A DNA stretch of 64,000 nucleotides, from positions 3,994,001 to 4,058,000 of the forward strand of contig NZ_CP139247.1 in NCBI RefSeq assembly GCF_034087045.1. Reading direction: 5' to 3'. Positions within the stretch are counted from its first letter, which is position 1; every line of letters begins with the position of its first letter. Shown here piece by piece: positions 1 through 64,000 of this stretch. This DNA comes from Chitinophaga sancti. Its GTDB lineage: Bacteria; Bacteroidota; Bacteroidia; Chitinophagales; Chitinophagaceae. The position numbers and the translations under genes are program-made. The notes under the pieces are model-generated. The model saw only the letters and a list, made by a program, of their open reading frames with translations, searched no databases and was not told the DNA's origin.

Positions 1-1
1 C

Positions 2-313
2 CTGGAGCATACCCAGCGCCTGGACCTGAAGAAATCCCTCTTTTATAAGGATGCACTGGTATTTAAGGATCTTGCTTCCAATGCGATCTCTATTAAAAGC
101 GATAAGAAACCACATGGTCTTACATTGCAATTTGATGGATTTCCATTCATGGGTATCTGGGCGGCGATAGATGCAGACTTTGTTTGCATCGAACCGTGGT
201 GTGGTGTAGCGGATAATGTAGATGCTACAGGAGAACTTACAGAAAAGGAAGGGATCAATCAACTGGGGGCTAAACAGGTATTTGAGAGAAGCTGGACAGC
301 GGACTTCTTTTAA
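2..313 (+). CDS. Aldose 1-epimerase family protein (3' end only)
   Basis: Only the last 103 codons lie in the window; the gene begins upstream. The visible part ends with IEPWCGVADNVDATGELTEK, a C-terminal signature I recognise from galactose mutarotase-like (LacX-type) aldose 1-epimerase proteins, which interconvert alpha and beta anomers of aldoses in the cytoplasm. The reading frame runs open from base 2 to the TAA at 311-313 and is followed directly by a strong terminator, so this is the natural 3' end of its transcript. Sugar specificity cannot be told from the fragment. Confidence 0.85.
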   Translation: MEHTQRLDLKKSLFYKDALVFKDLASNAISIKSDKKPHGLTLQFDGFPFMGIWAAIDADFVCIEPWCGVADNVDATGELTEKEGINQLGAKQVFERSWTADFF

Positions 314-324
314 AAAATAATGCA

Positions 325-366
325 ATAAATAGAAAAGCCTCCCGTCAGGGAGGCTTTTCTATTTAT
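325..366 (+). terminator. Bidirectional intrinsic terminator
   Basis: A perfect stem AGAAAAGCCTCCC / GGGAGGCTTTTCT with a GTCA loop starts 12 bases after the epimerase stop codon. The A-rich left flank and T-rich right flank would let it stop transcription in both directions. Confidence 0.9.
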
Positions 367-376
367 ACAGTTCCTA

Positions 377-417
377 AAAAAATATTAGTACACTAATTTG
401 GTGGACTAATATTTTTT
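377..417. promoter_or_regulatory. 41-bp dyad, probable operator of the SusCD-sulfatase operon
   Basis: AAAAAATATTAGT (377-389) and its perfect complement (405-417) flank TTAGTNCAC-N7-GTGNACTAA, so the arms extend to 17 bases with one mismatch around a 7-base spacer. The dyad ends 6 bases before the -33 element of the promoter at 424-453. It is centred about 61 bases before the expected transcription start, a usual place for an activator. A related half site occurs at 47034-47049. The binding protein is unknown; a winged-helix dimer is a guess. Confidence 0.6.
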
Positions 418-423
418 ACTATT

Positions 424-453
424 TTTGTCTCAATATCACTGTAATTTATTTTG
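424..453 (+). promoter_or_regulatory. Bacteroidota-type promoter of the leader peptide / SusCD operon
   Basis: TTTG at 424-427 is followed after 18 bases by TTATTTTG at 446-453, one mismatch from the Bacteroidota -7 consensus TAnnTTTG. Transcription would start around 458-460, on or next to the ATG of the Cys-rich leader peptide, which would make that reading frame leaderless. Confidence 0.5.
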
Positions 454-457
454 TACA

Positions 458-532
458 ATGGCAAATACAGTACAAACCATTTATCATCAACCAGGATGTC
501 CTAACTCAGCCGACCGCTGTTGTTGCCGCTAA
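458..532 (+). CDS. Cys-rich 24-aa leader peptide, possible cysteine-responsive attenuator ORF
   Basis: A 24-codon frame opens at the predicted transcription start and ends with residues CPNSADRCCCR and TAA. Four of 24 residues are Cys (14, 21, 22, 23), three of them consecutive just before the stop. No Shine-Dalgarno-like sequence precedes it, as expected for a leaderless start. Downstream come 153 untranslated bases, a hairpin (686-713) and an operon with a sulfatase. Known parallel: poly-cysteine leaderless small ORFs in mycobacteria act as cysteine-responsive attenuators. Inference here: when charged tRNA-Cys is scarce the ribosome stalls on the Cys tract and the SusCD-sulfatase genes are read. 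It could instead be a chance ORF. The frame is too short for standard gene callers. Confidence 0.55.
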   Translation: MANTVQTIYHQPGCPNSADRCCCR

Positions 533-685
533 TGATATTTTCTTCCATTCAATCACCTTTCCAGCATAATAATCCTGACACATGCTTTCCTATGTCAATA
601 GCACGACATAAGAATGCCTCAAAACTGCAATATGCACACACATCTACATAACAAAGGCACACCAACCGTGTGTTAAAAAAAGAAA

Positions 686-721
686 GCCGGTAACTGCGGG
701 AACAGTCACCGGCCGGATTTT
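686..721 (+). terminator. Candidate attenuator hairpin in the SusC leader
   Basis: GCCGGTAACTG (686-696) pairs with CAGTCACCGGC (703-713) with one A-C mismatch and a CGGGAA loop, then CGGATTTTA follows. It lies between the Cys leader peptide and SusC, where an attenuator would sit. The U-tract is short, so terminator strength is uncertain. A similar GCCGG hairpin with one A-C mismatch precedes the SusC gene at 30732. The rest of the stretch 533-802 holds no further gene that I can see. Confidence 0.5.
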
Positions 722-802
722 AACAAGGCTCGTTATCGCACTACTCAACGACTCACATCGCTGGGCAGGCACCTTATTTTTTAATCGCTAACTACAAATT
801 TA

Positions 803-3800
803 ATGAAAAAAGTTCTCTTGCTCATCTCACTCACCCTGGGATTAGCACCTGTAACGTCGTATGCGCAAACAGTGAATGAACCAGTCATCAACTCCACACT
901 CACCGGCATTGTCGTAGACAGCAAATCCCAAACCCCGCTCATCGGGGCTTTGGTAAGGATCAAAGGTACCACCAACCAGGTGCTCACTGACAATAAAGGG
1001 AAGTTCTTCTTCAAAACAGGACAAAAACTTCCCTACGTACTCGAAGCAATTTATATAGGGTACAAAAAGCAGGAGATCGAAGCCACCAACTCACCACTCA
1101 CCATCACGCTGGTCGAAAACGAAAGCCAGCTCAACGAAGTCGTAGTAGTAGGTTATGGCACCCAGCGCAAAAGTGACCTCACCGGCGCCGTCGCCAGCGT
1201 GAACAAAGGATTGCTGTCACAACCCGCTGCTTCTTTCGACAATTTATTGCAAGGCTCTGTACCAGGTATCAATGTCACCCAGAGCTCCGGTGCACCCGGT
1301 GCCACCGCCACTATCCGTGTAAGAGGTGGCAACTCCATCAGCTTTGGCAACGCCCCTCTTTACGTGATCGATGGCTTTATCATTTATAATAACAATGATA
1401 ATGTAAACACCAGCGCGTCCAACGGGGTAGGGGTGAACGCCCTCTCTACCATCAATCCCAGCGATATAGAAAGTATCGAAATCCTCAAAGATGCTTCTGC
1501 CACCGCTATCTATGGCTCCCGTGGTGCAAATGGGGTAGTGGTGATCACCACCAAAAGAGGGAAACGCGGCCGTGACGAAATTAGCTATAGTACCTACTTT
1601 GGCCAGCAACAGGTGCGTAAAAAACTGAAGCTGCTCAATGCCTCCCAATGGGCCTCTCTCATCAATGATGTGAATACAAGCACAGGCAGCGCCAAAACCT
1701 ACAGCGACTCTGCCATCGCTGCCCTCGGAGCCGGTACTGACTGGCAATCCGCCGCGCTTCGCAAAGCACCCATTCAAAACCATGAGCTCTCTGTATCTGG
1801 TGGCGACGATAAATCGAGGTACCTCATCTCCGGCAACTACTTCAACCAGGACGGAATTGTTGTGAACACCGGTTTCAAACGCTACTCCGGCAGGATCAAC
1901 TATGAACGAAACATCGGCGACAAACTGAAAGTCTCCACCAATATATTCGGTAGCCAATCCATCGAGGATAAACTCTATGGAAATAGCTATAACAGCATCA
2001 ACTTCCAGAGCACCGCCTTCGCCAATTTATTACAGGTGTCACCCGTTGTGCCCGTCTACAATGCAAACGGCACCTATTATACGGCCAGCCCTTATTCCTC
2101 AATTCCTACCAACCCTATTCAGGATTTTAAATCCACCATTAACCGTACTTACATCCGTCGTATTCTCGGCAACGCCTCCGCAGAATACAAGATTCTCAAA
2201 GACCTCACCCTCAAAGTTACAGGCGGTACTGACCTCATTAATACCAAGCAAAATTATTACTCTCCCAGCTACGCGGGTTCGCCAGCTGGCAACAGCACCG
2301 GTTATGCTGCACAGGGCTATGCATCTGTGGGTAGTATTGCCGCATCTACCTGGATCAATGAAAACACCCTCACCTGGGATCATACTTTCAGCAGTAAGCA
2401 CTTCCTGAATGTACTGGCTGGTTATACTACCCAGCACCAGGAAGACCAGTCTGCCGTAGCCAGCGCACAGAAATTCCCCAATGACCTGACTACATTCAAT
2501 AACCTGAACTATGCAGGTACTGCTGTACTCTCTACCTCCGATGCACATGAATCATCATTGAACTCATACCTCGCAAGAGCCAGTTATTCTTACAACCATA
2601 TATACAATGTAACGATCTCCCTGCGTGCAGATGGTTCTTCCAAACTGGGTAAGAATAACCGCTGGGGTTACTTCCCTTCTCTTGGTATCTCGTGGAATGC
2701 AGGCAGGGAAAACTTCTTCCGTCCTGCCAGTGAAATCGTGAATGACCTGAAATTACGTGCATCTGTAGGTCGTACCGGCAACTCCGAAGTACCACCTTAC
2801 AGTTCACTGGCAGCACTGTCACCCAGCAATTACTACTTCAATGGTTCGCTGGTTACAGGTATCGCTCCTACACAGATCGCCAATCCCAATCTGAAATGGG
2901 AGACCACCACTCAATACAATGTAGGTCTGGATGCAGGCTTCTTCAATAACCGCCTCACCTTTACCTTCGATGCCTATTATAAGAAAACGACAGACCTGCT
3001 GCTGAATGTACCATTCCCGCTCTATTCAGGGTATTCCAGTGTATTGCAGAATGTGGGTAGCGTAGAGAACAAAGGAGTGGAGCTGAGTCTCTCATCTGAT
3101 AATATCAAAAGCAGTTCTTTTACCTGGAAGACCACCGCTGTCTTTGCTGTGAACCGAAACAAGATCCTGAGCCTGGGTCAGGGAACCGATTACTACTTCC
3201 CTTTGGCGCCAACAGGATATGTATCGCCGGTGATTGTAAAAGTTGGTTTGCCTGTCGGCAGTTTCTGGGGATATAATACCGCAGGGTTGCTTACCGCTGC
3301 AGACGTAGCGAAAGGTGTACCTTACCTTACCGGTGTATCTCAACAGGTAGGCGATACTAAATATGTAGATACAAATGGTGATGGTGCGATCACCACTGCT
3401 GATAAACATTACTTAGGCAGTGCGCAGCCTAAATTTACCTTCGGCCTCTCCAATACCCTTGCTTACAAAGGGTTTGACCTGTCCGTTTTCTTCCAGGGTT
3501 CTTATGGTAATAAGATCTTCAACTTCCTCCAGCAAAAACTGGAAATACCTACACTATCCCTCAACGCCTCTGCCACTTTGCTGGATAGATACAGTGCAAC
3601 CAATCCAAATGGTAAAGTTGCGAAAGCCACCAACGCGCCTGTAGCACAGGTGACCGACAGGTATGTAGAAGATGGATCTTACGTAAAACTCAAAACACTT
3701 TCTTTAGGCTACTCCATCCCCCGCGATGTGATCCGCCCGTTACATATCAGTCAGCTCAGGGTGTATGTCTCTGCCCAGAACATATGGACATGGACCAAAT

Positions 3801-3919
3801 ACACCGGCCTCGATCCCGAAGTCAATTTCTTTGATAGTGACAATACCAAGCAGGGTATTGACTACGGCGCCTATCCCAGCACAAAAGGTTTCCTCGCTGG
3901 TCTGAATCTGACATTCTAA
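803..3919 (+). CDS. SusC/RagA-family TonB-dependent outer membrane receptor
   Basis: The 1038-residue protein has an N-terminal signal peptide ending near SYAQ, then a carboxypeptidase-like regulatory domain (about 33-110, GIVVDSKSQTPLIGALVRIK), then the SusC plug with the family motif LNEVVVVGYGTQ, then a 22-strand barrel ending in LAGLNLTF. It imports ligands bound by its SusD partner, powered by TonB. It has no N-terminal STN domain and no FecI/FecR genes next to it, unlike the two other SusC proteins in this window. Its control therefore probably rests on the upstream dyad and leader peptide. The SusD gene starts 11 bases after its stop. The sulfatase two genes down suggests a sulfate-ester ligand (inference). 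Confidence 0.95.
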   Translation: MKKVLLLISLTLGLAPVTSYAQTVNEPVINSTLTGIVVDSKSQTPLIGALVRIKGTTNQVLTDNKGKFFFKTGQKLPYVLEAIYIGYKKQEIEATNSPLTITLVENESQLNEVVVVGYGTQRKSDLTGAVASVNKGLLSQPAASFDNLLQGSVPGINVTQSSGAPGATATIRVRGGNSISFGNAPLYVIDGFIIYNNNDNVNTSASNGVGVNALSTINPSDIESIEILKDASATAIYGSRGANGVVVITTKRGKRGRDEISYSTYFGQQQVRKKLKLLNASQWASLINDVNTSTGSAKTYSDSAIAALGAGTDWQSAALRKAPIQNHELSVSGGDDKSRYLISGNYFNQDGIVVNTGFKRYSGRINYERNIGDKLKVSTNIFGSQSIEDKLYGNSYNSINFQSTAFANLLQVSPVVPVYNANGTYYTASPYSSIPTNPIQDFKSTINRTYIRRILGNASAEYKILKDLTLKVTGGTDLINTKQNYYSPSYAGSPAGNSTGYAAQGYASVGSIAASTWINENTLTWDHTFSSKHFLNVLAGYTTQHQEDQSAVASAQKFPNDLTTFNNLNYAGTAVLSTSDAHESSLNSYLARASYSYNHIYNVTISLRADGSSKLGKNNRWGYFPSLGISWNAGRENFFRPASEIVNDLKLRASVGRTGNSEVPPYSSLAALSPSNYYFNGSLVTGIAPTQIANPNLKWETTTQYNVGLDAGFFNNRLTFTFDAYYKKTTDLLLNVPFPLYSGYSSVLQNVGSVENKGVELSLSSDNIKSSSFTWKTTAVFAVNRNKILSLGQGTDYYFPLAPTGYVSPVIVKVGLPVGSFWGYNTAGLLTAADVAKGVPYLTGVSQQVGDTKYVDTNGDGAITTADKHYLGSAQPKFTFGLSNTLAYKGFDLSVFFQGSYGNKIFNFLQQKLEIPTLSLNASATLLDRYSATNPNGKVAKATNAPVAQVTDRYVEDGSYVKLKTLSLGYSIPRDVIRPLHISQLRVYVSAQNIWTWTKYTGLDPEVNFFDSDNTKQGIDYGAYPSTKGFLAGLNLTF

Positions 3920-3930
3920 AATTAACAACC

Positions 3931-5382
3931 ATGAACAAATCACTCATCATATTTTCTTTACTTTTCGCTGCTGCCTGCAACAAGCTGGAAGAAGATCCGA
4001 ACTCCATCGTCACGGCATCGCAATTCTATAAAACGCAGTCAGACGCCGTTTCTGCCGTAGCAGCGGTTTACAGCACACTCAATACCGATGCTGCCGGCGA
4101 CTTCGTGATCTATGGCCGTGACCTGAACCTCTTAACAGGCAACGGTAGTGATGACCAGATCTTCAGTCCATCCAATACCAATACCGATGTACGTGCATTA
4201 GGTACTGCGACATATGTACCTGCTAATGACCGTATCAAAAAGAACTGGCAACAACACTATTTCGGTATCAGCCGTGCCAATGTGGCGATAGACAATATTC
4301 CGGATATAGACTTCGATACCACCCTTCGTGCAAGACTGGTACGCGAAGCTAAATTCATCAGGGGCTTACTGTATTTTAATATTGTACGTTTCTGGGGCGA
4401 TGCGCCTTTGGTGCTGCATGATCCTACCAGCATAGATGTGAATGCACAAAAGATAAAACGGAGTCCAAAAGATAGTGTCTACGCACAGATCATTTCAGAT
4501 CTGAATGAAGCGACCCTGTTGCCTAAGACATACACCGGTGCTGATGTAGGCCGTGCAACCAGTGGCGCGGCCCATGCATTGCTTGCGAAGGTTTATCTCA
4601 CCAGAAGAGAATGGGCAAAAGCCGCAACAGAACTCACCACGGTGATCAATGGTGGTTATGGCTACGCCTTATTTGATAACTTCCTCGATGTATTCCAGCA
4701 GGCGACCAAGAATGGCAAAGAACATATCTTCTCTGTACAATTTGGTACCAACCTTGGCGCAAAGAACAGTACCAATTCCCTGAGCAGTAGTAATTTTAGC
4801 TCTTTCAATCCCGCTGTATATCCCGGCGATCAGCCTGCAGACAGTACTTTGTATCAATTGTTCGCCAGCTTTGATGCCCGTCGTGACGTGACGTTCTTTA
4901 CACAGTTATATAATGCTGCCACCGGCAAGTATGTACAATTCGGCGCCGCGCGCTTCGCCAAGTTCATCGACTATTCCATTTCTCCTTTGACGAATCAGTC
5001 CATCAGTGGTATCAACTATCCTGTGATCCGCTATGCAGATGTACTGCTCATGCAGGCCGAAGTACTGAATGAAATCAATGGTCCTACAGCCGATGCCTAT
5101 GCTGCTATCAACCAGGTAAGGGCCAGGGCAAAGATCAGTAACCTCACAGCTGGTTTGAGTCAGGCAGCTTTTCGTGATTCTGTATTCCATGAAAGAAGAA
5201 AGGAATTCATACAGGAAGGCAATCGCTGGTTCGACTTGTCGAGAAGGGGAGGCACTTACCTGTACGATGCACTCAGGGTGTATCCTGCCAAGACAGGCGC
5301 TGCTGTGAAAGATACACTCTACCCGATCCCACAATCTGAAATAGATATTAATAACGAACTGACACAAAATCCCGGTTGGTAA
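3931..5382 (+). CDS. RagB/SusD-family nutrient-binding outer membrane lipoprotein
   Basis: The 483-residue lipoprotein has a signal sequence with lipobox FAAAC (lipidated Cys16), a TPR-like N-terminal SusD domain (motifs REAKFIRGLLYFNIVRFWGDAPLV) and a C-terminal RagB half with RRKEFIQEGNRWFDLSR and the usual ending LYPIPQSEI...LTQNPGW. It caps the SusC barrel and captures ligand at the cell surface. It follows SusC by 11 bases and precedes the sulfatase by 19 bases, so all three are likely one transcript. The ligand cannot be read from sequence; a sulfated compound is inferred from the neighbour. Confidence 0.95.
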   Translation: MNKSLIIFSLLFAAACNKLEEDPNSIVTASQFYKTQSDAVSAVAAVYSTLNTDAAGDFVIYGRDLNLLTGNGSDDQIFSPSNTNTDVRALGTATYVPANDRIKKNWQQHYFGISRANVAIDNIPDIDFDTTLRARLVREAKFIRGLLYFNIVRFWGDAPLVLHDPTSIDVNAQKIKRSPKDSVYAQIISDLNEATLLPKTYTGADVGRATSGAAHALLAKVYLTRREWAKAATELTTVINGGYGYALFDNFLDVFQQATKNGKEHIFSVQFGTNLGAKNSTNSLSSSNFSSFNPAVYPGDQPADSTLYQLFASFDARRDVTFFTQLYNAATGKYVQFGAARFAKFIDYSISPLTNQSISGINYPVIRYADVLLMQAEVLNEINGPTADAYAAINQVRARAKISNLTAGLSQAAFRDSVFHERRKEFIQEGNRWFDLSRRGGTYLYDALRVYPAKTGAAVKDTLYPIPQSEIDINNELTQNPGW

Positions 5383-5401
5383 AACTCACAAAACTTCATC
5401 A

Positions 5402-7225
5402 ATGAAAAAACAATTTTTAGCCGCTGCTGTAATACTCTCTTCGCTCGCTGCGACGGCTCAAACTTATCAGGGCACTGTCGGCCGCACCCTCGCCGAATCC
5501 AAAGAGTGGTGGCCTGAACCTGTGCACCCACCACAAGGTGCGCCCAACGTATTGCTCGTATTGTTAGATGATGTGGGATTTGGTGCCAGCAGTGCTTTTG
5601 GTGGTTTAATCCGCACGCCTGTTTTTGATAGTCTGGCGGCTAACGGTCTTCGCTATACAAATTTTCATACAGCTGCCATTTGCGCACCTACCCGTGCTGC
5701 ATTGCTCACGGGCAGAAACCAGCACTTTGTACACATGGGTGGTTTTGCCCACTACTTTTCATCAGCGGGTTTCCCCGGCTGGGATGGTCGTATTCCCAGC
5801 TCTTCCGGTACCATTGCCGAAGTGTTGAAGAATGCAGGCTACAATACCTTTGCGGTTGGTAAGTATGGGGTCACACCTGATGAAGATACTTCCAATGCCG
5901 GTCCTTTCGACTACTGGCCTTCCGGCAAAGGCTTTGAACATTTCTTTGGTTTCCTTGGCTCACAAACAGATCAATATAAACCTGCACTGGCAGAAGACAA
6001 TGTAAATATCCAACCCGATGGCCGTCATTTCAGTGAACAGCTCACTGATAAAGCTATTAGTTATATCGCACGTCAGCAAAAGGCAGCGCCGGGTAAACCT
6101 TTCTTTCTTTACTATGCACCTGCGGCTACACACGCCCCACACCAGGTACCTGCTGACTGGCGTGATAAGTACAAAGGACAGTTTGACGAAGGTTGGGATG
6201 TATACCGCCAAAAGGTATTTGCCAACCAGAAGAAGCTGGGCATCATTCCTGTAAATGCCACCCTGCCTGCCCGCAATGCGCGTATCAAGGCATGGAACAG
6301 CCTGAGACCAGATGAACAAAAACTCTATGCACGCTTCTTCGAAGTCTATGCTGCATACCTTACCTACACCGATTACCAGGTAGGTCGTGTGATCAACTAT
6401 TTAAAGAGTATCAATCAGCTCGACAATACGCTCATCTATGTAGTAATTGGTGATAACGGCGCCAGCAAAGAAGGTACAGACGAAGGTGTCGTTTCCGGCA
6501 AACAAACACCGCGTGGTAATAAGAACCTCACCCGTGCAGAACTCACTAAATACAACGAAGAGAATATCGCACTCATTGGCACTCCTGAGTCAGACGCGAA
6601 TTATCCTTTAGGCTGGGCACAGGCGACCAATACACCTTTCAAATTCTGGAAACAGGATGCATTTGCAGAAGGTGGCACCCGCAATCCCCTCATTGTATTC
6701 TATCCAAAAAAGATCACAGACAAAGGAGCGCTGCGTACCCAATACGGTTACGTAACGGACATTCTGCCTACCACACTCGAGGTCACTGGCGTGCCATTTC
6801 CTGCAGCGATCAAAGGCATCAAACAGGATACCTTACAGGGTACGTCACTGGCTTACTCCTTTGACAATGCCAAAGCACCATCCCGTCATACTGAACAATA
6901 CTATTACATCTTTGGCAACCGTGCCGTGTACAAAGATGGCTGGAAAGCCGCAGCGGCACATCATCCTGATTACATTGATCTGAATGAGTATGCTGATACA
7001 AAGCACGATGTACAGAAGGATTTTGACAAAGATGAATGGGAACTCTATAATCTGAATGAAGATTTCAACGAGCAAAATAACCTGGCTAAAAAGTACCCGG
7101 AAAAACTGGCTGAGTTGAAGAAACAATTTGAGGAAGATGCGAAGAAATACAACATCTATCCGCTCATAGACTGGGAAGATGTTTTTACAGGAAAGTTAAT
7201 TAATGCAAAAAAAGTAAAACGATAA
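5402..7225 (+). CDS. Secreted arylsulfatase-type sulfatase (formylglycine class)
   Basis: The 607-residue protein has a signal peptide ending near ATAQ. The sulfatase core begins with the metal-binding LLVLLDDVGFG (Asp56, Asp57) and carries the active-site signature CAPTRAALLTGRN. Cys94 would be oxidised to formylglycine by a maturation enzyme not in this window. VIGDNGA later supplies further metal ligands. Overall organisation resembles Pseudomonas AtsA-type arylsulfatase, which releases sulfate from aryl or alkyl sulfate esters under sulfate starvation. It sits in the SusCD operon and is followed after 3 bases by a tiny membrane protein gene. Periplasmic or surface sulfate release is likely; the exact substrate is unknown. 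Confidence 0.93.
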   Translation: MKKQFLAAAVILSSLAATAQTYQGTVGRTLAESKEWWPEPVHPPQGAPNVLLVLLDDVGFGASSAFGGLIRTPVFDSLAANGLRYTNFHTAAICAPTRAALLTGRNQHFVHMGGFAHYFSSAGFPGWDGRIPSSSGTIAEVLKNAGYNTFAVGKYGVTPDEDTSNAGPFDYWPSGKGFEHFFGFLGSQTDQYKPALAEDNVNIQPDGRHFSEQLTDKAISYIARQQKAAPGKPFFLYYAPAATHAPHQVPADWRDKYKGQFDEGWDVYRQKVFANQKKLGIIPVNATLPARNARIKAWNSLRPDEQKLYARFFEVYAAYLTYTDYQVGRVINYLKSINQLDNTLIYVVIGDNGASKEGTDEGVVSGKQTPRGNKNLTRAELTKYNEENIALIGTPESDANYPLGWAQATNTPFKFWKQDAFAEGGTRNPLIVFYPKKITDKGALRTQYGYVTDILPTTLEVTGVPFPAAIKGIKQDTLQGTSLAYSFDNAKAPSRHTEQYYYIFGNRAVYKDGWKAAAAHHPDYIDLNEYADTKHDVQKDFDKDEWELYNLNEDFNEQNNLAKKYPEKLAELKKQFEEDAKKYNIYPLIDWEDVFTGKLINAKKVKR

Positions 7226-7228
7226 GTC

Positions 7229-7351
7229 ATGGTAGTACAGGATATACTATTACTCATCAGGAAGATCTTAGTGGGGATCATCATTTTCCTCATTCCACTG
7301 GGGGTGATCGGTCTGTTATTATGGCTGGTCAGGTATTTATTGTCTAACTAA
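7229..7351 (+). CDS. Small single-pass membrane protein (40 aa)
   Basis: The ATG lies 3 bases after the sulfatase stop. The 40 residues start MVVQDILLLIRKILVG and form one long hydrophobic helix (about 12-38) with Arg/Lys at both ends. I do not recognise the family. The tight spacing, clean hydrophobic composition and a second small membrane ORF directly after it argue that it is translated. It could anchor or help assemble the neighbouring membrane hydroxylase, or be a small subunit of it; neither is shown by sequence. Confidence 0.55.
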   Translation: MVVQDILLLIRKILVGIIIFLIPLGVIGLLLWLVRYLLSN

Positions 7352-7366
7352 AAAAAAACAAAGGAT

Positions 7367-7522
7367 ATGAAAACGCCAGTAGTAACGCAGAAACGCATAT
7401 TGAGAGATGTCATTATCAGTGTCTTTATTTATGCATTGCCGGTCTTGCTGATGTTATTGTCTTTTAAGATTTCAGGTCAGCGGCCATGGAAAGATAAACC
7501 GGCAACAACTATTAACAAATAA
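7367..7522 (+). CDS. Small single-pass membrane protein (51 aa)
   Basis: An A-rich stretch and AAAGGAT precede the ATG, a plausible ribosome binding context. The 51 residues have a basic N-terminus (MKTPVVTQKRILRD), one membrane segment (about 16-35, VIISVFIYALPVLLMLLSF) and a short polar tail. It lies 15 bases after the 40-aa gene and 15 bases before the sterol desaturase gene, so it is part of the same operon. I do not recognise the family. Confidence 0.6.
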   Translation: MKTPVVTQKRILRDVIISVFIYALPVLLMLLSFKISGQRPWKDKPATTINK

Positions 7523-7537
7523 TAAAAACTCATTCAC

Positions 7538-8440
7538 ATGCTTGTACATATCGAAACCATTTTTCGGAATCTCAATGGCTGGGGACTACCTGTCATCATG
7601 CTGCTCATTGGTGTGATCGAATTTGCTTATGGACTCTATGAAAATCACTGGACGAAGAATGAAAAGGTGCTGGATATTGTCTGCTTTATTATACCAAAGA
7701 TCATTGTAAGACCTTTCGTGGCTTACGTCGGTCTGTTATTATTCCCCCGTTTTCTGCCGGATGCGAAGAATGCATTTGCATGGGTACCTTCCTGGTGGGG
7801 ATTCGCCATCATAGCAGTAGCGGATGATCTTACACAGTACTGGTATCATCGGTTGCATCACCAGTTGCCATGGTTATGGCGATTTCACCGTACACACCAT
7901 TCCGCGCCTTACATGGGTATGGCCATGGCGAGCAGGCAGAATGTGATCTATACCATTTTCTTTTCACAGATCTATTTGACTACAACGCTGGTGTACCTGG
8001 GGTTAGGATATCCTGTATTGTTTGTAACAGGGGTGAAAGCGCTGATTACAACAGGAGCGCATTCCAGTATAAAATGGGACAAACCGTTTTATACCATCAA
8101 ATGGCTGAAGCCAATAGGTTGGGTGATGGAAAGGGTAATTTCCACACCTGCCACCCACCATGCGCATCATGCGGATACTTCAGATGATGGGGTTGGGTAT
8201 TATAAAGGGAATTTTGGGAATATGTTCTTTATCTGGGACCTGGTATTTGGTACCGGGATAATAACCCGTCAATATCCTACCGGGTATGGGATCAAACATT
8301 ATAAACAGGAAGAGTGGTATGCCCAGTTTCTGTGGCCGATATTCAAATCTAAGAAAGAAGGAAGCGAACTGGCGGCAAACGGGCCTATGGTAGGGGATGC
8401 CTTGCCGTCGGAGGCGCCTGCGGCAGTGGCAGGGGCATAA
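7538..8440 (+). CDS. Sterol desaturase / fatty acid hydroxylase superfamily membrane protein
   Basis: The 300-residue integral membrane protein has several hydrophobic segments and the family's histidine clusters that bind a di-iron centre: HRLHH (from His104), HRTHH (from His117) and THHAHHAD near residue 205. Members hydroxylate or desaturate lipids such as sterols, fatty acids or sphingoid bases. It is the last gene of the SusCD-sulfatase operon and is followed by a strong terminator. A lipid hydroxylase at the end of a sulfatase operon is unusual. It may act on the desulfated product, or modify envelope lipids under the same control (inference). Confidence 0.88.
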   Translation: MLVHIETIFRNLNGWGLPVIMLLIGVIEFAYGLYENHWTKNEKVLDIVCFIIPKIIVRPFVAYVGLLLFPRFLPDAKNAFAWVPSWWGFAIIAVADDLTQYWYHRLHHQLPWLWRFHRTHHSAPYMGMAMASRQNVIYTIFFSQIYLTTTLVYLGLGYPVLFVTGVKALITTGAHSSIKWDKPFYTIKWLKPIGWVMERVISTPATHHAHHADTSDDGVGYYKGNFGNMFFIWDLVFGTGIITRQYPTGYGIKHYKQEEWYAQFLWPIFKSKKEGSELAANGPMVGDALPSEAPAAVAGA

Positions 8441-8462
8441 TGAGTTCCACTCTTTTTTATTG

Positions 8463-8497
8463 AAATACGCTTTGCCGCAGGCAAAGCGTATTTTTTA
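8463..8497 (+). terminator. Intrinsic terminator of the SusCD-sulfatase operon
   Basis: A perfect 14-base stem AAATACGCTTTGCC / GGCAAAGCGTATTT with a GCA loop is followed by a T-run, 22 bases after the hydroxylase stop. Confidence 0.92.
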
Positions 8498-8566
8498 TAT
8501 TAAATGTTACACCATTATTAGGGAAATCCCTTCATACTCCGTATTTTACAATATCAACCTCAAATT

Positions 8567-9046
8567 ATGAAATCACTCAACCTCGACATCCATCAGCAAT
8601 ATGCCGAGATCTATGATGGAGACAACTGGGTAGGGGTCAGTTTTTGCAGTGCCATTGATGGTGTAACCCCCGAACTGGCGTTCCAACAACCCCCTGGCCA
8701 CCGTAATTCAATCGCCGCTATCGTAAAACACATGACTCACTGGAAACAATTCGTCATACAAAAGTTACAGGGCAATATCACTTACGACGTCGATCAGGAA
8801 GATTCGCTCAATGTCAATGATCTCGCAGCAAACCCGGCCGCTGGCTGGCAACAGCTTCTCGAAGCACAGGAAAACGTACACGAAGACCTGCTGGACGCGC
8901 TCGATGACCTTAGCCCCGAAGACCTGGACACACCGGTAGGCGGCAGGGACTATGATATCAAATACCTGATCAATGGCGTAGCCCTACATGACATGTACCA
9001 TACCGGCCAGATAGAATTATTAAAGAAACAGTTACAATCACTATAA
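8567..9046 (+). CDS. DinB-family four-helix protein
   Basis: The 159-residue protein is all helical and carries the DinB/YfiT pattern of metal-ligand histidines: one in IVKHMTHWKQF and two in the C-terminal ALHDMYHTGQIELLKK. Family members are small metal-binding proteins, some of which are bacillithiol- or mycothiol-dependent transferases; most have no known activity. It has its own short transcription unit between two terminator-bounded regions, and no neighbour explains its role. Confidence 0.85.
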   Translation: MKSLNLDIHQQYAEIYDGDNWVGVSFCSAIDGVTPELAFQQPPGHRNSIAAIVKHMTHWKQFVIQKLQGNITYDVDQEDSLNVNDLAANPAAGWQQLLEAQENVHEDLLDALDDLSPEDLDTPVGGRDYDIKYLINGVALHDMYHTGQIELLKKQLQSL

Positions 9047-9084
9047 CCTAAATATAACCGAAGGCTCTTTCAAAAGCAAGACAC

Positions 9085-9155
9085 AGCCAGACAACGCCTG
9101 ACGCAAGGTGCTACCCAACACCTGAAATAGCCAGACAACGCCTGAAGCAAGGTGC
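9085..9155 (+). repeat. Two-copy 27-bp direct repeat, 44-bp period
   Basis: Copies at 9085-9111 and 9129-9155 share AGCCAGACAACGCCTGA and GCAAGGTGC and differ at one base. They lie in the gap between the DinB-like gene and the promoter at 9213. There are only two copies and no leader, so this is not a CRISPR array. Short tandem duplications after genes recur elsewhere in this window. Confidence 0.85.
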
Positions 9156-9212
9156 ATCCAACGTCAACATCCATCCATCAAAACTTTCCCTCACATGTCC
9201 TGATTTTTTAAA

Positions 9213-9220
9213 TACCTTTG
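9213..9220 (+). promoter_or_regulatory. -7 promoter element (TACCTTTG) of the ComA-family gene
   Basis: TACCTTTG matches the Bacteroidota -7 consensus TAnnTTTG exactly and lies 25 bases before the ATG at 9246, leaving a short leader. I find no convincing -33 TTTG at the usual distance. Confidence 0.5.
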
Positions 9221-9245
9221 CCCCGGAAGATAAAAAATTAGGAAA

Positions 9246-10007
9246 ATGAACTTCAACCTGGATAAGATGCCCGAACGTACGCAACGGCCCCGTTCTAATG
9301 GCATCACAATGGTAACCGACAAAGGACTGAGCCTGCAAGACACAAAAGACTTCTTATCCGTTGCATCACCACATGTAGACATGGTAAAGCTCGCCTTCGG
9401 TACGGCCTACGTAACGCCAAACCTGAAGGAGAAAATAGACCTGTTCCATTCCTTCAATGTACCCGTCTATTTCGGAGGCTTACTCCTCGAAGCATTTATC
9501 ATCCGCAACCAGTTTGATGACTACCTGAACGTAGCCAAAGAATATGGTATCAAATATTTTGAAGTATCCGACGGATCACTCGATATCCCACACGCTGAAA
9601 AATGCGGGTATATAGAAAAACTGGCAAAACTAGGCACTGTATTAAGTGAAGTAGGTTCCAAAGATAAAGACCGTGAGCACATCACGCCTCCTTATAAGTG
9701 GATTGAGTTGATGAAAGCTGAGATGGATGCTGGTGCTGCATATGTAATTGCAGAAGCAAGAGAGCAGGGTACGGTAGGGCTGTATCGTGACTCAGGTGAG
9801 GTGAGAGAAGGGTTGGTACAGGAGATTCTCACAAAGATCCCCGGGGAGAAAATCATTTGGGAAGCGCCACGTAAGGATCAGCAATTGTATTTCCTGCGTT
9901 TGGTAGGTTGTAATGCCAATCTCGGCAATATATCATCCAATGAAGTGATTTCTCTTGAGGCGATGAGAGTGGGGCTGAGAGGTGATAGTTTCCATTTTTA
10001 TTTGTAA
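9246..10007 (+). CDS. Phosphosulfolactate synthase (ComA) family protein
   Basis: The 253-residue TIM-barrel protein matches the ComA family throughout, with motifs GITMVTDKGLS, VKLAFGTAYV, FEVSDGSLDIP, IAEAREQGTVGLYRDSGEVR and WEAPRKDQQLYF. ComA joins sulfite to phosphoenolpyruvate to give phosphosulfolactate, the first step of coenzyme M synthesis in archaea. Bacteroidota do not make coenzyme M, and no ComB or ComC gene is nearby. A role in making sulfolactate, or a sulfonate precursor such as those needed for the sulfonolipids of this phylum, is possible but inferred. It has its own -7 element and terminator, so it is a single-gene unit. Confidence 0.88.
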   Translation: MNFNLDKMPERTQRPRSNGITMVTDKGLSLQDTKDFLSVASPHVDMVKLAFGTAYVTPNLKEKIDLFHSFNVPVYFGGLLLEAFIIRNQFDDYLNVAKEYGIKYFEVSDGSLDIPHAEKCGYIEKLAKLGTVLSEVGSKDKDREHITPPYKWIELMKAEMDAGAAYVIAEAREQGTVGLYRDSGEVREGLVQEILTKIPGEKIIWEAPRKDQQLYFLRLVGCNANLGNISSNEVISLEAMRVGLRGDSFHFYL

Positions 10008-10030
10008 GCTTATTTTTTCTGTAAATAATT

Positions 10031-10064
10031 AAAGGCTCCCCGGGTTACCAAGGGAGCCTTTTTT
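10031..10064 (+). terminator. Intrinsic terminator
   Basis: The stem AAGGCTCCC (10032-10040) / GGGAGCCTT (10052-10060) is followed by a T-run. It ends the ComA-family transcript. Confidence 0.9.
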
Positions 10065-10101
10065 ATGTAATTTCGAAATTGCTTTCACGCTGCAACCTCC
10101 A

Positions 10102-10192
10102 TTTCCTATTATTTCAGTATACCTTCTATCTCTATTCCAACTCCTCAAATTTCCTATTATTTTAAAATCCCTTCTATCTCCTCCAACTCCTC
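10102..10192 (-). repeat. Tandem near-duplicate of the 3' end of the aldo/keto reductase gene
   Basis: Bases 10102-10146 repeat 10150-10192 with several differences. The second copy contains the final codons and stop of the minus-strand reductase; the first lies just past the stop and carries in-frame stops. It reads as a decayed copy of the gene end (EELEEIEGILK plus stop), arranged head to tail. Confidence 0.8.
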
Positions 10193-11152
10193 CACCGTAT
10201 ACCTCAAATTCCCCAGCGCCCCCAGGTTATTATCCAACTGCTCTACAGAACTCGCTCCAATCAACACCGTCGTAATCCTCCTGTCTTTCAGCAACCATGA
10301 CAGCGCCATCTGTGCCAGAGACTGACCTCTCCGCTGCGCTATCTCATTCAGCTTAGTGATCTTATCCAGTTTCTCCTGCGTGATCTGCTCCGCTTTCAGG
10401 AACCCGCTTGGCTTACTCGCCCTCGATCCCTCCGGAATACCATGCAGGTATCTATCCGTCAGTAATCCCTGTGCCAGTGGTGAAAACGGAATACATCCCA
10501 CACCATTATTTTCCAGCACATCCAGCAAACCATTCTCCACCCATCTCTCAAACATAGAATACCTAGGCTGATGGATCAAACAAGGCGTACCGAGTGACCT
10601 TAACACTGCCAGTGCCGCCGTTGTTTGCTCTGCTGTATAATTAGACAATCCTACATACAGCGCCTTCCCTTGTCTGACTGCCGTATCCAGTGCACCCATG
10701 GTCTCTTCGATCGGGGTATCAGGATCCGGACGGTGCGAATAAAATATATCTACATAATCCAGCTGCAATCTTTTCAAACTCTGATCCAGGCTGGACAACA
10801 TATATTTTCTTGAACCCCATTCTCCGTAAGGACCCGGCCACATATGATAACCCGCCTTGGAAGATATGATCAGTTCATCCCTCAAATGACCAGTAAAATC
10901 TTTTTTCAGGATATGCCCAAAATTCTCTTCTGCAGAACCAGGCACAGGACCATAATTGTTCGCCAGATCAAAATGGGTAATGCCCCTGTCAAAGGCACGA
11001 CGTACAATCTTTCTGCCGTTTTCAAAAGTATCGATGGAACCAAAGTTGTGCCACAGGCCCAGCGAAACAGCCGGGAGCCTGATGCCGCTTTTCCCGCAAC
11101 GGTTATATTGCATGGAATCATACCGGTCACCAGCAGGTATATAAGCATTCAT
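10157..11152 (-). CDS. Aldo/keto reductase, YghZ/Gpr type (L-glyceraldehyde 3-phosphate reductase-like)
   Basis: The 331-residue TIM-barrel protein resembles E. coli YghZ (Gpr) along its length: CGKSGIRLPAVSLGLWHNFG, HFDLANNYGPVPGSAEENFG, MWPGPYGEWGSRKY, GLSNY and MALSWLLKD. The catalytic tetrad is present: Asp62, Tyr67, Lys99 and His140. YghZ reduces L-glyceraldehyde 3-phosphate and methylglyoxal with NADPH, which detoxifies stray aldehydes. It is transcribed alone, divergently from the DPP-IV-like peptidase, and converges on the ComA-family gene. The region just downstream of its stop is duplicated. Confidence 0.92.
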   Translation of the reverse strand: MNAYIPAGDRYDSMQYNRCGKSGIRLPAVSLGLWHNFGSIDTFENGRKIVRRAFDRGITHFDLANNYGPVPGSAEENFGHILKKDFTGHLRDELIISSKAGYHMWPGPYGEWGSRKYMLSSLDQSLKRLQLDYVDIFYSHRPDPDTPIEETMGALDTAVRQGKALYVGLSNYTAEQTTAALAVLRSLGTPCLIHQPRYSMFERWVENGLLDVLENNGVGCIPFSPLAQGLLTDRYLHGIPEGSRASKPSGFLKAEQITQEKLDKITKLNEIAQRRGQSLAQMALSWLLKDRRITTVLIGASSVEQLDNNLGALGNLRYTVEELEEIEGILK

Positions 11153-11329
11153 ATTCGTGAAAATTTAGAATGCCCAAGATAGTGCTAATTAATCAATCTC
11201 TCAAGCCGGTTATCCTTTCAGCTGGCCGTCAACATTAATTGAAAGCAAAGGAAATTTTTCGCAACATTCGCTCAAAAAAAGCTAAAATCTGCGAACCCAT
11301 ATGACCGTGCATCCCTTAAATTTATCCTT

Positions 11330-13564
11330 ATGAAAAATATTTTCCTGCTGATTATCATATTCCCGGCATTCGCATGGGCACAATCCTTACCACCTTATCA
11401 GCCTTCTGCTGCTGAAGAAAAAACCGCTTACCAATCTGCGGCACATCTCGATTCCATCATTCGTGGCAAAGCTTACAAAACCACCGTCAAACCTCATTGG
11501 CAGGCGAATAATAAATCATTCTGGTACAAGAACTATTTAAAAGACAGCACTGTCGAATTTATATTAGTTGATGCTGTCAAAGGCACAAAATCACCTGCAT
11601 TCGACCACGAAAAAATAGCTGCTGCTTTAAAGCAATCTGATAGTAAACACTTGCCGATCACAGATCTGCTGATAGAGAAATCGTCATTGAAATTTGCTGT
11701 CAAAGAGCAATGGTATGAATACAAAAATGGCCAATGTACACAGATAAAAACACCGCTGGTCAGCACGGCACAAACAGCTTTTCGTAATATCTCCCGCTGG
11801 TCTCTTCACGATGACAACACAGCCTCCGATACATCATCTCCCAACAAAGAATGGGTGACTTCTATACAAAACGGCAATGTTTTTCTCAAAGCAGCCGGCA
11901 CCACTGACTCCGTACAACTCACCACTGATGGCAATATCGATCAGCCTTACGGTGCATTGCAATGGTCGCCTGATAGCAAGTACTTTGTTGGCTACCGCAT
12001 TCGTCCTGAAAAAATAGGATCCATCCACCATTTACTTTCTTCTCTCCCAGACCAGACCCGTGCCCGCCTGGATACTGAAGAATATGCACAACCCGGTGAT
12101 CCTTTCACCTCCTTCGAAATGTTTATTTTCAATCCTTCAGGTAAAAAGGCGACTAAAGTCAACACACCGCTCTACGACTTCCTCGGTAAGCCATACCTGC
12201 GCTGGCGCAAAGATGATCCCCGCTATTTCACCTACGAAAAAGCAGACCGTGGTCACCAGCGTTTCCGCATCATAGAGGTCGATGCCGCCAATGGCAATAC
12301 CCGCGACCTGGTTGATGAAAAAACAAATACTTTCATCTACGAATCCCGCATCTTCACACACTATATCGAAGCGACGAACGAAATTATCTGGTCCTCCGAA
12401 AAAGATGGCTGGTATCATTTATACTTAATTGACGCCATCAAAGGCACGATCAAAAACGAAATCACCAAAGGTCCATACGTGGTACGCGACATAGACAGTG
12501 TAGACGAAAAGAAAAGAGAGATCTGGTTCAAAGCCAGTGGCATGAACCCCGGCGAAGACCCTTACAATATTCACTACTATCGCATTCATTTCGATGGCTC
12601 TCAACTCGTATCACTCACCAAAGAAAATGCCCAGCATAATCTTTCTTTTTCACCTGACAGAACCTACTACCTCGACACCTATTCCCGGCCGGATCTACCC
12701 CCTGTTACCACCCTCCATCGCACGACAGATGGTAAGCAAATTATGGAAGTAGAAACAGCAGACCTGCACGATTACTTCGCCACGGGCGTCCGCCTGCCGG
12801 AAGTATTCACCGCCAAAGCCCGCGATGGCCAAACCGACGTATGGGGTGTAGTCTGCCGTCCGCGCAACTTCGATAGTACACGTAGGTACCCTGTCATTGA
12901 AAACATTTACGCGGGCCCACAGGACGCTTTTGTACCCAAGACCTTCATGACGTTCAGCGAAATGCAAAGCCTCGCAGAATTAGGCTTTATTGTCGTTCAG
13001 ATCGATGGTATGGGTACCGCCAACCGCTCCAAAGCTTTTCACGACGTATGCTGGCAAAATCTTGCTGATGCAGGTTTGCCGGATCGTATCTTATGGATCA
13101 AAGCCCTCGCTGCAAAATATCCTTACGTTGATACTACCCGCGTAGGCCTCTACGGCACCAGTGCTGGTGGCCAGAATGCCGCAGGCGCGTTGCTCTTCCA
13201 TCCTGAATTTTACAAAGCCGCTGTATCTGCCTGTGGTTGCCACGACAACCGGGTCGATAAGCAATGGTGGAATGAACAATGGATGGGGTACCCGGTGGGG
13301 CCTCACTATGCCGCACAATCCAATGTGACCAATGCATGCAAACTGAAAGGCAAACTCCTCCTCATCGTTGGCGAAGCAGACAACAACGTACCACCTGAAT
13401 CTACCTACCGGGTTGTAGATGCCCTGATCAAAGCGAATAAAGACTTTGATCTGCTGGTGGTGCCCGGTATGGGCCATAGCGATGGCGGGCCGTATGGCAG
13501 ACTGAAAAAGCGGGATTTCTTTGTTAAGAATTTATTGGGGGTGACGCCACCTGATAGAAATTAA
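11330..13564 (+). CDS. Secreted S9 family peptidase (DPP-IV type)
   Basis: The 744-residue protein has a signal peptide (cleavage near AWAQ), a DPPIV N-terminal beta-propeller (about 60-500) and a C-terminal alpha/beta-hydrolase peptidase domain. The nucleophile Ser611 is in GLYGTSAGGQ, Asp is in VGEADNNVP and His in GMGHSDGG, in the order Ser-Asp-His of prolyl oligopeptidases. DPP-IV-like enzymes cut Xaa-Pro or Xaa-Ala dipeptides from the N-terminus of peptides in the periplasm. A proline-directed peptidase would fit a cell that feeds on proline- or hydroxyproline-rich proteins, though it is outside the Hyp gene blocks. It is a single-gene unit. Confidence 0.93.
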   Translation: MKNIFLLIIIFPAFAWAQSLPPYQPSAAEEKTAYQSAAHLDSIIRGKAYKTTVKPHWQANNKSFWYKNYLKDSTVEFILVDAVKGTKSPAFDHEKIAAALKQSDSKHLPITDLLIEKSSLKFAVKEQWYEYKNGQCTQIKTPLVSTAQTAFRNISRWSLHDDNTASDTSSPNKEWVTSIQNGNVFLKAAGTTDSVQLTTDGNIDQPYGALQWSPDSKYFVGYRIRPEKIGSIHHLLSSLPDQTRARLDTEEYAQPGDPFTSFEMFIFNPSGKKATKVNTPLYDFLGKPYLRWRKDDPRYFTYEKADRGHQRFRIIEVDAANGNTRDLVDEKTNTFIYESRIFTHYIEATNEIIWSSEKDGWYHLYLIDAIKGTIKNEITKGPYVVRDIDSVDEKKREIWFKASGMNPGEDPYNIHYYRIHFDGSQLVSLTKENAQHNLSFSPDRTYYLDTYSRPDLPPVTTLHRTTDGKQIMEVETADLHDYFATGVRLPEVFTAKARDGQTDVWGVVCRPRNFDSTRRYPVIENIYAGPQDAFVPKTFMTFSEMQSLAELGFIVVQIDGMGTANRSKAFHDVCWQNLADAGLPDRILWIKALAAKYPYVDTTRVGLYGTSAGGQNAAGALLFHPEFYKAAVSACGCHDNRVDKQWWNEQWMGYPVGPHYAAQSNVTNACKLKGKLLLIVGEADNNVPPESTYRVVDALIKANKDFDLLVVPGMGHSDGGPYGRLKKRDFFVKNLLGVTPPDRN

Positions 13565-13669
13565 CATTCGCTACAGGAGATCAATGACTACCTGTCGAAG
13601 AAGAGTACCCTTTGGTACCTTATGCCACCGGTAATGACTATAGTATATATCTACATCATTTTTCTGCGT

Positions 13670-13693
13670 AAATGCCGGGAATTCCCGGCATTT
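13670..13693. terminator. 24-bp perfect palindrome, probable terminator
   Basis: AAATGCCGGGAA is followed at once by its complement TTCCCGGCATTT, with a short T-rich tail. It lies 106 bases after the S9 peptidase stop and 103 bases before the start of the next gene. A tight hairpin and a terminator role are likely; an operator cannot be excluded. Confidence 0.65.
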
Positions 13694-13795
13694 TGCATTC
13701 TATCCGATATCTTTATTATTTTACAATCGCCATTAACAAAGACATACCATGCCTTAAACAGATCCTCCTATATTCATTCATCAACAATCCTATTC

Positions 13796-16700
13796 ATGAA
13801 GAAAAACCTACTCACCATTTTTATATTGGTGTTCCTCTATGCCAGCGCTGCCTTTGGTCAACTGCCATCGGCATTTGTACTCAAACAGTTATCGGGCAAC
13901 AACATCAACGAAGCGACTGCTTTGGCCCATGCGCCTGATGGCCGTATCTTTATCGCCGAACGTGGCGGTAGTGTAAAAGTCTATCAAAACGGTACAGTCT
14001 CCACCGTACATTTTGTATCGACAACTACTGCCAATGAACAGGGGCTGTTAGGCATCACACTGCATCCGCAGTTTGCCACCAACGGCCAGTTCTACATCTT
14101 CTACACCAATGCTGCCAGCACCGTGCACTACCTGGACCGCGTAACGATCAACGCCGCCAACCAGATCACTGACACGACCCGCATCATGGAATTCGATCCT
14201 ATCATCAATGGCTTTCACAATGGTGGCGCCATCCTGTTCAAAGACAATTATCTGTATGTCGCCATCGGTGAAAGTAACTCTCCAGCCGAAGCAACCAAAC
14301 TGGATACCTATCGCGGAAAGATCCTGCGTCTCACAGCCGATGGTCAGCCTGCTCCCGGCAATCCTTATTACAACACACCCAATGCTTCCCGCCAGCAAAG
14401 AAGCATCTGGGCCATCGGTATGCGCAACCCATGGAAAATGGCACTGGACCCGGTATCAGGGAAAATATTCGTTGTCAATGTAGGTGGTAACTATGAAGAA
14501 ATTGACGACGTCACTGCCCCGGATTCTACCAAACATTATAACTATGGCTGGGATGGAAAGGGCCAGTCAGGACCTGAACAACCTGATTCAACCATTGCAC
14601 CTGTATTCGCTTATCCGCATGATGGATGGGGTTGTGCCATCACCTCTGGTGTATTCTTCAATCCTACGAATACAAAGTATCCTGCCGAATACAAGAATCG
14701 TTTTTACTTCTCCGACTGGTGTGCTGACTGGTTCAAAAGTGTAGATGCCACCAATCCCGGGGCCGGCGCTACGACCTTTTCTACTACCAATTTCAGAAGT
14801 GTACTGGGCACCAGCGTAGGGCTGGACGGTAATATTTATTTTGTATACTACGGCACGAACGGATCATTGTACCGGTTGGAATATGATACGACACAATTAC
14901 CTGTGATCGTGAACCAGCCGCAAAGCCAGGCTATTGTAACCGGCGATCCTGTTGAATTCTCCGTTACCTCTTCCGGTGCATTGCCATTAACTTATCAATG
15001 GCAAAAGAATGGAGTGAACATTTCCGGTGCTACGGCAGATACTTTTGTGATCGCAGCAGTAGCCGCTTCCGATTCAGCTAATTATCGTTGTATTGTAAGC
15101 AACAGTGCAGGCAGGGATACCAGTAATAATGCAAAACTCACTGTATTGCCATTCAATGCCCGCCCGGTGCCACACATTACTGCACCACTCTCTACACTCA
15201 CCTGGAATGTAGGCGATACCGTTCACTTTGCAGCTACTGCTACCGATGCAGAAGACGGCACTATACCTGCCGGTAAATATCAGTGGGAAGTACGTTTCTA
15301 TCACCAGGATGGTGCGAACAATCAGCACTATCACCCCGGTCCCGCTGTACCAAATGGTGTGACTGCCGGTACTTTTGTGGCCGACAATGGTGGGGAAACT
15401 TCTCCGAATGTATGGTTACGCATCATGCTCACCGTGAGCGATTCACAAGGTCGTACCGGTGTAGATTCAATAGATATCATTCCAAATAAAGTAAACATCA
15501 CCGCGGCTTCCAACATCGCAGGATTAAAACTCATTCTCGGTGCACAGAACACTGCGCCATTTACAAAAACACTCGTAGTCAATACACCGATCTCCCTGGA
15601 AGCGGTTACGCCACAGGTATTGAACGGCAAGTACTACGAATTCGCATCCTGGAGTAATGGTGGTGCTGCGGCTCAGACAATCCGTGTTCCTGCAAAGGAT
15701 AGCACCTTTACAGCAAACTATGCCCTGGGTGCAAATCTGCAAAATCCTTATTTCGCTACTCCTACGCCTATTCCTGGCAAGATCGAAATTGAAAACTTCG
15801 ACCTCGGTGGCGAAGGCATTGCTTACCATGACAACTCTACCGGCAATGCAGGTAATCAATACCGCACTACCGAAGATGTAGATCTTGAAAACTGCTCCGA
15901 AGGTGGTTATAACATTGGCTATGTAGCAGCAGGAGAGTGGTTGGAATACACCATAGATGTAACTACTGCTGCCCAATACACATTGTCTGTTCGCGTAGCC
16001 AATCCCGGCGCTGCCAAGACGATGCACGTAGAACTGGATGGCCAGAACATCTCAGGCAATATCACTGTACCCGCCACTGGTGGTTTTCAGGCATGGCAAA
16101 CAGTATCCATCACCACACCTTTACTGACCAAAGGTGTGAAGGTACTGCGCGTATCGCTGGATGCGACAGACTTCAATGTGAACTATCTCACCTTTGCACT
16201 GGCAGGTAGCGTAGAAGGTCCTGTGGTGAGCCTGAGTGCACCTGCAAACAATGCCACTTACTCCGCAGGTGATAACATTGAAATAGCCGCAGCAGTCACA
16301 GATTCTACCGGCACAGTTATGAATGTAGAATTCTACCAGGGTAGTACTAAAATAGGAGAGGATGCAGATGCGCCTTATACCTTTACCTGGACCAATGTGC
16401 CTGCCGGTACATACTCTATCACCGCCAAAGCGACTGACAATGCGGGGCTTACGGCTACTTCCATTCCGGTGAGTATCACCGTCAGCAATGGTGGCAGTGC
16501 TAACCTGGCACTGAATAAAAACGTAGTGGTATCCGGCAATGAAAACGCCGTGACCATGCCTGGTTCCGCAGCAGTGGATGGCGACCTGAATACGCGCTGG
16601 TCCAGCGCCTTCGAAGATCCTTCCTCGATCTATGTAGACCTGGGAGCAAGGTATAATATCAGCGAAGTGAAAATCACCTGGGAAAATGCCAAAGGCAAAG

Positions 16701-17146
16701 ACTACCTCGTACAGGTGGCGGACACCATTGGCAACTGGCATACCGTAAAAAACATTACAGGCAATAATGATCTCATAAACGACCACACCGGTTTAACAGC
16801 TGCAGGTCGTTACGTACAGATTTACGGCACCGCCAGAACTACGGGCTATGGTTACTCAATTTTCGAACTGGAAGTGTACGGTAACGGTGCTGCCAGGGTA
16901 GCCAATTACAACGCTGCTCCTCCGAAGGTGGTTAAGATCTATCCAAACCCTGCATATAATTACCTTAATATCAGTGGAATAACAAGCGATGGTCTCTTTA
17001 TCATCGTGAACGTAGCCAGCGGACAAACCAGTTCCCTGCGCTCCGAAGGTGGAAAGATTGATGTGAGCGGATTGACGCCGGGTACTTATATCATACAGTT
17101 TAAAGACGGTGAAAAGAAGATAAACAGGAAATTTATTAAATTGTAG
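13796..17146 (+). CDS. Secreted multidomain PQQ-type sugar dehydrogenase with CBM6, discoidin and T9SS domains
   Basis: I place the start at the ATG that opens a signal peptide (MKKNLLTIFILVFLYASA, cleavage after FGQ), 58 codons inside the longest frame. The 1116-residue protein contains, in order: a six-bladed glucose/sorbosone dehydrogenase propeller (about 25-375; GLLGITLHP, AIGMRNPW, NYGWD), an Ig-like domain (about 380-460), a PKD-like region, a CBM6 module (KIEIENFDLGGEG to NVNYLTF), a bacterial Ig domain, an F5/8 discoidin domain (NLALNKNVVVSG) and a type IX secretion C-terminal domain (IYPNPAYNYLNI to FIKL). It is likely exported to the surface and oxidises a sugar while bound to polysaccharide. 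No oxidative partner is nearby. Confidence 0.9.
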   Translation: MKKNLLTIFILVFLYASAAFGQLPSAFVLKQLSGNNINEATALAHAPDGRIFIAERGGSVKVYQNGTVSTVHFVSTTTANEQGLLGITLHPQFATNGQFYIFYTNAASTVHYLDRVTINAANQITDTTRIMEFDPIINGFHNGGAILFKDNYLYVAIGESNSPAEATKLDTYRGKILRLTADGQPAPGNPYYNTPNASRQQRSIWAIGMRNPWKMALDPVSGKIFVVNVGGNYEEIDDVTAPDSTKHYNYGWDGKGQSGPEQPDSTIAPVFAYPHDGWGCAITSGVFFNPTNTKYPAEYKNRFYFSDWCADWFKSVDATNPGAGATTFSTTNFRSVLGTSVGLDGNIYFVYYGTNGSLYRLEYDTTQLPVIVNQPQSQAIVTGDPVEFSVTSSGALPLTYQWQKNGVNISGATADTFVIAAVAASDSANYRCIVSNSAGRDTSNNAKLTVLPFNARPVPHITAPLSTLTWNVGDTVHFAATATDAEDGTIPAGKYQWEVRFYHQDGANNQHYHPGPAVPNGVTAGTFVADNGGETSPNVWLRIMLTVSDSQGRTGVDSIDIIPNKVNITAASNIAGLKLILGAQNTAPFTKTLVVNTPISLEAVTPQVLNGKYYEFASWSNGGAAAQTIRVPAKDSTFTANYALGANLQNPYFATPTPIPGKIEIENFDLGGEGIAYHDNSTGNAGNQYRTTEDVDLENCSEGGYNIGYVAAGEWLEYTIDVTTAAQYTLSVRVANPGAAKTMHVELDGQNISGNITVPATGGFQAWQTVSITTPLLTKGVKVLRVSLDATDFNVNYLTFALAGSVEGPVVSLSAPANNATYSAGDNIEIAAAVTDSTGTVMNVEFYQGSTKIGEDADAPYTFTWTNVPAGTYSITAKATDNAGLTATSIPVSITVSNGGSANLALNKNVVVSGNENAVTMPGSAAVDGDLNTRWSSAFEDPSSIYVDLGARYNISEVKITWENAKGKDYLVQVADTIGNWHTVKNITGNNDLINDHTGLTAAGRYVQIYGTARTTGYGYSIFELEVYGNGAARVANYNAAPPKVVKIYPNPAYNYLNISGITSDGLFIIVNVASGQTSSLRSEGGKIDVSGLTPGTYIIQFKDGEKKINRKFIKL

Positions 17147-17149
17147 CGC

Positions 17150-17187
17150 AAAAGCATGGAGGTCGGTTCAGGCCTCCATGCTTTTCT
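17150..17187 (+). terminator. Intrinsic terminator
   Basis: AAAAGCATGGAGG (17150-17162) pairs with CCTCCATGCTTTT (17173-17185) and starts 4 bases after the stop codon of the sugar dehydrogenase gene. Confidence 0.92.
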
Positions 17188-17203
17188 ATAAATTTCCTTT
17201 ACC

Positions 17204-17662
17204 ATGAAATATTATGTTTGGGGCATTTTTTTATGTTGTTTGTTTGCCTGTCAGCCCAGCAAAAGGGACAAGATGATCAGCGAGCGGTTGATACAGCGCC
17301 TCAGGGATCTGCATTTACTGGATGAGGACGAGACCATTTACCAATTTTACTCCAACTACAGAAAGCGAATAGCCGGCAATTTTGTTTCCAGCAAGCGGGT
17401 AGCTACTTACTATATTGATGATAGAAGCAAGTCGAAAGATGAGATTGCTTTTGCATACTATGAGAATATCCGGACAATGGATACTTTGTACCGTTCGGTA
17501 CATGTGGGAACGCCGCACTTGCTGGTGACGACGTATGATCATAAATTGATTAAGGTGTATGTGGATGGGAATAGAGAGACGGTACAATCTTTTTTTGACA
17601 AGGCATTGGAGCAATGGGCGGCGCATAGGAAGCAGGGGGCGAATCCGGATATTAAAATGTAG
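17204..17662 (+). CDS. Small predicted lipoprotein of unknown function
   Basis: The 152-residue protein begins with a short signal sequence and lipobox LFAC (Cys16), so it is probably a lipoprotein. The rest is charged and mixed alpha/beta, with no domain that I recognise. It starts 17 bases after the terminator of the preceding gene and ends before a bidirectional terminator, so it is transcribed on its own or by read-through. The C-terminal half contains HLLVTTYDHKLIKVYVDGNR, which looks like a beta hairpin. Confidence 0.75.
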   Translation: MKYYVWGIFLCCLFACQPSKRDKMISERLIQRLRDLHLLDEDETIYQFYSNYRKRIAGNFVSSKRVATYYIDDRSKSKDEIAFAYYENIRTMDTLYRSVHVGTPHLLVTTYDHKLIKVYVDGNRETVQSFFDKALEQWAAHRKQGANPDIKM

Positions 17663-17721
17663 GTACGAGGAATATGACTCCTTTAAGGCTGGAAGCAGAA
17701 AGAATAGAAAAACAAAAAGAC

Positions 17722-17746
17722 AAACCCGCCGTCTTAGGCGGGTTTA
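17722..17746. terminator. Bidirectional intrinsic terminator
   Basis: AAACCCGCC (17722-17730) pairs with GGCGGGTTT (17737-17745). It sits between the convergent lipoprotein gene (plus) and AraC regulator gene (minus) and can serve both. Confidence 0.9.
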
Positions 17747-17752
17747 TCATTA

Positions 17753-18628
17753 TCATACACTCTGAAAATAACTCGTCATATAATCACTCGGCGACTGTGT
17801 CGTCACCGTCTTAAACACCCTGTTGAAATTCGTAATACTATTAAACCCACACGTATAAGCCACCGTCGCAATATTATCAAACGCCCCATCCGTCAGCTTC
17901 TTACACGCCTCATTAATCCTCACCTCATTCAAAAATGAAACAAACGTATGCAGCGTATGCTTCTTGAAGAACCTGCAAAAAGCCTGAGGTGTCATATGCG
18001 CCTGCTTCGCCGCATCTTCCAGCGTGATCGGTTTATCATAATTCTGCATAATATAATTATAGATATTCCCTATCCTGATCCCCTCATGTTCACTCACCAG
18101 CTGCGTCTTCTGCGCCGTAGCCAGCGGCGTCATATCCGCATACCCGGATAATTGCTTTAACAGGTCTACAAACTGCAACAACTGATCTGTACCACTACTA
18201 TTCGTAATCTGCATCATCTTACTACTCACTTCCGCCTTATGTGCATCTGGCACCTTAAACCCTGACTGGCTCTGCGTAATAAAGTTCTTCAGTAACTTCG
18301 TCTCCGGCAAGTTAAACAACGAAGACAGCTCTCCATTCGGATTAAAAAATATTGCCAGCGCCACGATCTTCTTCCTGCTTTTCGGCTGAAAATACGACGC
18401 CTCACTCTTAAAGATATGCGGTTGATTTGCCCCCAGCCAGAATATATCATTTGGCCTGAACGCATGCATATTATTATCCGCTACCAGGGTGCCTTCTCCC
18501 TGTTGAATCCAGCTCATCTGGATCTCATGATGTCTGTGTAAGTGTGGATAGAAAAAAGGCAGAACGTCTTTTTGAACAATGATCGATTTGTCCAGCGGAA
18601 CAGGTATAGTAAACTGTAACACTTTCAT
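17753..18628 (-). CDS. AraC-family transcriptional regulator, likely for hydroxyproline catabolism
   Basis: The 291-residue protein has an N-terminal cupin-type sensing domain (HLHRHHEIQMSWIQQGEGTL, PNDIFWLGANQPHIF) and a C-terminal double helix-turn-helix AraC domain (about 185-285; TLEDAAKQAHMTPQAFCRFF and IATVAYTCGFNSITNFNRVF). It is divergent from the deaminase-dehydrogenase-permease operon across a 450-base gap. Regulators of bacterial hydroxyproline genes are often of the AraC type. Control of the adjacent operon by a pathway intermediate is therefore likely but inferred. Confidence 0.92.
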   Translation of the reverse strand: MKVLQFTIPVPLDKSIIVQKDVLPFFYPHLHRHHEIQMSWIQQGEGTLVADNNMHAFRPNDIFWLGANQPHIFKSEASYFQPKSRKKIVALAIFFNPNGELSSLFNLPETKLLKNFITQSQSGFKVPDAHKAEVSSKMMQITNSSGTDQLLQFVDLLKQLSGYADMTPLATAQKTQLVSEHEGIRIGNIYNYIMQNYDKPITLEDAAKQAHMTPQAFCRFFKKHTLHTFVSFLNEVRINEACKKLTDGAFDNIATVAYTCGFNSITNFNRVFKTVTTQSPSDYMTSYFQSV

Positions 18629-18845
18629 CGTAAAGAAATTTTAAGTCACCGCAAGCTGGTACTTGCAAAAATTGTTTTACAGGTAAAAAGTAAAAAGGCC
18701 CTTCTTCAGTAGCAAAAATCTAAATATTTTGGTTGATCCCTTCTATCAGGTAGAAATGAGTGTTAATTACACAATTAAAATTTCGTCCACTCAATATTAC
18801 GGATTTTAACCCAAATTTCATAATATTAAACCCATACAGGTTAAT

Positions 18846-18872
18846 ATCCGGGCAATGATGGATAAAATCCGG
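18846..18872 (+). promoter_or_regulatory. Candidate AraC-type operator (21-bp direct repeat)
   Basis: ATCCGG occurs at 18846-18851 and 18867-18872, exactly 21 bases apart, each after a T/A-rich run. AraC proteins commonly bind two direct half sites spaced by two helical turns. The same stretch can be read as an inverted repeat, TTAAT.TCCGG against CCGGATTAA. Position between the divergent AraC gene and its likely target supports the call; the sites themselves are short. Confidence 0.4.
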
Positions 18873-19051
18873 ATTAACTTAAATTACACCCGTTAAAAGT
18901 ACTGTGTTTCCGTCCCCGACGGCCCGGCGGCCGCCCGCGCAATATTCGGAGATGTGCGTACAACAGGCATTGCAACTACCCCACAGTCAAAGAGGTTAAA
19001 ATTTAATAATAATTGATTACTATCAGAGCGGCCCCCTTACATCGTAGTAGA

Positions 19052-19059
19052 TATTTTTG
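19052..19059 (+). promoter_or_regulatory. -7 promoter element (TATTTTTG) of the hydroxyproline operon
   Basis: TATTTTTG matches TAnnTTTG and lies 19 bases before the ATG at 19079. There is no clear -33 TTTG, consistent with dependence on an activator such as the divergent AraC protein. Transcription from here would exclude the longer start at 19013. Confidence 0.45.
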
Positions 19060-19078
19060 GAAAAAAAATAAACAGTCT

Positions 19079-19984
19079 ATGGCTATTGAATGGAAAGGAA
19101 TATTTCCTGCATTTACCACCAAGTTTACACCATCAGATGAACTCGACCTATCTCTGTTTGGCAAAAATCTGGATGCACAGTTAGCAGCCGGTATCGACGG
19201 CGTGATCCTCGGTGGCTCACTGGGAGAAGCCAGTACCATCAGCATCGCTGAAAAAGAAACCCTTACAAAATATGCAGTTGAAAAGGTGCAGGGAAAGATC
19301 CCAGTGGTTCTCAACATTGCAGAAGGCGCTACCGCCGATGCCGTAAAACAGGCGGAAGCTGCTGCTAAATGGGGGGCAAAAGGTCTGATGCTGCTGCCAC
19401 CCATGCGCTATAAAAGCGATGAAAAAGAAACCGCTACTTTCTTCAAAACCATAGCTGCATCCACTGACCTGCCAATCATGATCTATAACAATCCTGTTGA
19501 TTATAAGATCGAAGTAACCCTGGATATCTTTGAACAATTAAGCGCATTTCCAAACGTACAGGCTGTTAAAGAATCTACCAGAGACGTCTCTAATGTGACC
19601 CGTATGATCAATCGGTTTGGCGATCGCTTCAAAATACTTTGTGGGGTAGATACGTTAGCTATGGAAGAGATCATGCTGGGTGCCGATGGTTGGGTAGGAG
19701 GACTGGTATGTGCCTTCCCTGAAGAAACGGTGGCAATATACCGCCTCACCAAAGCTGGCAGGATCCAGGAGGCCCTCGCTATTTATCGCTGGTTCCTGCC
19801 CTTGCTTGAATTAGATCTGCACCCTAAATTAGTACAGTATATTAAACTGGCTGAGCAACTGGTAGGTCTCGGTTCTGAAACTGTCAGAGCACCCCGCCTG
19901 CCATTGGAAGGAGCGGAAAGAGAAAAAATTCTCGCTGTGATCAATACCGCACTGGCCAATAAACCGAAGTTGCCCGTATATTAA
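19079..19984 (+). CDS. DapA-family lyase, likely 1-pyrroline-4-hydroxy-2-carboxylate deaminase
   Basis: The start is set at MAIEWKGIFPAFTTKF, the normal family N-terminus; the longest frame would begin upstream of the -7 element. The 301-residue TIM barrel has DapA/NanA features: GSLGEASTIS, PPMRYK, IMIYNNPVDY (Tyr) and the Schiff-base lysine in VKEST. Relatives make dihydrodipicolinate, cleave sialic acid, or deaminate pyrroline-4-hydroxy-2-carboxylate to 2-oxoglutarate semialdehyde. The next gene is a matching semialdehyde dehydrogenase, followed by an amino acid permease, and the earlier pathway enzymes lie at 37.5-39.8 kb. This selects the third role. It is not the housekeeping DapA by context. 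Confidence 0.85.
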   Translation: MAIEWKGIFPAFTTKFTPSDELDLSLFGKNLDAQLAAGIDGVILGGSLGEASTISIAEKETLTKYAVEKVQGKIPVVLNIAEGATADAVKQAEAAAKWGAKGLMLLPPMRYKSDEKETATFFKTIAASTDLPIMIYNNPVDYKIEVTLDIFEQLSAFPNVQAVKESTRDVSNVTRMINRFGDRFKILCGVDTLAMEEIMLGADGWVGGLVCAFPEETVAIYRLTKAGRIQEALAIYRWFLPLLELDLHPKLVQYIKLAEQLVGLGSETVRAPRLPLEGAEREKILAVINTALANKPKLPVY

Positions 19985-20006
19985 CATTTCAATATAATCA
20001 CATCGC

Positions 20007-21455
20007 ATGCAGATACAAAAGATTATGCAGCAGTCCGCACAGGCCTTTGAAACGTACAGACAGGTAACCCCTGCTGTACGTGCTGCATTACTGGAAACCA
20101 TCGCTACAGAGCTGGAAGCGCAAAGAACAATCATGGTTGAGACAGCCGGCGAAGAAACCAATCTGCCTGCTGCCCGCCTCAATGGAGAACTGACCCGCAC
20201 CACCAACCAGTTAAAATTATTTGCTGACCTGATCAAAGAGGGTAGCTGGGTAGAAGCTGTCATCGATTCTGCCAGACCAGAAAATACCCCCGCCAGGCCC
20301 GATCTGCGCAGGATGTTATTGCCTGTAGGCCCAGTGGTCGTATTCGGCGCCAGCAATTTCCCTTTTGCATTTTCTACTGCCGGTGGTGATACTGCCAGTG
20401 CCCTCGCCGCCGGTGCAACCGTGGTGGTGAAAGGTCATCCCGCACATCCACGCACCTCCTTACTGGCCTACCAGGCCATCGCCAGTGCCATTGAAAAAAC
20501 AGGGCTCCCTGCGCATACCGTGCAGCATGTAGCCGACGAAGGCTATGAAACAGGCAAGGCATTGGTCATGGATCCTGCTACTACAGGGGTGGCATTCACC
20601 GGTTCTTTCAATGGTGGTAAAGCATTGTTACAATACGCTGCACAAAGAGAAACACCCATCCCTGTCTTCGCAGAAATGGGCAGTGTGAACCCCGTTGTAT
20701 TCTACCCGGATGCATTGCTCACACAGGGACCACAACTGGCACAAACTTTTGCTGCAAGCATTACCCTCGGCATGGGACAGTTTTGTACCAACCCCGGTTT
20801 GTTACTCGGTATACAAAGCGATGCATTGGACAACTTCGCACATATGTTAGGCGGTGCAATAGCTGCCAGTGCACCCGCAAAGATGTTGCACGCAGGTATC
20901 CATGCGGCCTATGTAAAAGGACGTGCCAGCGTACTCTCACTGGAAGCTGTTACGCTGGTGGGACAAACAGCCGAACCAACTGATACAGAAGCCTGGCCTG
21001 CCGTAGCGCGCACCACGGGGGCTGAGTTTTTACAAAACCCTCACCTGGCAGAAGAACTCTTTGGCCCGTATTCATTGCTGGTATCCTGTACCGATGAAGA
21101 AGAACTGGGAAAAGTACTGAGAAGCCTGAAAGGCCAACTCACCACTACAGTGGTCGGTACAGATAAGGATACGACTATTTACAAATCACTGATCGCATTG
21201 CAGGCCACTTTAGCAGGCAGGATAATATTGAACAATGCCCCTACGGGCGTGGAAGTATGCGCTGCTATGGTGCATGGTGGCCCTTATCCGGCTACGACAG
21301 ATAGTCGTTTTACCAGTGTGGGTACCAGTGCTATCCGCCGCTGGGTAAGACCTGTATGCTTTCAGAACTTTTCAGATAGCATGTTGCCCGATGCATTAAA
21401 AAAATCAAACCCGTTAGGAATATGGAGACTGGTCGATAACGAATTTACCAGATAA
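20007..21455 (+). CDS. Aldehyde dehydrogenase, likely 2-oxoglutarate semialdehyde (2,5-dioxovalerate) dehydrogenase
   Basis: The 482-residue aldehyde dehydrogenase has the nucleophile Cys260 in GQFCTNPG and the general base Glu223 in AEMGSVNP. The FCTNPG form is typical of the semialdehyde dehydrogenases of hydroxyproline, arabinose and glucarate catabolism rather than betaine-aldehyde types. It would oxidise the deaminase product to 2-oxoglutarate with NAD(P), feeding the TCA cycle. It begins 22 bases after the deaminase stop and ends 9 bases before the permease, so the three are one operon. Confidence 0.9.
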   Translation: MQIQKIMQQSAQAFETYRQVTPAVRAALLETIATELEAQRTIMVETAGEETNLPAARLNGELTRTTNQLKLFADLIKEGSWVEAVIDSARPENTPARPDLRRMLLPVGPVVVFGASNFPFAFSTAGGDTASALAAGATVVVKGHPAHPRTSLLAYQAIASAIEKTGLPAHTVQHVADEGYETGKALVMDPATTGVAFTGSFNGGKALLQYAAQRETPIPVFAEMGSVNPVVFYPDALLTQGPQLAQTFAASITLGMGQFCTNPGLLLGIQSDALDNFAHMLGGAIAASAPAKMLHAGIHAAYVKGRASVLSLEAVTLVGQTAEPTDTEAWPAVARTTGAEFLQNPHLAEELFGPYSLLVSCTDEEELGKVLRSLKGQLTTTVVGTDKDTTIYKSLIALQATLAGRIILNNAPTGVEVCAAMVHGGPYPATTDSRFTSVGTSAIRRWVRPVCFQNFSDSMLPDALKKSNPLGIWRLVDNEFTR

Positions 21456-21464
21456 AAAACACCT

Positions 21465-22874
21465 ATGTCAGATCAACCAAAATCATTTAAACGTTCATTT
21501 GGCCTGCTCGATGCTACAATGATCGTAGCAGGATCCATGATCGGCTCCGGGATCTTTCTCGTGAGTGCCGATATCACCCGCAATGTAGGCTCGGCCGGCT
21601 GGCTGATACTGATATGGGTTATTACAGCAGTACTCACCATTACGGCGGCCGTGAGTTATGGTGAGCTCAGTGCAATGTTTCCTCATGCTGGCGGACAGTA
21701 TGTATACCTGAAAGAAGCGTTTAATGACCTGACAGGGTTCCTGTTCGGGTGGAGTTTTTTTACGGTCATACAGGCGGGTACAATTGCAGCAGTAGGTGTA
21801 GCATTTGCCAGGTTCACGGCCTTTCGGTTTCCTGTATTGAGTGAAACGCATATACTGGCAGATCTGGGGTTTGTAAAAATATCCGCTGCTCAGGTCACGT
21901 CTATTTTGCTGATCATCTTTCTCACCTTTGTGAATACGCGGGGGGTAAGAGAGGGGAAGTTAATTCAAACGATCTTTACATTGACAAAGATCGTTGCCTT
22001 GCTGGCACTGATCGTATTTGGCTGTTTTGCGGCGAATAAGCAGGTGTGGGATGCGAACTGGCAGAGTGGTTTTGGGTTTAATAAACTGGAGCCTGCGCAG
22101 CTGGTATCTTATTCCGGATTTGCAGTGTTGGGAGCCATCGCGGCGAGTATGGTCGGCGGGTTGTTTAGTAGCGACAGCTGGAATAATGTGACCTTTATAG
22201 CGGGGGAGATTAAAAACCCTGAGAAGAATATCGGGCGCAGTTTGTTCTTTGGTACATTGCTGGTCACGATGATTTACATTGCCACTAACCTGGTTTACTT
22301 AGCAGTGCTGCCTTTGCGCGAAATTGCATTTGCAGAGAATGATCGGGTAGGGGTGGCGGCAGCCGTACGCATCTTTGGAAATAATGGTACAGTGATCATT
22401 GCTGTGTTGCTGATGGTGTCTACGTTTGGGTGTGTGAATGGGTTGATATTGTCAGGAGCCAGGGTGTGTTTTACCATGGCGAAGGATGGGTTGTTTTTTA
22501 AGCAAATGGGGTTGTTGAATAAGAATGCGGTGCCGGGGAAGGCGTTGTGGAGTCAGTGTATATGGGCTTCCTTATTGTGTTTGAGTGGGCGGTATGGGCA
22601 GCTGCTGGATTATGTGATCTTCGTGGTGTTGATCTTTTATATTCTTACGATAGCGGGGATATTCAGGCTGAGGCGTACAAGGCCGGAAATTGAAAGGCCA
22701 TATAAGGCATTTGGGTATCCGTTTATTCCAATGCTATATATTATAGCAGCGACGATTATTTGTTTGTCATTGCTGGTGTATAAGTGGGAGAATACCTGGC
22801 CGGGATTGTTGATAGTGTTATTGGGGATTCCTGCGTATTATCTTTTTGGAACTAAAAAAATGGCGCTTGCTTAG
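21465..22874 (+). CDS. APC-superfamily amino acid permease, possible hydroxyproline importer
   Basis: The 469-residue protein has about 12 membrane helices and the APC start GLLDATMIVAGSMIGSGIFL, with the unwound GSGIF motif of helix 1 that binds the amino acid backbone. It resembles LAT/SteT-type transporters. It is the third gene of the AraC-linked operon, so hydroxyproline (or proline) uptake is the likely role (inference). Its last codons form one arm of the terminator: the stop TAG lies at the base of the hairpin loop. Confidence 0.9.
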   Translation: MSDQPKSFKRSFGLLDATMIVAGSMIGSGIFLVSADITRNVGSAGWLILIWVITAVLTITAAVSYGELSAMFPHAGGQYVYLKEAFNDLTGFLFGWSFFTVIQAGTIAAVGVAFARFTAFRFPVLSETHILADLGFVKISAAQVTSILLIIFLTFVNTRGVREGKLIQTIFTLTKIVALLALIVFGCFAANKQVWDANWQSGFGFNKLEPAQLVSYSGFAVLGAIAASMVGGLFSSDSWNNVTFIAGEIKNPEKNIGRSLFFGTLLVTMIYIATNLVYLAVLPLREIAFAENDRVGVAAAVRIFGNNGTVIIAVLLMVSTFGCVNGLILSGARVCFTMAKDGLFFKQMGLLNKNAVPGKALWSQCIWASLLCLSGRYGQLLDYVIFVVLIFYILTIAGIFRLRRTRPEIERPYKAFGYPFIPMLYIIAATIICLSLLVYKWENTWPGLLIVLLGIPAYYLFGTKKMALA

Positions 22875-22891
22875 CAAGCGCCATTTTTTTT
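22854..22891. terminator. Bidirectional terminator overlapping the permease stop codon
   Basis: TGGCGCTTGC (22861-22870) pairs with GCAAGCGCCA (22874-22883) around a TTA loop, with A7 on the left and T8 on the right. The left arm encodes the last residues of the permease and the stop TAG overlaps loop and right arm. It also faces the convergent transglutaminase operon. Confidence 0.92.
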
Positions 22892-22924
22892 ATAGCTGGC
22901 AGGCGGCCGGCGAATGTAATGACC

Positions 22925-23860
22925 TTATTGCTGGCCGGCGCCTTCGCTTTCTTCCTTCTGTGTATGCTCCTGTTGCCCCTGTAGATGTACATTGTTCAAC
23001 TCTTCAAATACATATCCATCCTCATACCCCACAGCTACAAATACAGATAGCTGCTGTTTAGCAGGTCCTTTAAAAGTTCCCTTTACAGGTGTGCAGTCTC
23101 TGAAATCCCGGCCCACAGCCAGTTTTACATGCTTGTTCGTCACCCATACATTATTGGTCGGATCAATCCCCGCCCATCCTGTTCCGGGTATATATACCTC
23201 TACCCACGCATGCGTAGCGCCTTCACCTCTTAACCCATCCTTATTCGGACAAATATACCCGCTCACATACCTGCATGGGATCTGGCAACTTCTCAATATC
23301 TGCAACATCAGGTGCGCAAAATCCTGGCACACACCTGCTTTGTGGTGCAGAATTTCATCTACCGTGGTTTCAATATTTGTAATCCCCTTGATGTATTTGA
23401 AATGCCTGAAGATATATTCACTACAATGTTCCGTTACAGCCGCCACGCTTTTCCCCTGGGCAAAGATCGATTGCTGAATATCGTTGATCACATCCTGTGC
23501 ATTGATAGACGCGGTCCTTGCCATTTCTAACAATTGCAGATCACCCAGCACCTCATCTTTCAATTGCTCAAACCCTGAATGAAAATTCAACTGTAACTGC
23601 GAAGTGGCAGTAGTCCTTACCAGTAATTTGCTTTCTATCTTGAGCAACTTGTGTGCGGCCAGTATGTTAAACCCACCCGTTTTATTCCCAAAGTAATCGG
23701 TAAATGTCTGTACATCCGGATGCCCGGTAATAGACAGGTCATGCTGCAAGACTTCCTGTCCCGGGCATTGGGAAGGGAAGATCTTGATCTCGTTCACACT
23801 TTCTTTGACCGGTCTGTCGTATTCGTACCTTGTAATATGATGAATTCTGAAAATAGGCAT
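22925..23860 (-). CDS. Transglutaminase-like protein of the ATP-grasp/alpha-E cluster
   Basis: The 311-residue cytoplasmic protein has the bacterial transglutaminase N-terminal domain (about 1-80, starting FRIHHITRYEYDRPV) and a transglutaminase core with the papain-like triad Cys178 (GVCQDFAH), His217 (ATHAWVEV) and Asp233 (GWAGIDPTNN). Such proteins are probably amide hydrolases or transferases. It is the last gene of a three-gene operon with alpha-E and circularly permuted ATP-grasp proteins, a conserved trio thought to make and process an unknown peptide. The C-terminal tail after residue 290 is Gln/Glu-rich and probably disordered. Confidence 0.9.
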   Translation of the reverse strand: MPIFRIHHITRYEYDRPVKESVNEIKIFPSQCPGQEVLQHDLSITGHPDVQTFTDYFGNKTGGFNILAAHKLLKIESKLLVRTTATSQLQLNFHSGFEQLKDEVLGDLQLLEMARTASINAQDVINDIQQSIFAQGKSVAAVTEHCSEYIFRHFKYIKGITNIETTVDEILHHKAGVCQDFAHLMLQILRSCQIPCRYVSGYICPNKDGLRGEGATHAWVEVYIPGTGWAGIDPTNNVWVTNKHVKLAVGRDFRDCTPVKGTFKGPAKQQLSVFVAVGYEDGYVFEELNNVHLQGQQEHTQKEESEGAGQQ

Positions 23861-23871
23861 ATAGCAAACAC

Positions 23872-24813
23872 TTATGCGTAAGAAAAAAATTGTTGACCCA
23901 GCATTCTGGTAAAGTACTGTACTTCACCCCGCAGGTCTTCCAGATAAGGATGTAAGGTATGATTATTCAGTGTTTCGAGGTCAGTATGTTTTACCTTACT
24001 GTACAATCGTCCGAAACAACGCATCAATGCAGCGTTTTCTTCCGAGAAGTTGCGCTTTGTTACATCCTGCAAATGCCGGTCAATGCGTCCTAAGGAATAC
24101 ACCACCGAATGCGGGAAGTCTTCATTGAACAATACCTGGTGCAATACATCGTGATTATCCGCAGAAGACCGGTAAGTCTTCAAATGTAGTTCATATCCGG
24201 AAAGTGACAGGAGTAATTGTCGCCATTGCATGATGTCCTTGCTTTCATGGATCTTGTAATGATTGATCTGGTAGTGTTTATTCGTCAGCACGATGGTCTC
24301 AAAACACCGTTCAATGTATTTCCCAAGATTCATAAAAGCCCAGCCCGTGCCACGGGCCATGGTGATATCTGTAATGCCTGTATACAAAACACTATGTCTT
24401 GTGAACATGTCCAGCATATCTGCCGCTTCATAGCTGGATAGCCGTTTATCCAGTGAAGGCTGATTGATGAGGTGATAAAAGGAATTCACTTCCTCCCATA
24501 CCTCTTTGGTAATATAATCCTGTATACCTCTCGCATTCTCCCTTGCCTTGCTGATGATTACTTTCAAAGAATTGGAGTTGCTGTTGCTGGTGAGCAACAG
24601 TTTCAACGCATCCGCAGTTTGATCTTTGGTCGCTTCAATCTCCGCTGGTGAAGCGGTGGTAAAGGTCTCAAGTACCGATTGCCAGGTGAGCGCACCATTC
24701 ACATCTTTGTCGAGAGAAAGGAGATAATGTGTAGAGGTAACTCTTAGTAAACCTTCGGCCCTTTCCATATAACGGGCCAGCCAGAATAGTGAATCCGCAA
24801 TCCTACTTAGCAT
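23872..24813 (-). CDS. Alpha-E domain protein
   Basis: The start is placed at MLSRIADSLFWLARYMERAE, the standard N-terminus of this family; the longer frame would overlap the upstream gene. The 313-residue protein is all alpha-helical, and matches the alpha-E family (formerly DUF403), which has no established activity but nearly always travels with circularly permuted ATP-grasp and transglutaminase genes. A scaffold or accessory role in the same peptide-modifying system is inferred. The spacing is 10 bases after the ATP-grasp stop and 11 bases before the transglutaminase start. Confidence 0.92.
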   Translation of the reverse strand: MLSRIADSLFWLARYMERAEGLLRVTSTHYLLSLDKDVNGALTWQSVLETFTTASPAEIEATKDQTADALKLLLTSNSNSNSLKVIISKARENARGIQDYITKEVWEEVNSFYHLINQPSLDKRLSSYEAADMLDMFTRHSVLYTGITDITMARGTGWAFMNLGKYIERCFETIVLTNKHYQINHYKIHESKDIMQWRQLLLSLSGYELHLKTYRSSADNHDVLHQVLFNEDFPHSVVYSLGRIDRHLQDVTKRNFSEENAALMRCFGRLYSKVKHTDLETLNNHTLHPYLEDLRGEVQYFTRMLGQQFFSYA

Positions 24814-24823
24814 GAAAATAATT

Positions 24824-26260
24824 TTAATCAATAACCCATGTATCTTTACTACCCCCGCCCTGTGAAGAGTTCACAATCAGGGAGTCTTTGCGCAAGGCCA
24901 CCCTTGTGAGTCCACCGGGTACGATCTGTACCCCCTGTGGTCCACATAAAGCATAAGGGCGTAAGTCTACATGTCTGGCCTGAAAAGTGCCGTCAATAAA
25001 ACAAGGAACTGTAGAAAGTTTGATGATCGGTTGTGCAATAAAGCTACGTGGATCTGCTTCAATAGCGGCTTTGGCCTTAATCCATTCCTCAGGAGTCACT
25101 TTATTACCCATCACCATGCCATATCCACCTGACTGATTGGTACGCTTGATCACCATTTGCCCTATATGTTCAAAAACATGTTTGCGCTGTTCCGGATCAC
25201 TCATTTCGTAAGTCGGTACATTGGGCAAAATTGGTTCCTCATTCAGGTAATACCGGATCATGGCCGGTACATAGGCATACACTGCTTTGTCATCGGCCAC
25301 ACCGTTCCCGATGGCATTCACAATCGCTACATTGCCCATGCGGTAAGCGTTCATTAACCCAGGAATGCCCAGTGCGCTATCCGGCTTAAACGCCAGCGGG
25401 TCCAGGTATTCATCGTCTATCCTGCGATAGATCACATGTACCTGTTCCAGGCCTTCCGTGGTTTTCATATATACCTTGTGATTATCGATGACCAGGTCCC
25501 TGCCTTCTACCAGGGTAATCCCCATCATTCTGGCCAGGAAAGCATGTTCATAATAAGCAGAATTGTAAATACCGGGTGTGAGCAATACCACACGGGGGTT
25601 GGAGATCTGTGCCGGTCCCATTTGTAAAAGGATCTCATGGAGCATGAGGGGATAATTACTCACCCTGCGCACATGACTGGATGCCAGCATTTCGGGGAAG
25701 ATCCTTTTGGTCACTTCCCTGTTTTCCAGCATATAGCTCACCCCGGAAGGGGTGCGGAGGTTGTCTTCCAGTACATAGAACTTTCCATCCTCGCCCCTGA
25801 TCAGGTCAATACCGGAAATATGTACATAGATGTCGTGGGGAACTTTGATCCCAAATACCTCTCTGGTATAATGCGGACAAGTGGCAATAAGAGACGCAGG
25901 AACGACCTTGTCTTTTAAAATCTGCTGTTCGTTGTAAATGTCTTTTAAGAAGAGATTTAGGGCCTTTAAACGCTGTTGAATGCCCAATTCTATATGGTCC
26001 CATTCCTTCCCGGTTATGATGCGGGGAATGATATCGAAGGGGAAAATACGTTCAATACCGGCATCGTCACTATACACTGTAAATGTAATGCCTTGATTCA
26101 TAAAGAGTTCACCAGCAAGGCGGTCTTTCTGCTGAAGAGCACTGACATCGAATTGTTCCAGCGAAGTAAAGACTTTGTGATAGTGCTCCCTTATCTGTTG
26201 GTGATCGTACATCTCGTCCCAAATGTTGGGAGGAAGGTCATATTGGTCCAAAAATCCCAT
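24824..26260 (-). CDS. Circularly permuted type 2 ATP-grasp protein
   Basis: The 478-residue protein matches the CP-ATPgrasp family: GITFTVYSDDAG, FPFDIIPRII, GIDLIRGEDGKFYVLEDNLR, TPGIYNSAYYEHAFLARMMG and NAIGNGVADDKAVYAYVP. Relatives lack a known substrate but have the fold of carboxylate-amine ligases, so they probably form peptide-like bonds at the cost of ATP. It is the first gene of the operon with alpha-E and transglutaminase. The products to be ligated are unknown and no obvious peptide substrate gene lies in the operon. Confidence 0.92.
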   Translation of the reverse strand: MGFLDQYDLPPNIWDEMYDHQQIREHYHKVFTSLEQFDVSALQQKDRLAGELFMNQGITFTVYSDDAGIERIFPFDIIPRIITGKEWDHIELGIQQRLKALNLFLKDIYNEQQILKDKVVPASLIATCPHYTREVFGIKVPHDIYVHISGIDLIRGEDGKFYVLEDNLRTPSGVSYMLENREVTKRIFPEMLASSHVRRVSNYPLMLHEILLQMGPAQISNPRVVLLTPGIYNSAYYEHAFLARMMGITLVEGRDLVIDNHKVYMKTTEGLEQVHVIYRRIDDEYLDPLAFKPDSALGIPGLMNAYRMGNVAIVNAIGNGVADDKAVYAYVPAMIRYYLNEEPILPNVPTYEMSDPEQRKHVFEHIGQMVIKRTNQSGGYGMVMGNKVTPEEWIKAKAAIEADPRSFIAQPIIKLSTVPCFIDGTFQARHVDLRPYALCGPQGVQIVPGGLTRVALRKDSLIVNSSQGGGSKDTWVID

Positions 26261-26395
26261 AAGTAATTGATAATATTTGGTGCTGGATTTTTACAATATA
26301 ATGAAATGGAGGGACTGTTTTTGTAAAAGTGTATATATAATTTTATTTAATATGTGTTAATATGCGGGCAAACCCCCGCTGAAGCTATAGTGAAT

Positions 26396-26411
26396 CTTCG
26401 TTACAGCTTCG
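26396..26411 (-). promoter_or_regulatory. Two CGAAG half sites, 11-bp period (minus orientation)
   Basis: CTTCG at 26396-26400 and 26407-26411 are exactly 11 bases apart. They are the reverse of the triple repeat at 26497-26524 in the same gap, so both clusters could bind the same protein. Confidence 0.35.
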
Positions 26412-26429
26412 CTACCAATAGTACATTAT

Positions 26430-26470
26430 AAGGGCACCTTAATATCGTGAGGATAATGAAGTGCCCTTTT
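26430..26470. terminator. Hairpin with terminator-like features
   Basis: AAGGGCAC (26430-26437) pairs with GTGCCCTT (26461-26468), with partial pairing inside and TTTT at the end. It lies in the 411-base gap between the divergent ATP-grasp and DUF6055 genes, where no terminator is needed, so a regulatory RNA structure is equally possible. The remaining gap (26261-26671) holds no gene. Confidence 0.4.
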
Positions 26471-26496
26471 GGTGCCCTGTTACTGCACCGTTAGTA

Positions 26497-26524
26497 TCGA
26501 AGTTATATCGAAGAAGCGTCGAAG
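26497..26524 (+). promoter_or_regulatory. Triple TCGAAG repeat, 11-bp period: candidate response-regulator site
   Basis: TCGAAG occurs at 26497-26502, 26508-26513 and 26519-26524, one helical turn apart. Direct repeats of this spacing are typical of PhoB/OmpR-type response regulators. The site is about 150-175 bases before the DUF6055 gene and can also serve the divergent ATP-grasp operon. Confidence 0.45.
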
Positions 26525-26671
26525 CTTTGATATGGTTATGATAGGACCAGAACGGGTTAATATCCGTACCGCCCGCCCTTCTCATTTCTCCTAATTTTAG
26601 AAAAACCTATCAATAGCAAACCCTCATGCTATAACTCCTTAAAACCCAGTTACAATTTAAAAACACAATTC

Positions 26672-28819
26672 ATGAAAACACATGTACTGTTAGTATGGTG
26701 CCTGCTCATTACAGGCATCTCTGCCGCCCAGAAGTCGGTATTTATACCTACCGGTTTCTCAACGGCCCCTCTGAATACCTGGTCGTACACCCGGTCTTAT
26801 CAATCCACGAACTTCATTGTCTTCTGGGGTAGTGTAGTAGGCACTGACCCTGCTAATTATTCCGATGCGAACCTGGCCTTTAACCCGCAGTCCATTTGCG
26901 ACACCCTGGAAAAGATTTACACGAAGTACATCTCCGAGATTAAGTTCTGTACTGACACCTCCACTAAAAACCTCGGGAAGTACAAGATCATTATCGTTAT
27001 GAACGACACCTGGGGTACCAATGGTCCTACCGGTTGGGCGTTTGGTGGTACTTACGACAACACCATCGGGGCCATGTGGGTACATCCCAATGCCACCCGC
27101 GATGGAGGGGTGATCAGCCATGAACTCGCCCATTCCCTGCAGGGCATGATCTCCATCCAGGAAAACACCGTCGGTGGTGGTTATGTCAATTATGAACCTG
27201 CCGGGTTCTTTTGGGAAACACATGCCAATTTTATGCGCACCCAGATTTATCCCCGCTTTGCATCAGACGATATGCCCAGATGGATGGGAACAGCGATGTT
27301 TCACTATAGCTCCACCCGTCACCACTATGACGCCTTCCGTTTATTATTTACTATCCAGCAACTTGATGGCATCTCCATGGTCAATCGACTCTGGAAAGAG
27401 TCGGTTGCCAATGAACATCCCTTAATCACCTATCGTCGTTTAAAAGGATGGACCCAATCACAGCTGAACGACTTTATGTTTGAATATGTAAAAAGAGAAC
27501 CGACGGCCGATTATACAGTGAATGGATTTGGCGGCATTATCCGTGCACAGCGGGATGCACTCATCAGCAGTGAACCGCATTATGTATGGCGGTTAAATAC
27601 GATCCTCACACAGATCAATGCCACTACCGGCCGTTATGTGGTACCGGATGCTTTTGCACCACAGGATTATGGATATAACATCATCCCTTTGTATCCTACC
27701 TGTAGCACCGGGTTGGTGACCGTAAAGTTCAAAGGGCATACTGAGGTGAACAGTACTGCCGGCTGGCGGTATGGCTTTGTCACCGCATTGGCAGATGGCA
27801 CTATTTCCCGCTATGGTACCCTGAATAATGCCAATGAAAGCCAGATCAGTTTTCAACTCAATAGCAATGAATCAAAATTGTACCTGGTTGTGATGGGTGC
27901 ACCCACTACACATACTTCTTATGTTTGGGAGCCGGGATGGCCAAAGATTAAACGTTATCCTTATGAACTGCGTATTGCAAATGCAGTACCCGAAGGGTAT
28001 CAAAGTAACTTCCGCGCTGCTTACAAAACAAATGGACATGCGCACTCCAATGGTGGTGGTTGGGTAGCAAATACGGCAACAGTGGCTTCTACGGCTTATG
28101 TAGGTCCTAATGCCATCGTATTAGGTACCAGCAATATTTCCGGTACGGCCAGGATAGATGGTTTTGCATGGGTGGAAAGTGCGGCAGTATCTGGTAGTGT
28201 GGTGATTAATGGCAATGCAAATGTATGGTATGGTACTTACTCCGGTACGGCGCAGGTAACGGACAATGCGTTGTTAAGTTATTGTACCGTAAGCAACAAT
28301 GCGATTATAAAAGGCGATGCGATGGAATGGGGGGTGACCTTTGGTACAGGCGTAACCGTAGGTGGCGATGCGGAAATAGGAAGTTGTAGTACGGCAGGTG
28401 TGTATTTGCAGGTGCCACATACAAATAATGGCCGTACTGATTGTGATGGTAAAGGTGCCAGTGATGCCTCTAATACTGATGTAAACAGTGCTTATACCCG
28501 GTTTACAGATACGCAGATGGCATTTACAGGAAGTGTGGCATGCCCTGCCACAGCGGCAGCTGCTGCAAAGATAGCTACAAAAGAGGTGATAATATATCCA
28601 AATCCTGCTGCTACCTCGTTTAATGTAAGTCTTCTCAACTTTGATAGTGAAGAAGCATTGATAATATCAATATATGATACGCAGGGGAAAGAAGTATTGC
28701 GCCAGGGAGTAAAAGGGCAGAATAGTGTCAATATAAACAAAGCATTGACGCCCGGTGTGTATGTGTTGAAGGTGAGTGGGGTGCAGACATATACAAAAAA
28801 ATTAGTCATTACTAAATAG
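26672..28819 (+). CDS. Secreted DUF6055-like metallopeptidase-type protein with beta-helix and T9SS domain
   Basis: The 715-residue protein has a signal peptide (cleavage near SAAQ). A large N-terminal domain of the DUF6055 type (about 40-430) carries HELAH (His150, Glu151, His154), a zinc metallopeptidase-like motif. Then come short repeats (about 460-580: NTATVASTAYVGPNAIVLG and following) that look like a left-handed beta-helix. A type IX secretion C-terminal domain follows (IYPNPAATSFNVSL to LVITK). It is probably surface-exposed and may attack host, plant or microbial proteins; activity is not proven. It stands alone, with unusual phased repeats upstream and a short tandem repeat after its stop. 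Confidence 0.85.
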   Translation: MKTHVLLVWCLLITGISAAQKSVFIPTGFSTAPLNTWSYTRSYQSTNFIVFWGSVVGTDPANYSDANLAFNPQSICDTLEKIYTKYISEIKFCTDTSTKNLGKYKIIIVMNDTWGTNGPTGWAFGGTYDNTIGAMWVHPNATRDGGVISHELAHSLQGMISIQENTVGGGYVNYEPAGFFWETHANFMRTQIYPRFASDDMPRWMGTAMFHYSSTRHHYDAFRLLFTIQQLDGISMVNRLWKESVANEHPLITYRRLKGWTQSQLNDFMFEYVKREPTADYTVNGFGGIIRAQRDALISSEPHYVWRLNTILTQINATTGRYVVPDAFAPQDYGYNIIPLYPTCSTGLVTVKFKGHTEVNSTAGWRYGFVTALADGTISRYGTLNNANESQISFQLNSNESKLYLVVMGAPTTHTSYVWEPGWPKIKRYPYELRIANAVPEGYQSNFRAAYKTNGHAHSNGGGWVANTATVASTAYVGPNAIVLGTSNISGTARIDGFAWVESAAVSGSVVINGNANVWYGTYSGTAQVTDNALLSYCTVSNNAIIKGDAMEWGVTFGTGVTVGGDAEIGSCSTAGVYLQVPHTNNGRTDCDGKGASDASNTDVNSAYTRFTDTQMAFTGSVACPATAAAAAKIATKEVIIYPNPAATSFNVSLLNFDSEEALIISIYDTQGKEVLRQGVKGQNSVNINKALTPGVYVLKVSGVQTYTKKLVITK

Positions 28820-28825
28820 CCTGCT

Positions 28826-28881
28826 GCAGGTAATCCTATCCGGAACTGACAGCTGCTATAGCAGGTAATCCAATCGGAACC
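28826..28881 (+). repeat. 21-bp tandem repeat after the DUF6055 gene, 35-bp period
   Basis: GCAGGTAATCC followed by a related tail occurs at 28826-28846 and 28861-28881, starting 7 bases after the stop codon. A third weaker piece (GCAGGCAGTCGCTATC) follows from 28888. Confidence 0.75.
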
Positions 28882-28937
28882 GCTATCGCAGGCAGTCGCT
28901 ATCAATCCTTTTAAAAATTCTTTGGAATGTTGAGATG

Positions 28938-28972
28938 AAGGGGCACTCTGTTTTTACAGAGGCCCTTTTTTA
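28938..28972 (+). terminator. Intrinsic terminator
   Basis: AGGGGCACTCTGT pairs imperfectly with ACAGAGGCCCTT and is followed by six T. It separates the DUF6055 gene from the sigma factor gene. Confidence 0.75.
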
Positions 28973-29001
28973 AACTTAATATTCAGTTTACATCCGGTGA
29001 G

Positions 29002-29009
29002 TATGTTTG
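29002..29009 (+). promoter_or_regulatory. -7 promoter element (TATGTTTG) of the sigma factor gene
   Basis: TATGTTTG matches TAnnTTTG exactly and ends 9 bases before the ATG at 29019, which would give a nearly leaderless mRNA. This argues against the TTG start at 29007, which lies inside the element. Confidence 0.5.
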
Positions 29010-29018
29010 TACCCTAAT

Positions 29019-29615
29019 ATGGAAAAGTATCCGGACAGCCAACTACTAGCATTCATTAAAACTGGGGATCAGCAGGCCTTTGCTGCATTGGTAAAGAGGT
29101 ATTGGGAAGAGCTGTATGCCCATATTCACGCCCGCCTGAAGCAGGAAGACGATACAAAAGACATGCTACAGGAGATCTTCATCACCATTTGGAAAAAACG
29201 CGACACCATCACCCCCGACCAAAACGGTCGCCTCAGCAGCTACCTCTTCACCGCCGCCCGCTACTGCATCATTGATCACTTCAGCCGTCCACACACCCCA
29301 ATATATAATGAAGAATTTTTTGCAGATACCGTTCCTCAGCAAACCACCTTTTCCGCCATCGAACTACTCGAAACCAAAGAGCTGGAACAACAGGTCAATG
29401 AAGCCCTGGACCGCATGCCAGACCGCCTTTGCCTGCCATATCGCCTGAGCCGCTACCAGCAACTCTCCACCAGGGAAATTGCCCTGCGCCTTTCCCTCTC
29501 CGAACAGACCGTGAAAAATAATATTTCCATCACATTACGTTACCTCCGCACTTACCTGAAAGAACAAAACGATATCGCCGGCATTATTCTTATTATACTC
29601 TTCATAATTCCTTAA
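29019..29615 (+). CDS. ECF RNA polymerase sigma factor (FecI-like)
   Basis: The 198-residue protein has sigma region 2 (FAALVKRYWEELYAHIHARL, KDMLQEIFITIWKKRD, LSSYLFTAARYCIIDHF) and region 4 with a helix-turn-helix (STREIALRLSLSEQTVKNNISITLRYLRTYL). The C-terminal tail IAGIILIILFIIP is hydrophobic, as often in Bacteroidota ECF proteins next to FecR. It would direct transcription of the SusC gene downstream on a signal relayed by FecR and the STN domain of SusC. FecR begins 48 bases after its stop. Confidence 0.94.
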   Translation: MEKYPDSQLLAFIKTGDQQAFAALVKRYWEELYAHIHARLKQEDDTKDMLQEIFITIWKKRDTITPDQNGRLSSYLFTAARYCIIDHFSRPHTPIYNEEFFADTVPQQTTFSAIELLETKELEQQVNEALDRMPDRLCLPYRLSRYQQLSTREIALRLSLSEQTVKNNISITLRYLRTYLKEQNDIAGIILIILFIIP

Positions 29616-29663
29616 CATACTTCACCGGTACTTCTTTTTTGCTGAAGAGATGTATAGTATGTT

Positions 29664-30611
29664 ATGAGCAATCAACAGCTAAAATTCCTTTTATCCAGGT
29701 ACCTGCAGGGCAAAGCTACACCAGCCGAAGCCGCACAGGTCGAAGCATGGTACAACTCTTTTAATGACACACCTTTATCTGATAATGATAAAGCACGCCT
29801 GAAGGATGAAATAATTTCCAACGTATTACAGGAAATCAATCCACCTGCACGTGTGCGCAAAATTTACTGGTATGCTGCTGCCGCAGTATTTATTCTGCTG
29901 GGTTCCACGCTTTCTTTTTTCATCACTAAAAAGAAACCGCTCCCGCTTCATGCAGATCAATTGGTAAGTACACCCGCTGGCAGCAGAAAAACGATCCGCC
30001 TGCCCGATGGTACTGTCGTACAGTTGAATGCCGGTACTTCGTTAGTGATTCCCGGTGATTTTGGTATGAAAGATCGTACCATTACCCTCACAGGTGAAGC
30101 GTTTTTTACTGTTGCTACCGATGCTGTACATCCATTTGTTATCCATGCCGGAAATATCCGGACCACTGTATTGGGTACGTCCTTTAATATCCGCTCCTGG
30201 CCGGGAGAAGATACCTGGGCAATTGGGGTAAGTACCGGAAAAGTAAAGGTCTCCAATGAAGTGAACAAACAGGTCATGGCCGAATGTCTCACGGCGAACA
30301 AAGCACTCCTCTATCACCTTGAAACCGGTACCTCAGACATTACTGACACCGATGCCGGTATGCCGGGTGCATGGCGTAATAACATCTTTCATTTCAATAA
30401 CAGCAGCATGGCCGAAATAGGGCAGGAGCTGCAACGACAATATAATATACCTGTCATCGTGAATGGAGAAGGTAAGAACGGCGGGCATTACAAAATCAGT
30501 TTCTCGAGGGAACCGCTTACTAAAGTACTGAAAGTACTCGCCGGCCTGACCGGTATTACATACACAATTAAATCAGATCAGGTGATCATTCAAGTGCCAA
30601 AAACAAATTAA
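29664..30611 (+). CDS. FecR-family anti-sigma factor
   Basis: The 315-residue inner membrane protein has a cytoplasmic N-terminal anti-sigma region, one membrane helix (about 68-87, WYAAAAVFILLGSTLSFFIT), a periplasmic FecR domain (TPAGSRKTIRLPDGTVVQLN, VLGTSFNIRSW) and a C-terminal DUF4974 domain (KISFSREPLTKVLKVLAGLTG). It holds the preceding sigma factor and responds to the STN domain of the SusC encoded next. The gap to SusC is 120 bases and holds a hairpin. Confidence 0.94.
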   Translation: MSNQQLKFLLSRYLQGKATPAEAAQVEAWYNSFNDTPLSDNDKARLKDEIISNVLQEINPPARVRKIYWYAAAAVFILLGSTLSFFITKKKPLPLHADQLVSTPAGSRKTIRLPDGTVVQLNAGTSLVIPGDFGMKDRTITLTGEAFFTVATDAVHPFVIHAGNIRTTVLGTSFNIRSWPGEDTWAIGVSTGKVKVSNEVNKQVMAECLTANKALLYHLETGTSDITDTDAGMPGAWRNNIFHFNNSSMAEIGQELQRQYNIPVIVNGEGKNGGHYKISFSREPLTKVLKVLAGLTGITYTIKSDQVIIQVPKTN

Positions 30612-30635
30612 ACAGGCGTAGGCAGTACGAAAAAA

Positions 30636-30662
30636 GCCGGAAGTGGTTGCAACACTCCCGGC
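30636..30662 (+). other. GCCGG hairpin in the SusC leader
   Basis: GCCGGAAGTG (30636-30645) pairs with CACTCCCGGC (30653-30662) with one A-C mismatch; A6 precedes it and no T-run follows. It resembles the hairpin at 686-713 before another SusC gene, including the mismatch, and CGCACTGCT follows it here as CGCACTACT does there. It could be a conserved leader element rather than a terminator. Confidence 0.5.
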
Positions 30663-30731
30663 AGATAACGCACTGCTAACAGTACGTCACATTTTTAACG
30701 GATTCAACTCACATTAAAAACTACATCAAAG

Positions 30732-33700
30732 ATGCGAAAAATTTTCTCAGGTTATTATAACCTGTTTAAAAAGCTATTTACCCTGAAAATGAGACTAACG
30801 AGCTTTCTGATACTTTTTTCTTCGGTCATTTCCTTTGCAGCCACCGGCTCAGGCCAGTCTATGCACGAAGTGAAGGTAAGCCTCCAGGTCGATAACAGAC
30901 CTATTAAGGAAGTGCTGGCCCTTATCGAAAAGCAATCTGCTTTTGTGATCGGGTACAACCAGGACAATATTCCCGATAGTAGCAGGATCAGCTACCACGG
31001 GAATAATAAGTCGGTGAGCGATGTGCTCAAAGACATCCTCAATATTTACCCGGTGGTAGCCCGCCAGGTAAATGAGAAATATATCGTGCTGAACAAGGTA
31101 TCTTATTCGGAAAAATACCTGCTCATGCAACAGATCACCATCACTGGTAAAGTGAGTGATAAAACCACCGGCGAAATGCTGCCGGGCGTGAGCATTGCCA
31201 TAAAAGGTACTTCTTCAGGAACCGCTACCGGTGTGGATGGTCAATTCTCCCTGCGTTTTCCGCAGGATCAGGAGCAGATCACTTTGGTGATCTATTCCCT
31301 TGGGTACAAGAAAATTGAAATCAACCTGACCCGCGACCAGGCCGCTGCCCCGCTTAACTTCCAGCTGGAAACCGACCGTATGGGGCTGGATGAAGTAGTG
31401 GTGACCGGTCAGGGACAGGATATCTCCAAAAGAAGACTCTCGTCAAACATCGTATCTATTGGTGCGAAGGAGCTGGATCAGGCACCTTCGGGTAGAATTG
31501 ATCAGATCCTTCAGTCACGTCTGCCAAATGCCCAGATCCGCCTTACAGGTGGTCAGGCAGGTGCTACCTCCATCATCCGTGCAAGAGGCGTAAATTCCGC
31601 TTTTGTAAACTCTACACCTATCATCTATGTGGATGGTGTGAGAATGGATAACCTGAATACTGCTTCCAAGCTCGGTGGTGGTTCTGCTACCGGTGCTGCC
31701 GTGAGCTCTATCGCAGATATTCCTATGGACAATATTGAAAAGATCGAGTACATCAATGGTGGTGCTGCTACAACGATGTATGGTTCGGATGCAGCAAACG
31801 GGGTGATCCAGATCTTTACAAAAAAAGGCGGTTCTGACAGAACGGACGTAACTGCCGAAACACAGATGGGGGTTGAAACGCCTACCGCCGATTTCCTGCA
31901 CTTCAAACGTACCAAAGATCTGCTGTTCCAGAATGGTTTTTATCAGAAACAACACCTCGCGATCAATGGTGGTAAGGACAACTTTGGGTACAGTTTTTCC
32001 GGCAACTATATGAATAGCCAGGGAGTACAGATCTATGACCAGAACAGGAACAAACGTATAGATTTCTCCAGCGGTTTCCGGGCCGCGCTGGGTAAGAAAG
32101 TCACTTACGAAAGCAGCTTTACCTATATCAATAATAACTACAAACGTAACAGGAATGGTAACCAGGGTGGCTATACCGGATTATGGTTTGCAGAGAGTGG
32201 TGCAAGCGCCATCACCGGTCCGAAGTTCAGTCCTGTGATCGATACATTGTCTGCCGCTTCCTATGCGAAGATGAAAGCATATGTAGACGAAGCAGAACAA
32301 TTGCAGAACAATAGTATTAAGGTAAACCGTTTCCAGACTTCACAGGTATTTAAATATTCTCCCCTTAAGAACCTCGTGTTCAAAGCAACGGGTGGTATTG
32401 ATTATCGTGTGATGCGCAATCAGGTGATCACAACGAACCAATACCTGTCTGTTACCACGAATACAAAAGTGGTAGATCAGGGTAGCGTGAGCAATACGGA
32501 CAGAAAGTACATGGGGATCACCCTGGAACTGAATGGCCAGTACCAGGCTAAGTGGAGAGACTTCTCATTTGTAACCACTGCCGGTGGCCAGTACTTCCGC
32601 AACGAAGATCAGCAGATCCAATACATAGGTAGTAATATCCGTGATGGTGCACAGATCATAACCGGTGCCGCTACCAAGACCAGCGATGAATATTATTTAG
32701 AGGTGGTGAACTACGGTATGTACCTGCAGGAGAATGTGGGCTTTAAAAATAAACTCTTCCTCGATATGGGTGTAAGAGGTGATGGGAATCCTGCATTTGG
32801 TAAAAACATTGGTGTGCAATATTATCCCAAAGTAGGATTGTCCTATATACCTGTTGCGGAACCCTGGTTCGACGGCGTCTCCAAAGTGATCTCTTCTGCG
32901 AAACTAAGGGGAAGCTTTGGGGTAGCCGGGAACCTGCCGACTGCTTTTGCCAATCAGCGTACCATTGCTTTCAGTGGTTATCAGAATGAGCAGGCAGCGT
33001 ATTTTGGTCAGCCGGGTAATGATAACCTGAAGCCTGAAAAGACACAGACCACAGAAGGTGCTTTGGACCTGGGTTTTGTACATGACCGGATCTTAGTGTC
33101 CGCAGGTTATTATCATTCATTGACAAAAAATGCCCTGTTTTATGTGCCTGCTACGCCTTCGAGCGGACAGTCACAATCTCAGCTCTACAACGTAGGTAAG
33201 ATACTGAACCGTGGTTTTGAATTCAACTTTGTGGTAGTACCTATTGAGACCAGGAATACTTCCCTCCGCCTGAATGCATCTGTGAATACCCTGTATAATA
33301 AGGTGCAAAGCAGCGGTGGTGTAGCCGCATTTAATATCAACGGTTTTAGTGCCAGAACGATTCAGACGGTGGTACAGGAAGGGTATGCCATTGGTTACCT
33401 GAGAGGGAATAAAGGTGTATTTGCAGCAGATGGTACACTCGCTTCTACGACCGCACAGCAGTACCTGGGCACGACTATTCCTAACCTGTTTGGTAGCATG
33501 GGCCTGAACTTCCGCTTTAAAGACCTGGAAGTATTTGCGAATGCAGACTATCAGAAAGGGGCTTATGCAAACTCTTTCGACCGTCAGTTCCGCTTTTATT
33601 ACAGCGCTTCCAATGAAGGTATTCCACAGGCGGAGATTACAAAGAACGGCCGTACTAACTGGCTGAACTTTACAAACCGCTTTGTAGAAAAGACGGACTT

Positions 33701-33947
33701 TATCAAAGTAAGGACTATCGGTATGAGCTATACGCTGAAGGGCAGTAAGCTGAATAACAGGGTACGTTCTGTAGTGATTGGCTTTATGGCTTTGAATCCA
33801 CTGAACTTCAGTGCATCCAGTTTTGATCCTGAAACTACCATCAGTGGTGCAGCACAGGGACAGGGTGGTGCCACTACCGGCGGTATCTCTTATGCCACTT
33901 ACTCTTCACCACGTCAGTGGCTGGGTTCTTTAAAGTTAAACTTCTAA
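30732..33947 (+). CDS. SusC/RagA-family TonB-dependent receptor with STN signalling domain
   Basis: The 1071-residue protein has a long signal region (cleavage near GSGQS), a secretin/TonB N-terminal STN domain (about 47-120) that signals to FecR, a carboxypeptidase-like domain (about 135-215, ITGKVSDKTTGEMLPGVSIA), the plug with LDEVVVTGQGQ, and the barrel ending in LGSLKLNF. It is the transducing SusC of the sigma/FecR unit upstream. SusD follows after 12 bases and a phosphodiesterase after that. Import of phosphodiester- or nucleotide-containing ligands is inferred from that enzyme. Confidence 0.95.
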   Translation: MRKIFSGYYNLFKKLFTLKMRLTSFLILFSSVISFAATGSGQSMHEVKVSLQVDNRPIKEVLALIEKQSAFVIGYNQDNIPDSSRISYHGNNKSVSDVLKDILNIYPVVARQVNEKYIVLNKVSYSEKYLLMQQITITGKVSDKTTGEMLPGVSIAIKGTSSGTATGVDGQFSLRFPQDQEQITLVIYSLGYKKIEINLTRDQAAAPLNFQLETDRMGLDEVVVTGQGQDISKRRLSSNIVSIGAKELDQAPSGRIDQILQSRLPNAQIRLTGGQAGATSIIRARGVNSAFVNSTPIIYVDGVRMDNLNTASKLGGGSATGAAVSSIADIPMDNIEKIEYINGGAATTMYGSDAANGVIQIFTKKGGSDRTDVTAETQMGVETPTADFLHFKRTKDLLFQNGFYQKQHLAINGGKDNFGYSFSGNYMNSQGVQIYDQNRNKRIDFSSGFRAALGKKVTYESSFTYINNNYKRNRNGNQGGYTGLWFAESGASAITGPKFSPVIDTLSAASYAKMKAYVDEAEQLQNNSIKVNRFQTSQVFKYSPLKNLVFKATGGIDYRVMRNQVITTNQYLSVTTNTKVVDQGSVSNTDRKYMGITLELNGQYQAKWRDFSFVTTAGGQYFRNEDQQIQYIGSNIRDGAQIITGAATKTSDEYYLEVVNYGMYLQENVGFKNKLFLDMGVRGDGNPAFGKNIGVQYYPKVGLSYIPVAEPWFDGVSKVISSAKLRGSFGVAGNLPTAFANQRTIAFSGYQNEQAAYFGQPGNDNLKPEKTQTTEGALDLGFVHDRILVSAGYYHSLTKNALFYVPATPSSGQSQSQLYNVGKILNRGFEFNFVVVPIETRNTSLRLNASVNTLYNKVQSSGGVAAFNINGFSARTIQTVVQEGYAIGYLRGNKGVFAADGTLASTTAQQYLGTTIPNLFGSMGLNFRFKDLEVFANADYQKGAYANSFDRQFRFYYSASNEGIPQAEITKNGRTNWLNFTNRFVEKTDFIKVRTIGMSYTLKGSKLNNRVRSVVIGFMALNPLNFSASSFDPETTISGAAQGQGGATTGGISYATYSSPRQWLGSLKLNF

Positions 33948-33959
33948 TTCCGGAAACAA

Positions 33960-35369
33960 ATGAAAAAACTCTTTATATTCTTTTTACTCGGCGCCAGTGC
34001 CTGTAATGTACTGAACCCGAATATCACAGATGATGTATATGTAGACAATGCCGGTGCTGCCAGCAGCTGGGTAAACGGTGTGAGCAGACAGTTGGCTCTC
34101 ACTATGAACCAGGTAGTGGTAAGCTCCGAACTGGTATCGGACAATTACTATAACAACCGTACACAGAGTAGTAAAGTATTCGATATTCCGCAGATCGACT
34201 ATTATGATACGGATGTTAATAATATGCAGACCCAGATCGCCGTACTGCGTACCATGGCGGAGTACGGACTGAGCAAGGTATTGCCGGGCGACGTTACTTC
34301 TACTGCTTCGGATAGTGCGAAGATGTATTATAGCTTAGGGTATGCGCATATCCTGAGCGGGGAACTGTTTGTAGGCTTACCGGGTAGTGATAAAGGTCGT
34401 GTGCTGACGCCTGAAGAACACCTGAACCTGGCCATTGCCAGTCTGAATACTGCCATTACACTGGCGGATGCTGGTAGTACAGCACAAATGGCGTATACAC
34501 TGCTGAAAGCACGTGCATTCTATTCTCTGGGCAATACGGACAGTGCGGTGGCCATCGCAAAAACAACCATGAGTGTGCCTACTTTATTGCAACAGGTGAA
34601 GTATGATGGTACAAACAGTGTGACGAATGATATGCAGACTTATGTATTCTCTTCTACTTACAATGAGTTTGCACCATTGCCAAGACTGGATTTCCTGGAC
34701 CCTAAATATTACCACACAGGCTTAGCATCGTCTGATCAGAAACCTGTAACTATCGTGAAAGCAGAAGAAGCGTGGCTGATTGTAGCTGAAGCTGCGATTG
34801 CCGGCAATGACCTGGGCACTGCCCGGACTACGCTGAAAGACCTGCTCACATCTGTCATCGCAAACCGTCCGGCGGTATCGCTGAATGATAGCAAAGAAAC
34901 ACGTAACGGAGGTAACAGGACCGACTATCCACTAACAGCTGAATTAGTGAAGTTTGATGCAACGGATAATACCCGCAGTGGATATATCCTGAATCGTCAG
35001 GCAGGGAATATCACAGCTTATACCGTATCAGGTACAAAGGTGACTGCTACTGACCTGGATGCTGCCACTACACAGGATGAGCTGTTGTACCTGTTGTACC
35101 GCATGCGCCAGGAAATATTTATGGCAGAAGGTCGCCGTATGACAGACCTGGGTATTAAATTCCCGGTATCACAAACGGAGCAGCTGAACAATACGAATGT
35201 GAGTGATGCGGATATCGTGGCGCAGATTCCTTCTTTCATACCACTGGCAAGAGGAATGGATGATTTTACAAATGATACCGCATCCGGCATTGTGACCATG
35301 AAGTATGATATGAACAAGGTATTGGTTGAGAACAAGACATCTCCTTATATTTTCCCATTTATTAATTAA
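33960..35369 (+). CDS. SusD/RagB-like outer membrane lipoprotein
   Basis: The 469-residue lipoprotein has lipobox ASAC (Cys15). It diverges from classical SusD more than the other two, but keeps the TPR-like helices (AKMYYSLGYAHILSGELFVGLP, YTLLKARAFYSLGN), the late motif YRMRQEIFMAEGRRMTDLGIKFPV and the place after SusC. It would capture ligand for the receptor at 30732. The stop codon is one base before the ATG of the phosphodiesterase, which implies translational coupling. Confidence 0.88.
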   Translation: MKKLFIFFLLGASACNVLNPNITDDVYVDNAGAASSWVNGVSRQLALTMNQVVVSSELVSDNYYNNRTQSSKVFDIPQIDYYDTDVNNMQTQIAVLRTMAEYGLSKVLPGDVTSTASDSAKMYYSLGYAHILSGELFVGLPGSDKGRVLTPEEHLNLAIASLNTAITLADAGSTAQMAYTLLKARAFYSLGNTDSAVAIAKTTMSVPTLLQQVKYDGTNSVTNDMQTYVFSSTYNEFAPLPRLDFLDPKYYHTGLASSDQKPVTIVKAEEAWLIVAEAAIAGNDLGTARTTLKDLLTSVIANRPAVSLNDSKETRNGGNRTDYPLTAELVKFDATDNTRSGYILNRQAGNITAYTVSGTKVTATDLDAATTQDELLYLLYRMRQEIFMAEGRRMTDLGIKFPVSQTEQLNNTNVSDADIVAQIPSFIPLARGMDDFTNDTASGIVTMKYDMNKVLVENKTSPYIFPFIN

Positions 35370-35370
35370 T

Positions 35371-36708
35371 ATGAAGAAGTTTATATTATCCATAGCAATA
35401 TTTCTTTGCGGTCATCAGCTGGTGGCGCAGCAGGTAAAGTACGTGGTACTGGTGAGTGTGGATGGCTTTCGTCCTGATTTTTACATGGACGCTTCATGGC
35501 CGGCACCTAATATGCAGCAGATGATGCACAACGGTGTGTATGCAGAAGGCGTGAGAGGAATTTTTCCGACTGTCACTTATCCTTCGCATACCACATTGAT
35601 CACCGGTGTGATGCCTGCCAAACATGGTATTGTATACAATACGCCTTTTGATCCAAAAGGACTGAATGGAACCTGGTTTAAGTATGCGAACCAGATCAAG
35701 GCACAGACCCTCTGGCAGGCTGCGCACAAAGCAGGGTTAAAGACGGCTGCCGTGTCATGGCCGGTAACTGTAGGTGCAGATATCGATTATAATATTCCTG
35801 AAACCTGGTTAGAAAAAATGCCGGGCGACAGAAGAATGGCGACGAGTCAGGATGCCACACCAAAAGGATTGTTCGAAGAGATTCAGGCAAATGCAACCGG
35901 GCAGCTGGAAGCAAATGATATGGACCTGCACTACCTGAGTATGAATGAAAACCTGGGGAGAATGACGGCTTACCTGATCCGTAGATATAAGCCGAACCTG
36001 ATAGCCGTTCATTTGCCAAATACAGATGAATTTGAGCATATGGAAGGTCGTGAAGGCCCCGGTGTGCGCAAAGCAGTTGCGGCAGCAGACAGGGCTATTG
36101 GCGATATTATCGAGGCATTGCAAAAGGCAGGTATTAAGGATAGTGCGGCCCTGATCATTACAGGTGATCATGGTTTTGTAGATACCCATTCCAGTCTGGC
36201 ACCGAATGTATGGCTGGCACAGGCTGGTTTGCAGGGTACTACTGCCGATCGTGGCAACTGGAAGGCCACCTTTCATGCCAGTGGAGGATCGGCTTTTTTA
36301 CACCTGAAAGATCCAAAGGATACAAAAACACTGGAACAGGTGAAAACAATCCTGGCAGGGTTGCCGCCTACACAGCAGAAATTGTTCAGGGTGATCGACA
36401 AAGCTACCATCGATAGAATGGAGGCAGATCCGGAAGCCTTACTGGCATTGACAGGGGAGCAGGGGATCAGTTTCAATAACAATGCAGACGGGCCTTTGCT
36501 GAAGCCGGCGAAAGGGGGGGCACATGGTTACTTCCCTGATTTTAAAGAGATCAGAACCGGTTTTGTGGCAGGTGGAGCTGGTTTGGGTAGTGGAGTGGTA
36601 TTGCCGGAGATTGGGTTGGAGGATGTGGCACCACTGGTGGCAAAGTTGTTAGGGATTGATTTAAAGGAGGCAGAGGGATTGGTATATCCCGGCGCCCTGA
36701 AGAAATAA
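35371..36708 (+). CDS. Secreted alkaline phosphatase-superfamily phosphodiesterase (NPP type)
   Basis: The start is at MKKFILSIAIFLCGHQLVAQ, a signal peptide one base after the SusD stop; the longer frame would overlap SusD. The 445-residue enzyme has the nucleotide pyrophosphatase/phosphodiesterase pattern: Asp in VSVDGFRPDF, nucleophile Thr in GIFPTVTYPSHTTLITG, metal ligands in NTDEFEH, ITGDHGF and GAHGYFPD. NPP enzymes split nucleotide pyrophosphates or phosphodiesters such as phospholipid head groups. Its tight coupling to SusCD suggests release or trimming of a phosphodiester nutrient in the periplasm (inference). Confidence 0.92.
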   Translation: MKKFILSIAIFLCGHQLVAQQVKYVVLVSVDGFRPDFYMDASWPAPNMQQMMHNGVYAEGVRGIFPTVTYPSHTTLITGVMPAKHGIVYNTPFDPKGLNGTWFKYANQIKAQTLWQAAHKAGLKTAAVSWPVTVGADIDYNIPETWLEKMPGDRRMATSQDATPKGLFEEIQANATGQLEANDMDLHYLSMNENLGRMTAYLIRRYKPNLIAVHLPNTDEFEHMEGREGPGVRKAVAAADRAIGDIIEALQKAGIKDSAALIITGDHGFVDTHSSLAPNVWLAQAGLQGTTADRGNWKATFHASGGSAFLHLKDPKDTKTLEQVKTILAGLPPTQQKLFRVIDKATIDRMEADPEALLALTGEQGISFNNNADGPLLKPAKGGAHGYFPDFKEIRTGFVAGGAGLGSGVVLPEIGLEDVAPLVAKLLGIDLKEAEGLVYPGALKK

Positions 36709-36730
36709 GGATATTGTTGACCCATTGCGC

Positions 36731-36827
36731 GGGCTGACTAAAAAGTAACGTGAAGGTGCTGAGAATTGCGTAAAAGTAGTTTCACCTCCGCCACCTACCC
36801 GAGAGGTGTATCCTTTTTAGTCAGCCC
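36731..36827. repeat. 97-bp element with 15-bp perfect terminal inverted repeats
   Basis: GGGCTGACTAAAAAG (36731-36745) is repeated inverted at 36813-36827. The 67 bases between contain further partial complements (GAAGGTG, TTTCACCTCC, GAGGTG). It has no coding capacity. It could be a MITE-like or REP-like element, or a long hairpin serving as terminator of the SusCD-phosphodiesterase operon, whose stop is 22 bases upstream. No clear target duplication is seen. Confidence 0.65.
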
Positions 36828-36878
36828 TCGTTTTACCGGCATGATTTTTACACCTTACATTATAAAAATTACCCTTTT

Positions 36879-37277
36879 ATGGAAGACTCACTGACCGCAC
36901 CAGTCATCATTCATAGCACTTTTGACCTGATTGCTACTTCAGAGAAGATCATTCACATCAGCAATGACGTTCCTTATATTTCCTCGGAATTCATCGCTGA
37001 CGCAGAAGGAAAGAAACTCCTCTCCGTAAAGGCCATTATCGGGTTGAATGCCAATAGTATGGAGTCTTTCCGGCTCATCGTTACCGAAGTAAGCGAAACT
37101 CTCGGCGTGACCCTTCGCTATGACCAGGATGTGGACAGTGCGCTACGCTACCTGTGGTATGTAGATACCGTATTTGGAAATATCGACCAGATAGAAAAGG
37201 TCGAATTCATGATCGACTCCTCCGATGACTATCACGACCTCAAAATAGGCAGGATTGCCCTACCCAAAAACCAATAG
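36879..37277 (+). CDS. Hypothetical protein (132 aa)
   Basis: I do not recognise the family. The 132 residues form a soluble, acidic alpha/beta protein without signal peptide or membrane segment; the middle (KAIIGLNANSMESFRLIV) and end (YHDLKIGRIALPKNQ) look like beta-rich pieces. It is preceded by the 97-bp inverted-repeat element and followed by a weak terminator, so it is a lone gene. Codon use looks like its neighbours, supporting a real gene. Confidence 0.65.
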   Translation: MEDSLTAPVIIHSTFDLIATSEKIIHISNDVPYISSEFIADAEGKKLLSVKAIIGLNANSMESFRLIVTEVSETLGVTLRYDQDVDSALRYLWYVDTVFGNIDQIEKVEFMIDSSDDYHDLKIGRIALPKNQ

Positions 37278-37308
37278 TTATTTTATATTCCGCTTATATT
37301 CCGCCCCC

Positions 37309-37330
37309 CGCCCCCGGAGGGCTTTTTTTT
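37309..37330 (+). terminator. Weak intrinsic terminator
   Basis: GCCC-CCGGA-GGGC is followed by eight T, 31 bases after the stop of the 132-aa gene. Confidence 0.6.
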
Positions 37331-37454
37331 ATTGCATCCTAACTGATTTTATGTTAATTTTTGCACATCATTGATCAATACCTGAGAGTACACATTCCTA
37401 TGCACCCGGTATTTTTACCAATGAGGAAAAAAAATTAACCAGAATCAAGCACCC

Positions 37455-38456
37455 GTGAAGAAAACATTTTTTTGTATCGATGCCCACACCTGTGGCAATC
37501 CTGTGCGGCTGGTAGCTGGTGGAGGACCTGTACTCCATGGCGCCACTATGAGTGATAAGCGCAACCATTTTTTACAGGAATACGACTGGATCCGCAAAGG
37601 ACTGATGTTCGAACCGCGCGGACACGACATGATGAGCGGCAGTATCCTGTATCCACCACATGACCCGTCGAACGACGTGGCGGTTTTATTTATCGAAACC
37701 AGTGGTTGTCTGCCTATGTGCGGGCATGGTACGATCGGTACAATTACCATTGCGATTGAAGAAGGGCTCATTACTCCTAAGATTCCCGGTATAGTACGCA
37801 TGGAAGCGCCCGCTGGCCTGGTCATCATCGAATACAAACAGGAAGGCAATAAAGTAAAGAGTGTCAAACTGACCAATGTTGCTTCTTATCTGGCGGCTAC
37901 CGATCTGGTAGTGGAATGCCCTGATCTGGGCCCACTGAAAGTAGATGTTTCTTATGGAGGGAATTACTATGCTATCGTAGATGTGCAGGAAAACTTCCCG
38001 GGGCTGGAACATTATACGGCTTCCCGGTTGATTAGCTGGGCACGTGAATTAAGAACCCGTATTAATGAGAAATACACTTTCGTACATCCTGATAATCCTC
38101 ACATCAACGGTTGCTCACATGTACTCTGGACGGGTAGTGTGCTGGATCCGGCTTCTACAGCACGGAATGCTGTTTTCTATGGTGATAAGGCGATTGACCG
38201 TTCCCCCTGTGGTACCGGTACCTCAGCACGCATGGCACAGTGGTATGCAAAAGGGAAACTGAAGAAGGGAGATGCTTTTGTTCATGAGAGCATCATCGGT
38301 TCTAAGTTTATTGGTACTATAGAAGAGGAAACGACGGTAGGGGGTATGCCTGCGATCAGACCAGGTATTGAGGGATGGGCAAGGATTTATGGATATAATA
38401 CGATATCAATAGATCCGGAGGATGATCCGTATGCATATGGGTTCACCGTATTGTAA
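37455..38456 (+). CDS. 4-hydroxyproline 2-epimerase (proline racemase family)
   Basis: The frame starts with GTG, giving MKKTFFCIDAHTCGNPVRLV, the usual N-terminus. The 333-residue protein has both catalytic cysteines: Cys89 in MCGHGT and Cys252 in DRSPCGTGTSARMA. Having both, with this sequence around them, marks hydroxyproline epimerases and proline racemases rather than the dehydratases, which have Thr at the second site. It converts trans-4-hydroxy-L-proline to cis-4-hydroxy-D-proline. The next gene encodes a D-amino-acid dehydrogenase that would use this product. Later pathway genes are at 19.1-22.9 kb. Confidence 0.92.
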   Translation: MKKTFFCIDAHTCGNPVRLVAGGGPVLHGATMSDKRNHFLQEYDWIRKGLMFEPRGHDMMSGSILYPPHDPSNDVAVLFIETSGCLPMCGHGTIGTITIAIEEGLITPKIPGIVRMEAPAGLVIIEYKQEGNKVKSVKLTNVASYLAATDLVVECPDLGPLKVDVSYGGNYYAIVDVQENFPGLEHYTASRLISWARELRTRINEKYTFVHPDNPHINGCSHVLWTGSVLDPASTARNAVFYGDKAIDRSPCGTGTSARMAQWYAKGKLKKGDAFVHESIIGSKFIGTIEEETTVGGMPAIRPGIEGWARIYGYNTISIDPEDDPYAYGFTVL

Positions 38457-38460
38457 ACAG

Positions 38461-38536
38461 TTTGACTACATCGACCGAAGGTCGATGTAGTCAAAGGAAT
38501 TTTTGATTTGCCGCCGTAAGGCGGCAAATCAAAAAT
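38461..38536. other. Two adjacent perfect hairpins inside the hydroxyproline gene block
   Basis: TTTGACTACATCGACC (38461-38476) pairs with 38480-38495 around GAA. ATTTTTGATTTGCCGCC (38499-38515) pairs with 38520-38536 around GTAA. Neither is followed by a proper T-run, so they look like RNA stability or processing elements, or a partial terminator that lowers expression of the genes after the epimerase. Confidence 0.75.
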
Positions 38537-38550
38537 AAAATTAAAACAAA

Positions 38551-39780
38551 ATGAAGATTATCATCATAGGCGGCGGCATCATCGGATTATCCAGTGCACT
38601 TTATCTGCAATCCGCCGGACACAATATCACTATCGTAGATCGTACAGACATGCTCGACGGCTGCTCTTATGGCAATGCCGGTTATATCTGTCCCAGCCAT
38701 TTCGTACCCCTCGCTACACCCGGTATCGTATGGCAGGGGCTCAAATGGATGCTCAATTCAAAAAGCCCGTTTTACATCAAGCCATCTTTAAATAGCTCAC
38801 TCGTAAAATGGGGATTTCAGTTTTACAAAAGCGCTACTACATCTCATGTTGAGAAATCCGCCATCCCTTTAAGAGACATCGCTTTACTCAGCAAACATCT
38901 CTATGAAGAATGGACAAAGATACCCGGCCTGGAATTCAGCTATGAACCTAACGGCATGCTGGAACTCTTCCAGCGCGAAGCCAACGCGTACCATGCCGAA
39001 CACACCATCAAAGCTGCTAAAGAACTGGGCATCGATGCACAACTCATAGACAAAGCAACGTTACAACAAATGGAACCCGATACGGAAATCAACGCCCTCG
39101 GTGCGGTATATTTCCCCGGTGATTCCCAGCTCTATCCAAACCAGCTGATGTCCAGCCTGATCACCTACCTGAAAAGTAAAGGTGTAACATTCGAAGGTAA
39201 CAGTGAAGTGACAGGGTTTACCAAAAACGGCGTTATCACCAGCAAAGGCAATATAGAAGCTGACCATATCATTGTCGCTGCCGGTGTATGGAGTGGGGAA
39301 TTAGCAAAGCTATTAAACCTGAATATCCCCATGGTAGGTGGCCGTGGCTACTCCGTTACCTACGAAAACGCGCCGTGGAAAGTAAGAAGATCCGTGATCC
39401 TCAGCGAAGCCCGCGTAGCTATTTCCCCGATGAATGGCAATAAGATCCGTTTTGGTGGTACCATGGAAATCACCCCTGTAAACACGCCTCCCCGTATGGA
39501 AAGAGTACAGGGTATTCTCGAATCAGTGAAAAGATATTTCCCTGCTTACGACATTCCATTACCCACGCAGGATAAAGTATGGTATGGCTATCGCCCTTGC
39601 AGCGCAGATGGTCTGCCACATATCGGTACATTGAAAAACTATCCGAATGTCACCGTGGCCACCGGTCACTCCATGCTGGGTATCAGCCTGGGTGCCGCCA
39701 CTGGTAAGCTTGTGAGCGAAATCATCAACGGCGATCAGTTATCCATGGATATTACACCGTTCAAGGTAGACCGATTCTAA
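38551..39780 (+). CDS. FAD-dependent D-amino acid dehydrogenase, likely D-hydroxyproline dehydrogenase
   Basis: The 409-residue protein opens with the FAD dinucleotide-binding motif IIIGGGIIGLSSALYL and matches the DadA/DAO family (SYGNAGYICPS, HIIVAAGVWSGELAK, YGYRPCSADGLPHIG, HSMLGISLGAATGKLV). It would oxidise cis-4-hydroxy-D-proline to 1-pyrroline-4-hydroxy-2-carboxylate and pass electrons to the respiratory chain. No DadX-like racemase is near, but the hydroxyproline epimerase is directly upstream, which fixes the likely substrate. The next gene follows after 20 bases. Confidence 0.9.
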   Translation: MKIIIIGGGIIGLSSALYLQSAGHNITIVDRTDMLDGCSYGNAGYICPSHFVPLATPGIVWQGLKWMLNSKSPFYIKPSLNSSLVKWGFQFYKSATTSHVEKSAIPLRDIALLSKHLYEEWTKIPGLEFSYEPNGMLELFQREANAYHAEHTIKAAKELGIDAQLIDKATLQQMEPDTEINALGAVYFPGDSQLYPNQLMSSLITYLKSKGVTFEGNSEVTGFTKNGVITSKGNIEADHIIVAAGVWSGELAKLLNLNIPMVGGRGYSVTYENAPWKVRRSVILSEARVAISPMNGNKIRFGGTMEITPVNTPPRMERVQGILESVKRYFPAYDIPLPTQDKVWYGYRPCSADGLPHIGTLKNYPNVTVATGHSMLGISLGAATGKLVSEIINGDQLSMDITPFKVDRF

Positions 39781-39800
39781 CATATACAAACTCATTATAC

Positions 39801-41483
39801 ATGAAAAGACTCATTCTCTCGATGATGCTGGGGACTACCATGCCCGTATGGGCACAACAAAAGGATATCAGCGATCTGCTCATTCATTACGAAGCAGACA
39901 GGGGCAGCTTATACCGCTTTTACCAGATCGATGAATCACCCGAAAAAAATGCCCGCTTTAAAACATTCAACAACGACTACCTGACCCAACTGGAAGCGGT
40001 CAACTTCGATGCGCTCACCACAGATGGCAAAGTCGACTACATCCTCTTCCGCACAAAACTCAAAGAGAACATCTACCACCTGGACGAAGCCACTGCACAG
40101 GTAAAAACATTGGCACCCTGGTTTCCTATAGCTGACAAAATTTACGCTGCTGAAAAGATCAGAAGAAGAGGTGGCAGGCAGGATGCGCAGGCATTGGCAG
40201 GCACCTACAGAGAAATGGCCCTCGCCATCAAAGAAAAAGAAAAACAGTTAACCAATAATACAGACCTCAACATCTACCTGCTGCGCAGAGGCGAGCAGGT
40301 AACCAAAGGTCTGCAGGAAGCGATCCATAGCATTCAAACCTTTTACAATGCTTATGATCCCCTGTTCACCTGGTGGATACCTGCTCCCTATGCACAACTC
40401 GACTCCGCATTGACGAGTTATGCCAATGCATGGAGAACGAAGATGAAACAGGCGCCGGGTACTAAAGACGATGGCAGCGGCATTACCGGTCACCCTATTG
40501 GCAGAGAAGAACTGATCCGTCAGTTACAAACGGAACTGATCCCGTATTCTCCTGAAGAGCTGATCGATATCGCTAACAAGGAGTTCGCTTTCTGTGACAA
40601 AGAAATGCTGAAAGCCAGCCATGAAATGGGCTTTGGCGATGACTGGCACAAAGCACTGGAAAAAGTAAAGAACACTTATGTACCTGCCGGCGATCAACCG
40701 GAAGCCATCATGAAACTCTACAACGAATCTGTAGACTTCATCAAAGGCCATCACCTCGTGACCATTCCACCACTGGCAGAAGAAACCTGGCGCATGATCA
40801 TGATGACGCCTGAACGCCAGCTGGTGAATCCATTCTTTACAGGAGGAGAGGAATTAAGTATTTCCTATCCTACGAACGATATGGAAGAAGCAGATAAACT
40901 CATGAGTATGCGAGGCAACAACCCACACTTCTCCCGTGCAACCGTGCACCATGAGCTGTTTGCAGGCCATGCATTACAGGAATTTATGACCAACCGTTAT
41001 AAGACGTATCGTCACTTTGAAACCCCTTTCTGGATAGAGGGCTGGGCCCTCTACTGGGAAATGCTGCTGTGGGACCTGAAATTTCCGCAGTCACCCGAAG
41101 ACCGCGTAGGCATGCTCTTCTGGAGAATGCATCGCTGTGCCAGGATTATATTTTCCCTCAACTACCATCTTGGTAAATGGACGCCCCAACAATGTATCGA
41201 CTTCCTCGTAGACAGGGTAGGGCATGAAAGAGCCAATGCCGCCGGCGAAGTACGCCGTTCTTTCAAAGGTGATTACAGTCCCCTTTACCAGGTTGCGTAT
41301 ATGATCGGTGGTCTGCAATTTATGGCCCTGAAAAAAGAACTGGTAGACAGTGGTAAGATGACTTACCAGCAATACCACGATGCGATTATGCAAAATAATA
41401 TGTTGCCCGTAGAGATGATCAGGGTGATCCTCGAAAACAAAACGATCACCAAAGATTTCAAATCGAACTGGCGCTTCTATTAA
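39801..41483 (+). CDS. DUF885 family secreted peptidase-like protein
   Basis: The 560-residue protein has a signal peptide (cleavage near VWAQ) and the DUF885 pattern with zinc-peptidase-like HHELFAGH (His383-His390) and a later FWIEGWALYWE that resembles the distal Glu ligand region. The family is all helical and thought to be metallo-carboxypeptidase- or dipeptidase-like; substrates are poorly known. It lies between the D-hydroxyproline dehydrogenase (20 bases upstream) and a GH127 enzyme. Release of hydroxyproline from peptides is therefore likely (inference). Its last codons and the following spacer are tandemly duplicated. Confidence 0.88.
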   Translation: MKRLILSMMLGTTMPVWAQQKDISDLLIHYEADRGSLYRFYQIDESPEKNARFKTFNNDYLTQLEAVNFDALTTDGKVDYILFRTKLKENIYHLDEATAQVKTLAPWFPIADKIYAAEKIRRRGGRQDAQALAGTYREMALAIKEKEKQLTNNTDLNIYLLRRGEQVTKGLQEAIHSIQTFYNAYDPLFTWWIPAPYAQLDSALTSYANAWRTKMKQAPGTKDDGSGITGHPIGREELIRQLQTELIPYSPEELIDIANKEFAFCDKEMLKASHEMGFGDDWHKALEKVKNTYVPAGDQPEAIMKLYNESVDFIKGHHLVTIPPLAEETWRMIMMTPERQLVNPFFTGGEELSISYPTNDMEEADKLMSMRGNNPHFSRATVHHELFAGHALQEFMTNRYKTYRHFETPFWIEGWALYWEMLLWDLKFPQSPEDRVGMLFWRMHRCARIIFSLNYHLGKWTPQQCIDFLVDRVGHERANAAGEVRRSFKGDYSPLYQVAYMIGGLQFMALKKELVDSGKMTYQQYHDAIMQNNMLPVEMIRVILENKTITKDFKSNWRFY

Positions 41484-41557
41484 CAGGTTAACGGCATTGA
41501 CGCAGGATTACCGAACAAACTGGCGCTTCTATTAACCCATTAAACGACTTTGACGCA
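41466..41557 (+). repeat. Tandem duplication of the DUF885 gene end, 52-bp period
   Basis: The segment from 41466 (AACTGGCGCTTCTATTAAC, encoding the last residues and stop) recurs at 41518. Similarity extends through TTGACGCA, so the second copy ends on the ATG of the GH127 gene; the first copy has AGG at that place. The duplication thus created, or moved, the present translation start region. Confidence 0.85.
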
Positions 41558-43908
41558 TGAAAATACCCGCTATATTCTCCTTGTTGCTACCGGTAGCTTT
41601 TTGCTCCGCACAGTCTTTCTCTCCCATGAAAGACAACGGTAAGATGAAGGTGAAACCTGTTGTAAAACTACAGGCCTATACGTTTCCGCTGGAAGACGTG
41701 AGCATTGCCGCAGGCCCCTTTAAACAGGCCATGGAGGCAGATGAACGCTTTTTGCTGGTAATAGAGCCTGACCGGCTGTTGTCCGACTTTCGGGTACATG
41801 CAGGATTGAAAGCAAAAGGAGAACGATATGGTGGCTGGGAAAATTCCGGGTTGGCAGGACATACCTTAGGGCATTATCTCTCTGCCTGTGCCATGGAATA
41901 TGCTGCCACCGGCGACAAGCGTTTTCTCGACAAAGTAAATTATATCGTACAGGAACTGGACGAATGTCAACAAGCCCGCAAAACAGGCTACCTGGGTGCC
42001 ATACCGGGGGAAGACTCCGTATGGGCACAGGTAGCTGCCGGCAAAATCAAAAGCCGTGGTTTTGATCTGAATGGTGGCTGGTCTCCCTGGTACACCGTAC
42101 ATAAGATCATGGCCGGTCTGCTGGATGCCTACCTCTATTGCAATAACAATACAGCACTCATTGTAGAAAAGAAAATGGCTGACTGGACTTCAAAGGAGAT
42201 CAATCACCTGCCGGATTCCCTGATCCAGAAAATGCTGCTTTGCGAATACGGTGGTATGAATGAAGTATTGGTGAATACGTACACGCTCACGAAAGAAAAG
42301 AAATACCTGGACCTTTCGTACAAGTTCCACGATGTACGCATTCTCGATTCACTTGCGGCACAACTGGATGTATTGCCCGGAAAGCATTCCAATACACAGA
42401 TACCAAAGGTACTCGGTTGTATTCGTCGCTATGAAATGACGGGTAAAAAGAAAGACAGTGTGATCGCAGGTTTTTTCTGGAACACGGTGACACAGCATCA
42501 CAGCTATGCACCTGGTGGTAACAGTAACTACGAATACCTGGGCCCTGCGGATAAGCTGAACGACTATCTTACGGACAATACGATGGAGACCTGCAACAGC
42601 TACAATATGCTGAAACTAACCCGTCACCTCTTCTCCCTCCAACCGGATGCACATTTCATGGACTTTTATGAAAGAACCTTATACAATCATATTCTTGCAT
42701 CACAGAATCATGCGGATGGAATGATGTGTTACTTTGTTCCTTTGCGGATGGGTACCCGTAAGGAATTCAGTGATACATTCAACACCTTTACCTGCTGTGT
42801 AGGAAGTGGAATGGAAAACCATGTGAAGTATGGCGAGAGCATTTACTTTCAGGGAGCCGATGGTAGTTTGTATGTGAACCTCTTCATCCCTTCACGCCTG
42901 CAATGGAAAGAGAAGAATGTAGTTATAGAACAATCTACTTCACTGCCTGCAGATGATAAGGTAGAATTGACGATCAATACAAAAGAACCATCCACATTTG
43001 CCGTGCGCATCCGCAAACCCCGCTGGGTTCAACCGGGTTGGCAGATTGCAGTGAATGGAGAAACGGATAAAGGCGTAACAGTGGGCAAAGATGGTTACAT
43101 CACCGTAAAACGTAGCTGGAAAAACGGGGATAAGATCACGTTGCAATTGCCCATGAACGTGTACAAAGAAAGTATGCCGGACAATCCTGACAGGATCGCC
43201 CTGTTCTACGGCCCTGTTGTTTTAGCAGGTGTATTGGGCAATACAGAACCCGACCCGGTGACGGGTATTCCTGTACTCGTCACTGCAGACAACGATCCGA
43301 ATAACTGGGTGAAAAGCGATGAGCCACTGGTATTTCACACTGCGCAAACCGGTCAGCCAAAAGACCTGACACTGGTGCCATTCAATACCATTTCAAAAGA
43401 ATATTACAGCGTATACTGGGATGCTTTCACCCCACAAACCTGGGCAGTGCAACAGGAGAAATATGAGGGTGAAAAGAAACGCCTGCAACAGATAGAAGCA
43501 AAGACAGTAGACATGTTGAGAGTAGGGGAGATGCAGCCGGAAAGAGACCACAACTTTGGTGGTGAGAAGACACTGAATGGCGAAGAACATGGACGTAAAT
43601 GGAGAGCGACAGAAGAAGATGGTTACCTGGCTTTCACAATGAAAACAGATCCTGCAGCCACTAATAGTTTACTATGCAATTACTGGGGAATGGATAACCG
43701 TTACCGCAAATTTGATATCCTGGTAGATGGGGTGAAGGTGGCGACAGAAGATCTGAACCAGTACAAGGCGAGTAAGTTCTACGAAATTGTATATCCGATA
43801 CCGTTGGAGTTAACAAAGGGCAAAAAACAGGTAACTGTTACAATGAAAGCAGGCCCGCACAATAGTACGGGCCCGGTATATGGTACGATCAGAATGATGA
43901 GGGATTGA
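41557..43908 (+). CDS. GH127 family glycoside hydrolase (beta-L-arabinofuranosidase type)
   Basis: The 783-residue protein has a signal peptide (cleavage near FCSAQ), then a GH127 (formerly DUF1680) (alpha/alpha)6 barrel and beta-sandwich domains. The zinc-thiolate site of the family is complete: Glu344 and Cys346 in METCNSYNMLKL, Cys413 and Cys414 in TFTCCVGSGMENH; Glu326 in NYEYLG fits the acid/base. In Bifidobacterium HypBA1 the equivalent cysteine is the nucleophile, and the enzyme removes beta-L-arabinofuranose from arabinosyl-hydroxyproline. The location directly after hydroxyproline genes and a peptidase makes that substrate attractive here. Other GH127 members have other substrates, so this is inference. 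Confidence 0.92.
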   Translation: MKIPAIFSLLLPVAFCSAQSFSPMKDNGKMKVKPVVKLQAYTFPLEDVSIAAGPFKQAMEADERFLLVIEPDRLLSDFRVHAGLKAKGERYGGWENSGLAGHTLGHYLSACAMEYAATGDKRFLDKVNYIVQELDECQQARKTGYLGAIPGEDSVWAQVAAGKIKSRGFDLNGGWSPWYTVHKIMAGLLDAYLYCNNNTALIVEKKMADWTSKEINHLPDSLIQKMLLCEYGGMNEVLVNTYTLTKEKKYLDLSYKFHDVRILDSLAAQLDVLPGKHSNTQIPKVLGCIRRYEMTGKKKDSVIAGFFWNTVTQHHSYAPGGNSNYEYLGPADKLNDYLTDNTMETCNSYNMLKLTRHLFSLQPDAHFMDFYERTLYNHILASQNHADGMMCYFVPLRMGTRKEFSDTFNTFTCCVGSGMENHVKYGESIYFQGADGSLYVNLFIPSRLQWKEKNVVIEQSTSLPADDKVELTINTKEPSTFAVRIRKPRWVQPGWQIAVNGETDKGVTVGKDGYITVKRSWKNGDKITLQLPMNVYKESMPDNPDRIALFYGPVVLAGVLGNTEPDPVTGIPVLVTADNDPNNWVKSDEPLVFHTAQTGQPKDLTLVPFNTISKEYYSVYWDAFTPQTWAVQQEKYEGEKKRLQQIEAKTVDMLRVGEMQPERDHNFGGEKTLNGEEHGRKWRATEEDGYLAFTMKTDPAATNSLLCNYWGMDNRYRKFDILVDGVKVATEDLNQYKASKFYEIVYPIPLELTKGKKQVTVTMKAGPHNSTGPVYGTIRMMRD

Positions 43909-43910
43909 CA

Positions 43911-44525
43911 TTATTTAATGTTGATGCCCATTCCAACTGTGATCTGCTGAGAATGCCAGTGCACATCGCCACGATCAGCCGGATGTACATTCAGGACATC
44001 GTTGATGCCATACACATAACGGCCAAAGAAATGTACGGTAGATACTGCAATCTGTACACCTGCCACCGCACCGATATCGCTCTTGGTCAGTGCATCTCTG
44101 TTGCCTTTGAATATGTTTTCATCAGCATATACGAGGTAGCTGTACTGACCACCTGCGAGGAGGGTAAAGTTCTTGACTGGACTGTAACGCAGTAACAAAG
44201 GTACAGTCACATAGCTGAGTCTTAACTTGTCATTACCATACGTGTTCCTGTCTGAAACGAAGTAAGTAGGAAAGCTATTTGCTTTCTTTGCTGCCGCCTG
44301 GGTAAAGAGTAATTCAGGCTGGAAGCCCCATTTCCCGTCTTTTGACAGATCCCAATGGGCATACAGACCGCCCTGGAAACCTGGCTTCACACCTGATTGC
44401 ATGCCATCTCCTTGAATACTGGAAAACATCAGGCTGGCTTTTAAACCGTAATGAAATGTCTGCGCTTTGGAAGCCGTTCCAATAAACAGTGATAAAACAC
44501 CTGCCAGTAATAATCCTTTTTTCAT
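43911..44525 (-). CDS. PorT-family outer membrane beta-barrel protein
   Basis: The 204-residue protein has a signal peptide (cleavage near SKAQ) and alternating beta strands of an eight-stranded barrel (PELLFTQAAAKK, LSYVTVPLLLRYSP, LLAGGQYSYLVY) ending in TVGMGINIK. This fits the PorT/OMP-b-brl-2 group, whose members are mostly uncharacterised. Its stop is 2 bases from the stop of the convergent GH127 gene, with no terminator between, so the transcripts must overlap. Confidence 0.9.
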   Translation of the reverse strand: MKKGLLLAGVLSLFIGTASKAQTFHYGLKASLMFSSIQGDGMQSGVKPGFQGGLYAHWDLSKDGKWGFQPELLFTQAAAKKANSFPTYFVSDRNTYGNDKLRLSYVTVPLLLRYSPVKNFTLLAGGQYSYLVYADENIFKGNRDALTKSDIGAVAGVQIAVSTVHFFGRYVYGINDVLNVHPADRGDVHWHSQQITVGMGINIK

Positions 44526-44838
44526 AGATAATATTTGCTATTTGACAATTTTATAAATTTTTCAGGGTTGAAAAAAGGCTCCTCCCTTTAAAATATAACC
44601 TAAAATTTATTCGCGGGCAAACTTACGTAATTCATTATAATACCTAATTATAATTAAATTAAAGTTTGTCGGTATTTTTAGATACCCTTACACGGAATGA
44701 GTTTAAAAAGATCAGACATAATGGGATGAATGGGTAAAAGTTATCTATGAAAGTTAGTATTTAATCTCCGAATAGCCGAAAAATATCGCTCGCTAATTTT
44801 TCGTTATTATTGCACAAAATTCCCTTTTTTACATATAT
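44526..44838. other. 313-bp AT-rich divergent promoter region
   Basis: This gap between the PorT-like gene (minus) and rmuC (plus) holds no reading frame. It is very A/T-rich around 44630-44690. TAAAATTG on the minus strand near 44550 is one mismatch from TAnnTTTG. No hairpin or repeat stands out. Confidence 0.6.
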
Positions 44839-46236
44839 ATGGAGATTATTATCATTGTCGTGCTTTCGTTAGCGATCATCGTTTGGCTTCTTTTTATCAT
44901 ACACCAATACAGAACCCGCATAGCCGTTATGGAGAGTCAGATGGGTTCTGGTAACCAGGCGGTCGATCTGTTAAGACAGGACATACAGGAAAAAAAGGCA
45001 TTGGCAGAAGAGCTGAATGCCCGGATGCAAATATTGCAGCAGGAAAATATCCGTCTTCATAGTGACGCAGAAGCCCGTGAAACGCGGCTGCGGGAGCAAC
45101 AACATTTTATTGAACAATCTAATTTACAACTCAGGGATGCATTCAGTGCATTATCTACCGAGGCATTGAAGCATAATAACAATTCATTTGTAACATTGGC
45201 CAAGGCGGCGCTTGAAACACAGCTCACAGATGCCAAAGGGGATCTTGAAAAAAGACAGCAGGCCATTGATAGCATGGTGAAACCACTGAGTGAAAGTCTG
45301 CAGCGATTTGACGATAATATGCGTCACCTGGAAAGTACGCGGCAGCAACAGTATGGACAGATTAATCAGTTCATACTCGGTGTACAGCAAAGTACAGAGA
45401 AGTTACAAAAGGAGACGCATAGTCTGGTGAGTGCATTAAAGACCTCTCATATACGTGGTAAGTATGGAGAGATTGCCTTGCGCAGGGTAGTTGAGTTCGC
45501 TGGTATGACAGAGCATTGTGATTTTAATGAGCAGGTGTCTGTAAACAGCGATGAGGGGCAGTTAAGACCGGATATGATCATTCGTTTGCCGGAGGGGAAG
45601 ACGATCGTGGTGGATTCGAAAGTACCATTAAGTGCTTACATGAGAGCGTTTGAGACGGATAATGAAGATGAGAGAAAGGCGCTGTTTGCACAACATGCAC
45701 TGGCGGTTCGGGATCACCTGAAAAAACTCAGTGCAAAAGCATATTGGAGCCAGTGGAGTCATTCACCCGATTATGTTATTTTGTATTTGCAGATAGAATC
45801 TTCTTTTGGTGCGGCTTTGCAGGCAGATCCTTCTTTGATTGAAGATGGTATCCGGAACAGGGTGGTATTTGCCACACCGACCACGCTGATCACATTACTG
45901 CGTACCGTTGGATTTGTATGGCAGCAGTTGCATGTGGCGGAGAATATTGAAGAGATCAGGAATGCGGGGATTGAGCTGTACAATAGAACGAATGTACTGG
46001 TGCAGCATTTTACAAAAATAGGAGGTAGTCTGACGTCGGCGGTTGGGCATTATAATAATGCAGTCGCCAGCCTGGAAAGCAGGTTTGTACCGCAGGCGAA
46101 AAAACTTTATAATCTGGGCCCTGCGCTGAAAAATACTTTGCCGGAGGTGAAGGCTGTAGAAACGGCGGTCAGACATTTGCCGGAACAATTAGGAGAGAGT
46201 GAAGAAAAAATGGATAATGAAACTCCCGAAAATTAA
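44839..46236 (+). CDS. rmuC: DNA recombination protein RmuC
   Basis: The 465-residue protein has one N-terminal membrane helix (about 2-22), a long coiled coil (about 30-200) and the RmuC nuclease-like domain (HIRGKYGEIALRRVVEFAGM, LRPDMIIRLPEGKTIVVDSK, YVILYLQIESSFGAALQADP, ATPTTLITLLRTVGFVWQQ). RmuC limits recombination between short inverted repeats in E. coli by an unknown mechanism. It has its own terminator (46261-46290). The C-terminal 30 residues are acidic and probably disordered. Confidence 0.95.
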   Translation: MEIIIIVVLSLAIIVWLLFIIHQYRTRIAVMESQMGSGNQAVDLLRQDIQEKKALAEELNARMQILQQENIRLHSDAEARETRLREQQHFIEQSNLQLRDAFSALSTEALKHNNNSFVTLAKAALETQLTDAKGDLEKRQQAIDSMVKPLSESLQRFDDNMRHLESTRQQQYGQINQFILGVQQSTEKLQKETHSLVSALKTSHIRGKYGEIALRRVVEFAGMTEHCDFNEQVSVNSDEGQLRPDMIIRLPEGKTIVVDSKVPLSAYMRAFETDNEDERKALFAQHALAVRDHLKKLSAKAYWSQWSHSPDYVILYLQIESSFGAALQADPSLIEDGIRNRVVFATPTTLITLLRTVGFVWQQLHVAENIEEIRNAGIELYNRTNVLVQHFTKIGGSLTSAVGHYNNAVASLESRFVPQAKKLYNLGPALKNTLPEVKAVETAVRHLPEQLGESEEKMDNETPEN

Positions 46237-46260
46237 AATATAAATTATTTATTTTGTGGC

Positions 46261-46290
46261 GTGCCGGTGTTTAAGCACCGGCACATATTT
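46261..46290 (+). terminator. Intrinsic terminator
   Basis: GTGCCGGTG (46261-46269) pairs with CACCGGCAC (46276-46284), then ATATTTTA follows. It ends rmuC. Confidence 0.85.
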
Positions 46291-46314
46291 TAAATACTAA
46301 ACCACCCACGTAAA

Positions 46315-47007
46315 ATGGTCTACTCAACTAAAGGTCTGAAAAGAACTATAGGCTTGCTATGCCTATCCGCCTCCCTGCTCCCCGCATCAACCCGGGCGCA
46401 GGACAAAACAGAAACTATCAACCGTAAAGGTTACACCCTTGTCTTTACCGACAAGAGTCCTGACCTCGACTCCACAGTCAAAGCGCGGCTGATCAGCACC
46501 TTCTTCACCGTCTATCCGGCCGAAGCGAAGAAGTACAACAAACACACGGTAAAGAAAGTAGATTTCGTTATCGACCCTGCCTACGACGGCGTTGCCGCTA
46601 CCAGTGGTTCAGTGATCACTTTCAACCCGGAATGGTTCCGGAAGCACCCCGGTGATATCGATGTAGTAACACACGAAGGGATGCATGTGGTACAGGCCTA
46701 TCCGGAGTATAACCCAGGCTGGCTGACCGAAGGCATTGCCGATTATGTACGCGCTACCATGGGGGTAGACAATGCCGGCGCTAAATGGACCCTGCCGGAA
46801 TACAATGAAAAGCAGTCTTACAAAAATGCTTATCGTGTGACCGCCCGCTTCCTGATCTGGCTGGAAAAAAACAAACGTAAAGACATGGTCCTGAAACTGG
46901 ACAAGGCGATGCGCACCAACACCTACACAGACGGAATCTGGAAGGAACTGACCGGGAAGACTGTGGATGAACTGTGGAGCGAGTACGCCGCTAATCCGGC
47001 CTTGTAG
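46315..47007 (+). CDS. Basic secretory protein family metallopeptidase (BSP)
   Basis: The 230-residue protein has a signal peptide (cleavage near TRAQ) and the plant/bacterial basic secretory protein domain (PF04450 type): VVTHEGMHVVQAYPEYNPGWLTEGIADYVR. The zinc motif is His120-Glu121-xx-His124, with further family features around WLTEGIADYVR. It is presumed to be an extracytoplasmic protease; the substrate is unknown. It is a single-gene unit next to an M28 peptidase. Confidence 0.9.
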   Translation: MVYSTKGLKRTIGLLCLSASLLPASTRAQDKTETINRKGYTLVFTDKSPDLDSTVKARLISTFFTVYPAEAKKYNKHTVKKVDFVIDPAYDGVAATSGSVITFNPEWFRKHPGDIDVVTHEGMHVVQAYPEYNPGWLTEGIADYVRATMGVDNAGAKWTLPEYNEKQSYKNAYRVTARFLIWLEKNKRKDMVLKLDKAMRTNTYTDGIWKELTGKTVDELWSEYAANPAL

Positions 47008-47033
47008 CCGTTGGCCCATGTTGAAAAAGAGTA

Positions 47034-47063
47034 TTAGTCTACTAAATTAATATAGTATATTTG
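47034..47063 (+). promoter_or_regulatory. Promoter with TTAGT-type half site before the M28 peptidase gene
   Basis: TATATTTG (47056-47063) matches TAnnTTTG and lies 33 bases before the ATG. Upstream and overlapping the -33 region is TTAGTCTACTAAATTA (47034-47049), 13 of 16 bases identical to the reverse strand of the dyad at 394-409. A second arm of the dyad is only weakly kept here. Position suggests repression or site-specific activation. Confidence 0.5.
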
Positions 47064-47095
47064 CTATTACCTTTTATCAACTAAAAAAAACATAC

Positions 47096-49306
47096 ATGCA
47101 AACCCGTAGTATTACTTGTGTATTGTCTGTTTTCCTGAGCTATGCCACGCTGTCGACAGCACAGCAAAAACCAATCACTGGTTATAACAGCAGTGAATCT
47201 GCCGCACAGCTACAGTTGGAGACCCGCTTCGACAAACTGCTTTCCGCAGCAGCCATCGGAGATAACATCAGGACGCTTTCTGCTTACCCACATCATATAG
47301 GCTCGGCCCGTGGAAAGGCCGTGGCTGAAGACATTGCTGCCAAATTTAAAAGTTATGGTTTTGAAACGAACATCGTCTCCTACCAGGTGTTGTTTCCTAC
47401 GCCAAAAACAAGAGTGCTGGAACTAACGGGTCCCACTCCCTATAAAGCTGTACTAAAAGAACCTGCATTGAAAGAGGACGGCACTTCTGCACAGGAGGGA
47501 CAGTTGCCTACTTACAATGCATGGAGCGCAGATGGCAATGTCAACGCGGAACTCGTATTTGTTAACTACGGGTTGCCTGAAGATTATGAGTGGCTGGAAA
47601 GACAGGGAGTGGATGTAAAAGGCAAGATCGTCATTGCAAAATACGGACATAGCTGGAGAGGTATCAAACCTAAAGTCGCTTACGAACATGGGGCGATCGG
47701 GTGTATCATCTATTCAGATCCGGCAGATGACGGTTATACCCAGGGGGATGTATATCCCAAAGGTGCCTATAAAAATGAATACGGGGTGCAAAGGGGATCA
47801 GTCATGGACATGGTAATTTACCCCGGCGACCCGCTCACACCGGGTACCGGGGCTACGGCGTCTGCGAAAAGGCTGGAAAGAACGCAGGCACCTACCATCC
47901 TGAAAATACCGGTATTACCCATCAGTTATCACGATGCGCAGCCCTTGCTCAAAAGTCTGCAAGGCCCTGTAGCACCGGCGGCGTGGAGAGGTACATTGCC
48001 CATTACCTATCACGTAGGTCCCAGTATTGGCAAAGTGCACCTGGAACTGGCTTTTGACTGGAAATTAGTACCTGCCTATAATGTGATCGCCAAAATAAAA
48101 GGCGCCAAATATCCTGACCAATGGGTGATAAGGGGCAACCACCACGATGCATGGGTGAACGGCGCTTCTGACCCAATCAGTGGTATGGCGGCAGAACTGG
48201 ATGAGGCGAAGGCCATCGGCCAGCTCGTAAAATATGGTTATCAACCTGCACGTACACTGGTGTACTGTGCCTGGGATGGCGAAGAACCCGGTTTGCTCGG
48301 ATCTACGGAGTGGGTAGAAGATCATGCACAGGAGCTGCAACAGAAAGCGGTGGCTTACATCAACAGCGATGGCAACGGCCGTGGCTTTTTGTATGCAGGT
48401 GGCTCGCATGCACTGGAACCATTGGTGGCGGATATAGCACAGACAGTGACCGATCCGCAAACCAAAGTGAGTATCTATGAACGTAAAAAAGCGGCAGATG
48501 TTTTAAAAGCCGGTAATGCCAAAGCAAAGAAAGACCTGCTGCAACAGCAACAGCTTACCCTGAGTGCACTGGGTTCCGGGTCTGACTATTCCTCCTTCTT
48601 ACAGCACCTGGGGGTGCCTTCACTGAATATCGGTTTTGGAGGGGAAGATGAAGGGGGTGATTACCACTCTATCTTTGATAGCTGGGATCACTATCGTCGT
48701 TTCGGTGATCCTGAATTTGCCTACGGTGTAGCGCTGGCACAAACTGCGGGCAGAGCTGCCTTACGGCTGGCCGATGCACCGGTACTGCCTTTCAACTTCA
48801 GCAATCTGCAAAAAACTATTGCAGGATATGTAAAGGAACTGGATGCACTGGTGACGACCATGAGAGAAAATACGGCTATCGAAAATGAACTGATACGAAA
48901 CCGCCAGTACGATCTGGCAGCAGATCCCCAGGAAAAGGTAAAGGCGCCGGTTGCAAAGGCGGAGGTACCTTACCTGGATTTCTCTCCTTTGCAGAATGCA
49001 TTGGTGGCACTGGATACAGCAGCGAACCATGCAAATGTAAAGGCAGCAGGAACAGGGGACAAGGCGGCTATCAACCAGGCACTTTATCAGGCGGAACAAC
49101 AGCTGTTAGTAGCGAATGGTTTGCCACGGAGAGACTGGTATAAACACGCTATTTATGCACCGGGTTTTTATACCGGTTATGGGGTAAAAACGGTGCCGGG
49201 TGTGAGAGAGGCGATAGAGCAAAGAAATTGGAAAGAAGCACAGGAACAGATTATAATAGTGGCAGGTGCGATCAATAAACTCGCAGCTTACTTAGAAAAG
49301 ATGTAA
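47096..49306 (+). CDS. Secreted M28 family metallopeptidase (glutamate carboxypeptidase II-like)
   Basis: The 736-residue protein has a signal peptide (cleavage near LSTAQ), a PA domain inserted near 150-270 (GKIVIAKYGHSWRGIKPKVA), a di-zinc M28 peptidase domain (VIRGNHHDAWVNGASDP, CAWDGEEPGLLGSTEW, DYHSIFDSWDHY) and a transferrin-receptor-like dimerisation helix bundle at the end. This order is that of glutamate carboxypeptidase II (M28B). It likely trims acidic dipeptides or short peptides in the periplasm. A strong terminator follows. Confidence 0.93.
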   Translation: MQTRSITCVLSVFLSYATLSTAQQKPITGYNSSESAAQLQLETRFDKLLSAAAIGDNIRTLSAYPHHIGSARGKAVAEDIAAKFKSYGFETNIVSYQVLFPTPKTRVLELTGPTPYKAVLKEPALKEDGTSAQEGQLPTYNAWSADGNVNAELVFVNYGLPEDYEWLERQGVDVKGKIVIAKYGHSWRGIKPKVAYEHGAIGCIIYSDPADDGYTQGDVYPKGAYKNEYGVQRGSVMDMVIYPGDPLTPGTGATASAKRLERTQAPTILKIPVLPISYHDAQPLLKSLQGPVAPAAWRGTLPITYHVGPSIGKVHLELAFDWKLVPAYNVIAKIKGAKYPDQWVIRGNHHDAWVNGASDPISGMAAELDEAKAIGQLVKYGYQPARTLVYCAWDGEEPGLLGSTEWVEDHAQELQQKAVAYINSDGNGRGFLYAGGSHALEPLVADIAQTVTDPQTKVSIYERKKAADVLKAGNAKAKKDLLQQQQLTLSALGSGSDYSSFLQHLGVPSLNIGFGGEDEGGDYHSIFDSWDHYRRFGDPEFAYGVALAQTAGRAALRLADAPVLPFNFSNLQKTIAGYVKELDALVTTMRENTAIENELIRNRQYDLAADPQEKVKAPVAKAEVPYLDFSPLQNALVALDTAANHANVKAAGTGDKAAINQALYQAEQQLLVANGLPRRDWYKHAIYAPGFYTGYGVKTVPGVREAIEQRNWKEAQEQIIIVAGAINKLAAYLEKM

Positions 49307-49337
49307 AAATAAAGCCGGCCGCAGGTCCTACGCGCGC

Positions 49338-49380
49338 AAAAAAGAGGGTGTATCCAATGTGAGGTACACCCTCTTTTTTT
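49338..49380. terminator. Bidirectional intrinsic terminator
   Basis: AAAAAAGAGGGTGTA (49338-49352) is the exact complement of 49365-49379, giving a 15-bp stem with T-runs on both strands, 31 bases after the M28 stop. Confidence 0.92.
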
Positions 49381-49445
49381 TCGGATACCTGGTGTAGCCA
49401 GATTCCAGTTATCAAAAGTTTTATTTATCCAGGATACACCCTTTT

Positions 49446-49479
49446 TTTGCAACTTATATATAATGTGGCACTATATTTA
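49446..49479 (+). promoter_or_regulatory. Promoter of the hybrid histidine kinase gene
   Basis: TTTG (49446-49449) and TATATTTA (49472-49479, one mismatch to TAnnTTTG) are 22 bases apart. Transcription from about 49485 would exclude the start at 49447 and leave the ATG at 49510. Confidence 0.5.
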
Positions 49480-49509
49480 CGGGCCTATACACCGCACAAC
49501 AACGAATGG

Positions 49510-52500
49510 ATGAAAACTAGTTCTACTTTCAGGAGAAATTTACTAATTGGATTCGGCCTATCCTTATTCCTGCTGATCATCAGCTCCGTCGCATCATTTT
49601 TCAGTATTAAAAACCTGATGGAAAGTGCTGCAATGGTAGACCACACCAACCAGGTGATCCAGGGTCTTGAAAACACCATCTCCTACATGAAGGACGGGGA
49701 AACAGGACAAAGAGGCTACCTGCTTACAGGCAATGATGAATTTCTCGATCCTTACAGGGGAGCATACGACAGTGCGATAGCAGGTGTGCAACAGGTAAGG
49801 CTACTAACTGTGGATAATCCTCCACAACAAACCTCAATAGAACAGTTAAGACTCCTCATTTTGAGGAGACAGGCACTCCTTCAAAGATCAGTAGAAGCAA
49901 AAAAAATGGGCAGGAATATCAGCTATGATACCCTGCAAAGTGGTCGTATGATCATGGACGATGCCCGCAATATTGTGAAGGTGATGGAAGCCAGGGAAAA
50001 ATCCCTGTTACTGACACGTACCGAACGTTTGAACCGTGTGTCCGGCTATACACCCATCCTTATTGTGATCGCAGCCCTCCTTGCATTACTGATCACATCC
50101 GTATTTTATGTAAGAGTAAAACGGGATTTCGAACTCCGTACATCATTACAACACGCTTTAGAAGCAAAAGACAGGGAAATCACCCGTCGTATCGATATCA
50201 TACAAAATATTGCTGAAAAGATTTCGGCTGGCGACTATGCTATCCGAGTGAATGATGAAGAAAAAGATGGTCTGGGCAGCCTGTCTTTCTCGCTCAATAA
50301 AATGGCGGCCTCCCTTGAAACCTCTTTCAACCTGCTGAACGATAAAGAATGGCACCAGACCGGGGTAGCAGGACTGAATAATAAAATGGTGGGAGAAAAG
50401 ACGGTAGAGGTGCTCACGGCACACATTATCGAATTCCTCGCTGAATATACGCATAGCCAGGTAGGTGCTTTATATATAAACGACTCCAACAAGAAAATGT
50501 GGCTCTCCGGCAGCTATGCTTTCGTTCCAACGACAGATCGAGAAGAGATCGAATTTGGTCATGGGTTGGTAGGTCAATGTGCCGCCAGTGCCAAAACTAT
50601 TTTACTTTCTGATGTGCCGCCTGATAGCATCAGCATCAGCTATGCTTCCGGCGAAATAAAACCTGCTGGCATCATCCTGGTTCCTATCAATTTCGAAGGC
50701 AGGATTAAAGGCGTGATAGAACTTGCCAGCCTGACCCCGTATACGAAAAATGATATCTCGTTCCTGGAAGAAGTAGGCCACAACATAGGTCTCGCCATCA
50801 TCACGGCCGAAAACCGCCGTCGTATGCAGGAACTGCTGGAAGAAACACAGGCACAGTCAGAAGAACTGCAAACCCAACACTCCGAGCTCGAAAATATCAA
50901 TACAGAGCTGGAAGCCCAGGCCCAGAAACTGCAGGCCTCTGAAGAAGAACTCCGCGTACAGCAGGAGGAACTGCAACAGGCGAACCAGGAACTGGAAGAG
51001 CGCTCCCGCATGCTGGAAGACAGGAATCAGGTGATCGTAGAGCGTAACCTGGAAATCCAGAAGAAGGCAGAGGAACTGGAAGTGAGCACGAAGTACAAAT
51101 CAGAGTTCCTTGCCAATATGAGCCACGAACTCCGTACCCCGCTGAACTCCATCCTGCTCCTGAGCCGTCTCATGGCTGAAAACAACGAAGGCAACCTGGT
51201 AGACGATCAGATAGAATCTGCCCGTGTGATCCAGAGCTCCGGCAAGGGCTTGCTGAACCTGATCGACGAGATCCTGGACCTCTCCAAGATCGAAGCTGGT
51301 AAGATGGACCTTGAAATGGCCAATGTACCGGTACACGAGATCTGTACAGACATGGAATCCCTGTTTGCACCGATCGCCAGAGAAAAGAACCTCACGTTCA
51401 ATGTCAACATCCTGGCAGATGCCCCGGCACTAATTGAAACAGATAAAATGCGACTGGAACAGATCCTGAAAAATCTGCTCTCCAATGCGCTGAAGTTTAC
51501 CGCCAAAGGAGGGGTGACCCTGCAGGTGGGCATGATGCCTGACCAGCCGGGCTATGTCCGTTTTGCAGTGAGAGATACCGGTATCGGTATTCCCAAAGAT
51601 AAGCAGGTAGTGATCTTCGAAGCCTTCCAGCAGGCAGATGGTTCTACCCGCCGCAAGTACGGTGGTACAGGATTGGGGCTTTCCATCAGCCGTGAACTGA
51701 CGAAGTTGCTCCATGGTGAACTGAAGCTGGACTCAGAACCAGAACATGGCAGTGAATTCATGGTGATCATCCCTGTGCGTCCACATGAAGTGGAGAAGAA
51801 CCTGGTATCGGAACCTACGCAGGAAGAGGCAGAAAAAGTATGGCAGGATGCGCAGCAACCTGTTAATAAATACGCTGACTTTATCGCGACTGATATTCCG
51901 GAAGAAATACCTGATGACAGAAATGATATAACCGCGAATGATAAGATCATCCTCATAGTAGAAGATGATACGAATTATGCCCGCATATTGCTCGACTTTA
52001 CCCGTAAGCGTGGGTATAAGGGGATTGTGGCAGTAAGAGGCGACCAGGGGCTGGAATGGGCATTGAAATACAAACCTGTAGCGATCCTGCTGGACATTGT
52101 ACTGCCTATACAGAGTGGCTGGCAGGTGATGGATGCCCTGAAATCTAATCCGGCCACCCGTCATATTCCGGTACACATTGTATCGAGTATGGATGCGAAG
52201 CGTGAAAGCTTACAGAAAGGGGCGGTAGACTTTATCAATAAGCCACTGGCACTGGAGCAGATGCCACGCATATTCCAGCAACTGGAAGAAGCCCTGAGCA
52301 AAGGCCCCAAGAAGGTACTGATTGTAGAAGAGAATCCGAAACATGCACAGGCGCTGGCATACTTCCTGGAAAACTTCAGTGTAAGTACAGAGATCACAGG
52401 CAATATCAGCAGCAGTATCACCGCCCTGCAAAAGCAGGATGTGAACTGTGTGATCCTGGATATGGGGGTACCTGACCAGCATGCGTACGAAACGCTGGAA

Positions 52501-53121
52501 ACAGTAAAGAACAACCCGGGTCTTGAGAATCTGCCGATCATCATCTTCACAGGTAAGAACCTGTCCCGTGCAGAAGAGCAACGCATTCGCCAGTATGCGG
52601 ACAGTATCGTGATCAAGACGGCGCATTCGTACCAGCGTATGCTGGACGAGGTAGCACTGTTCCTGCACCTGGTAGAGGAAAAAGGTGGACAGAAACCCAG
52701 CCGTAAGCAACTGGGTAGTTTGAAGGAAGTACTGAATGGTAAGACGGTGTTGATAGCAGATGATGATGTACGCAATATCTTCTCCCTGACCAAGGCACTG
52801 GAACAACATAAAATGAAGATCGTATCGGCGCTGGATGGAAAAGAAGCCATGCAGCAGCTGGAAAATAACGGGGAAATAGACATTGTACTGATGGATATGA
52901 TGATGCCGGAAATGGATGGATATGAAACGATCCGCCAGATCCGACAGGTAGCCAGGTATCGCCACTTACCTATACTGGCGGTGACAGCCAAGACGATGAT
53001 CGGGGACAGAGAGAAATGTATCCGTGCGGGAGCTTCCGATTATATTTCAAAGCCGGTAGATATAGACCAGCTGGTATCCTTATTAAGAGTATGGTTGTAC
53101 GATAATTCTCGTAACGCTTAA
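49510..53121 (+). CDS. Hybrid sensor histidine kinase with CHASE3, HAMP, GAF and three receiver domains
   Basis: The start is the ATG of MKTSSTFRRNLLIGFGL, downstream of the predicted promoter. The 1203 residues hold, in order: TM helix 1, a CHASE3-type sensor (about 38-170; DGETGQRGYLLTGNDEFLDPY), TM helix 2 (about 180-200), HAMP, GAF (about 290-440), a long Glu/Gln coiled coil, HisKA with His539 in ANMSHELRTPLNS, an ATPase domain (RDTGIGIP, GGTGLGLS) and three receiver domains. The second receiver keeps Asp in ILDMGVPD but is divergent. The third is closely similar to the single receiver encoded 7 bases downstream. The signal is unknown. Confidence 0.95.
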   Translation: MKTSSTFRRNLLIGFGLSLFLLIISSVASFFSIKNLMESAAMVDHTNQVIQGLENTISYMKDGETGQRGYLLTGNDEFLDPYRGAYDSAIAGVQQVRLLTVDNPPQQTSIEQLRLLILRRQALLQRSVEAKKMGRNISYDTLQSGRMIMDDARNIVKVMEAREKSLLLTRTERLNRVSGYTPILIVIAALLALLITSVFYVRVKRDFELRTSLQHALEAKDREITRRIDIIQNIAEKISAGDYAIRVNDEEKDGLGSLSFSLNKMAASLETSFNLLNDKEWHQTGVAGLNNKMVGEKTVEVLTAHIIEFLAEYTHSQVGALYINDSNKKMWLSGSYAFVPTTDREEIEFGHGLVGQCAASAKTILLSDVPPDSISISYASGEIKPAGIILVPINFEGRIKGVIELASLTPYTKNDISFLEEVGHNIGLAIITAENRRRMQELLEETQAQSEELQTQHSELENINTELEAQAQKLQASEEELRVQQEELQQANQELEERSRMLEDRNQVIVERNLEIQKKAEELEVSTKYKSEFLANMSHELRTPLNSILLLSRLMAENNEGNLVDDQIESARVIQSSGKGLLNLIDEILDLSKIEAGKMDLEMANVPVHEICTDMESLFAPIAREKNLTFNVNILADAPALIETDKMRLEQILKNLLSNALKFTAKGGVTLQVGMMPDQPGYVRFAVRDTGIGIPKDKQVVIFEAFQQADGSTRRKYGGTGLGLSISRELTKLLHGELKLDSEPEHGSEFMVIIPVRPHEVEKNLVSEPTQEEAEKVWQDAQQPVNKYADFIATDIPEEIPDDRNDITANDKIILIVEDDTNYARILLDFTRKRGYKGIVAVRGDQGLEWALKYKPVAILLDIVLPIQSGWQVMDALKSNPATRHIPVHIVSSMDAKRESLQKGAVDFINKPLALEQMPRIFQQLEEALSKGPKKVLIVEENPKHAQALAYFLENFSVSTEITGNISSSITALQKQDVNCVILDMGVPDQHAYETLETVKNNPGLENLPIIIFTGKNLSRAEEQRIRQYADSIVIKTAHSYQRMLDEVALFLHLVEEKGGQKPSRKQLGSLKEVLNGKTVLIADDDVRNIFSLTKALEQHKMKIVSALDGKEAMQQLENNGEIDIVLMDMMMPEMDGYETIRQIRQVARYRHLPILAVTAKTMIGDREKCIRAGASDYISKPVDIDQLVSLLRVWLYDNSRNA

Positions 53122-53128
53122 AAGACAC

Positions 53129-53488
53129 ATGAAAAAGATCCTGATCATAGACGACGATTCGCGTAACATTTACGCATTGAGACTGGTATTGAAGGCAAAA
53201 GGCTTTGAGGTATTAACGGCAGTGGATGCCCCGGCGGGGATTCAGATCCTAAAAGAAGATGGAGGAATTAATGTGGTACTGATGGATATGATGATGCCGG
53301 AAATGGATGGGTATGAAGCGCTGTCCATTTTGAGGAATGACCCTGAACTGGCGGAGGTACCAGTGATAGCAGTAACGGCGCAGGCAATGGTGGGAGATAG
53401 AGAAAAGTGTCTGGCGGCCGGCGCAAATGGATATGTGAGTAAACCGATCGATGTGGATATTCTTTTACAACTCCTGGCGCAACAATAA
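53129..53488 (+). CDS. Single-domain response regulator (CheY-like)
   Basis: The 119-residue protein is one receiver domain: acidic pair DDD near residue 8, phosphorylation site Asp53 in LMDMMMPEMDGYE, Lys in YVSKPID. There is no output domain. It starts 7 bases after the hybrid kinase and resembles the kinase's third receiver, including a 35-base stretch that is identical at DNA level (52885-52919 and 53276-53310). It likely shuttles or drains phosphate in the phosphorelay. A terminator follows. Confidence 0.95.
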   Translation: MKKILIIDDDSRNIYALRLVLKAKGFEVLTAVDAPAGIQILKEDGGINVVLMDMMMPEMDGYEALSILRNDPELAEVPVIAVTAQAMVGDREKCLAAGANGYVSKPIDVDILLQLLAQQ

Positions 53489-53502
53489 TGACTTTATTTG
53501 AT

Positions 53503-53532
53503 AGCCCCTGCGCCCCCGCAGGGGCTTTTTTA
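53503..53532 (+). terminator. Intrinsic terminator
   Basis: AGCCCCTGCG (53503-53512) pairs with CGCAGGGGCT (53517-53526), followed by a T-run. Confidence 0.92.
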
Positions 53533-53786
53533 TACCTGGATTATTTGAACACCTCCTAAAAAAACTAAATCGTTTAAGCAATAAAGCGATCTTTGTTCAG
53601 TTAATAAATTGTAGGTTTATGCCGGTTTTTAAAGGTAAAACCTACATTAATTTCCATTACGGATTCAGCCATGGGCGGCATAAAAAACGTAAAATATACC
53701 TGTTAACATGGTATTAACGTTTTGGAGATCAGGGAAATATGATATTTACGGTAACAACTGTTAACGATTTCCCAAAATTACGCTGT

Positions 53787-54260
53787 ATGCAGTACATGGA
53801 TGATTCGGTAATGCTGGCTGCCCTAAAAGGCGGAGATTTGAAAGCTTATCAGTATTTCTTTATGAAATATTATAAGCCATTGTGCCTGAAGGCCAGAACC
53901 ATGCTAACGGTGATGGAAGAGGCAGAGCAGCTGGTGCAACATGTATTTGTACAGGTATGGGAGGAACAGCTTTATCTTGAAATAGACCACTCTATGGGTG
54001 GATATTTATATAAAATGGTTCACAACAGTTGTGTTAATCTGGTAAAGAAGAGCGATTCAGACGACCGCTTTTCCGCCGATCCAGGCTTACTGATGGTCCG
54101 CCACGTTGAGTTCCCTTTACCGACACCCTATAGTGTACTTAGCTTATCCGGCCCGGAAAAAGATCGGGTGGAGCAGTTTAGAAGAATAATGGAAAACGGT
54201 GTCCTTTATGCTAAACAGTTATGCAGAGAAGTCCTCAGAACACTCAGGCTTCGTAAGTAA
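53787..54260 (+). CDS. Sigma-like protein with region 2 only (degenerate FecI)
   Basis: The start is uncertain; MQYMDDSVMLAALKGGD (53787) or the ATG at 53796 fits ECF N-termini, and TTTG (53721) with GATATTTA (53741) could be its promoter. The roughly 157 residues match sigma region 2: LKAYQYFFMKYYKPLCLKA, EEAEQLVQHVFVQVWEE, GGYLYKMVHNSCVNLVKK. The following 70 residues lack any region 4 helix-turn-helix, and I find none in the other frames before FecR. It could be an inactive relic, or bind core polymerase or the next-encoded FecR without recognising a -35 element. FecR starts 64 bases later. Confidence 0.75.
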   Translation: MQYMDDSVMLAALKGGDLKAYQYFFMKYYKPLCLKARTMLTVMEEAEQLVQHVFVQVWEEQLYLEIDHSMGGYLYKMVHNSCVNLVKKSDSDDRFSADPGLLMVRHVEFPLPTPYSVLSLSGPEKDRVEQFRRIMENGVLYAKQLCREVLRTLRLRK

Positions 54261-54324
54261 TAAATAATAATGCCAACGAAAAACCTGTCGCCCGCTGTTG
54301 GTGGCAATTTTCCTTTTTAGCCCA

Positions 54325-55650
54325 ATGATTCATAACGAAGAACATATCTTTCAACTGATACTAGAAAAGTTGAGTGGTGAAATAAGCCAGGAAAATCTCG
54401 ACTACCTGAATAAGGTGGCCGGAGAGGATCCGAGTGTACAACGCTGTCTCGACGAAATGGAAGATGCGCTGCATGCCGCAGGTCCCGGCTTTATGACAGA
54501 TGTATACAATGAAATGGCGTGGGGAAAGGTGTTGTCCTTGCTGGATGCAGATCAGATGGATGGACAGCAGCAGGGAAGACATAAGGAAGAAGGAAATTTG
54601 CGGGAAGAACATCAGCAGGAAGAACATCAGCGGGAAGAACATTTGCATGGAGAACTGAAGGCCGGAGCACCTTCTCCATCAGAAATTCCGGCATCTTCTT
54701 TCGTACCTGAAGAACCCGTAGAACAGTTCCGGATTGTTAAAAAATCACCTTCAAAAATATGGCTGGCAGCGGCCAGTTTGCTTGTGCTTGTCTCGGTAGG
54801 TTTATTTTTCCTGCTTTCGGCACATAAAAATGCATCGCCTGCTTCATTTGCCAGTAATTCCCTGAATGAGGGAATGATCAAACTTCTTCTTGAAAACGGG
54901 GATACCATCCGTCTGCCTGAAAACAACAGTGCAGATATTGCAGCACAACAGGTAAAGCTGCATCCCGTACCCGGTCAACTCACTTTTACGCCTACCGGCA
55001 ATGCCAATGGCTGGAACACCTTGCTGGTTCCTACTGGCAGAGACTATAGGGTAGTCCTTGCCGATGGTTCACAGGTACATCTCAATGCTTTTTCCCGACT
55101 CCGCTTTCCCTTCGCTTTTAATGGAGGCACCCGGGAAGTGTACCTGGAAGGAGAAGCTTATTTCAATATCGCCCCTGATCCCCTGCATCCTTTTATAGTC
55201 CATACGGGTACGATCGATACCAAAGTACTGGGTACAGCATTTAATGTGAATGCCTATTCTGATAGTATGGTCACTACCTCTCTGGTACAGGGAAGTGTGA
55301 GTACAACCCGGAGCCAGGAAGCTGCTGTGTTGTTAAAGCCCGGTATGGAGACTGTGTATGCTTCAGGACACTCACAAATAGTGCGTGCATTTGATGAAAA
55401 TATAACGCTGGGATGGCGCAAAGGAGAATATACTTATTATAATCAACCATTGAGTTCCATCGATGCAGTGATCCGCCACTGGTACGGTAAAACACTGGTT
55501 TTTGAAGATACTACCCTGATTCATAAAATGCTCACAGGTGTGATAGAGAGAGACCATCCTATCACCGAATTCCTCGACGGGCTGAAAAAAACTTCTGGTA
55601 TAGCATACCAAATTACAGCAGAGAAGGTATATCTTAGTAGCAACAATTAA
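54325..55650 (+). CDS. FecR-family anti-sigma factor with Glu/His-rich insert
   Basis: The start is the ATG of MIHNEEHIFQLILEKL; the longer frame uses a TTG. The 441 residues have a cytoplasmic N-terminus of 150 residues, longer than usual, with a low-complexity insert (REEHQ, QEEHQ, REEHL) encoded by a 15-bp repeat. One membrane helix follows (about 153-172), then FecR (LLVPTGRDYRVVLADGSQVH, VLGTAFNVNAYSD) and DUF4974 domains (KMLTGVIERDHPITEFLDGL). The insert is rich in His and Glu and could bind metal. It sits between the region-2-only sigma-like gene and an STN-bearing SusC. Confidence 0.92.
   Translation: MIHNEEHIFQLILEKLSGEISQENLDYLNKVAGEDPSVQRCLDEMEDALHAAGPGFMTDVYNEMAWGKVLSLLDADQMDGQQQGRHKEEGNLREEHQQEEHQREEHLHGELKAGAPSPSEIPASSFVPEEPVEQFRIVKKSPSKIWLAAASLLVLVSVGLFFLLSAHKNASPASFASNSLNEGMIKLLLENGDTIRLPENNSADIAAQQVKLHPVPGQLTFTPTGNANGWNTLLVPTGRDYRVVLADGSQVHLNAFSRLRFPFAFNGGTREVYLEGEAYFNIAPDPLHPFIVHTGTIDTKVLGTAFNVNAYSDSMVTTSLVQGSVSTTRSQEAAVLLKPGMETVYASGHSQIVRAFDENITLGWRKGEYTYYNQPLSSIDAVIRHWYGKTLVFEDTTLIHKMLTGVIERDHPITEFLDGLKKTSGIAYQITAEKVYLSSNN
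54601..54645 (+). repeat. 15-bp in-frame tandem repeat, three units
   Basis: CGGGAAGAACATCAG and two close variants (54601-54615, 54616-54630, 54631-54645) encode REEHQ, QEEHQ and REEHL inside the FecR gene. Copy number can change without a frameshift. Confidence 0.9.
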
Positions 55651-55667
55651 GAGGGTGTCTTTCATTG

Positions 55668-55714
55668 CCGGTAAACGGTTATTCCGCACTGCGGGTATTG
55701 CCGTTTTATACCGG
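55668..55714 (+). other. Nested hairpin in the SusC leader
   Basis: CCGGTA (55668-55673) pairs with TACCGG (55709-55714), ACGG with CCGT inside, and CCGC (55684-55687) with GCGG (55691-55694) at the top. It lies between FecR and SusC without a T-run. All three SusC genes in this window have a GC-rich leader hairpin. Confidence 0.55.
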
Positions 55715-55810
55715 AATACAAGCCTTCCTTCGGACGAAAACATTTACGTTGTGATATAAACTCAACCAATTCAATACTTGTCAAAAGTAAGCCAACATTA
55801 AAACTCAAGG

Positions 55811-58800
55811 ATGGCGAAGCATGTTTGTAGCGCTATTGGAACCCTTTGTGTTTTATACCTGTTTTTACTACCGTCCGCTGTTCTGGCCCAACCTGCTAAC
55901 CACAGCGTGAAAGTAACGGTGGTGGGTAAACACTTTCCATTATCTGCTATTTTTAAAAGTATTTCAAAGCAGACCGGTTACTATTTTGTTTACGATAATG
56001 CTATCCTGGATGAGTCTGAAAAAGTAACTGTACACTTTCGAAAAGTACCCTGGGAACAGGTATTACAAGTCGTTTTACAAGGTAGAAACGTTAGCTGGAC
56101 GTTGCTGAATAACAGGATCTTTTTACAAAAAACGGCGGATGTCAACATTGTTCCCGTGCCGGTTCCTGCAAAGGATTCCCTGCCCTACGTGGTAAAGGGT
56201 TACATCAGAACAGAAGGAGAGCAACCCGTGCCGGGCGTAACCGTGCTCCTCAAAGGTACCTCCCGTGGTATTACTACGGGAAACGATGGTGCATTTGAAC
56301 TGAGCCACCTGCCCCGCAATGCGGTATTACATATTTCGTCACTGGGGTTTGCTCCGCTGGATACGGTGTTGACACCTTTTCGTACCCATGTGATCCACCT
56401 GTCAGAAGCCGTGAATAGTCTGGATGCCGCCGTGATAATTGGCTATGGCGCCAGTAGCCGCCGCCTGCTCACGGGCAATGTGAACCGCGTTTCCGCGCAG
56501 CAGATCGCAACCCAGCCGGTGGTGAATCCACTCTCTGCCCTGCAGGGACAGATCCCCGGTTTACTCGTCATGAATACCAATGGACTGCCCGGCGCTGAAA
56601 TCAAAGTGTATATAAGAGGTCGTAATTCCATTGCTGCAGGCAATAACCCTTTGTTTATTATAGATGGGGTGCCTTTTGATATCACCCCGCTCAATAACCT
56701 GGATGAACTACAGGGCGCCATAAAGTATATCAGCCCGTTTAACAGCATCAATGCGGCAGATATAGAAAGTATCGACATTCTCAAAGATGCGGATGCTACG
56801 GCCATCTATGGCTCCCGTGGGGCCAATGGGGTCGTACTCGTGACCACCAAAAAAGGGAAAACGGGAAAGCCCCTCCTGGACCTGAATATTTACCAGGGCG
56901 CCGGGCGTACAGCAGGATCTCTCAGTATGCTGAATACCACCCAATACCTGTCCCTGCGCAGGGAAGCTTATCGTAATGACGGCGTTACCCCTACTGTGGC
57001 AGTAGCCCCCGACTTACTGCTATGGGATACTACCCTTAATATGAACTGGCCGAAATACCTGACTGGTGGCACTGCGCCTGTTACCAATGCACAACTGAGT
57101 TATTCCGGGGGCAGTGAACGCACTACTTTCAGACTGGCAGGCAACTATTACAGGCAGGGTTCCGTATTGCCTGCTGCATTGAGGTATGCAAGGGGGGGCG
57201 GGCATTTCAGTATACAACACCACGATGTAAATGAGCGCTTTGAGATCAACAGTACGACTTTATTTACAACAGATAATAATCAGAGTATTTCCAACGATCT
57301 TTTCTCGCTGGTGAACCTACCTCCTGATTATCCTATGTATGACCGCAATGGTAAGTTCTTCTGGGGTTCTTATCTCGATAATCCGGCAGCGTATTTAATA
57401 CAACATGCGAATAGCCAGACAAGTAATTTACTGAGCAATGCCGTATTGCGCTATCGGTTATTGCCGGGGCTGTACCTGAAGGCCAGTGGCGGGTATGCCC
57501 GTATTGATATGCAACAGACCTTTTCCTTCCCGCAATCTTCACAGCATCCGGAAAATGCAGTGACCAGTTTTACACGGGTGGCGGACAACAGAAGAGCGGG
57601 ATATATTATAGAACCACAGGCCGATTACACCTTACGTATTGCAAAGGGAAGTCTGCATGCTTTGATCGGCGGCACCTTTCAGCGTACCCTGAGCAATGGG
57701 CAGTTTGCCGAAGGCAGGGGCTATGCAGATGAAAATCAGTTAGGATCACTGAAGGGTGCGGATACCATTATCCGTAAGCCGGATACGCACGGGGAATACA
57801 GGTACATTTCTTTCTTTACCCGCTGGAATTACAACTGGCAGGACAAGTACCTGCTAAATGTGAGTTATAGAAGGGATGGTTCTTCCCGTTTTGGACCTGG
57901 CAGACAGTTTGGGGACTTTGGTGCTATCGGTGCAGCATGGATCTTTTCAGAAGAACAGTGGATGCGGCGCCTGACCTGGCTGAGTTTTGGTAAACTCCGT
58001 GTGAGTGGTGGTATTACGGGCAATGACCAGATACCGGATTACCAGTATATGAGCAACTATGGGGTGAATGGAAATTACCAGAACAGTAGTACGCTATCTC
58101 CTTTGCGCATTGCCAATGATGGTTATAGCTGGGAGGAGAACCGAAAGCTGGAAGCAGCACTTGAACTGGGGTTTCTGCATGACCGGTTGTTTTTTGCCAT
58201 CGCACGGTATGACAATTGGAGCAGTAATCAGCTGGTAGGGTATCAGTTACCGGGCATCTCCGGTTTTTCCAGTTACCAGGCGAACCTGCCTGCCATAGTA
58301 CGCAACAGGGGGTGGGAGATAGAGTTGAATGCCACCATCATTCGAAATAAACAATTCGGTTGGAAGAGTAGTCTGAATGCCACATTCTTTGGCAATAAAT
58401 TACAGTCATTCCAGGGGTTAGCGGCATCTTCCTATGCGAATACATTTGTGATCGGGCAATCGTTGAACATTGTGAGGGGCTATCATTTTCAGGGGGTAAA
58501 TCCGGAGACTGGTGTCGCCAGGTTTGAAGATGTAAATAAGGATGGGTTCCTTTCCAGCGCCAATGATTTTGTAACGATATCTAACAAGGATCCCCGTTAC
58601 TATGCGGGTATTACAAACGATCTTACTTACAGGCAATTTTCGCTCAGTTGCTTTCTGCAATATGTGCGGCAGCAGGGCAAAACCTTTGTGAATGCGCCGG
58701 GTGGTCAGGGCAATGAAACCATTGCAGCGCTTAGCCGCTGGCAACACTATGGCGATCAGACCAATGTGCAGCGGGCCAGTGCCACGCCGGGAAATGAGGC

Positions 58801-59056
58801 TTATGATCTGAGTGCAAACCTCACACTGTCCAATGCTGCCTATATGGATGCTTCTTACCTGCGGCTCCGGAATATCAGTATCTCTTATGAACTGCCTGTG
58901 ACCTGGACAAAGCGGGCGCTCCTGCGCAAATGCAGGGTGTATGCCGAAGGACAGGACCTGTTCACCATCACACCATACAGTGGTGCAAACCCTGAAACCC
59001 AGCTGGCACTGCCACCGATGAAGATCATCACGGGTGGTGTGCAGTTAACACTATAG
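55811..59056 (+). CDS. SusC/RagA-family TonB-dependent receptor with STN domain
   Basis: The 1081-residue protein has a signal peptide (cleavage near VLAQ), an STN domain (about 35-105; KHFPLSAIFKSISKQTGYYF), a carboxypeptidase-like domain (about 120-200; VKGYIRTEGEQPVPGVTVLL), a plug (DAAVIIGYGASSRRLLTGNV, IESIDILKDADATAIYGSRG) and a barrel ending MKIITGGVQLTL. The plug start has DAAVIIGYG where the family usually has EVVVVGYG. It would signal to the FecR at 54325. SusD follows after 3 bases. There is no enzyme gene in the unit to suggest a ligand. Confidence 0.95.
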   Translation: MAKHVCSAIGTLCVLYLFLLPSAVLAQPANHSVKVTVVGKHFPLSAIFKSISKQTGYYFVYDNAILDESEKVTVHFRKVPWEQVLQVVLQGRNVSWTLLNNRIFLQKTADVNIVPVPVPAKDSLPYVVKGYIRTEGEQPVPGVTVLLKGTSRGITTGNDGAFELSHLPRNAVLHISSLGFAPLDTVLTPFRTHVIHLSEAVNSLDAAVIIGYGASSRRLLTGNVNRVSAQQIATQPVVNPLSALQGQIPGLLVMNTNGLPGAEIKVYIRGRNSIAAGNNPLFIIDGVPFDITPLNNLDELQGAIKYISPFNSINAADIESIDILKDADATAIYGSRGANGVVLVTTKKGKTGKPLLDLNIYQGAGRTAGSLSMLNTTQYLSLRREAYRNDGVTPTVAVAPDLLLWDTTLNMNWPKYLTGGTAPVTNAQLSYSGGSERTTFRLAGNYYRQGSVLPAALRYARGGGHFSIQHHDVNERFEINSTTLFTTDNNQSISNDLFSLVNLPPDYPMYDRNGKFFWGSYLDNPAAYLIQHANSQTSNLLSNAVLRYRLLPGLYLKASGGYARIDMQQTFSFPQSSQHPENAVTSFTRVADNRRAGYIIEPQADYTLRIAKGSLHALIGGTFQRTLSNGQFAEGRGYADENQLGSLKGADTIIRKPDTHGEYRYISFFTRWNYNWQDKYLLNVSYRRDGSSRFGPGRQFGDFGAIGAAWIFSEEQWMRRLTWLSFGKLRVSGGITGNDQIPDYQYMSNYGVNGNYQNSSTLSPLRIANDGYSWEENRKLEAALELGFLHDRLFFAIARYDNWSSNQLVGYQLPGISGFSSYQANLPAIVRNRGWEIELNATIIRNKQFGWKSSLNATFFGNKLQSFQGLAASSYANTFVIGQSLNIVRGYHFQGVNPETGVARFEDVNKDGFLSSANDFVTISNKDPRYYAGITNDLTYRQFSLSCFLQYVRQQGKTFVNAPGGQGNETIAALSRWQHYGDQTNVQRASATPGNEAYDLSANLTLSNAAYMDASYLRLRNISISYELPVTWTKRALLRKCRVYAEGQDLFTITPYSGANPETQLALPPMKIITGGVQLTL

Positions 59057-59059
59057 GAT

Positions 59060-60403
59060 ATGAGGTATGTAAGAATCATATTACTGGCGCTTAGCCTGGT
59101 CTCGTGCAGGAAACTGCTCACAGTGTCCACGCCGGACAGTGAGCAGAGTTCAGATGACGTATTTAGTGACGATGCCAGTGCTGATGCCGCTGTGGCAGAT
59201 ATTTATTATACCATGGGTATGTATTACAATGGTAACTTACTGTCTGTGATCAATGGTATGACAGGTGATGAAGGGGGAACATTGAATGCGTATTATCAGC
59301 GTTATGTGAACAATAGTATTCCTTCGGATGATGCACAGATCAACCTGATCTGGAAAGCTTATTATAAAGCGATTTATCGTTGTAATTCAGTACTGGAAGG
59401 GTTGTCGCAATCAACAAAGCTATCTCCCGAAAGGGTGCAGCAATGGACGGGAGAGGCAAAGTTTATGCGGGCATTGTGTTATTATTATCTCGTAAACTGC
59501 TGGGGGGATGTGCCATATATAACCACGACAGATGTGGATCAAACTGCGCTGGCGTATCGTATGCGAACAGATAGTATCTATGCATGGATGCAACAGGATC
59601 TACTCAGTGCGATCAACTTATTATCTGAAAAATATCCGGGAGCGGAGCATGTAAGAGCCAATAAATGGGCGGCCATGGCATTGCTGGCGAGGGTGGCATT
59701 GCAGGGTGGAGATGCAGCCAAAGCTGAATACTATGCATCGCAGGTGATTGATGCCGGCATGTATCGGTTATGTGTACCTGATAGTGCATTTCTATACAAT
59801 AGTCCACAGGCAATTTTACAGATCTGGACCAGTGAAGGTTATACCTTACCTGGGCAAATGTTTATCCCGCTGGATGACGATGCATCTTACTATCCATTAT
59901 CAGCGGATATGGTAGCGGCGTTTGAAAATGGGGATCAGCGCAGGGCGTCGTGGACACGGTCTTTTGTATATGGCGGCGGTACTTACTATTATCCTTATAA
60001 ATATAAAAAGCGTGGGGCTACAACCGGCGAAGACAAAGAATACCTGATGGTGCTGCGTTTTGCAGAGCAATACCTGATACGGGCAGAGGCGAGGGCACAG
60101 CAGGATAATTTCACGGGTTCGATTGCCGACCTGGATGTGATCAGGGCAGGGGCAGGATTGAATACGCTGGATATTGTCAATGACCGGTCAAACTGTATGG
60201 CAGCCGTAGCGCAGGAGCGACGGGCAGAATTATTTTGTGAATGGGGAGACCGCTGGTTTACCCTGCAACGTATGGGTACTATGAGTCAGGTGCTGGGTGC
60301 TTTGAAACCCGGTTTCTGGAAAGACTGGGCGGCATATTACCCCATTCCGCAGCAGGAGCGGGACAAGGATCCTAATTTAACACAGAATCCCGGGTATCAA
60401 TAG
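59060..60403 (+). CDS. RagB/SusD-family outer membrane lipoprotein
   Basis: The 447-residue lipoprotein has lipobox LVSC (Cys16), the SusD motifs WTGEAKFMRALCYYYLVNCWGD and RWFTLQRMG, and the usual end YPIPQQERDKDPNLTQNPGY. It pairs with the SusC 3 bases upstream. Its last 32 bases overlap the 3' end of the convergent minus-strand gene at 60372, with no terminator in between. Confidence 0.95.
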   Translation: MRYVRIILLALSLVSCRKLLTVSTPDSEQSSDDVFSDDASADAAVADIYYTMGMYYNGNLLSVINGMTGDEGGTLNAYYQRYVNNSIPSDDAQINLIWKAYYKAIYRCNSVLEGLSQSTKLSPERVQQWTGEAKFMRALCYYYLVNCWGDVPYITTTDVDQTALAYRMRTDSIYAWMQQDLLSAINLLSEKYPGAEHVRANKWAAMALLARVALQGGDAAKAEYYASQVIDAGMYRLCVPDSAFLYNSPQAILQIWTSEGYTLPGQMFIPLDDDASYYPLSADMVAAFENGDQRRASWTRSFVYGGGTYYYPYKYKKRGATTGEDKEYLMVLRFAEQYLIRAEARAQQDNFTGSIADLDVIRAGAGLNTLDIVNDRSNCMAAVAQERRAELFCEWGDRWFTLQRMGTMSQVLGALKPGFWKDWAAYYPIPQQERDKDPNLTQNPGYQ

Positions 60404-61439
60404 CAAAGCTATAGATGTAGTCCCTGCATTGTACGACCAGTTTACCGTGGAAGATATTGATGCGGAGTACTTTTTCAGGTTTCAGGGGCAGGTAGAAACT
60501 ACCCAGGTATTGATTTGTATGGATGTCATATTTGTCAATCGCAGTATTGTTGCTGAATTTCCCTTCTGCTTCGTGGTCTCCTTTCAGGAGGGAGTGGACG
60601 AACAATTTTCCTTTGTATACAAAACTGGCATTGTTGATCATCGGGTCAGGTCCCTGGCTGGTGAACACGTGTTCCTTGCGGGCAGTGGCTTCGGCCAGCT
60701 GGTAGCGGAAGTGGGAGGAGGTATCGATGGTATGGCCTGCCTGTAATTTTTGCAGGGAGGTATCGAAGCTGAAGAACTGGTTGACGTAATAATAGGTATA
60801 GATGAGTTGTTTGGCTGCGGTGTCATAAATAAGGCTGCCGTCGGTACTCACGCCTCCATCCTGGTGCAGGATAGAGAGGTTCTTTTCGGTAGTAATGGTA
60901 TTGGTGGAGGTATTAACTTTCAGGAATTGCTGATCGGATATTTTCCTGTCCAGTTTGCGTAGAATAAACTGATCGGGAGCGATGGCAATGGCCTTGGAAA
61001 AGCCGCCGGGAGGGAGATGGAAGACCTGTGCATTGCCACTGTAGAGCGGCAGGGTAATGATAGCCGGCATGTTATAGCCAAAGATGTGTACGAAGGGAGA
61101 ATCGATGGTAGTGTAGAAATACGTTTGCAGGGAATCGAGGAGTCCCTGCGAGAGGGTGATCCTGATCCGCTTAGGGTGTTTAAAATGGTAATCAGTACAG
61201 AGAATGATGGTAGGGTCTGTGGTAGTGAAAAAAAGTTGGGTGGCGGTAGCGCCGCTTACGAGCTGGATGCTGTCGCCGGTAGGCATATTGCCCAGTGGGG
61301 TGAGGAAGTGAGCCGGCTGGATGGTTCTGTCAAATCCGTTGCGAACTTTATTGGGAAGTGGTGCAGACGTTACCAGGAAAGTGACGATAGCGATGGCGCT
61401 GAGGAGGAGGAAGGAGAGCGTTAAAATAGCTTTGCGCAT
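60372..61439 (-). CDS. Membrane-anchored protein of unknown function, beta-propeller-like
   Basis: The 355-residue protein has an N-terminal membrane helix (about 4-27, AILTLSFLLLSAIAIVTFLV) and a periplasmic domain rich in short beta strands with repeated patterns such as SFVYKGKLFVHSLL and IDKYDIHTNQYLGSFYLPL, like a beta-propeller. I do not recognise a named family. It is the last gene of a minus-strand group with a MauE-like and a DUF6520-like gene, behind a hairpin terminator that probably lowers its expression. Its 3' end overlaps the SusD gene by 32 bases. Confidence 0.75.
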   Translation of the reverse strand: MRKAILTLSFLLLSAIAIVTFLVTSAPLPNKVRNGFDRTIQPAHFLTPLGNMPTGDSIQLVSGATATQLFFTTTDPTIILCTDYHFKHPKRIRITLSQGLLDSLQTYFYTTIDSPFVHIFGYNMPAIITLPLYSGNAQVFHLPPGGFSKAIAIAPDQFILRKLDRKISDQQFLKVNTSTNTITTEKNLSILHQDGGVSTDGSLIYDTAAKQLIYTYYYVNQFFSFDTSLQKLQAGHTIDTSSHFRYQLAEATARKEHVFTSQGPDPMINNASFVYKGKLFVHSLLKGDHEAEGKFSNNTAIDKYDIHTNQYLGSFYLPLKPEKVLRINIFHGKLVVQCRDYIYSFAIDTRDSVLN

Positions 61440-61453
61440 GGTTATTGGTTATA

Positions 61454-61488
61454 TAAAAGGGGGGCTGATGCTGATAGGATCAGCCCCT
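61454..61488 (-). terminator. Minus-strand hairpin terminator inside the cassette
   Basis: On the minus strand GGGGCTGAT (61487-61479) pairs with ATCAGCCCC (61469-61461), followed by CCTTTTATAT. It lies between the DUF6520-like gene and the beta-propeller-like gene, so the small protein would be made in excess. Confidence 0.75.
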
Positions 61489-61509
61489 GAAAATTTTAGG
61501 AATGTTGGC

Positions 61510-61725
61510 TTATGGGCGATAGATCACGTTGTAGCCATTGTCGATATCCATGGCACATACGATCCTGTTCCCGCCAAGGCAATACTGGATTTTAATATCG
61601 CTGGCGAGGCCCGTTACTAAGGTACCCTCCCACAGTATCCAGGTGATTACACGTTTTTGGTTGGCAAACGCGGAACCGGCCGCCAGAACAGCGGCGAGCA
61701 GGGTGATACTAAGGGTCTTTTTCAT
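61510..61725 (-). CDS. DUF6520-like small exported protein (71 aa)
   Basis: The start is MKKTLSITLLAAVLAAGSAFA, a signal peptide, 26 codons inside the longest frame. The mature part is about 50 residues with two cysteines spaced eight apart (YCLGGNRIVCAMD). Layout and size fit the Bacteroidota DUF6520 family of small exported proteins with a C-terminal Cys pair; function unknown. The upstream MauE-like protein belongs to a family linked to disulfide formation, so a disulfide in this small protein is a reasonable inference. It is followed by a terminator. Confidence 0.7.
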   Translation of the reverse strand: MKKTLSITLLAAVLAAGSAFANQKRVITWILWEGTLVTGLASDIKIQYCLGGNRIVCAMDIDNGYNVIYRP

Positions 61726-61799
61726 GGTCTTAAAGATTAATGAAGTTGATAAATGCCTACTCTTTTCTACAGGTTTTCGGCGGTTCCTGACAATGTTCT

Positions 61800-62213
61800 T
61801 CATAGATGCTTCTTTACATGCAATAGGATGCCGATGGTAGTTATGATTATGAATGCTGAATTAAATATGATATGAGCCTGCCAGGAGAGGTGTTGGAGCA
61901 CGCCTCCGCAGGAACAGGGTATATAAGGGCTGTACCTGAGCATGGCGACCAGGTAAGTAGTGAACAGGCAGAGTAGAAAAAAGGAACAATATAGGCCCTG
62001 TAAACGGGTTTTATTGACCAATAGCAAACCGGCAATCACGAGTTCTCCCAGGGGCAGTGCCCATGCGATAATATTCGAATATTGGGTGATGAAGGGAGAT
62101 TGGCTGAGTTGTCTGCTAAATACGGAGTAATCCAGCAATTTGCTGATACTGGTATATACAAACAGGAAAACCAGCAGGGCTGATATTAGTTCAATCCATC
62201 TTTTTTTAGGCAT
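61800..62213 (-). CDS. MauE/DoxX-family redox-associated membrane protein
   Basis: The 137-residue protein has four membrane helices and fits the MauE group: FLFVYTSISKLLDYSVFSRQL at the start and CSCGGVLQHL after helix 3. The Cys-x-Cys is typical. MauE is needed for disulfide-rich methylamine dehydrogenase maturation in other bacteria. Here it starts a minus-strand cassette with a Cys-containing small exported protein 74 bases downstream and a membrane-anchored protein. No mau genes are nearby. Confidence 0.88.
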   Translation of the reverse strand: MPKKRWIELISALLVFLFVYTSISKLLDYSVFSRQLSQSPFITQYSNIIAWALPLGELVIAGLLLVNKTRLQGLYCSFFLLCLFTTYLVAMLRYSPYIPCSCGGVLQHLSWQAHIIFNSAFIIITTIGILLHVKKHL

Positions 62214-62256
62214 AGGGCTAGAGATGGGGACTAATATAGTGCTTATTTTTAATTTG

Positions 62257-62291
62257 TTTGTAAAAAAATAAGGACCGCTACTGCGGTCCTT
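62257..62291 (-). terminator. Minus-strand intrinsic terminator
   Basis: AAGGACCGC (62270-62278) pairs with GCGGTCCTT (62283-62291); on the minus strand it is followed by ATTTTTTTAC. It ends the coiled-coil gene and separates it from the MauE cassette. Confidence 0.9.
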
Positions 62292-62301
62292 GTTTAAAAC
62301 T

Positions 62302-62712
62302 TCACCTTATATCTCGTTTCCTCACTTCCTGCGCCTGCAGGACCAGATTTACCGGAAAATTTTCTGTCACATATTCATCAAATCCTATTCCCAATCTTCT
62401 CGCGTCTCTTTCCATATTTTCCAGCTTTTCCAGCATGTGCTGCTGGTGACGCCTGATATGTTCCTCATTAGAAAAATCGCTTCCGTGTGGGGTTAACCAG
62501 GCTTGCTGTAAGGCCACCTCGTTGCGCAGGGCTTCGAATCGTGTGTCCATCTGAAGAAAAGCAGTATGAAAATATTCCAGCTTTTCTAAGAGGGAACGAT
62601 CAAAGTGATACTGTAAAATATTGGCTAACTGGGTTTTAAGGTTGATATTCCGGTTTTCCAGTACGGCCAGTTGTTTTTTGCACCTGTCAAGGGCATTGCG
62701 CAAGTCTTCCAT
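62302..62712 (-). CDS. Coiled-coil hypothetical protein (136 aa)
   Basis: The start is placed at MEDLRNALDRCKKQLAVLE, 16 codons inside the longest frame. The 136 residues are soluble and almost entirely helical, with heptad-like spacing (about 1-110) and Glu, Arg, Gln in high amount. I do not recognise the family. It stands alone, 88 bases after the regulator gene upstream on the same strand. Confidence 0.65.
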   Translation of the reverse strand: MEDLRNALDRCKKQLAVLENRNINLKTQLANILQYHFDRSLLEKLEYFHTAFLQMDTRFEALRNEVALQQAWLTPHGSDFSNEEHIRRHQQHMLEKLENMERDARRLGIGFDEYVTENFPVNLVLQAQEVRKRDIR

Positions 62713-62800
62713 CGCTAAAAATCTTATCAGTTCAAAGATACTTAGCGTCTGTTTGGCCAAACAGGATACGGGTCAGTAGGAAAACTGATTTTTATCATGC

Positions 62801-63862
62801 TTAGTTTACGAGGTTCGCCAGCTTTTGTTCATTCAGGATCGTGATAACCCCTTGTTTAATCTCCAGCAACTTTTCATCTCTGAAATCACCCAGTGTCCTG
62901 ATCATGGATTCGGTAGCTGTACCTGCGATAGTCGCCAGATTTTCTCTGGAGATGTCGATCGAGAATGGCTGATCCTTGGTTACATGGTATTTCTTTTTCA
63001 GGAAAAGGAGGGCTTCGGCCACTTTCTTACGCAGGGAGCTGTAAGCGATGTGGAGCAGTTGTTGTTCCTTTTCTGTGATGTTTTTGGCCAGTAGGCGTAT
63101 AAATTGCTGGGCCACTTCCCTGTTATTGTTAATGAGTGTCTCAAAGTCTTCTCTGGGGATGGCGGTCAGTTCACAATCGTCCAGTGCTTCTGCATTTTCG
63201 TGATAGTTACTGCCTTCCAGGAGGGCTACATAGCCGAGGAAATCGCCGGCGCTATAGAGGTTAGCTGCCAGTTCTTTACCGTCATTATTCACCTTGTAGG
63301 TTTTTACTCTTCCTTTCTGTATGTAATACAGGCTGGTAGGGCGGTTGCCTTCCTGGTAAATGAGTTGTTTCTTTTTGAACCGGTCGGTATTACCTTCTTC
63401 CATGAGGGTTTGAAGTGTGTTCGTCCCGGTTGCACTCGTCAATAGTTGTTGTAATCCTTCCATATCTGACGTAAGTTCCAATTTCTTAACAGCGGCTTTT
63501 TTAAGCCTTCTCTCCACTGCATTCAGCAGGTCGGTGCCACTGAATGGCTTGGTGATATAATCGTCCGCACCCATTTCCATGCCTTTCCGGAAATCTCCAC
63601 GTTCACTTTTGGCGGTGAGAAAAATAAAGGGGGTATCCTGTACGTCGGGGTTCTTTTGCAGCAGGTGCAGTACCCCATATCCGTCTAATACAGGCATCAT
63701 GATATCACAAACCACCAGGTCCGGTTGGTGTTCCAATGCCAGTTCTACGCCGGTTTTGCCGTTTTCGGCGGTAATTACTTTGTAGTTGGCAAGCTCAAGG
63801 ATCTCGGCGGTGTTCTCCCGAATATCGTCGTTGTCTTCTATAAGTAAGATAGTTTTCATCAT
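62801..63862 (-). CDS. Response regulator fused to a CRP/FNR-type regulator
   Basis: The 353-residue protein has a receiver domain (1-120; Asp53 in VVCDIMMPVLDGYG, Lys in YITKPF), a cyclic-nucleotide-type sensing domain (about 150-270; YYIQKGRVKTYKVNNDGKEL, SAGDFLGYVALLEG) and a C-terminal winged helix (ISRENLATIAGTATESMIRTLGDFRDEKL) of the Crp type. It would switch genes on or off according to both phosphorylation and an effector, or the CRP pocket may be empty. The partner kinase ends 13 bases upstream on the same strand. Starts at either of two adjacent ATG codons are possible. Confidence 0.93.
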   Translation of the reverse strand: MMKTILLIEDNDDIRENTAEILELANYKVITAENGKTGVELALEHQPDLVVCDIMMPVLDGYGVLHLLQKNPDVQDTPFIFLTAKSERGDFRKGMEMGADDYITKPFSGTDLLNAVERRLKKAAVKKLELTSDMEGLQQLLTSATGTNTLQTLMEEGNTDRFKKKQLIYQEGNRPTSLYYIQKGRVKTYKVNNDGKELAANLYSAGDFLGYVALLEGSNYHENAEALDDCELTAIPREDFETLINNNREVAQQFIRLLAKNITEKEQQLLHIAYSSLRKKVAEALLFLKKKYHVTKDQPFSIDISRENLATIAGTATESMIRTLGDFRDEKLLEIKQGVITILNEQKLANLVN

Positions 63863-63875
63863 TTGAGCGTTTTAG

Positions 63876-64000
63876 TTAAGATTGCAGAAAGGTCACAGTA
63901 AAGGTAGTACCTTTATTTAATTCACTCTTACATGTGATCTTTCCGTTCATCAGTTCTGCGTATTTACTTACAATGTGCAGCCCCAATCCCGTCCCCTGTA
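63876..64000 (-). CDS. Sensor histidine kinase, C-terminal end only
   Basis: About 41 codons of the gene end are visible; the rest lies beyond the window. It shows the G2 box GTGLGLHIVSKYAELMNG of a kinase ATPase domain followed by ITCKSELNKGTTFTVTF and stop. It ends 13 bases before the receiver-CRP fusion gene and is probably its kinase, in one operon. Confidence 0.88.
   Translation of the reverse strand, partial: QGTGLGLHIVSKYAELMNGKITCKSELNKGTTFTVTFLQS

Follow-up and report, generated by a model that had tools for sequence, protein, structure and literature searches.

The short frame ending in a run of Cys codons between the promoter region and susC of a Chitinophaga sancti operon is probably a cysteine sensor for the uptake of sulfate esters. 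The window, i.e., the whole stretch of DNA analysed, covers 64,000 nucleotides of a genome of 8.3 Mb. As sulfatase and importer genes follow the frame and its promoter element resembles the one at the sulfate-assimilation genes, the simplest reading is that the supply of cysteine is sensed. When charged tRNA-Cys is scarce, ribosomes translating the leader would stall on its Cys run, and expression of the sulfate-ester uptake genes would likely rise. The output that we favour, which is the least certain step, is control by Rho: a ribosome finishing the leader normally would allow Rho-dependent termination in the C-rich and G-poor RNA behind it, and a ribosome sitting on the Cys codons would block this termination. 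An Rrf2-type regulator at the promoter would constitute the first layer, the cysteine-codon attenuation being stacked on a promoter-level sulfur switch. As a tentative model, of which we are not quite half persuaded, Bacteroidota of at least three families would control outer-membrane import by a sulfur-starvation switch with two layers, an Rrf2-type operator at the promoter and one or two Cys leaders that would sense how far tRNA-Cys is charged and thereby decide on Rho termination ahead of susC. Against the reading as a cysteine sensor stand the lack of a sense terminator (T-tract in 2/86 operons), the failure to find an antiterminator, and the cysH operon, which has a related element but no Cys run.

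Cys-ended leader frames and their operons

The layout given in the original prediction was found in the window: the 24-codon frame ending RCCCR-stop is present in the sequence, and a hairpin, SusC, SusD and a sulfatase follow (Table 1). This SusC had also been set apart from the other two of the window by the lack of FecI/FecR and of an STN domain. ECF-sigma and FecR genes indeed precede the other two, and none was found in the first 800 bases of the window; of these two, the SusC at 55811 gave an STN match and that at 30732 gave none. No Rfam match reached the gathering score anywhere in the window, permissive matches within 300-850 all staying below the gathering scores of their families, and NCBIfam gave no match for the six leader peptides tried (one queried without its first residue). 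The sulfatase operon of [Flexibacter] sp. ATCC 35208 is 99% identical to that of the window, and the SusC of another genome of the same genus (G046) is identical to one from Chitinophaga silvisoli.

Table 1. Positions of the leader, its flanking elements and the operon genes within the window
Feature	Position	Strand	Remarks
Promoter element and putative operator TTAGTACACTAATTTGGTGGACTAATA, partly palindromic	385..411	+	Profile match; putative binding protein
Likely -33 box TTTG	397-400	+	Inside the palindromic element
Predicted -7 box TATTTTTG	420..427	+	19 nt after TTTG 397-400; in 12/12 orthologues
Cys leader frame	458..532	+	24 codons and stop, MANTVQTIYHQPGCPNSADRCCCR; Cys tract kept in relatives
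Three adjacent Cys codons of the leader	518..526	+	Another Cys codon stands alone at 497-499
Untranslated stretch after the leader	533..685	+	More C than G; putative site of Rho loading
Hairpin H1	686..713		A-tract before; terminator-like on the minus strand, not the plus strand
Hairpin H2 (approximate place)	743..765	+	Counterpart of the covarying Flavobacterium hairpin, homology by position only
SusC	803..3919	+	TIGR04056
SusD	3931..5382	+	
Sulfatase	5402..7225	+	Nearest among solved structures, arylsulfatase 1hdh
Fatty-acid-hydroxylase-family gene	7538-8440		3' of the sulfatase

The spread of the leader was examined for 146 SusC genes, 86 with and 47 without a sulfatase in the operon, 13 being dropped because the stretch was too short to classify the operon. 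Two of the controls (L062 and L133; a gap, a broken frame) are sulfatase operons, and with their reassignment the comparison became 88 versus 45. Controls were taken mainly from 40 regions, 20 of which had been picked at spaced ranks and the other 20 from different rows, and the scan of species genomes with a sulfatase profile covered the best 80 loci, in a genome list that starts from one sulfatase type. With Cys pairs allowed, a looser test by which a few weak frames enter (e.g., those of L060 and L127:16547), a Cys-ended short frame was found upstream of susC in 79 of the 88 SusCD-sulfatase operons versus 4 of the 45 other SusC genes. The stricter test asked for a short ATG frame, at most 600 nt upstream, with at least three Cys among its last nine residues; it gave 70/86 versus 5/47, and was passed by 0-3/86 dinucleotide-shuffled upstream regions in 20 repeats. 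The residues ranking next to Cys by this test were Leu (27/86 versus 8/47 controls) and Lys (19/86 versus 3/47). Conservation of the Cys codons in relatives, on which the original prediction had been made to depend, is borne out by these counts; the wide spread of the leader, its tandem copies in Flavobacterium and the promoter element related to that of sulfate assimilation were no part of that prediction. The frame is absent upstream of 9 of the 88 sulfatase operons, one of which (L079) has just 211 nt of upstream sequence.

Of 30 SusC loci examined from a first protein search, 13 have a short upstream ATG frame containing CCC. When 20 operons were compared, all 14 with a Cys frame had the order SusC-SusD-sulfatase, and the frame was absent in three further sulfatase operons (L058-L060) and in three SusCD operons without sulfatase (L063-L065). 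Leaders end in RCCCR, SCCCC, DCCCCCC and GGCCCCMGC among near orthologues, and in RCCFVCCCTR, WCCFVCCCQ, RCCSVCCCKM, GKCCCRLL and SPCCC among more distant ones. They were detected in the families Chitinophagaceae, Sphingobacteriaceae and Flavobacteriaceae, the genera including Chitinophaga, Puia, Ferruginibacter, Arachidicoccus, Pinibacter, Mucilaginibacter, Hufsiella and Flavobacterium. In a quick tree, in which about every fourth Flavobacterium row was kept, the SusCs of sulfatase operons form one clade except for L200 and L213; the leader counts are therefore not independent, and the association reflects long retention rather than many origins. As to the window's own genome, CCCR-stop occurs at 11 sites, all of which were examined; short ATG frames were found in L005, L007, L011 and L012, and just that of the window was followed by a long frame at a distance of no more than 600 nt. 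For CCC-stop (79 matches), the 30 loci examined held one weak case, L176, with a short frame followed by a gene at 357 nt. A contig labelled Beijerinckiaceae (L070), probably mis-binned, also contains a SusCD-sulfatase operon typical of Bacteroidota, complete with Cys leader.

The leader is doubled in Flavobacterium, as observed for the 39 operons with the hairpin GCCATTTCTG: leader 1 is a frame of 28-29 codons starting with TTG or GTG, and leader 2 an ATG frame of 6-11 codons. Leader 2 was taken with no selection for Cys, yet two or more Cys are present in 39/39 operons, as in MKTMQTCCCK and, the shortest, MKRSCC; its stop codon lies 5-9 nt before hairpin H1. Leader 1 was found in 37/39 operons; it closes with forms like CYMCFCC, 139-291 nt ahead of the hairpin. 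Its Cys25, Cys27 and Cys28 are invariant in 33/33 unique copies, an invariance partly built in, as the copies were picked for three Cys in the last eight residues; both TGT and TGC are used, and the pN/pS of 0.46 indicates conservation extending beyond Cys. Since Cys is kept while TGT and TGC vary, selection acts on cysteine, which implies that its decoding matters. In 12 Flavobacterium genomes, CCCK-stop occurred 34 times versus 0 for the reversed pattern. Among 30 of these loci examined, eight are ATG leaders adjoining the hairpin, all eight before a SusC gene, and the remaining 22 showed no short ATG frame ahead of a nearby gene.

RNA between the leader and susC

Amino-acid attenuation had been proposed for this operon. 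The Cys-codon leader before a SusCD-sulfatase operon stands, the leaderless start probably does not, and the sense terminator does not. H1, which had been taken for the terminator, is preceded by an A-tract in 57/86 operons and followed by a T-tract in 2/86; a terminator scan of 300-830 gave no plus-strand site and assigned H1 to the minus strand (714-685). H1 as a sense terminator is therefore ruled out. The original prediction saw no clear antiterminator, and neither did we; pairing of the Cys codons with the apex of H1 is unsupported by codon choice (mean rank 0.46, 87 cases).

The RNA behind the leader mildly favours Rho by its composition, which is C-rich and G-poor. The excess of C over G within 80 nt after the leader stop is about +0.10 (69 cases) versus -0.012 for 225 control windows. 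The signal is weaker when judged by the best window (at least 0.15 in 47/86 versus 11/45 controls), and the stretch 533-685 of the window has a slightly more stable fold than its shuffles (z -1.98), contrary to an unstructured Rho site. Rho is encoded.

The leader might instead act on translation, on RNA stability or through a minus-strand antisense RNA ending at H1, with cysteine still the signal and transcription termination not the output. This appears rather unlikely, although several features speak for it. H1 is terminator-like on the minus strand, with the A-tract before it as counted above, and antisense RNAs of the DonS type, 78-128 nt long, are described as repressors of susC homologues (PMC7366714). 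Furthermore, H2 covaries in Flavobacterium, with 303/309 cells paired against a mean of 277 and a maximum of 287 for shuffles, the structure being derived from the same sequences used for scoring; 5/8 pairs have changes on both sides. On the other hand, no enrichment over a reversed control motif was seen for a minus-strand promoter box close to where susC begins (15/86 versus 17/86), and A-tract hairpins like H1 were also found at 9/45 controls.

In the window itself, a minus-strand TAAATTTG box is located at 802-795, at the susC start, and the minus-strand terminator (714-685) lies about 90 nt before susC. Together they would accord with an antisense RNA of the DonS type, about 100 nt long.

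Promoter element and transcription start

Transcription presumably starts at about 432-435, judging from the form of Bacteroidota promoters. The leaderless start of the original prediction was based on the box TTATTTTG at 446-453 near the ATG, and is probably wrong here: this box is present in 4/12 orthologues examined, and TATTTTTG follows the palindromic element in 12/12. The distance from TATTTTTG to the leader ATG is 30 nt in the window and 8-72 nt across the 12 orthologues, so that the leader of the window probably has a 5' UTR ahead of the frame. One orthologue (L067), with the upstream box 8 nt before the ATG, could be leaderless. For Bacteroides, most mRNAs are described as having a 5' UTR of 23 nt, and leaderless ones as rare (PMC7366714).

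The palindromic element, TTAGTCTACTAATTTGGTAGACTAATA, was detected at a profile score of 10 in 79/86 sulfatase operons, and since the profile was trained on these operons, its fair yardstick is the rate in controls (4/45) and shuffles (0/86). With 900 nt upstream, the count was 82/88 operons. Element and leader mostly occur together: both were found in 77 of the 88, the element only in five, the leader only in two, and neither in four. A related element with a different middle part was detected before cysH of the sulfate-assimilation operon, beside an Rrf2 gene, at 12/15 Chitinophaga loci above the cut; the Rrf2 identity was given by Pfam for the one cysH neighbour tested. An Rrf2-type regulator is the putative binding protein of the promoter element. 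In 96 kb of other loci of the window's own genome, the profile gave five matches, some being the known sites.

Control could reside in the promoter alone, where a regulator at the palindromic element would sense sulfur status and the Cys frame would add little. The near-constant presence of the element, the five operons with element and no leader, and the related element at cysH, where no Cys run was found upstream at any of 15 loci, agree with this explanation. It is nevertheless improbable, because a Cys run kept in every leader 2 of the Flavobacterium set, and kept with a free choice between TGT and TGC, implies that decoding matters. The combination of promoter element and Cys-codon leader is preferred.

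The only other match to the element in the own genome with at most three mismatches, at 47032-47054, precedes a gene for an M28-family peptidase at 47096; this gene may be controlled in the same way. Strong matches to the promoter element are also present in four SusCD operons in which no sulfatase was detected (L186, L190, L205 and L209); an S15-family hydrolase comes next in L190, and L186 contains the frame MISMYSSICCSCRTHST. Three loci (L054, L056 and L057) share the stretch TTTTTAGCACCACC, followed by ATAAAA, about 50-75 nt before the leader ATG and flanked by short inverted repeats.

Relation to known systems and neighbouring genes

Classical attenuators of the trp and his type have leaders rich in codons of the sensed product, and TnaC is an upstream frame with Rho-dependent control. 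The operon described here resembles the trp and his attenuators in its leader peptide with regulatory codons, but differs in that neither an intrinsic sense-strand terminator before the first gene nor an alternative pairing was found, the pairing examined being that of the Cys codons with the H1 apex. Among the closest known systems are the leaderless short ORF attenuators of mycobacteria with polycysteine tracts, for which cysteine sensing is reported to have been proposed (Canestrari et al. 2020). Short upstream frames, adjacent Cys codons and sulfur-related genes behind them are common to both. What differs here is the occurrence in Bacteroidota before an outer-membrane SusCD import operon, the tandem leaders of Flavobacterium, the promoter element similar in kind to that of cysH, and the probable 5' UTR before the frame.

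CruR is likewise an upstream frame before a gene for a TonB-dependent transporter, and has a stretch with C over G which the RNA behind the leaders described here would resemble (PMC9426467). The frames analysed here differ from it in that they are very short, have their Cys codons at the very end and lack DUF2946, and Rho action on them is putative. Following CruR, which senses copper via CXXC and acts through Rho before a transporter gene of the same kind, the nascent Cys-rich peptide might sense metal or redox state. This is very unlikely, since the Cys are mostly within the last residues and have not left the ribosome when the stop codon is reached, so that they cannot yet bind anything outside it and would act as codons; moreover, their spacing is not kept (CCCR, CCCCCC, CCFVCCC), and CruR consists of 145 residues of DUF2946. 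That the leader peptide itself is the functional product is barely credible: leader 1 of Flavobacterium is conserved beyond Cys, but leaders can be as short as MKRSCC, have little in common but Cys, and include the six for which NCBIfam gave no match.

In common with the DonS antisense RNAs of Bacteroides SusC genes, the operon has a terminator hairpin on the minus strand some 90 nt ahead of susC; a Cys leader is present here and goes without mention in the passages on DonS, and antisense transcription is putative here (PMC7366714). One source mentions attenuation by leader peptides upstream of amino-acid operons in Flavobacterium psychrophilum (PMC9723704). Among the top matches of a full-text literature search, with subscription papers mostly outside its reach, no title or abstract described a Cys leader ahead of Bacteroidota SusC or sulfatase genes.

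The usual view of SusCD operons is that they take up carbon sources under the control of sugar sensors or sigma/anti-sigma pairs. If the cysteine reading is true, one SusCD clade would serve sulfur nutrition and answer to cysteine supply via ribosome stalling, which would give a physiological role to many SusCD-sulfatase operons of soil bacteria and extend cysteine attenuation beyond mycobacteria; Cys leader and promoter element together would then be a sequence mark for finding such operons. The two-layer switch, if true, would make these the first SusCD operons under amino-acid attenuation, Flavobacterium having two Cys leaders in tandem, the weak-start one of 28 codons followed by one of 6-11 codons.

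As to the neighbouring genes, a relative of the fatty-acid-hydroxylase-family gene was found within 9 kb downstream of SusC in 59/88 sulfatase operons and in 0/45 controls. The product of the gene at 9246-10007 is a phosphosulfolactate synthase like ComA (arch_ComA of NCBIfam, with 246.8 bits short of the cut-off of 280), and such a gene was found near only 4 of the 88 sulfatase operons.
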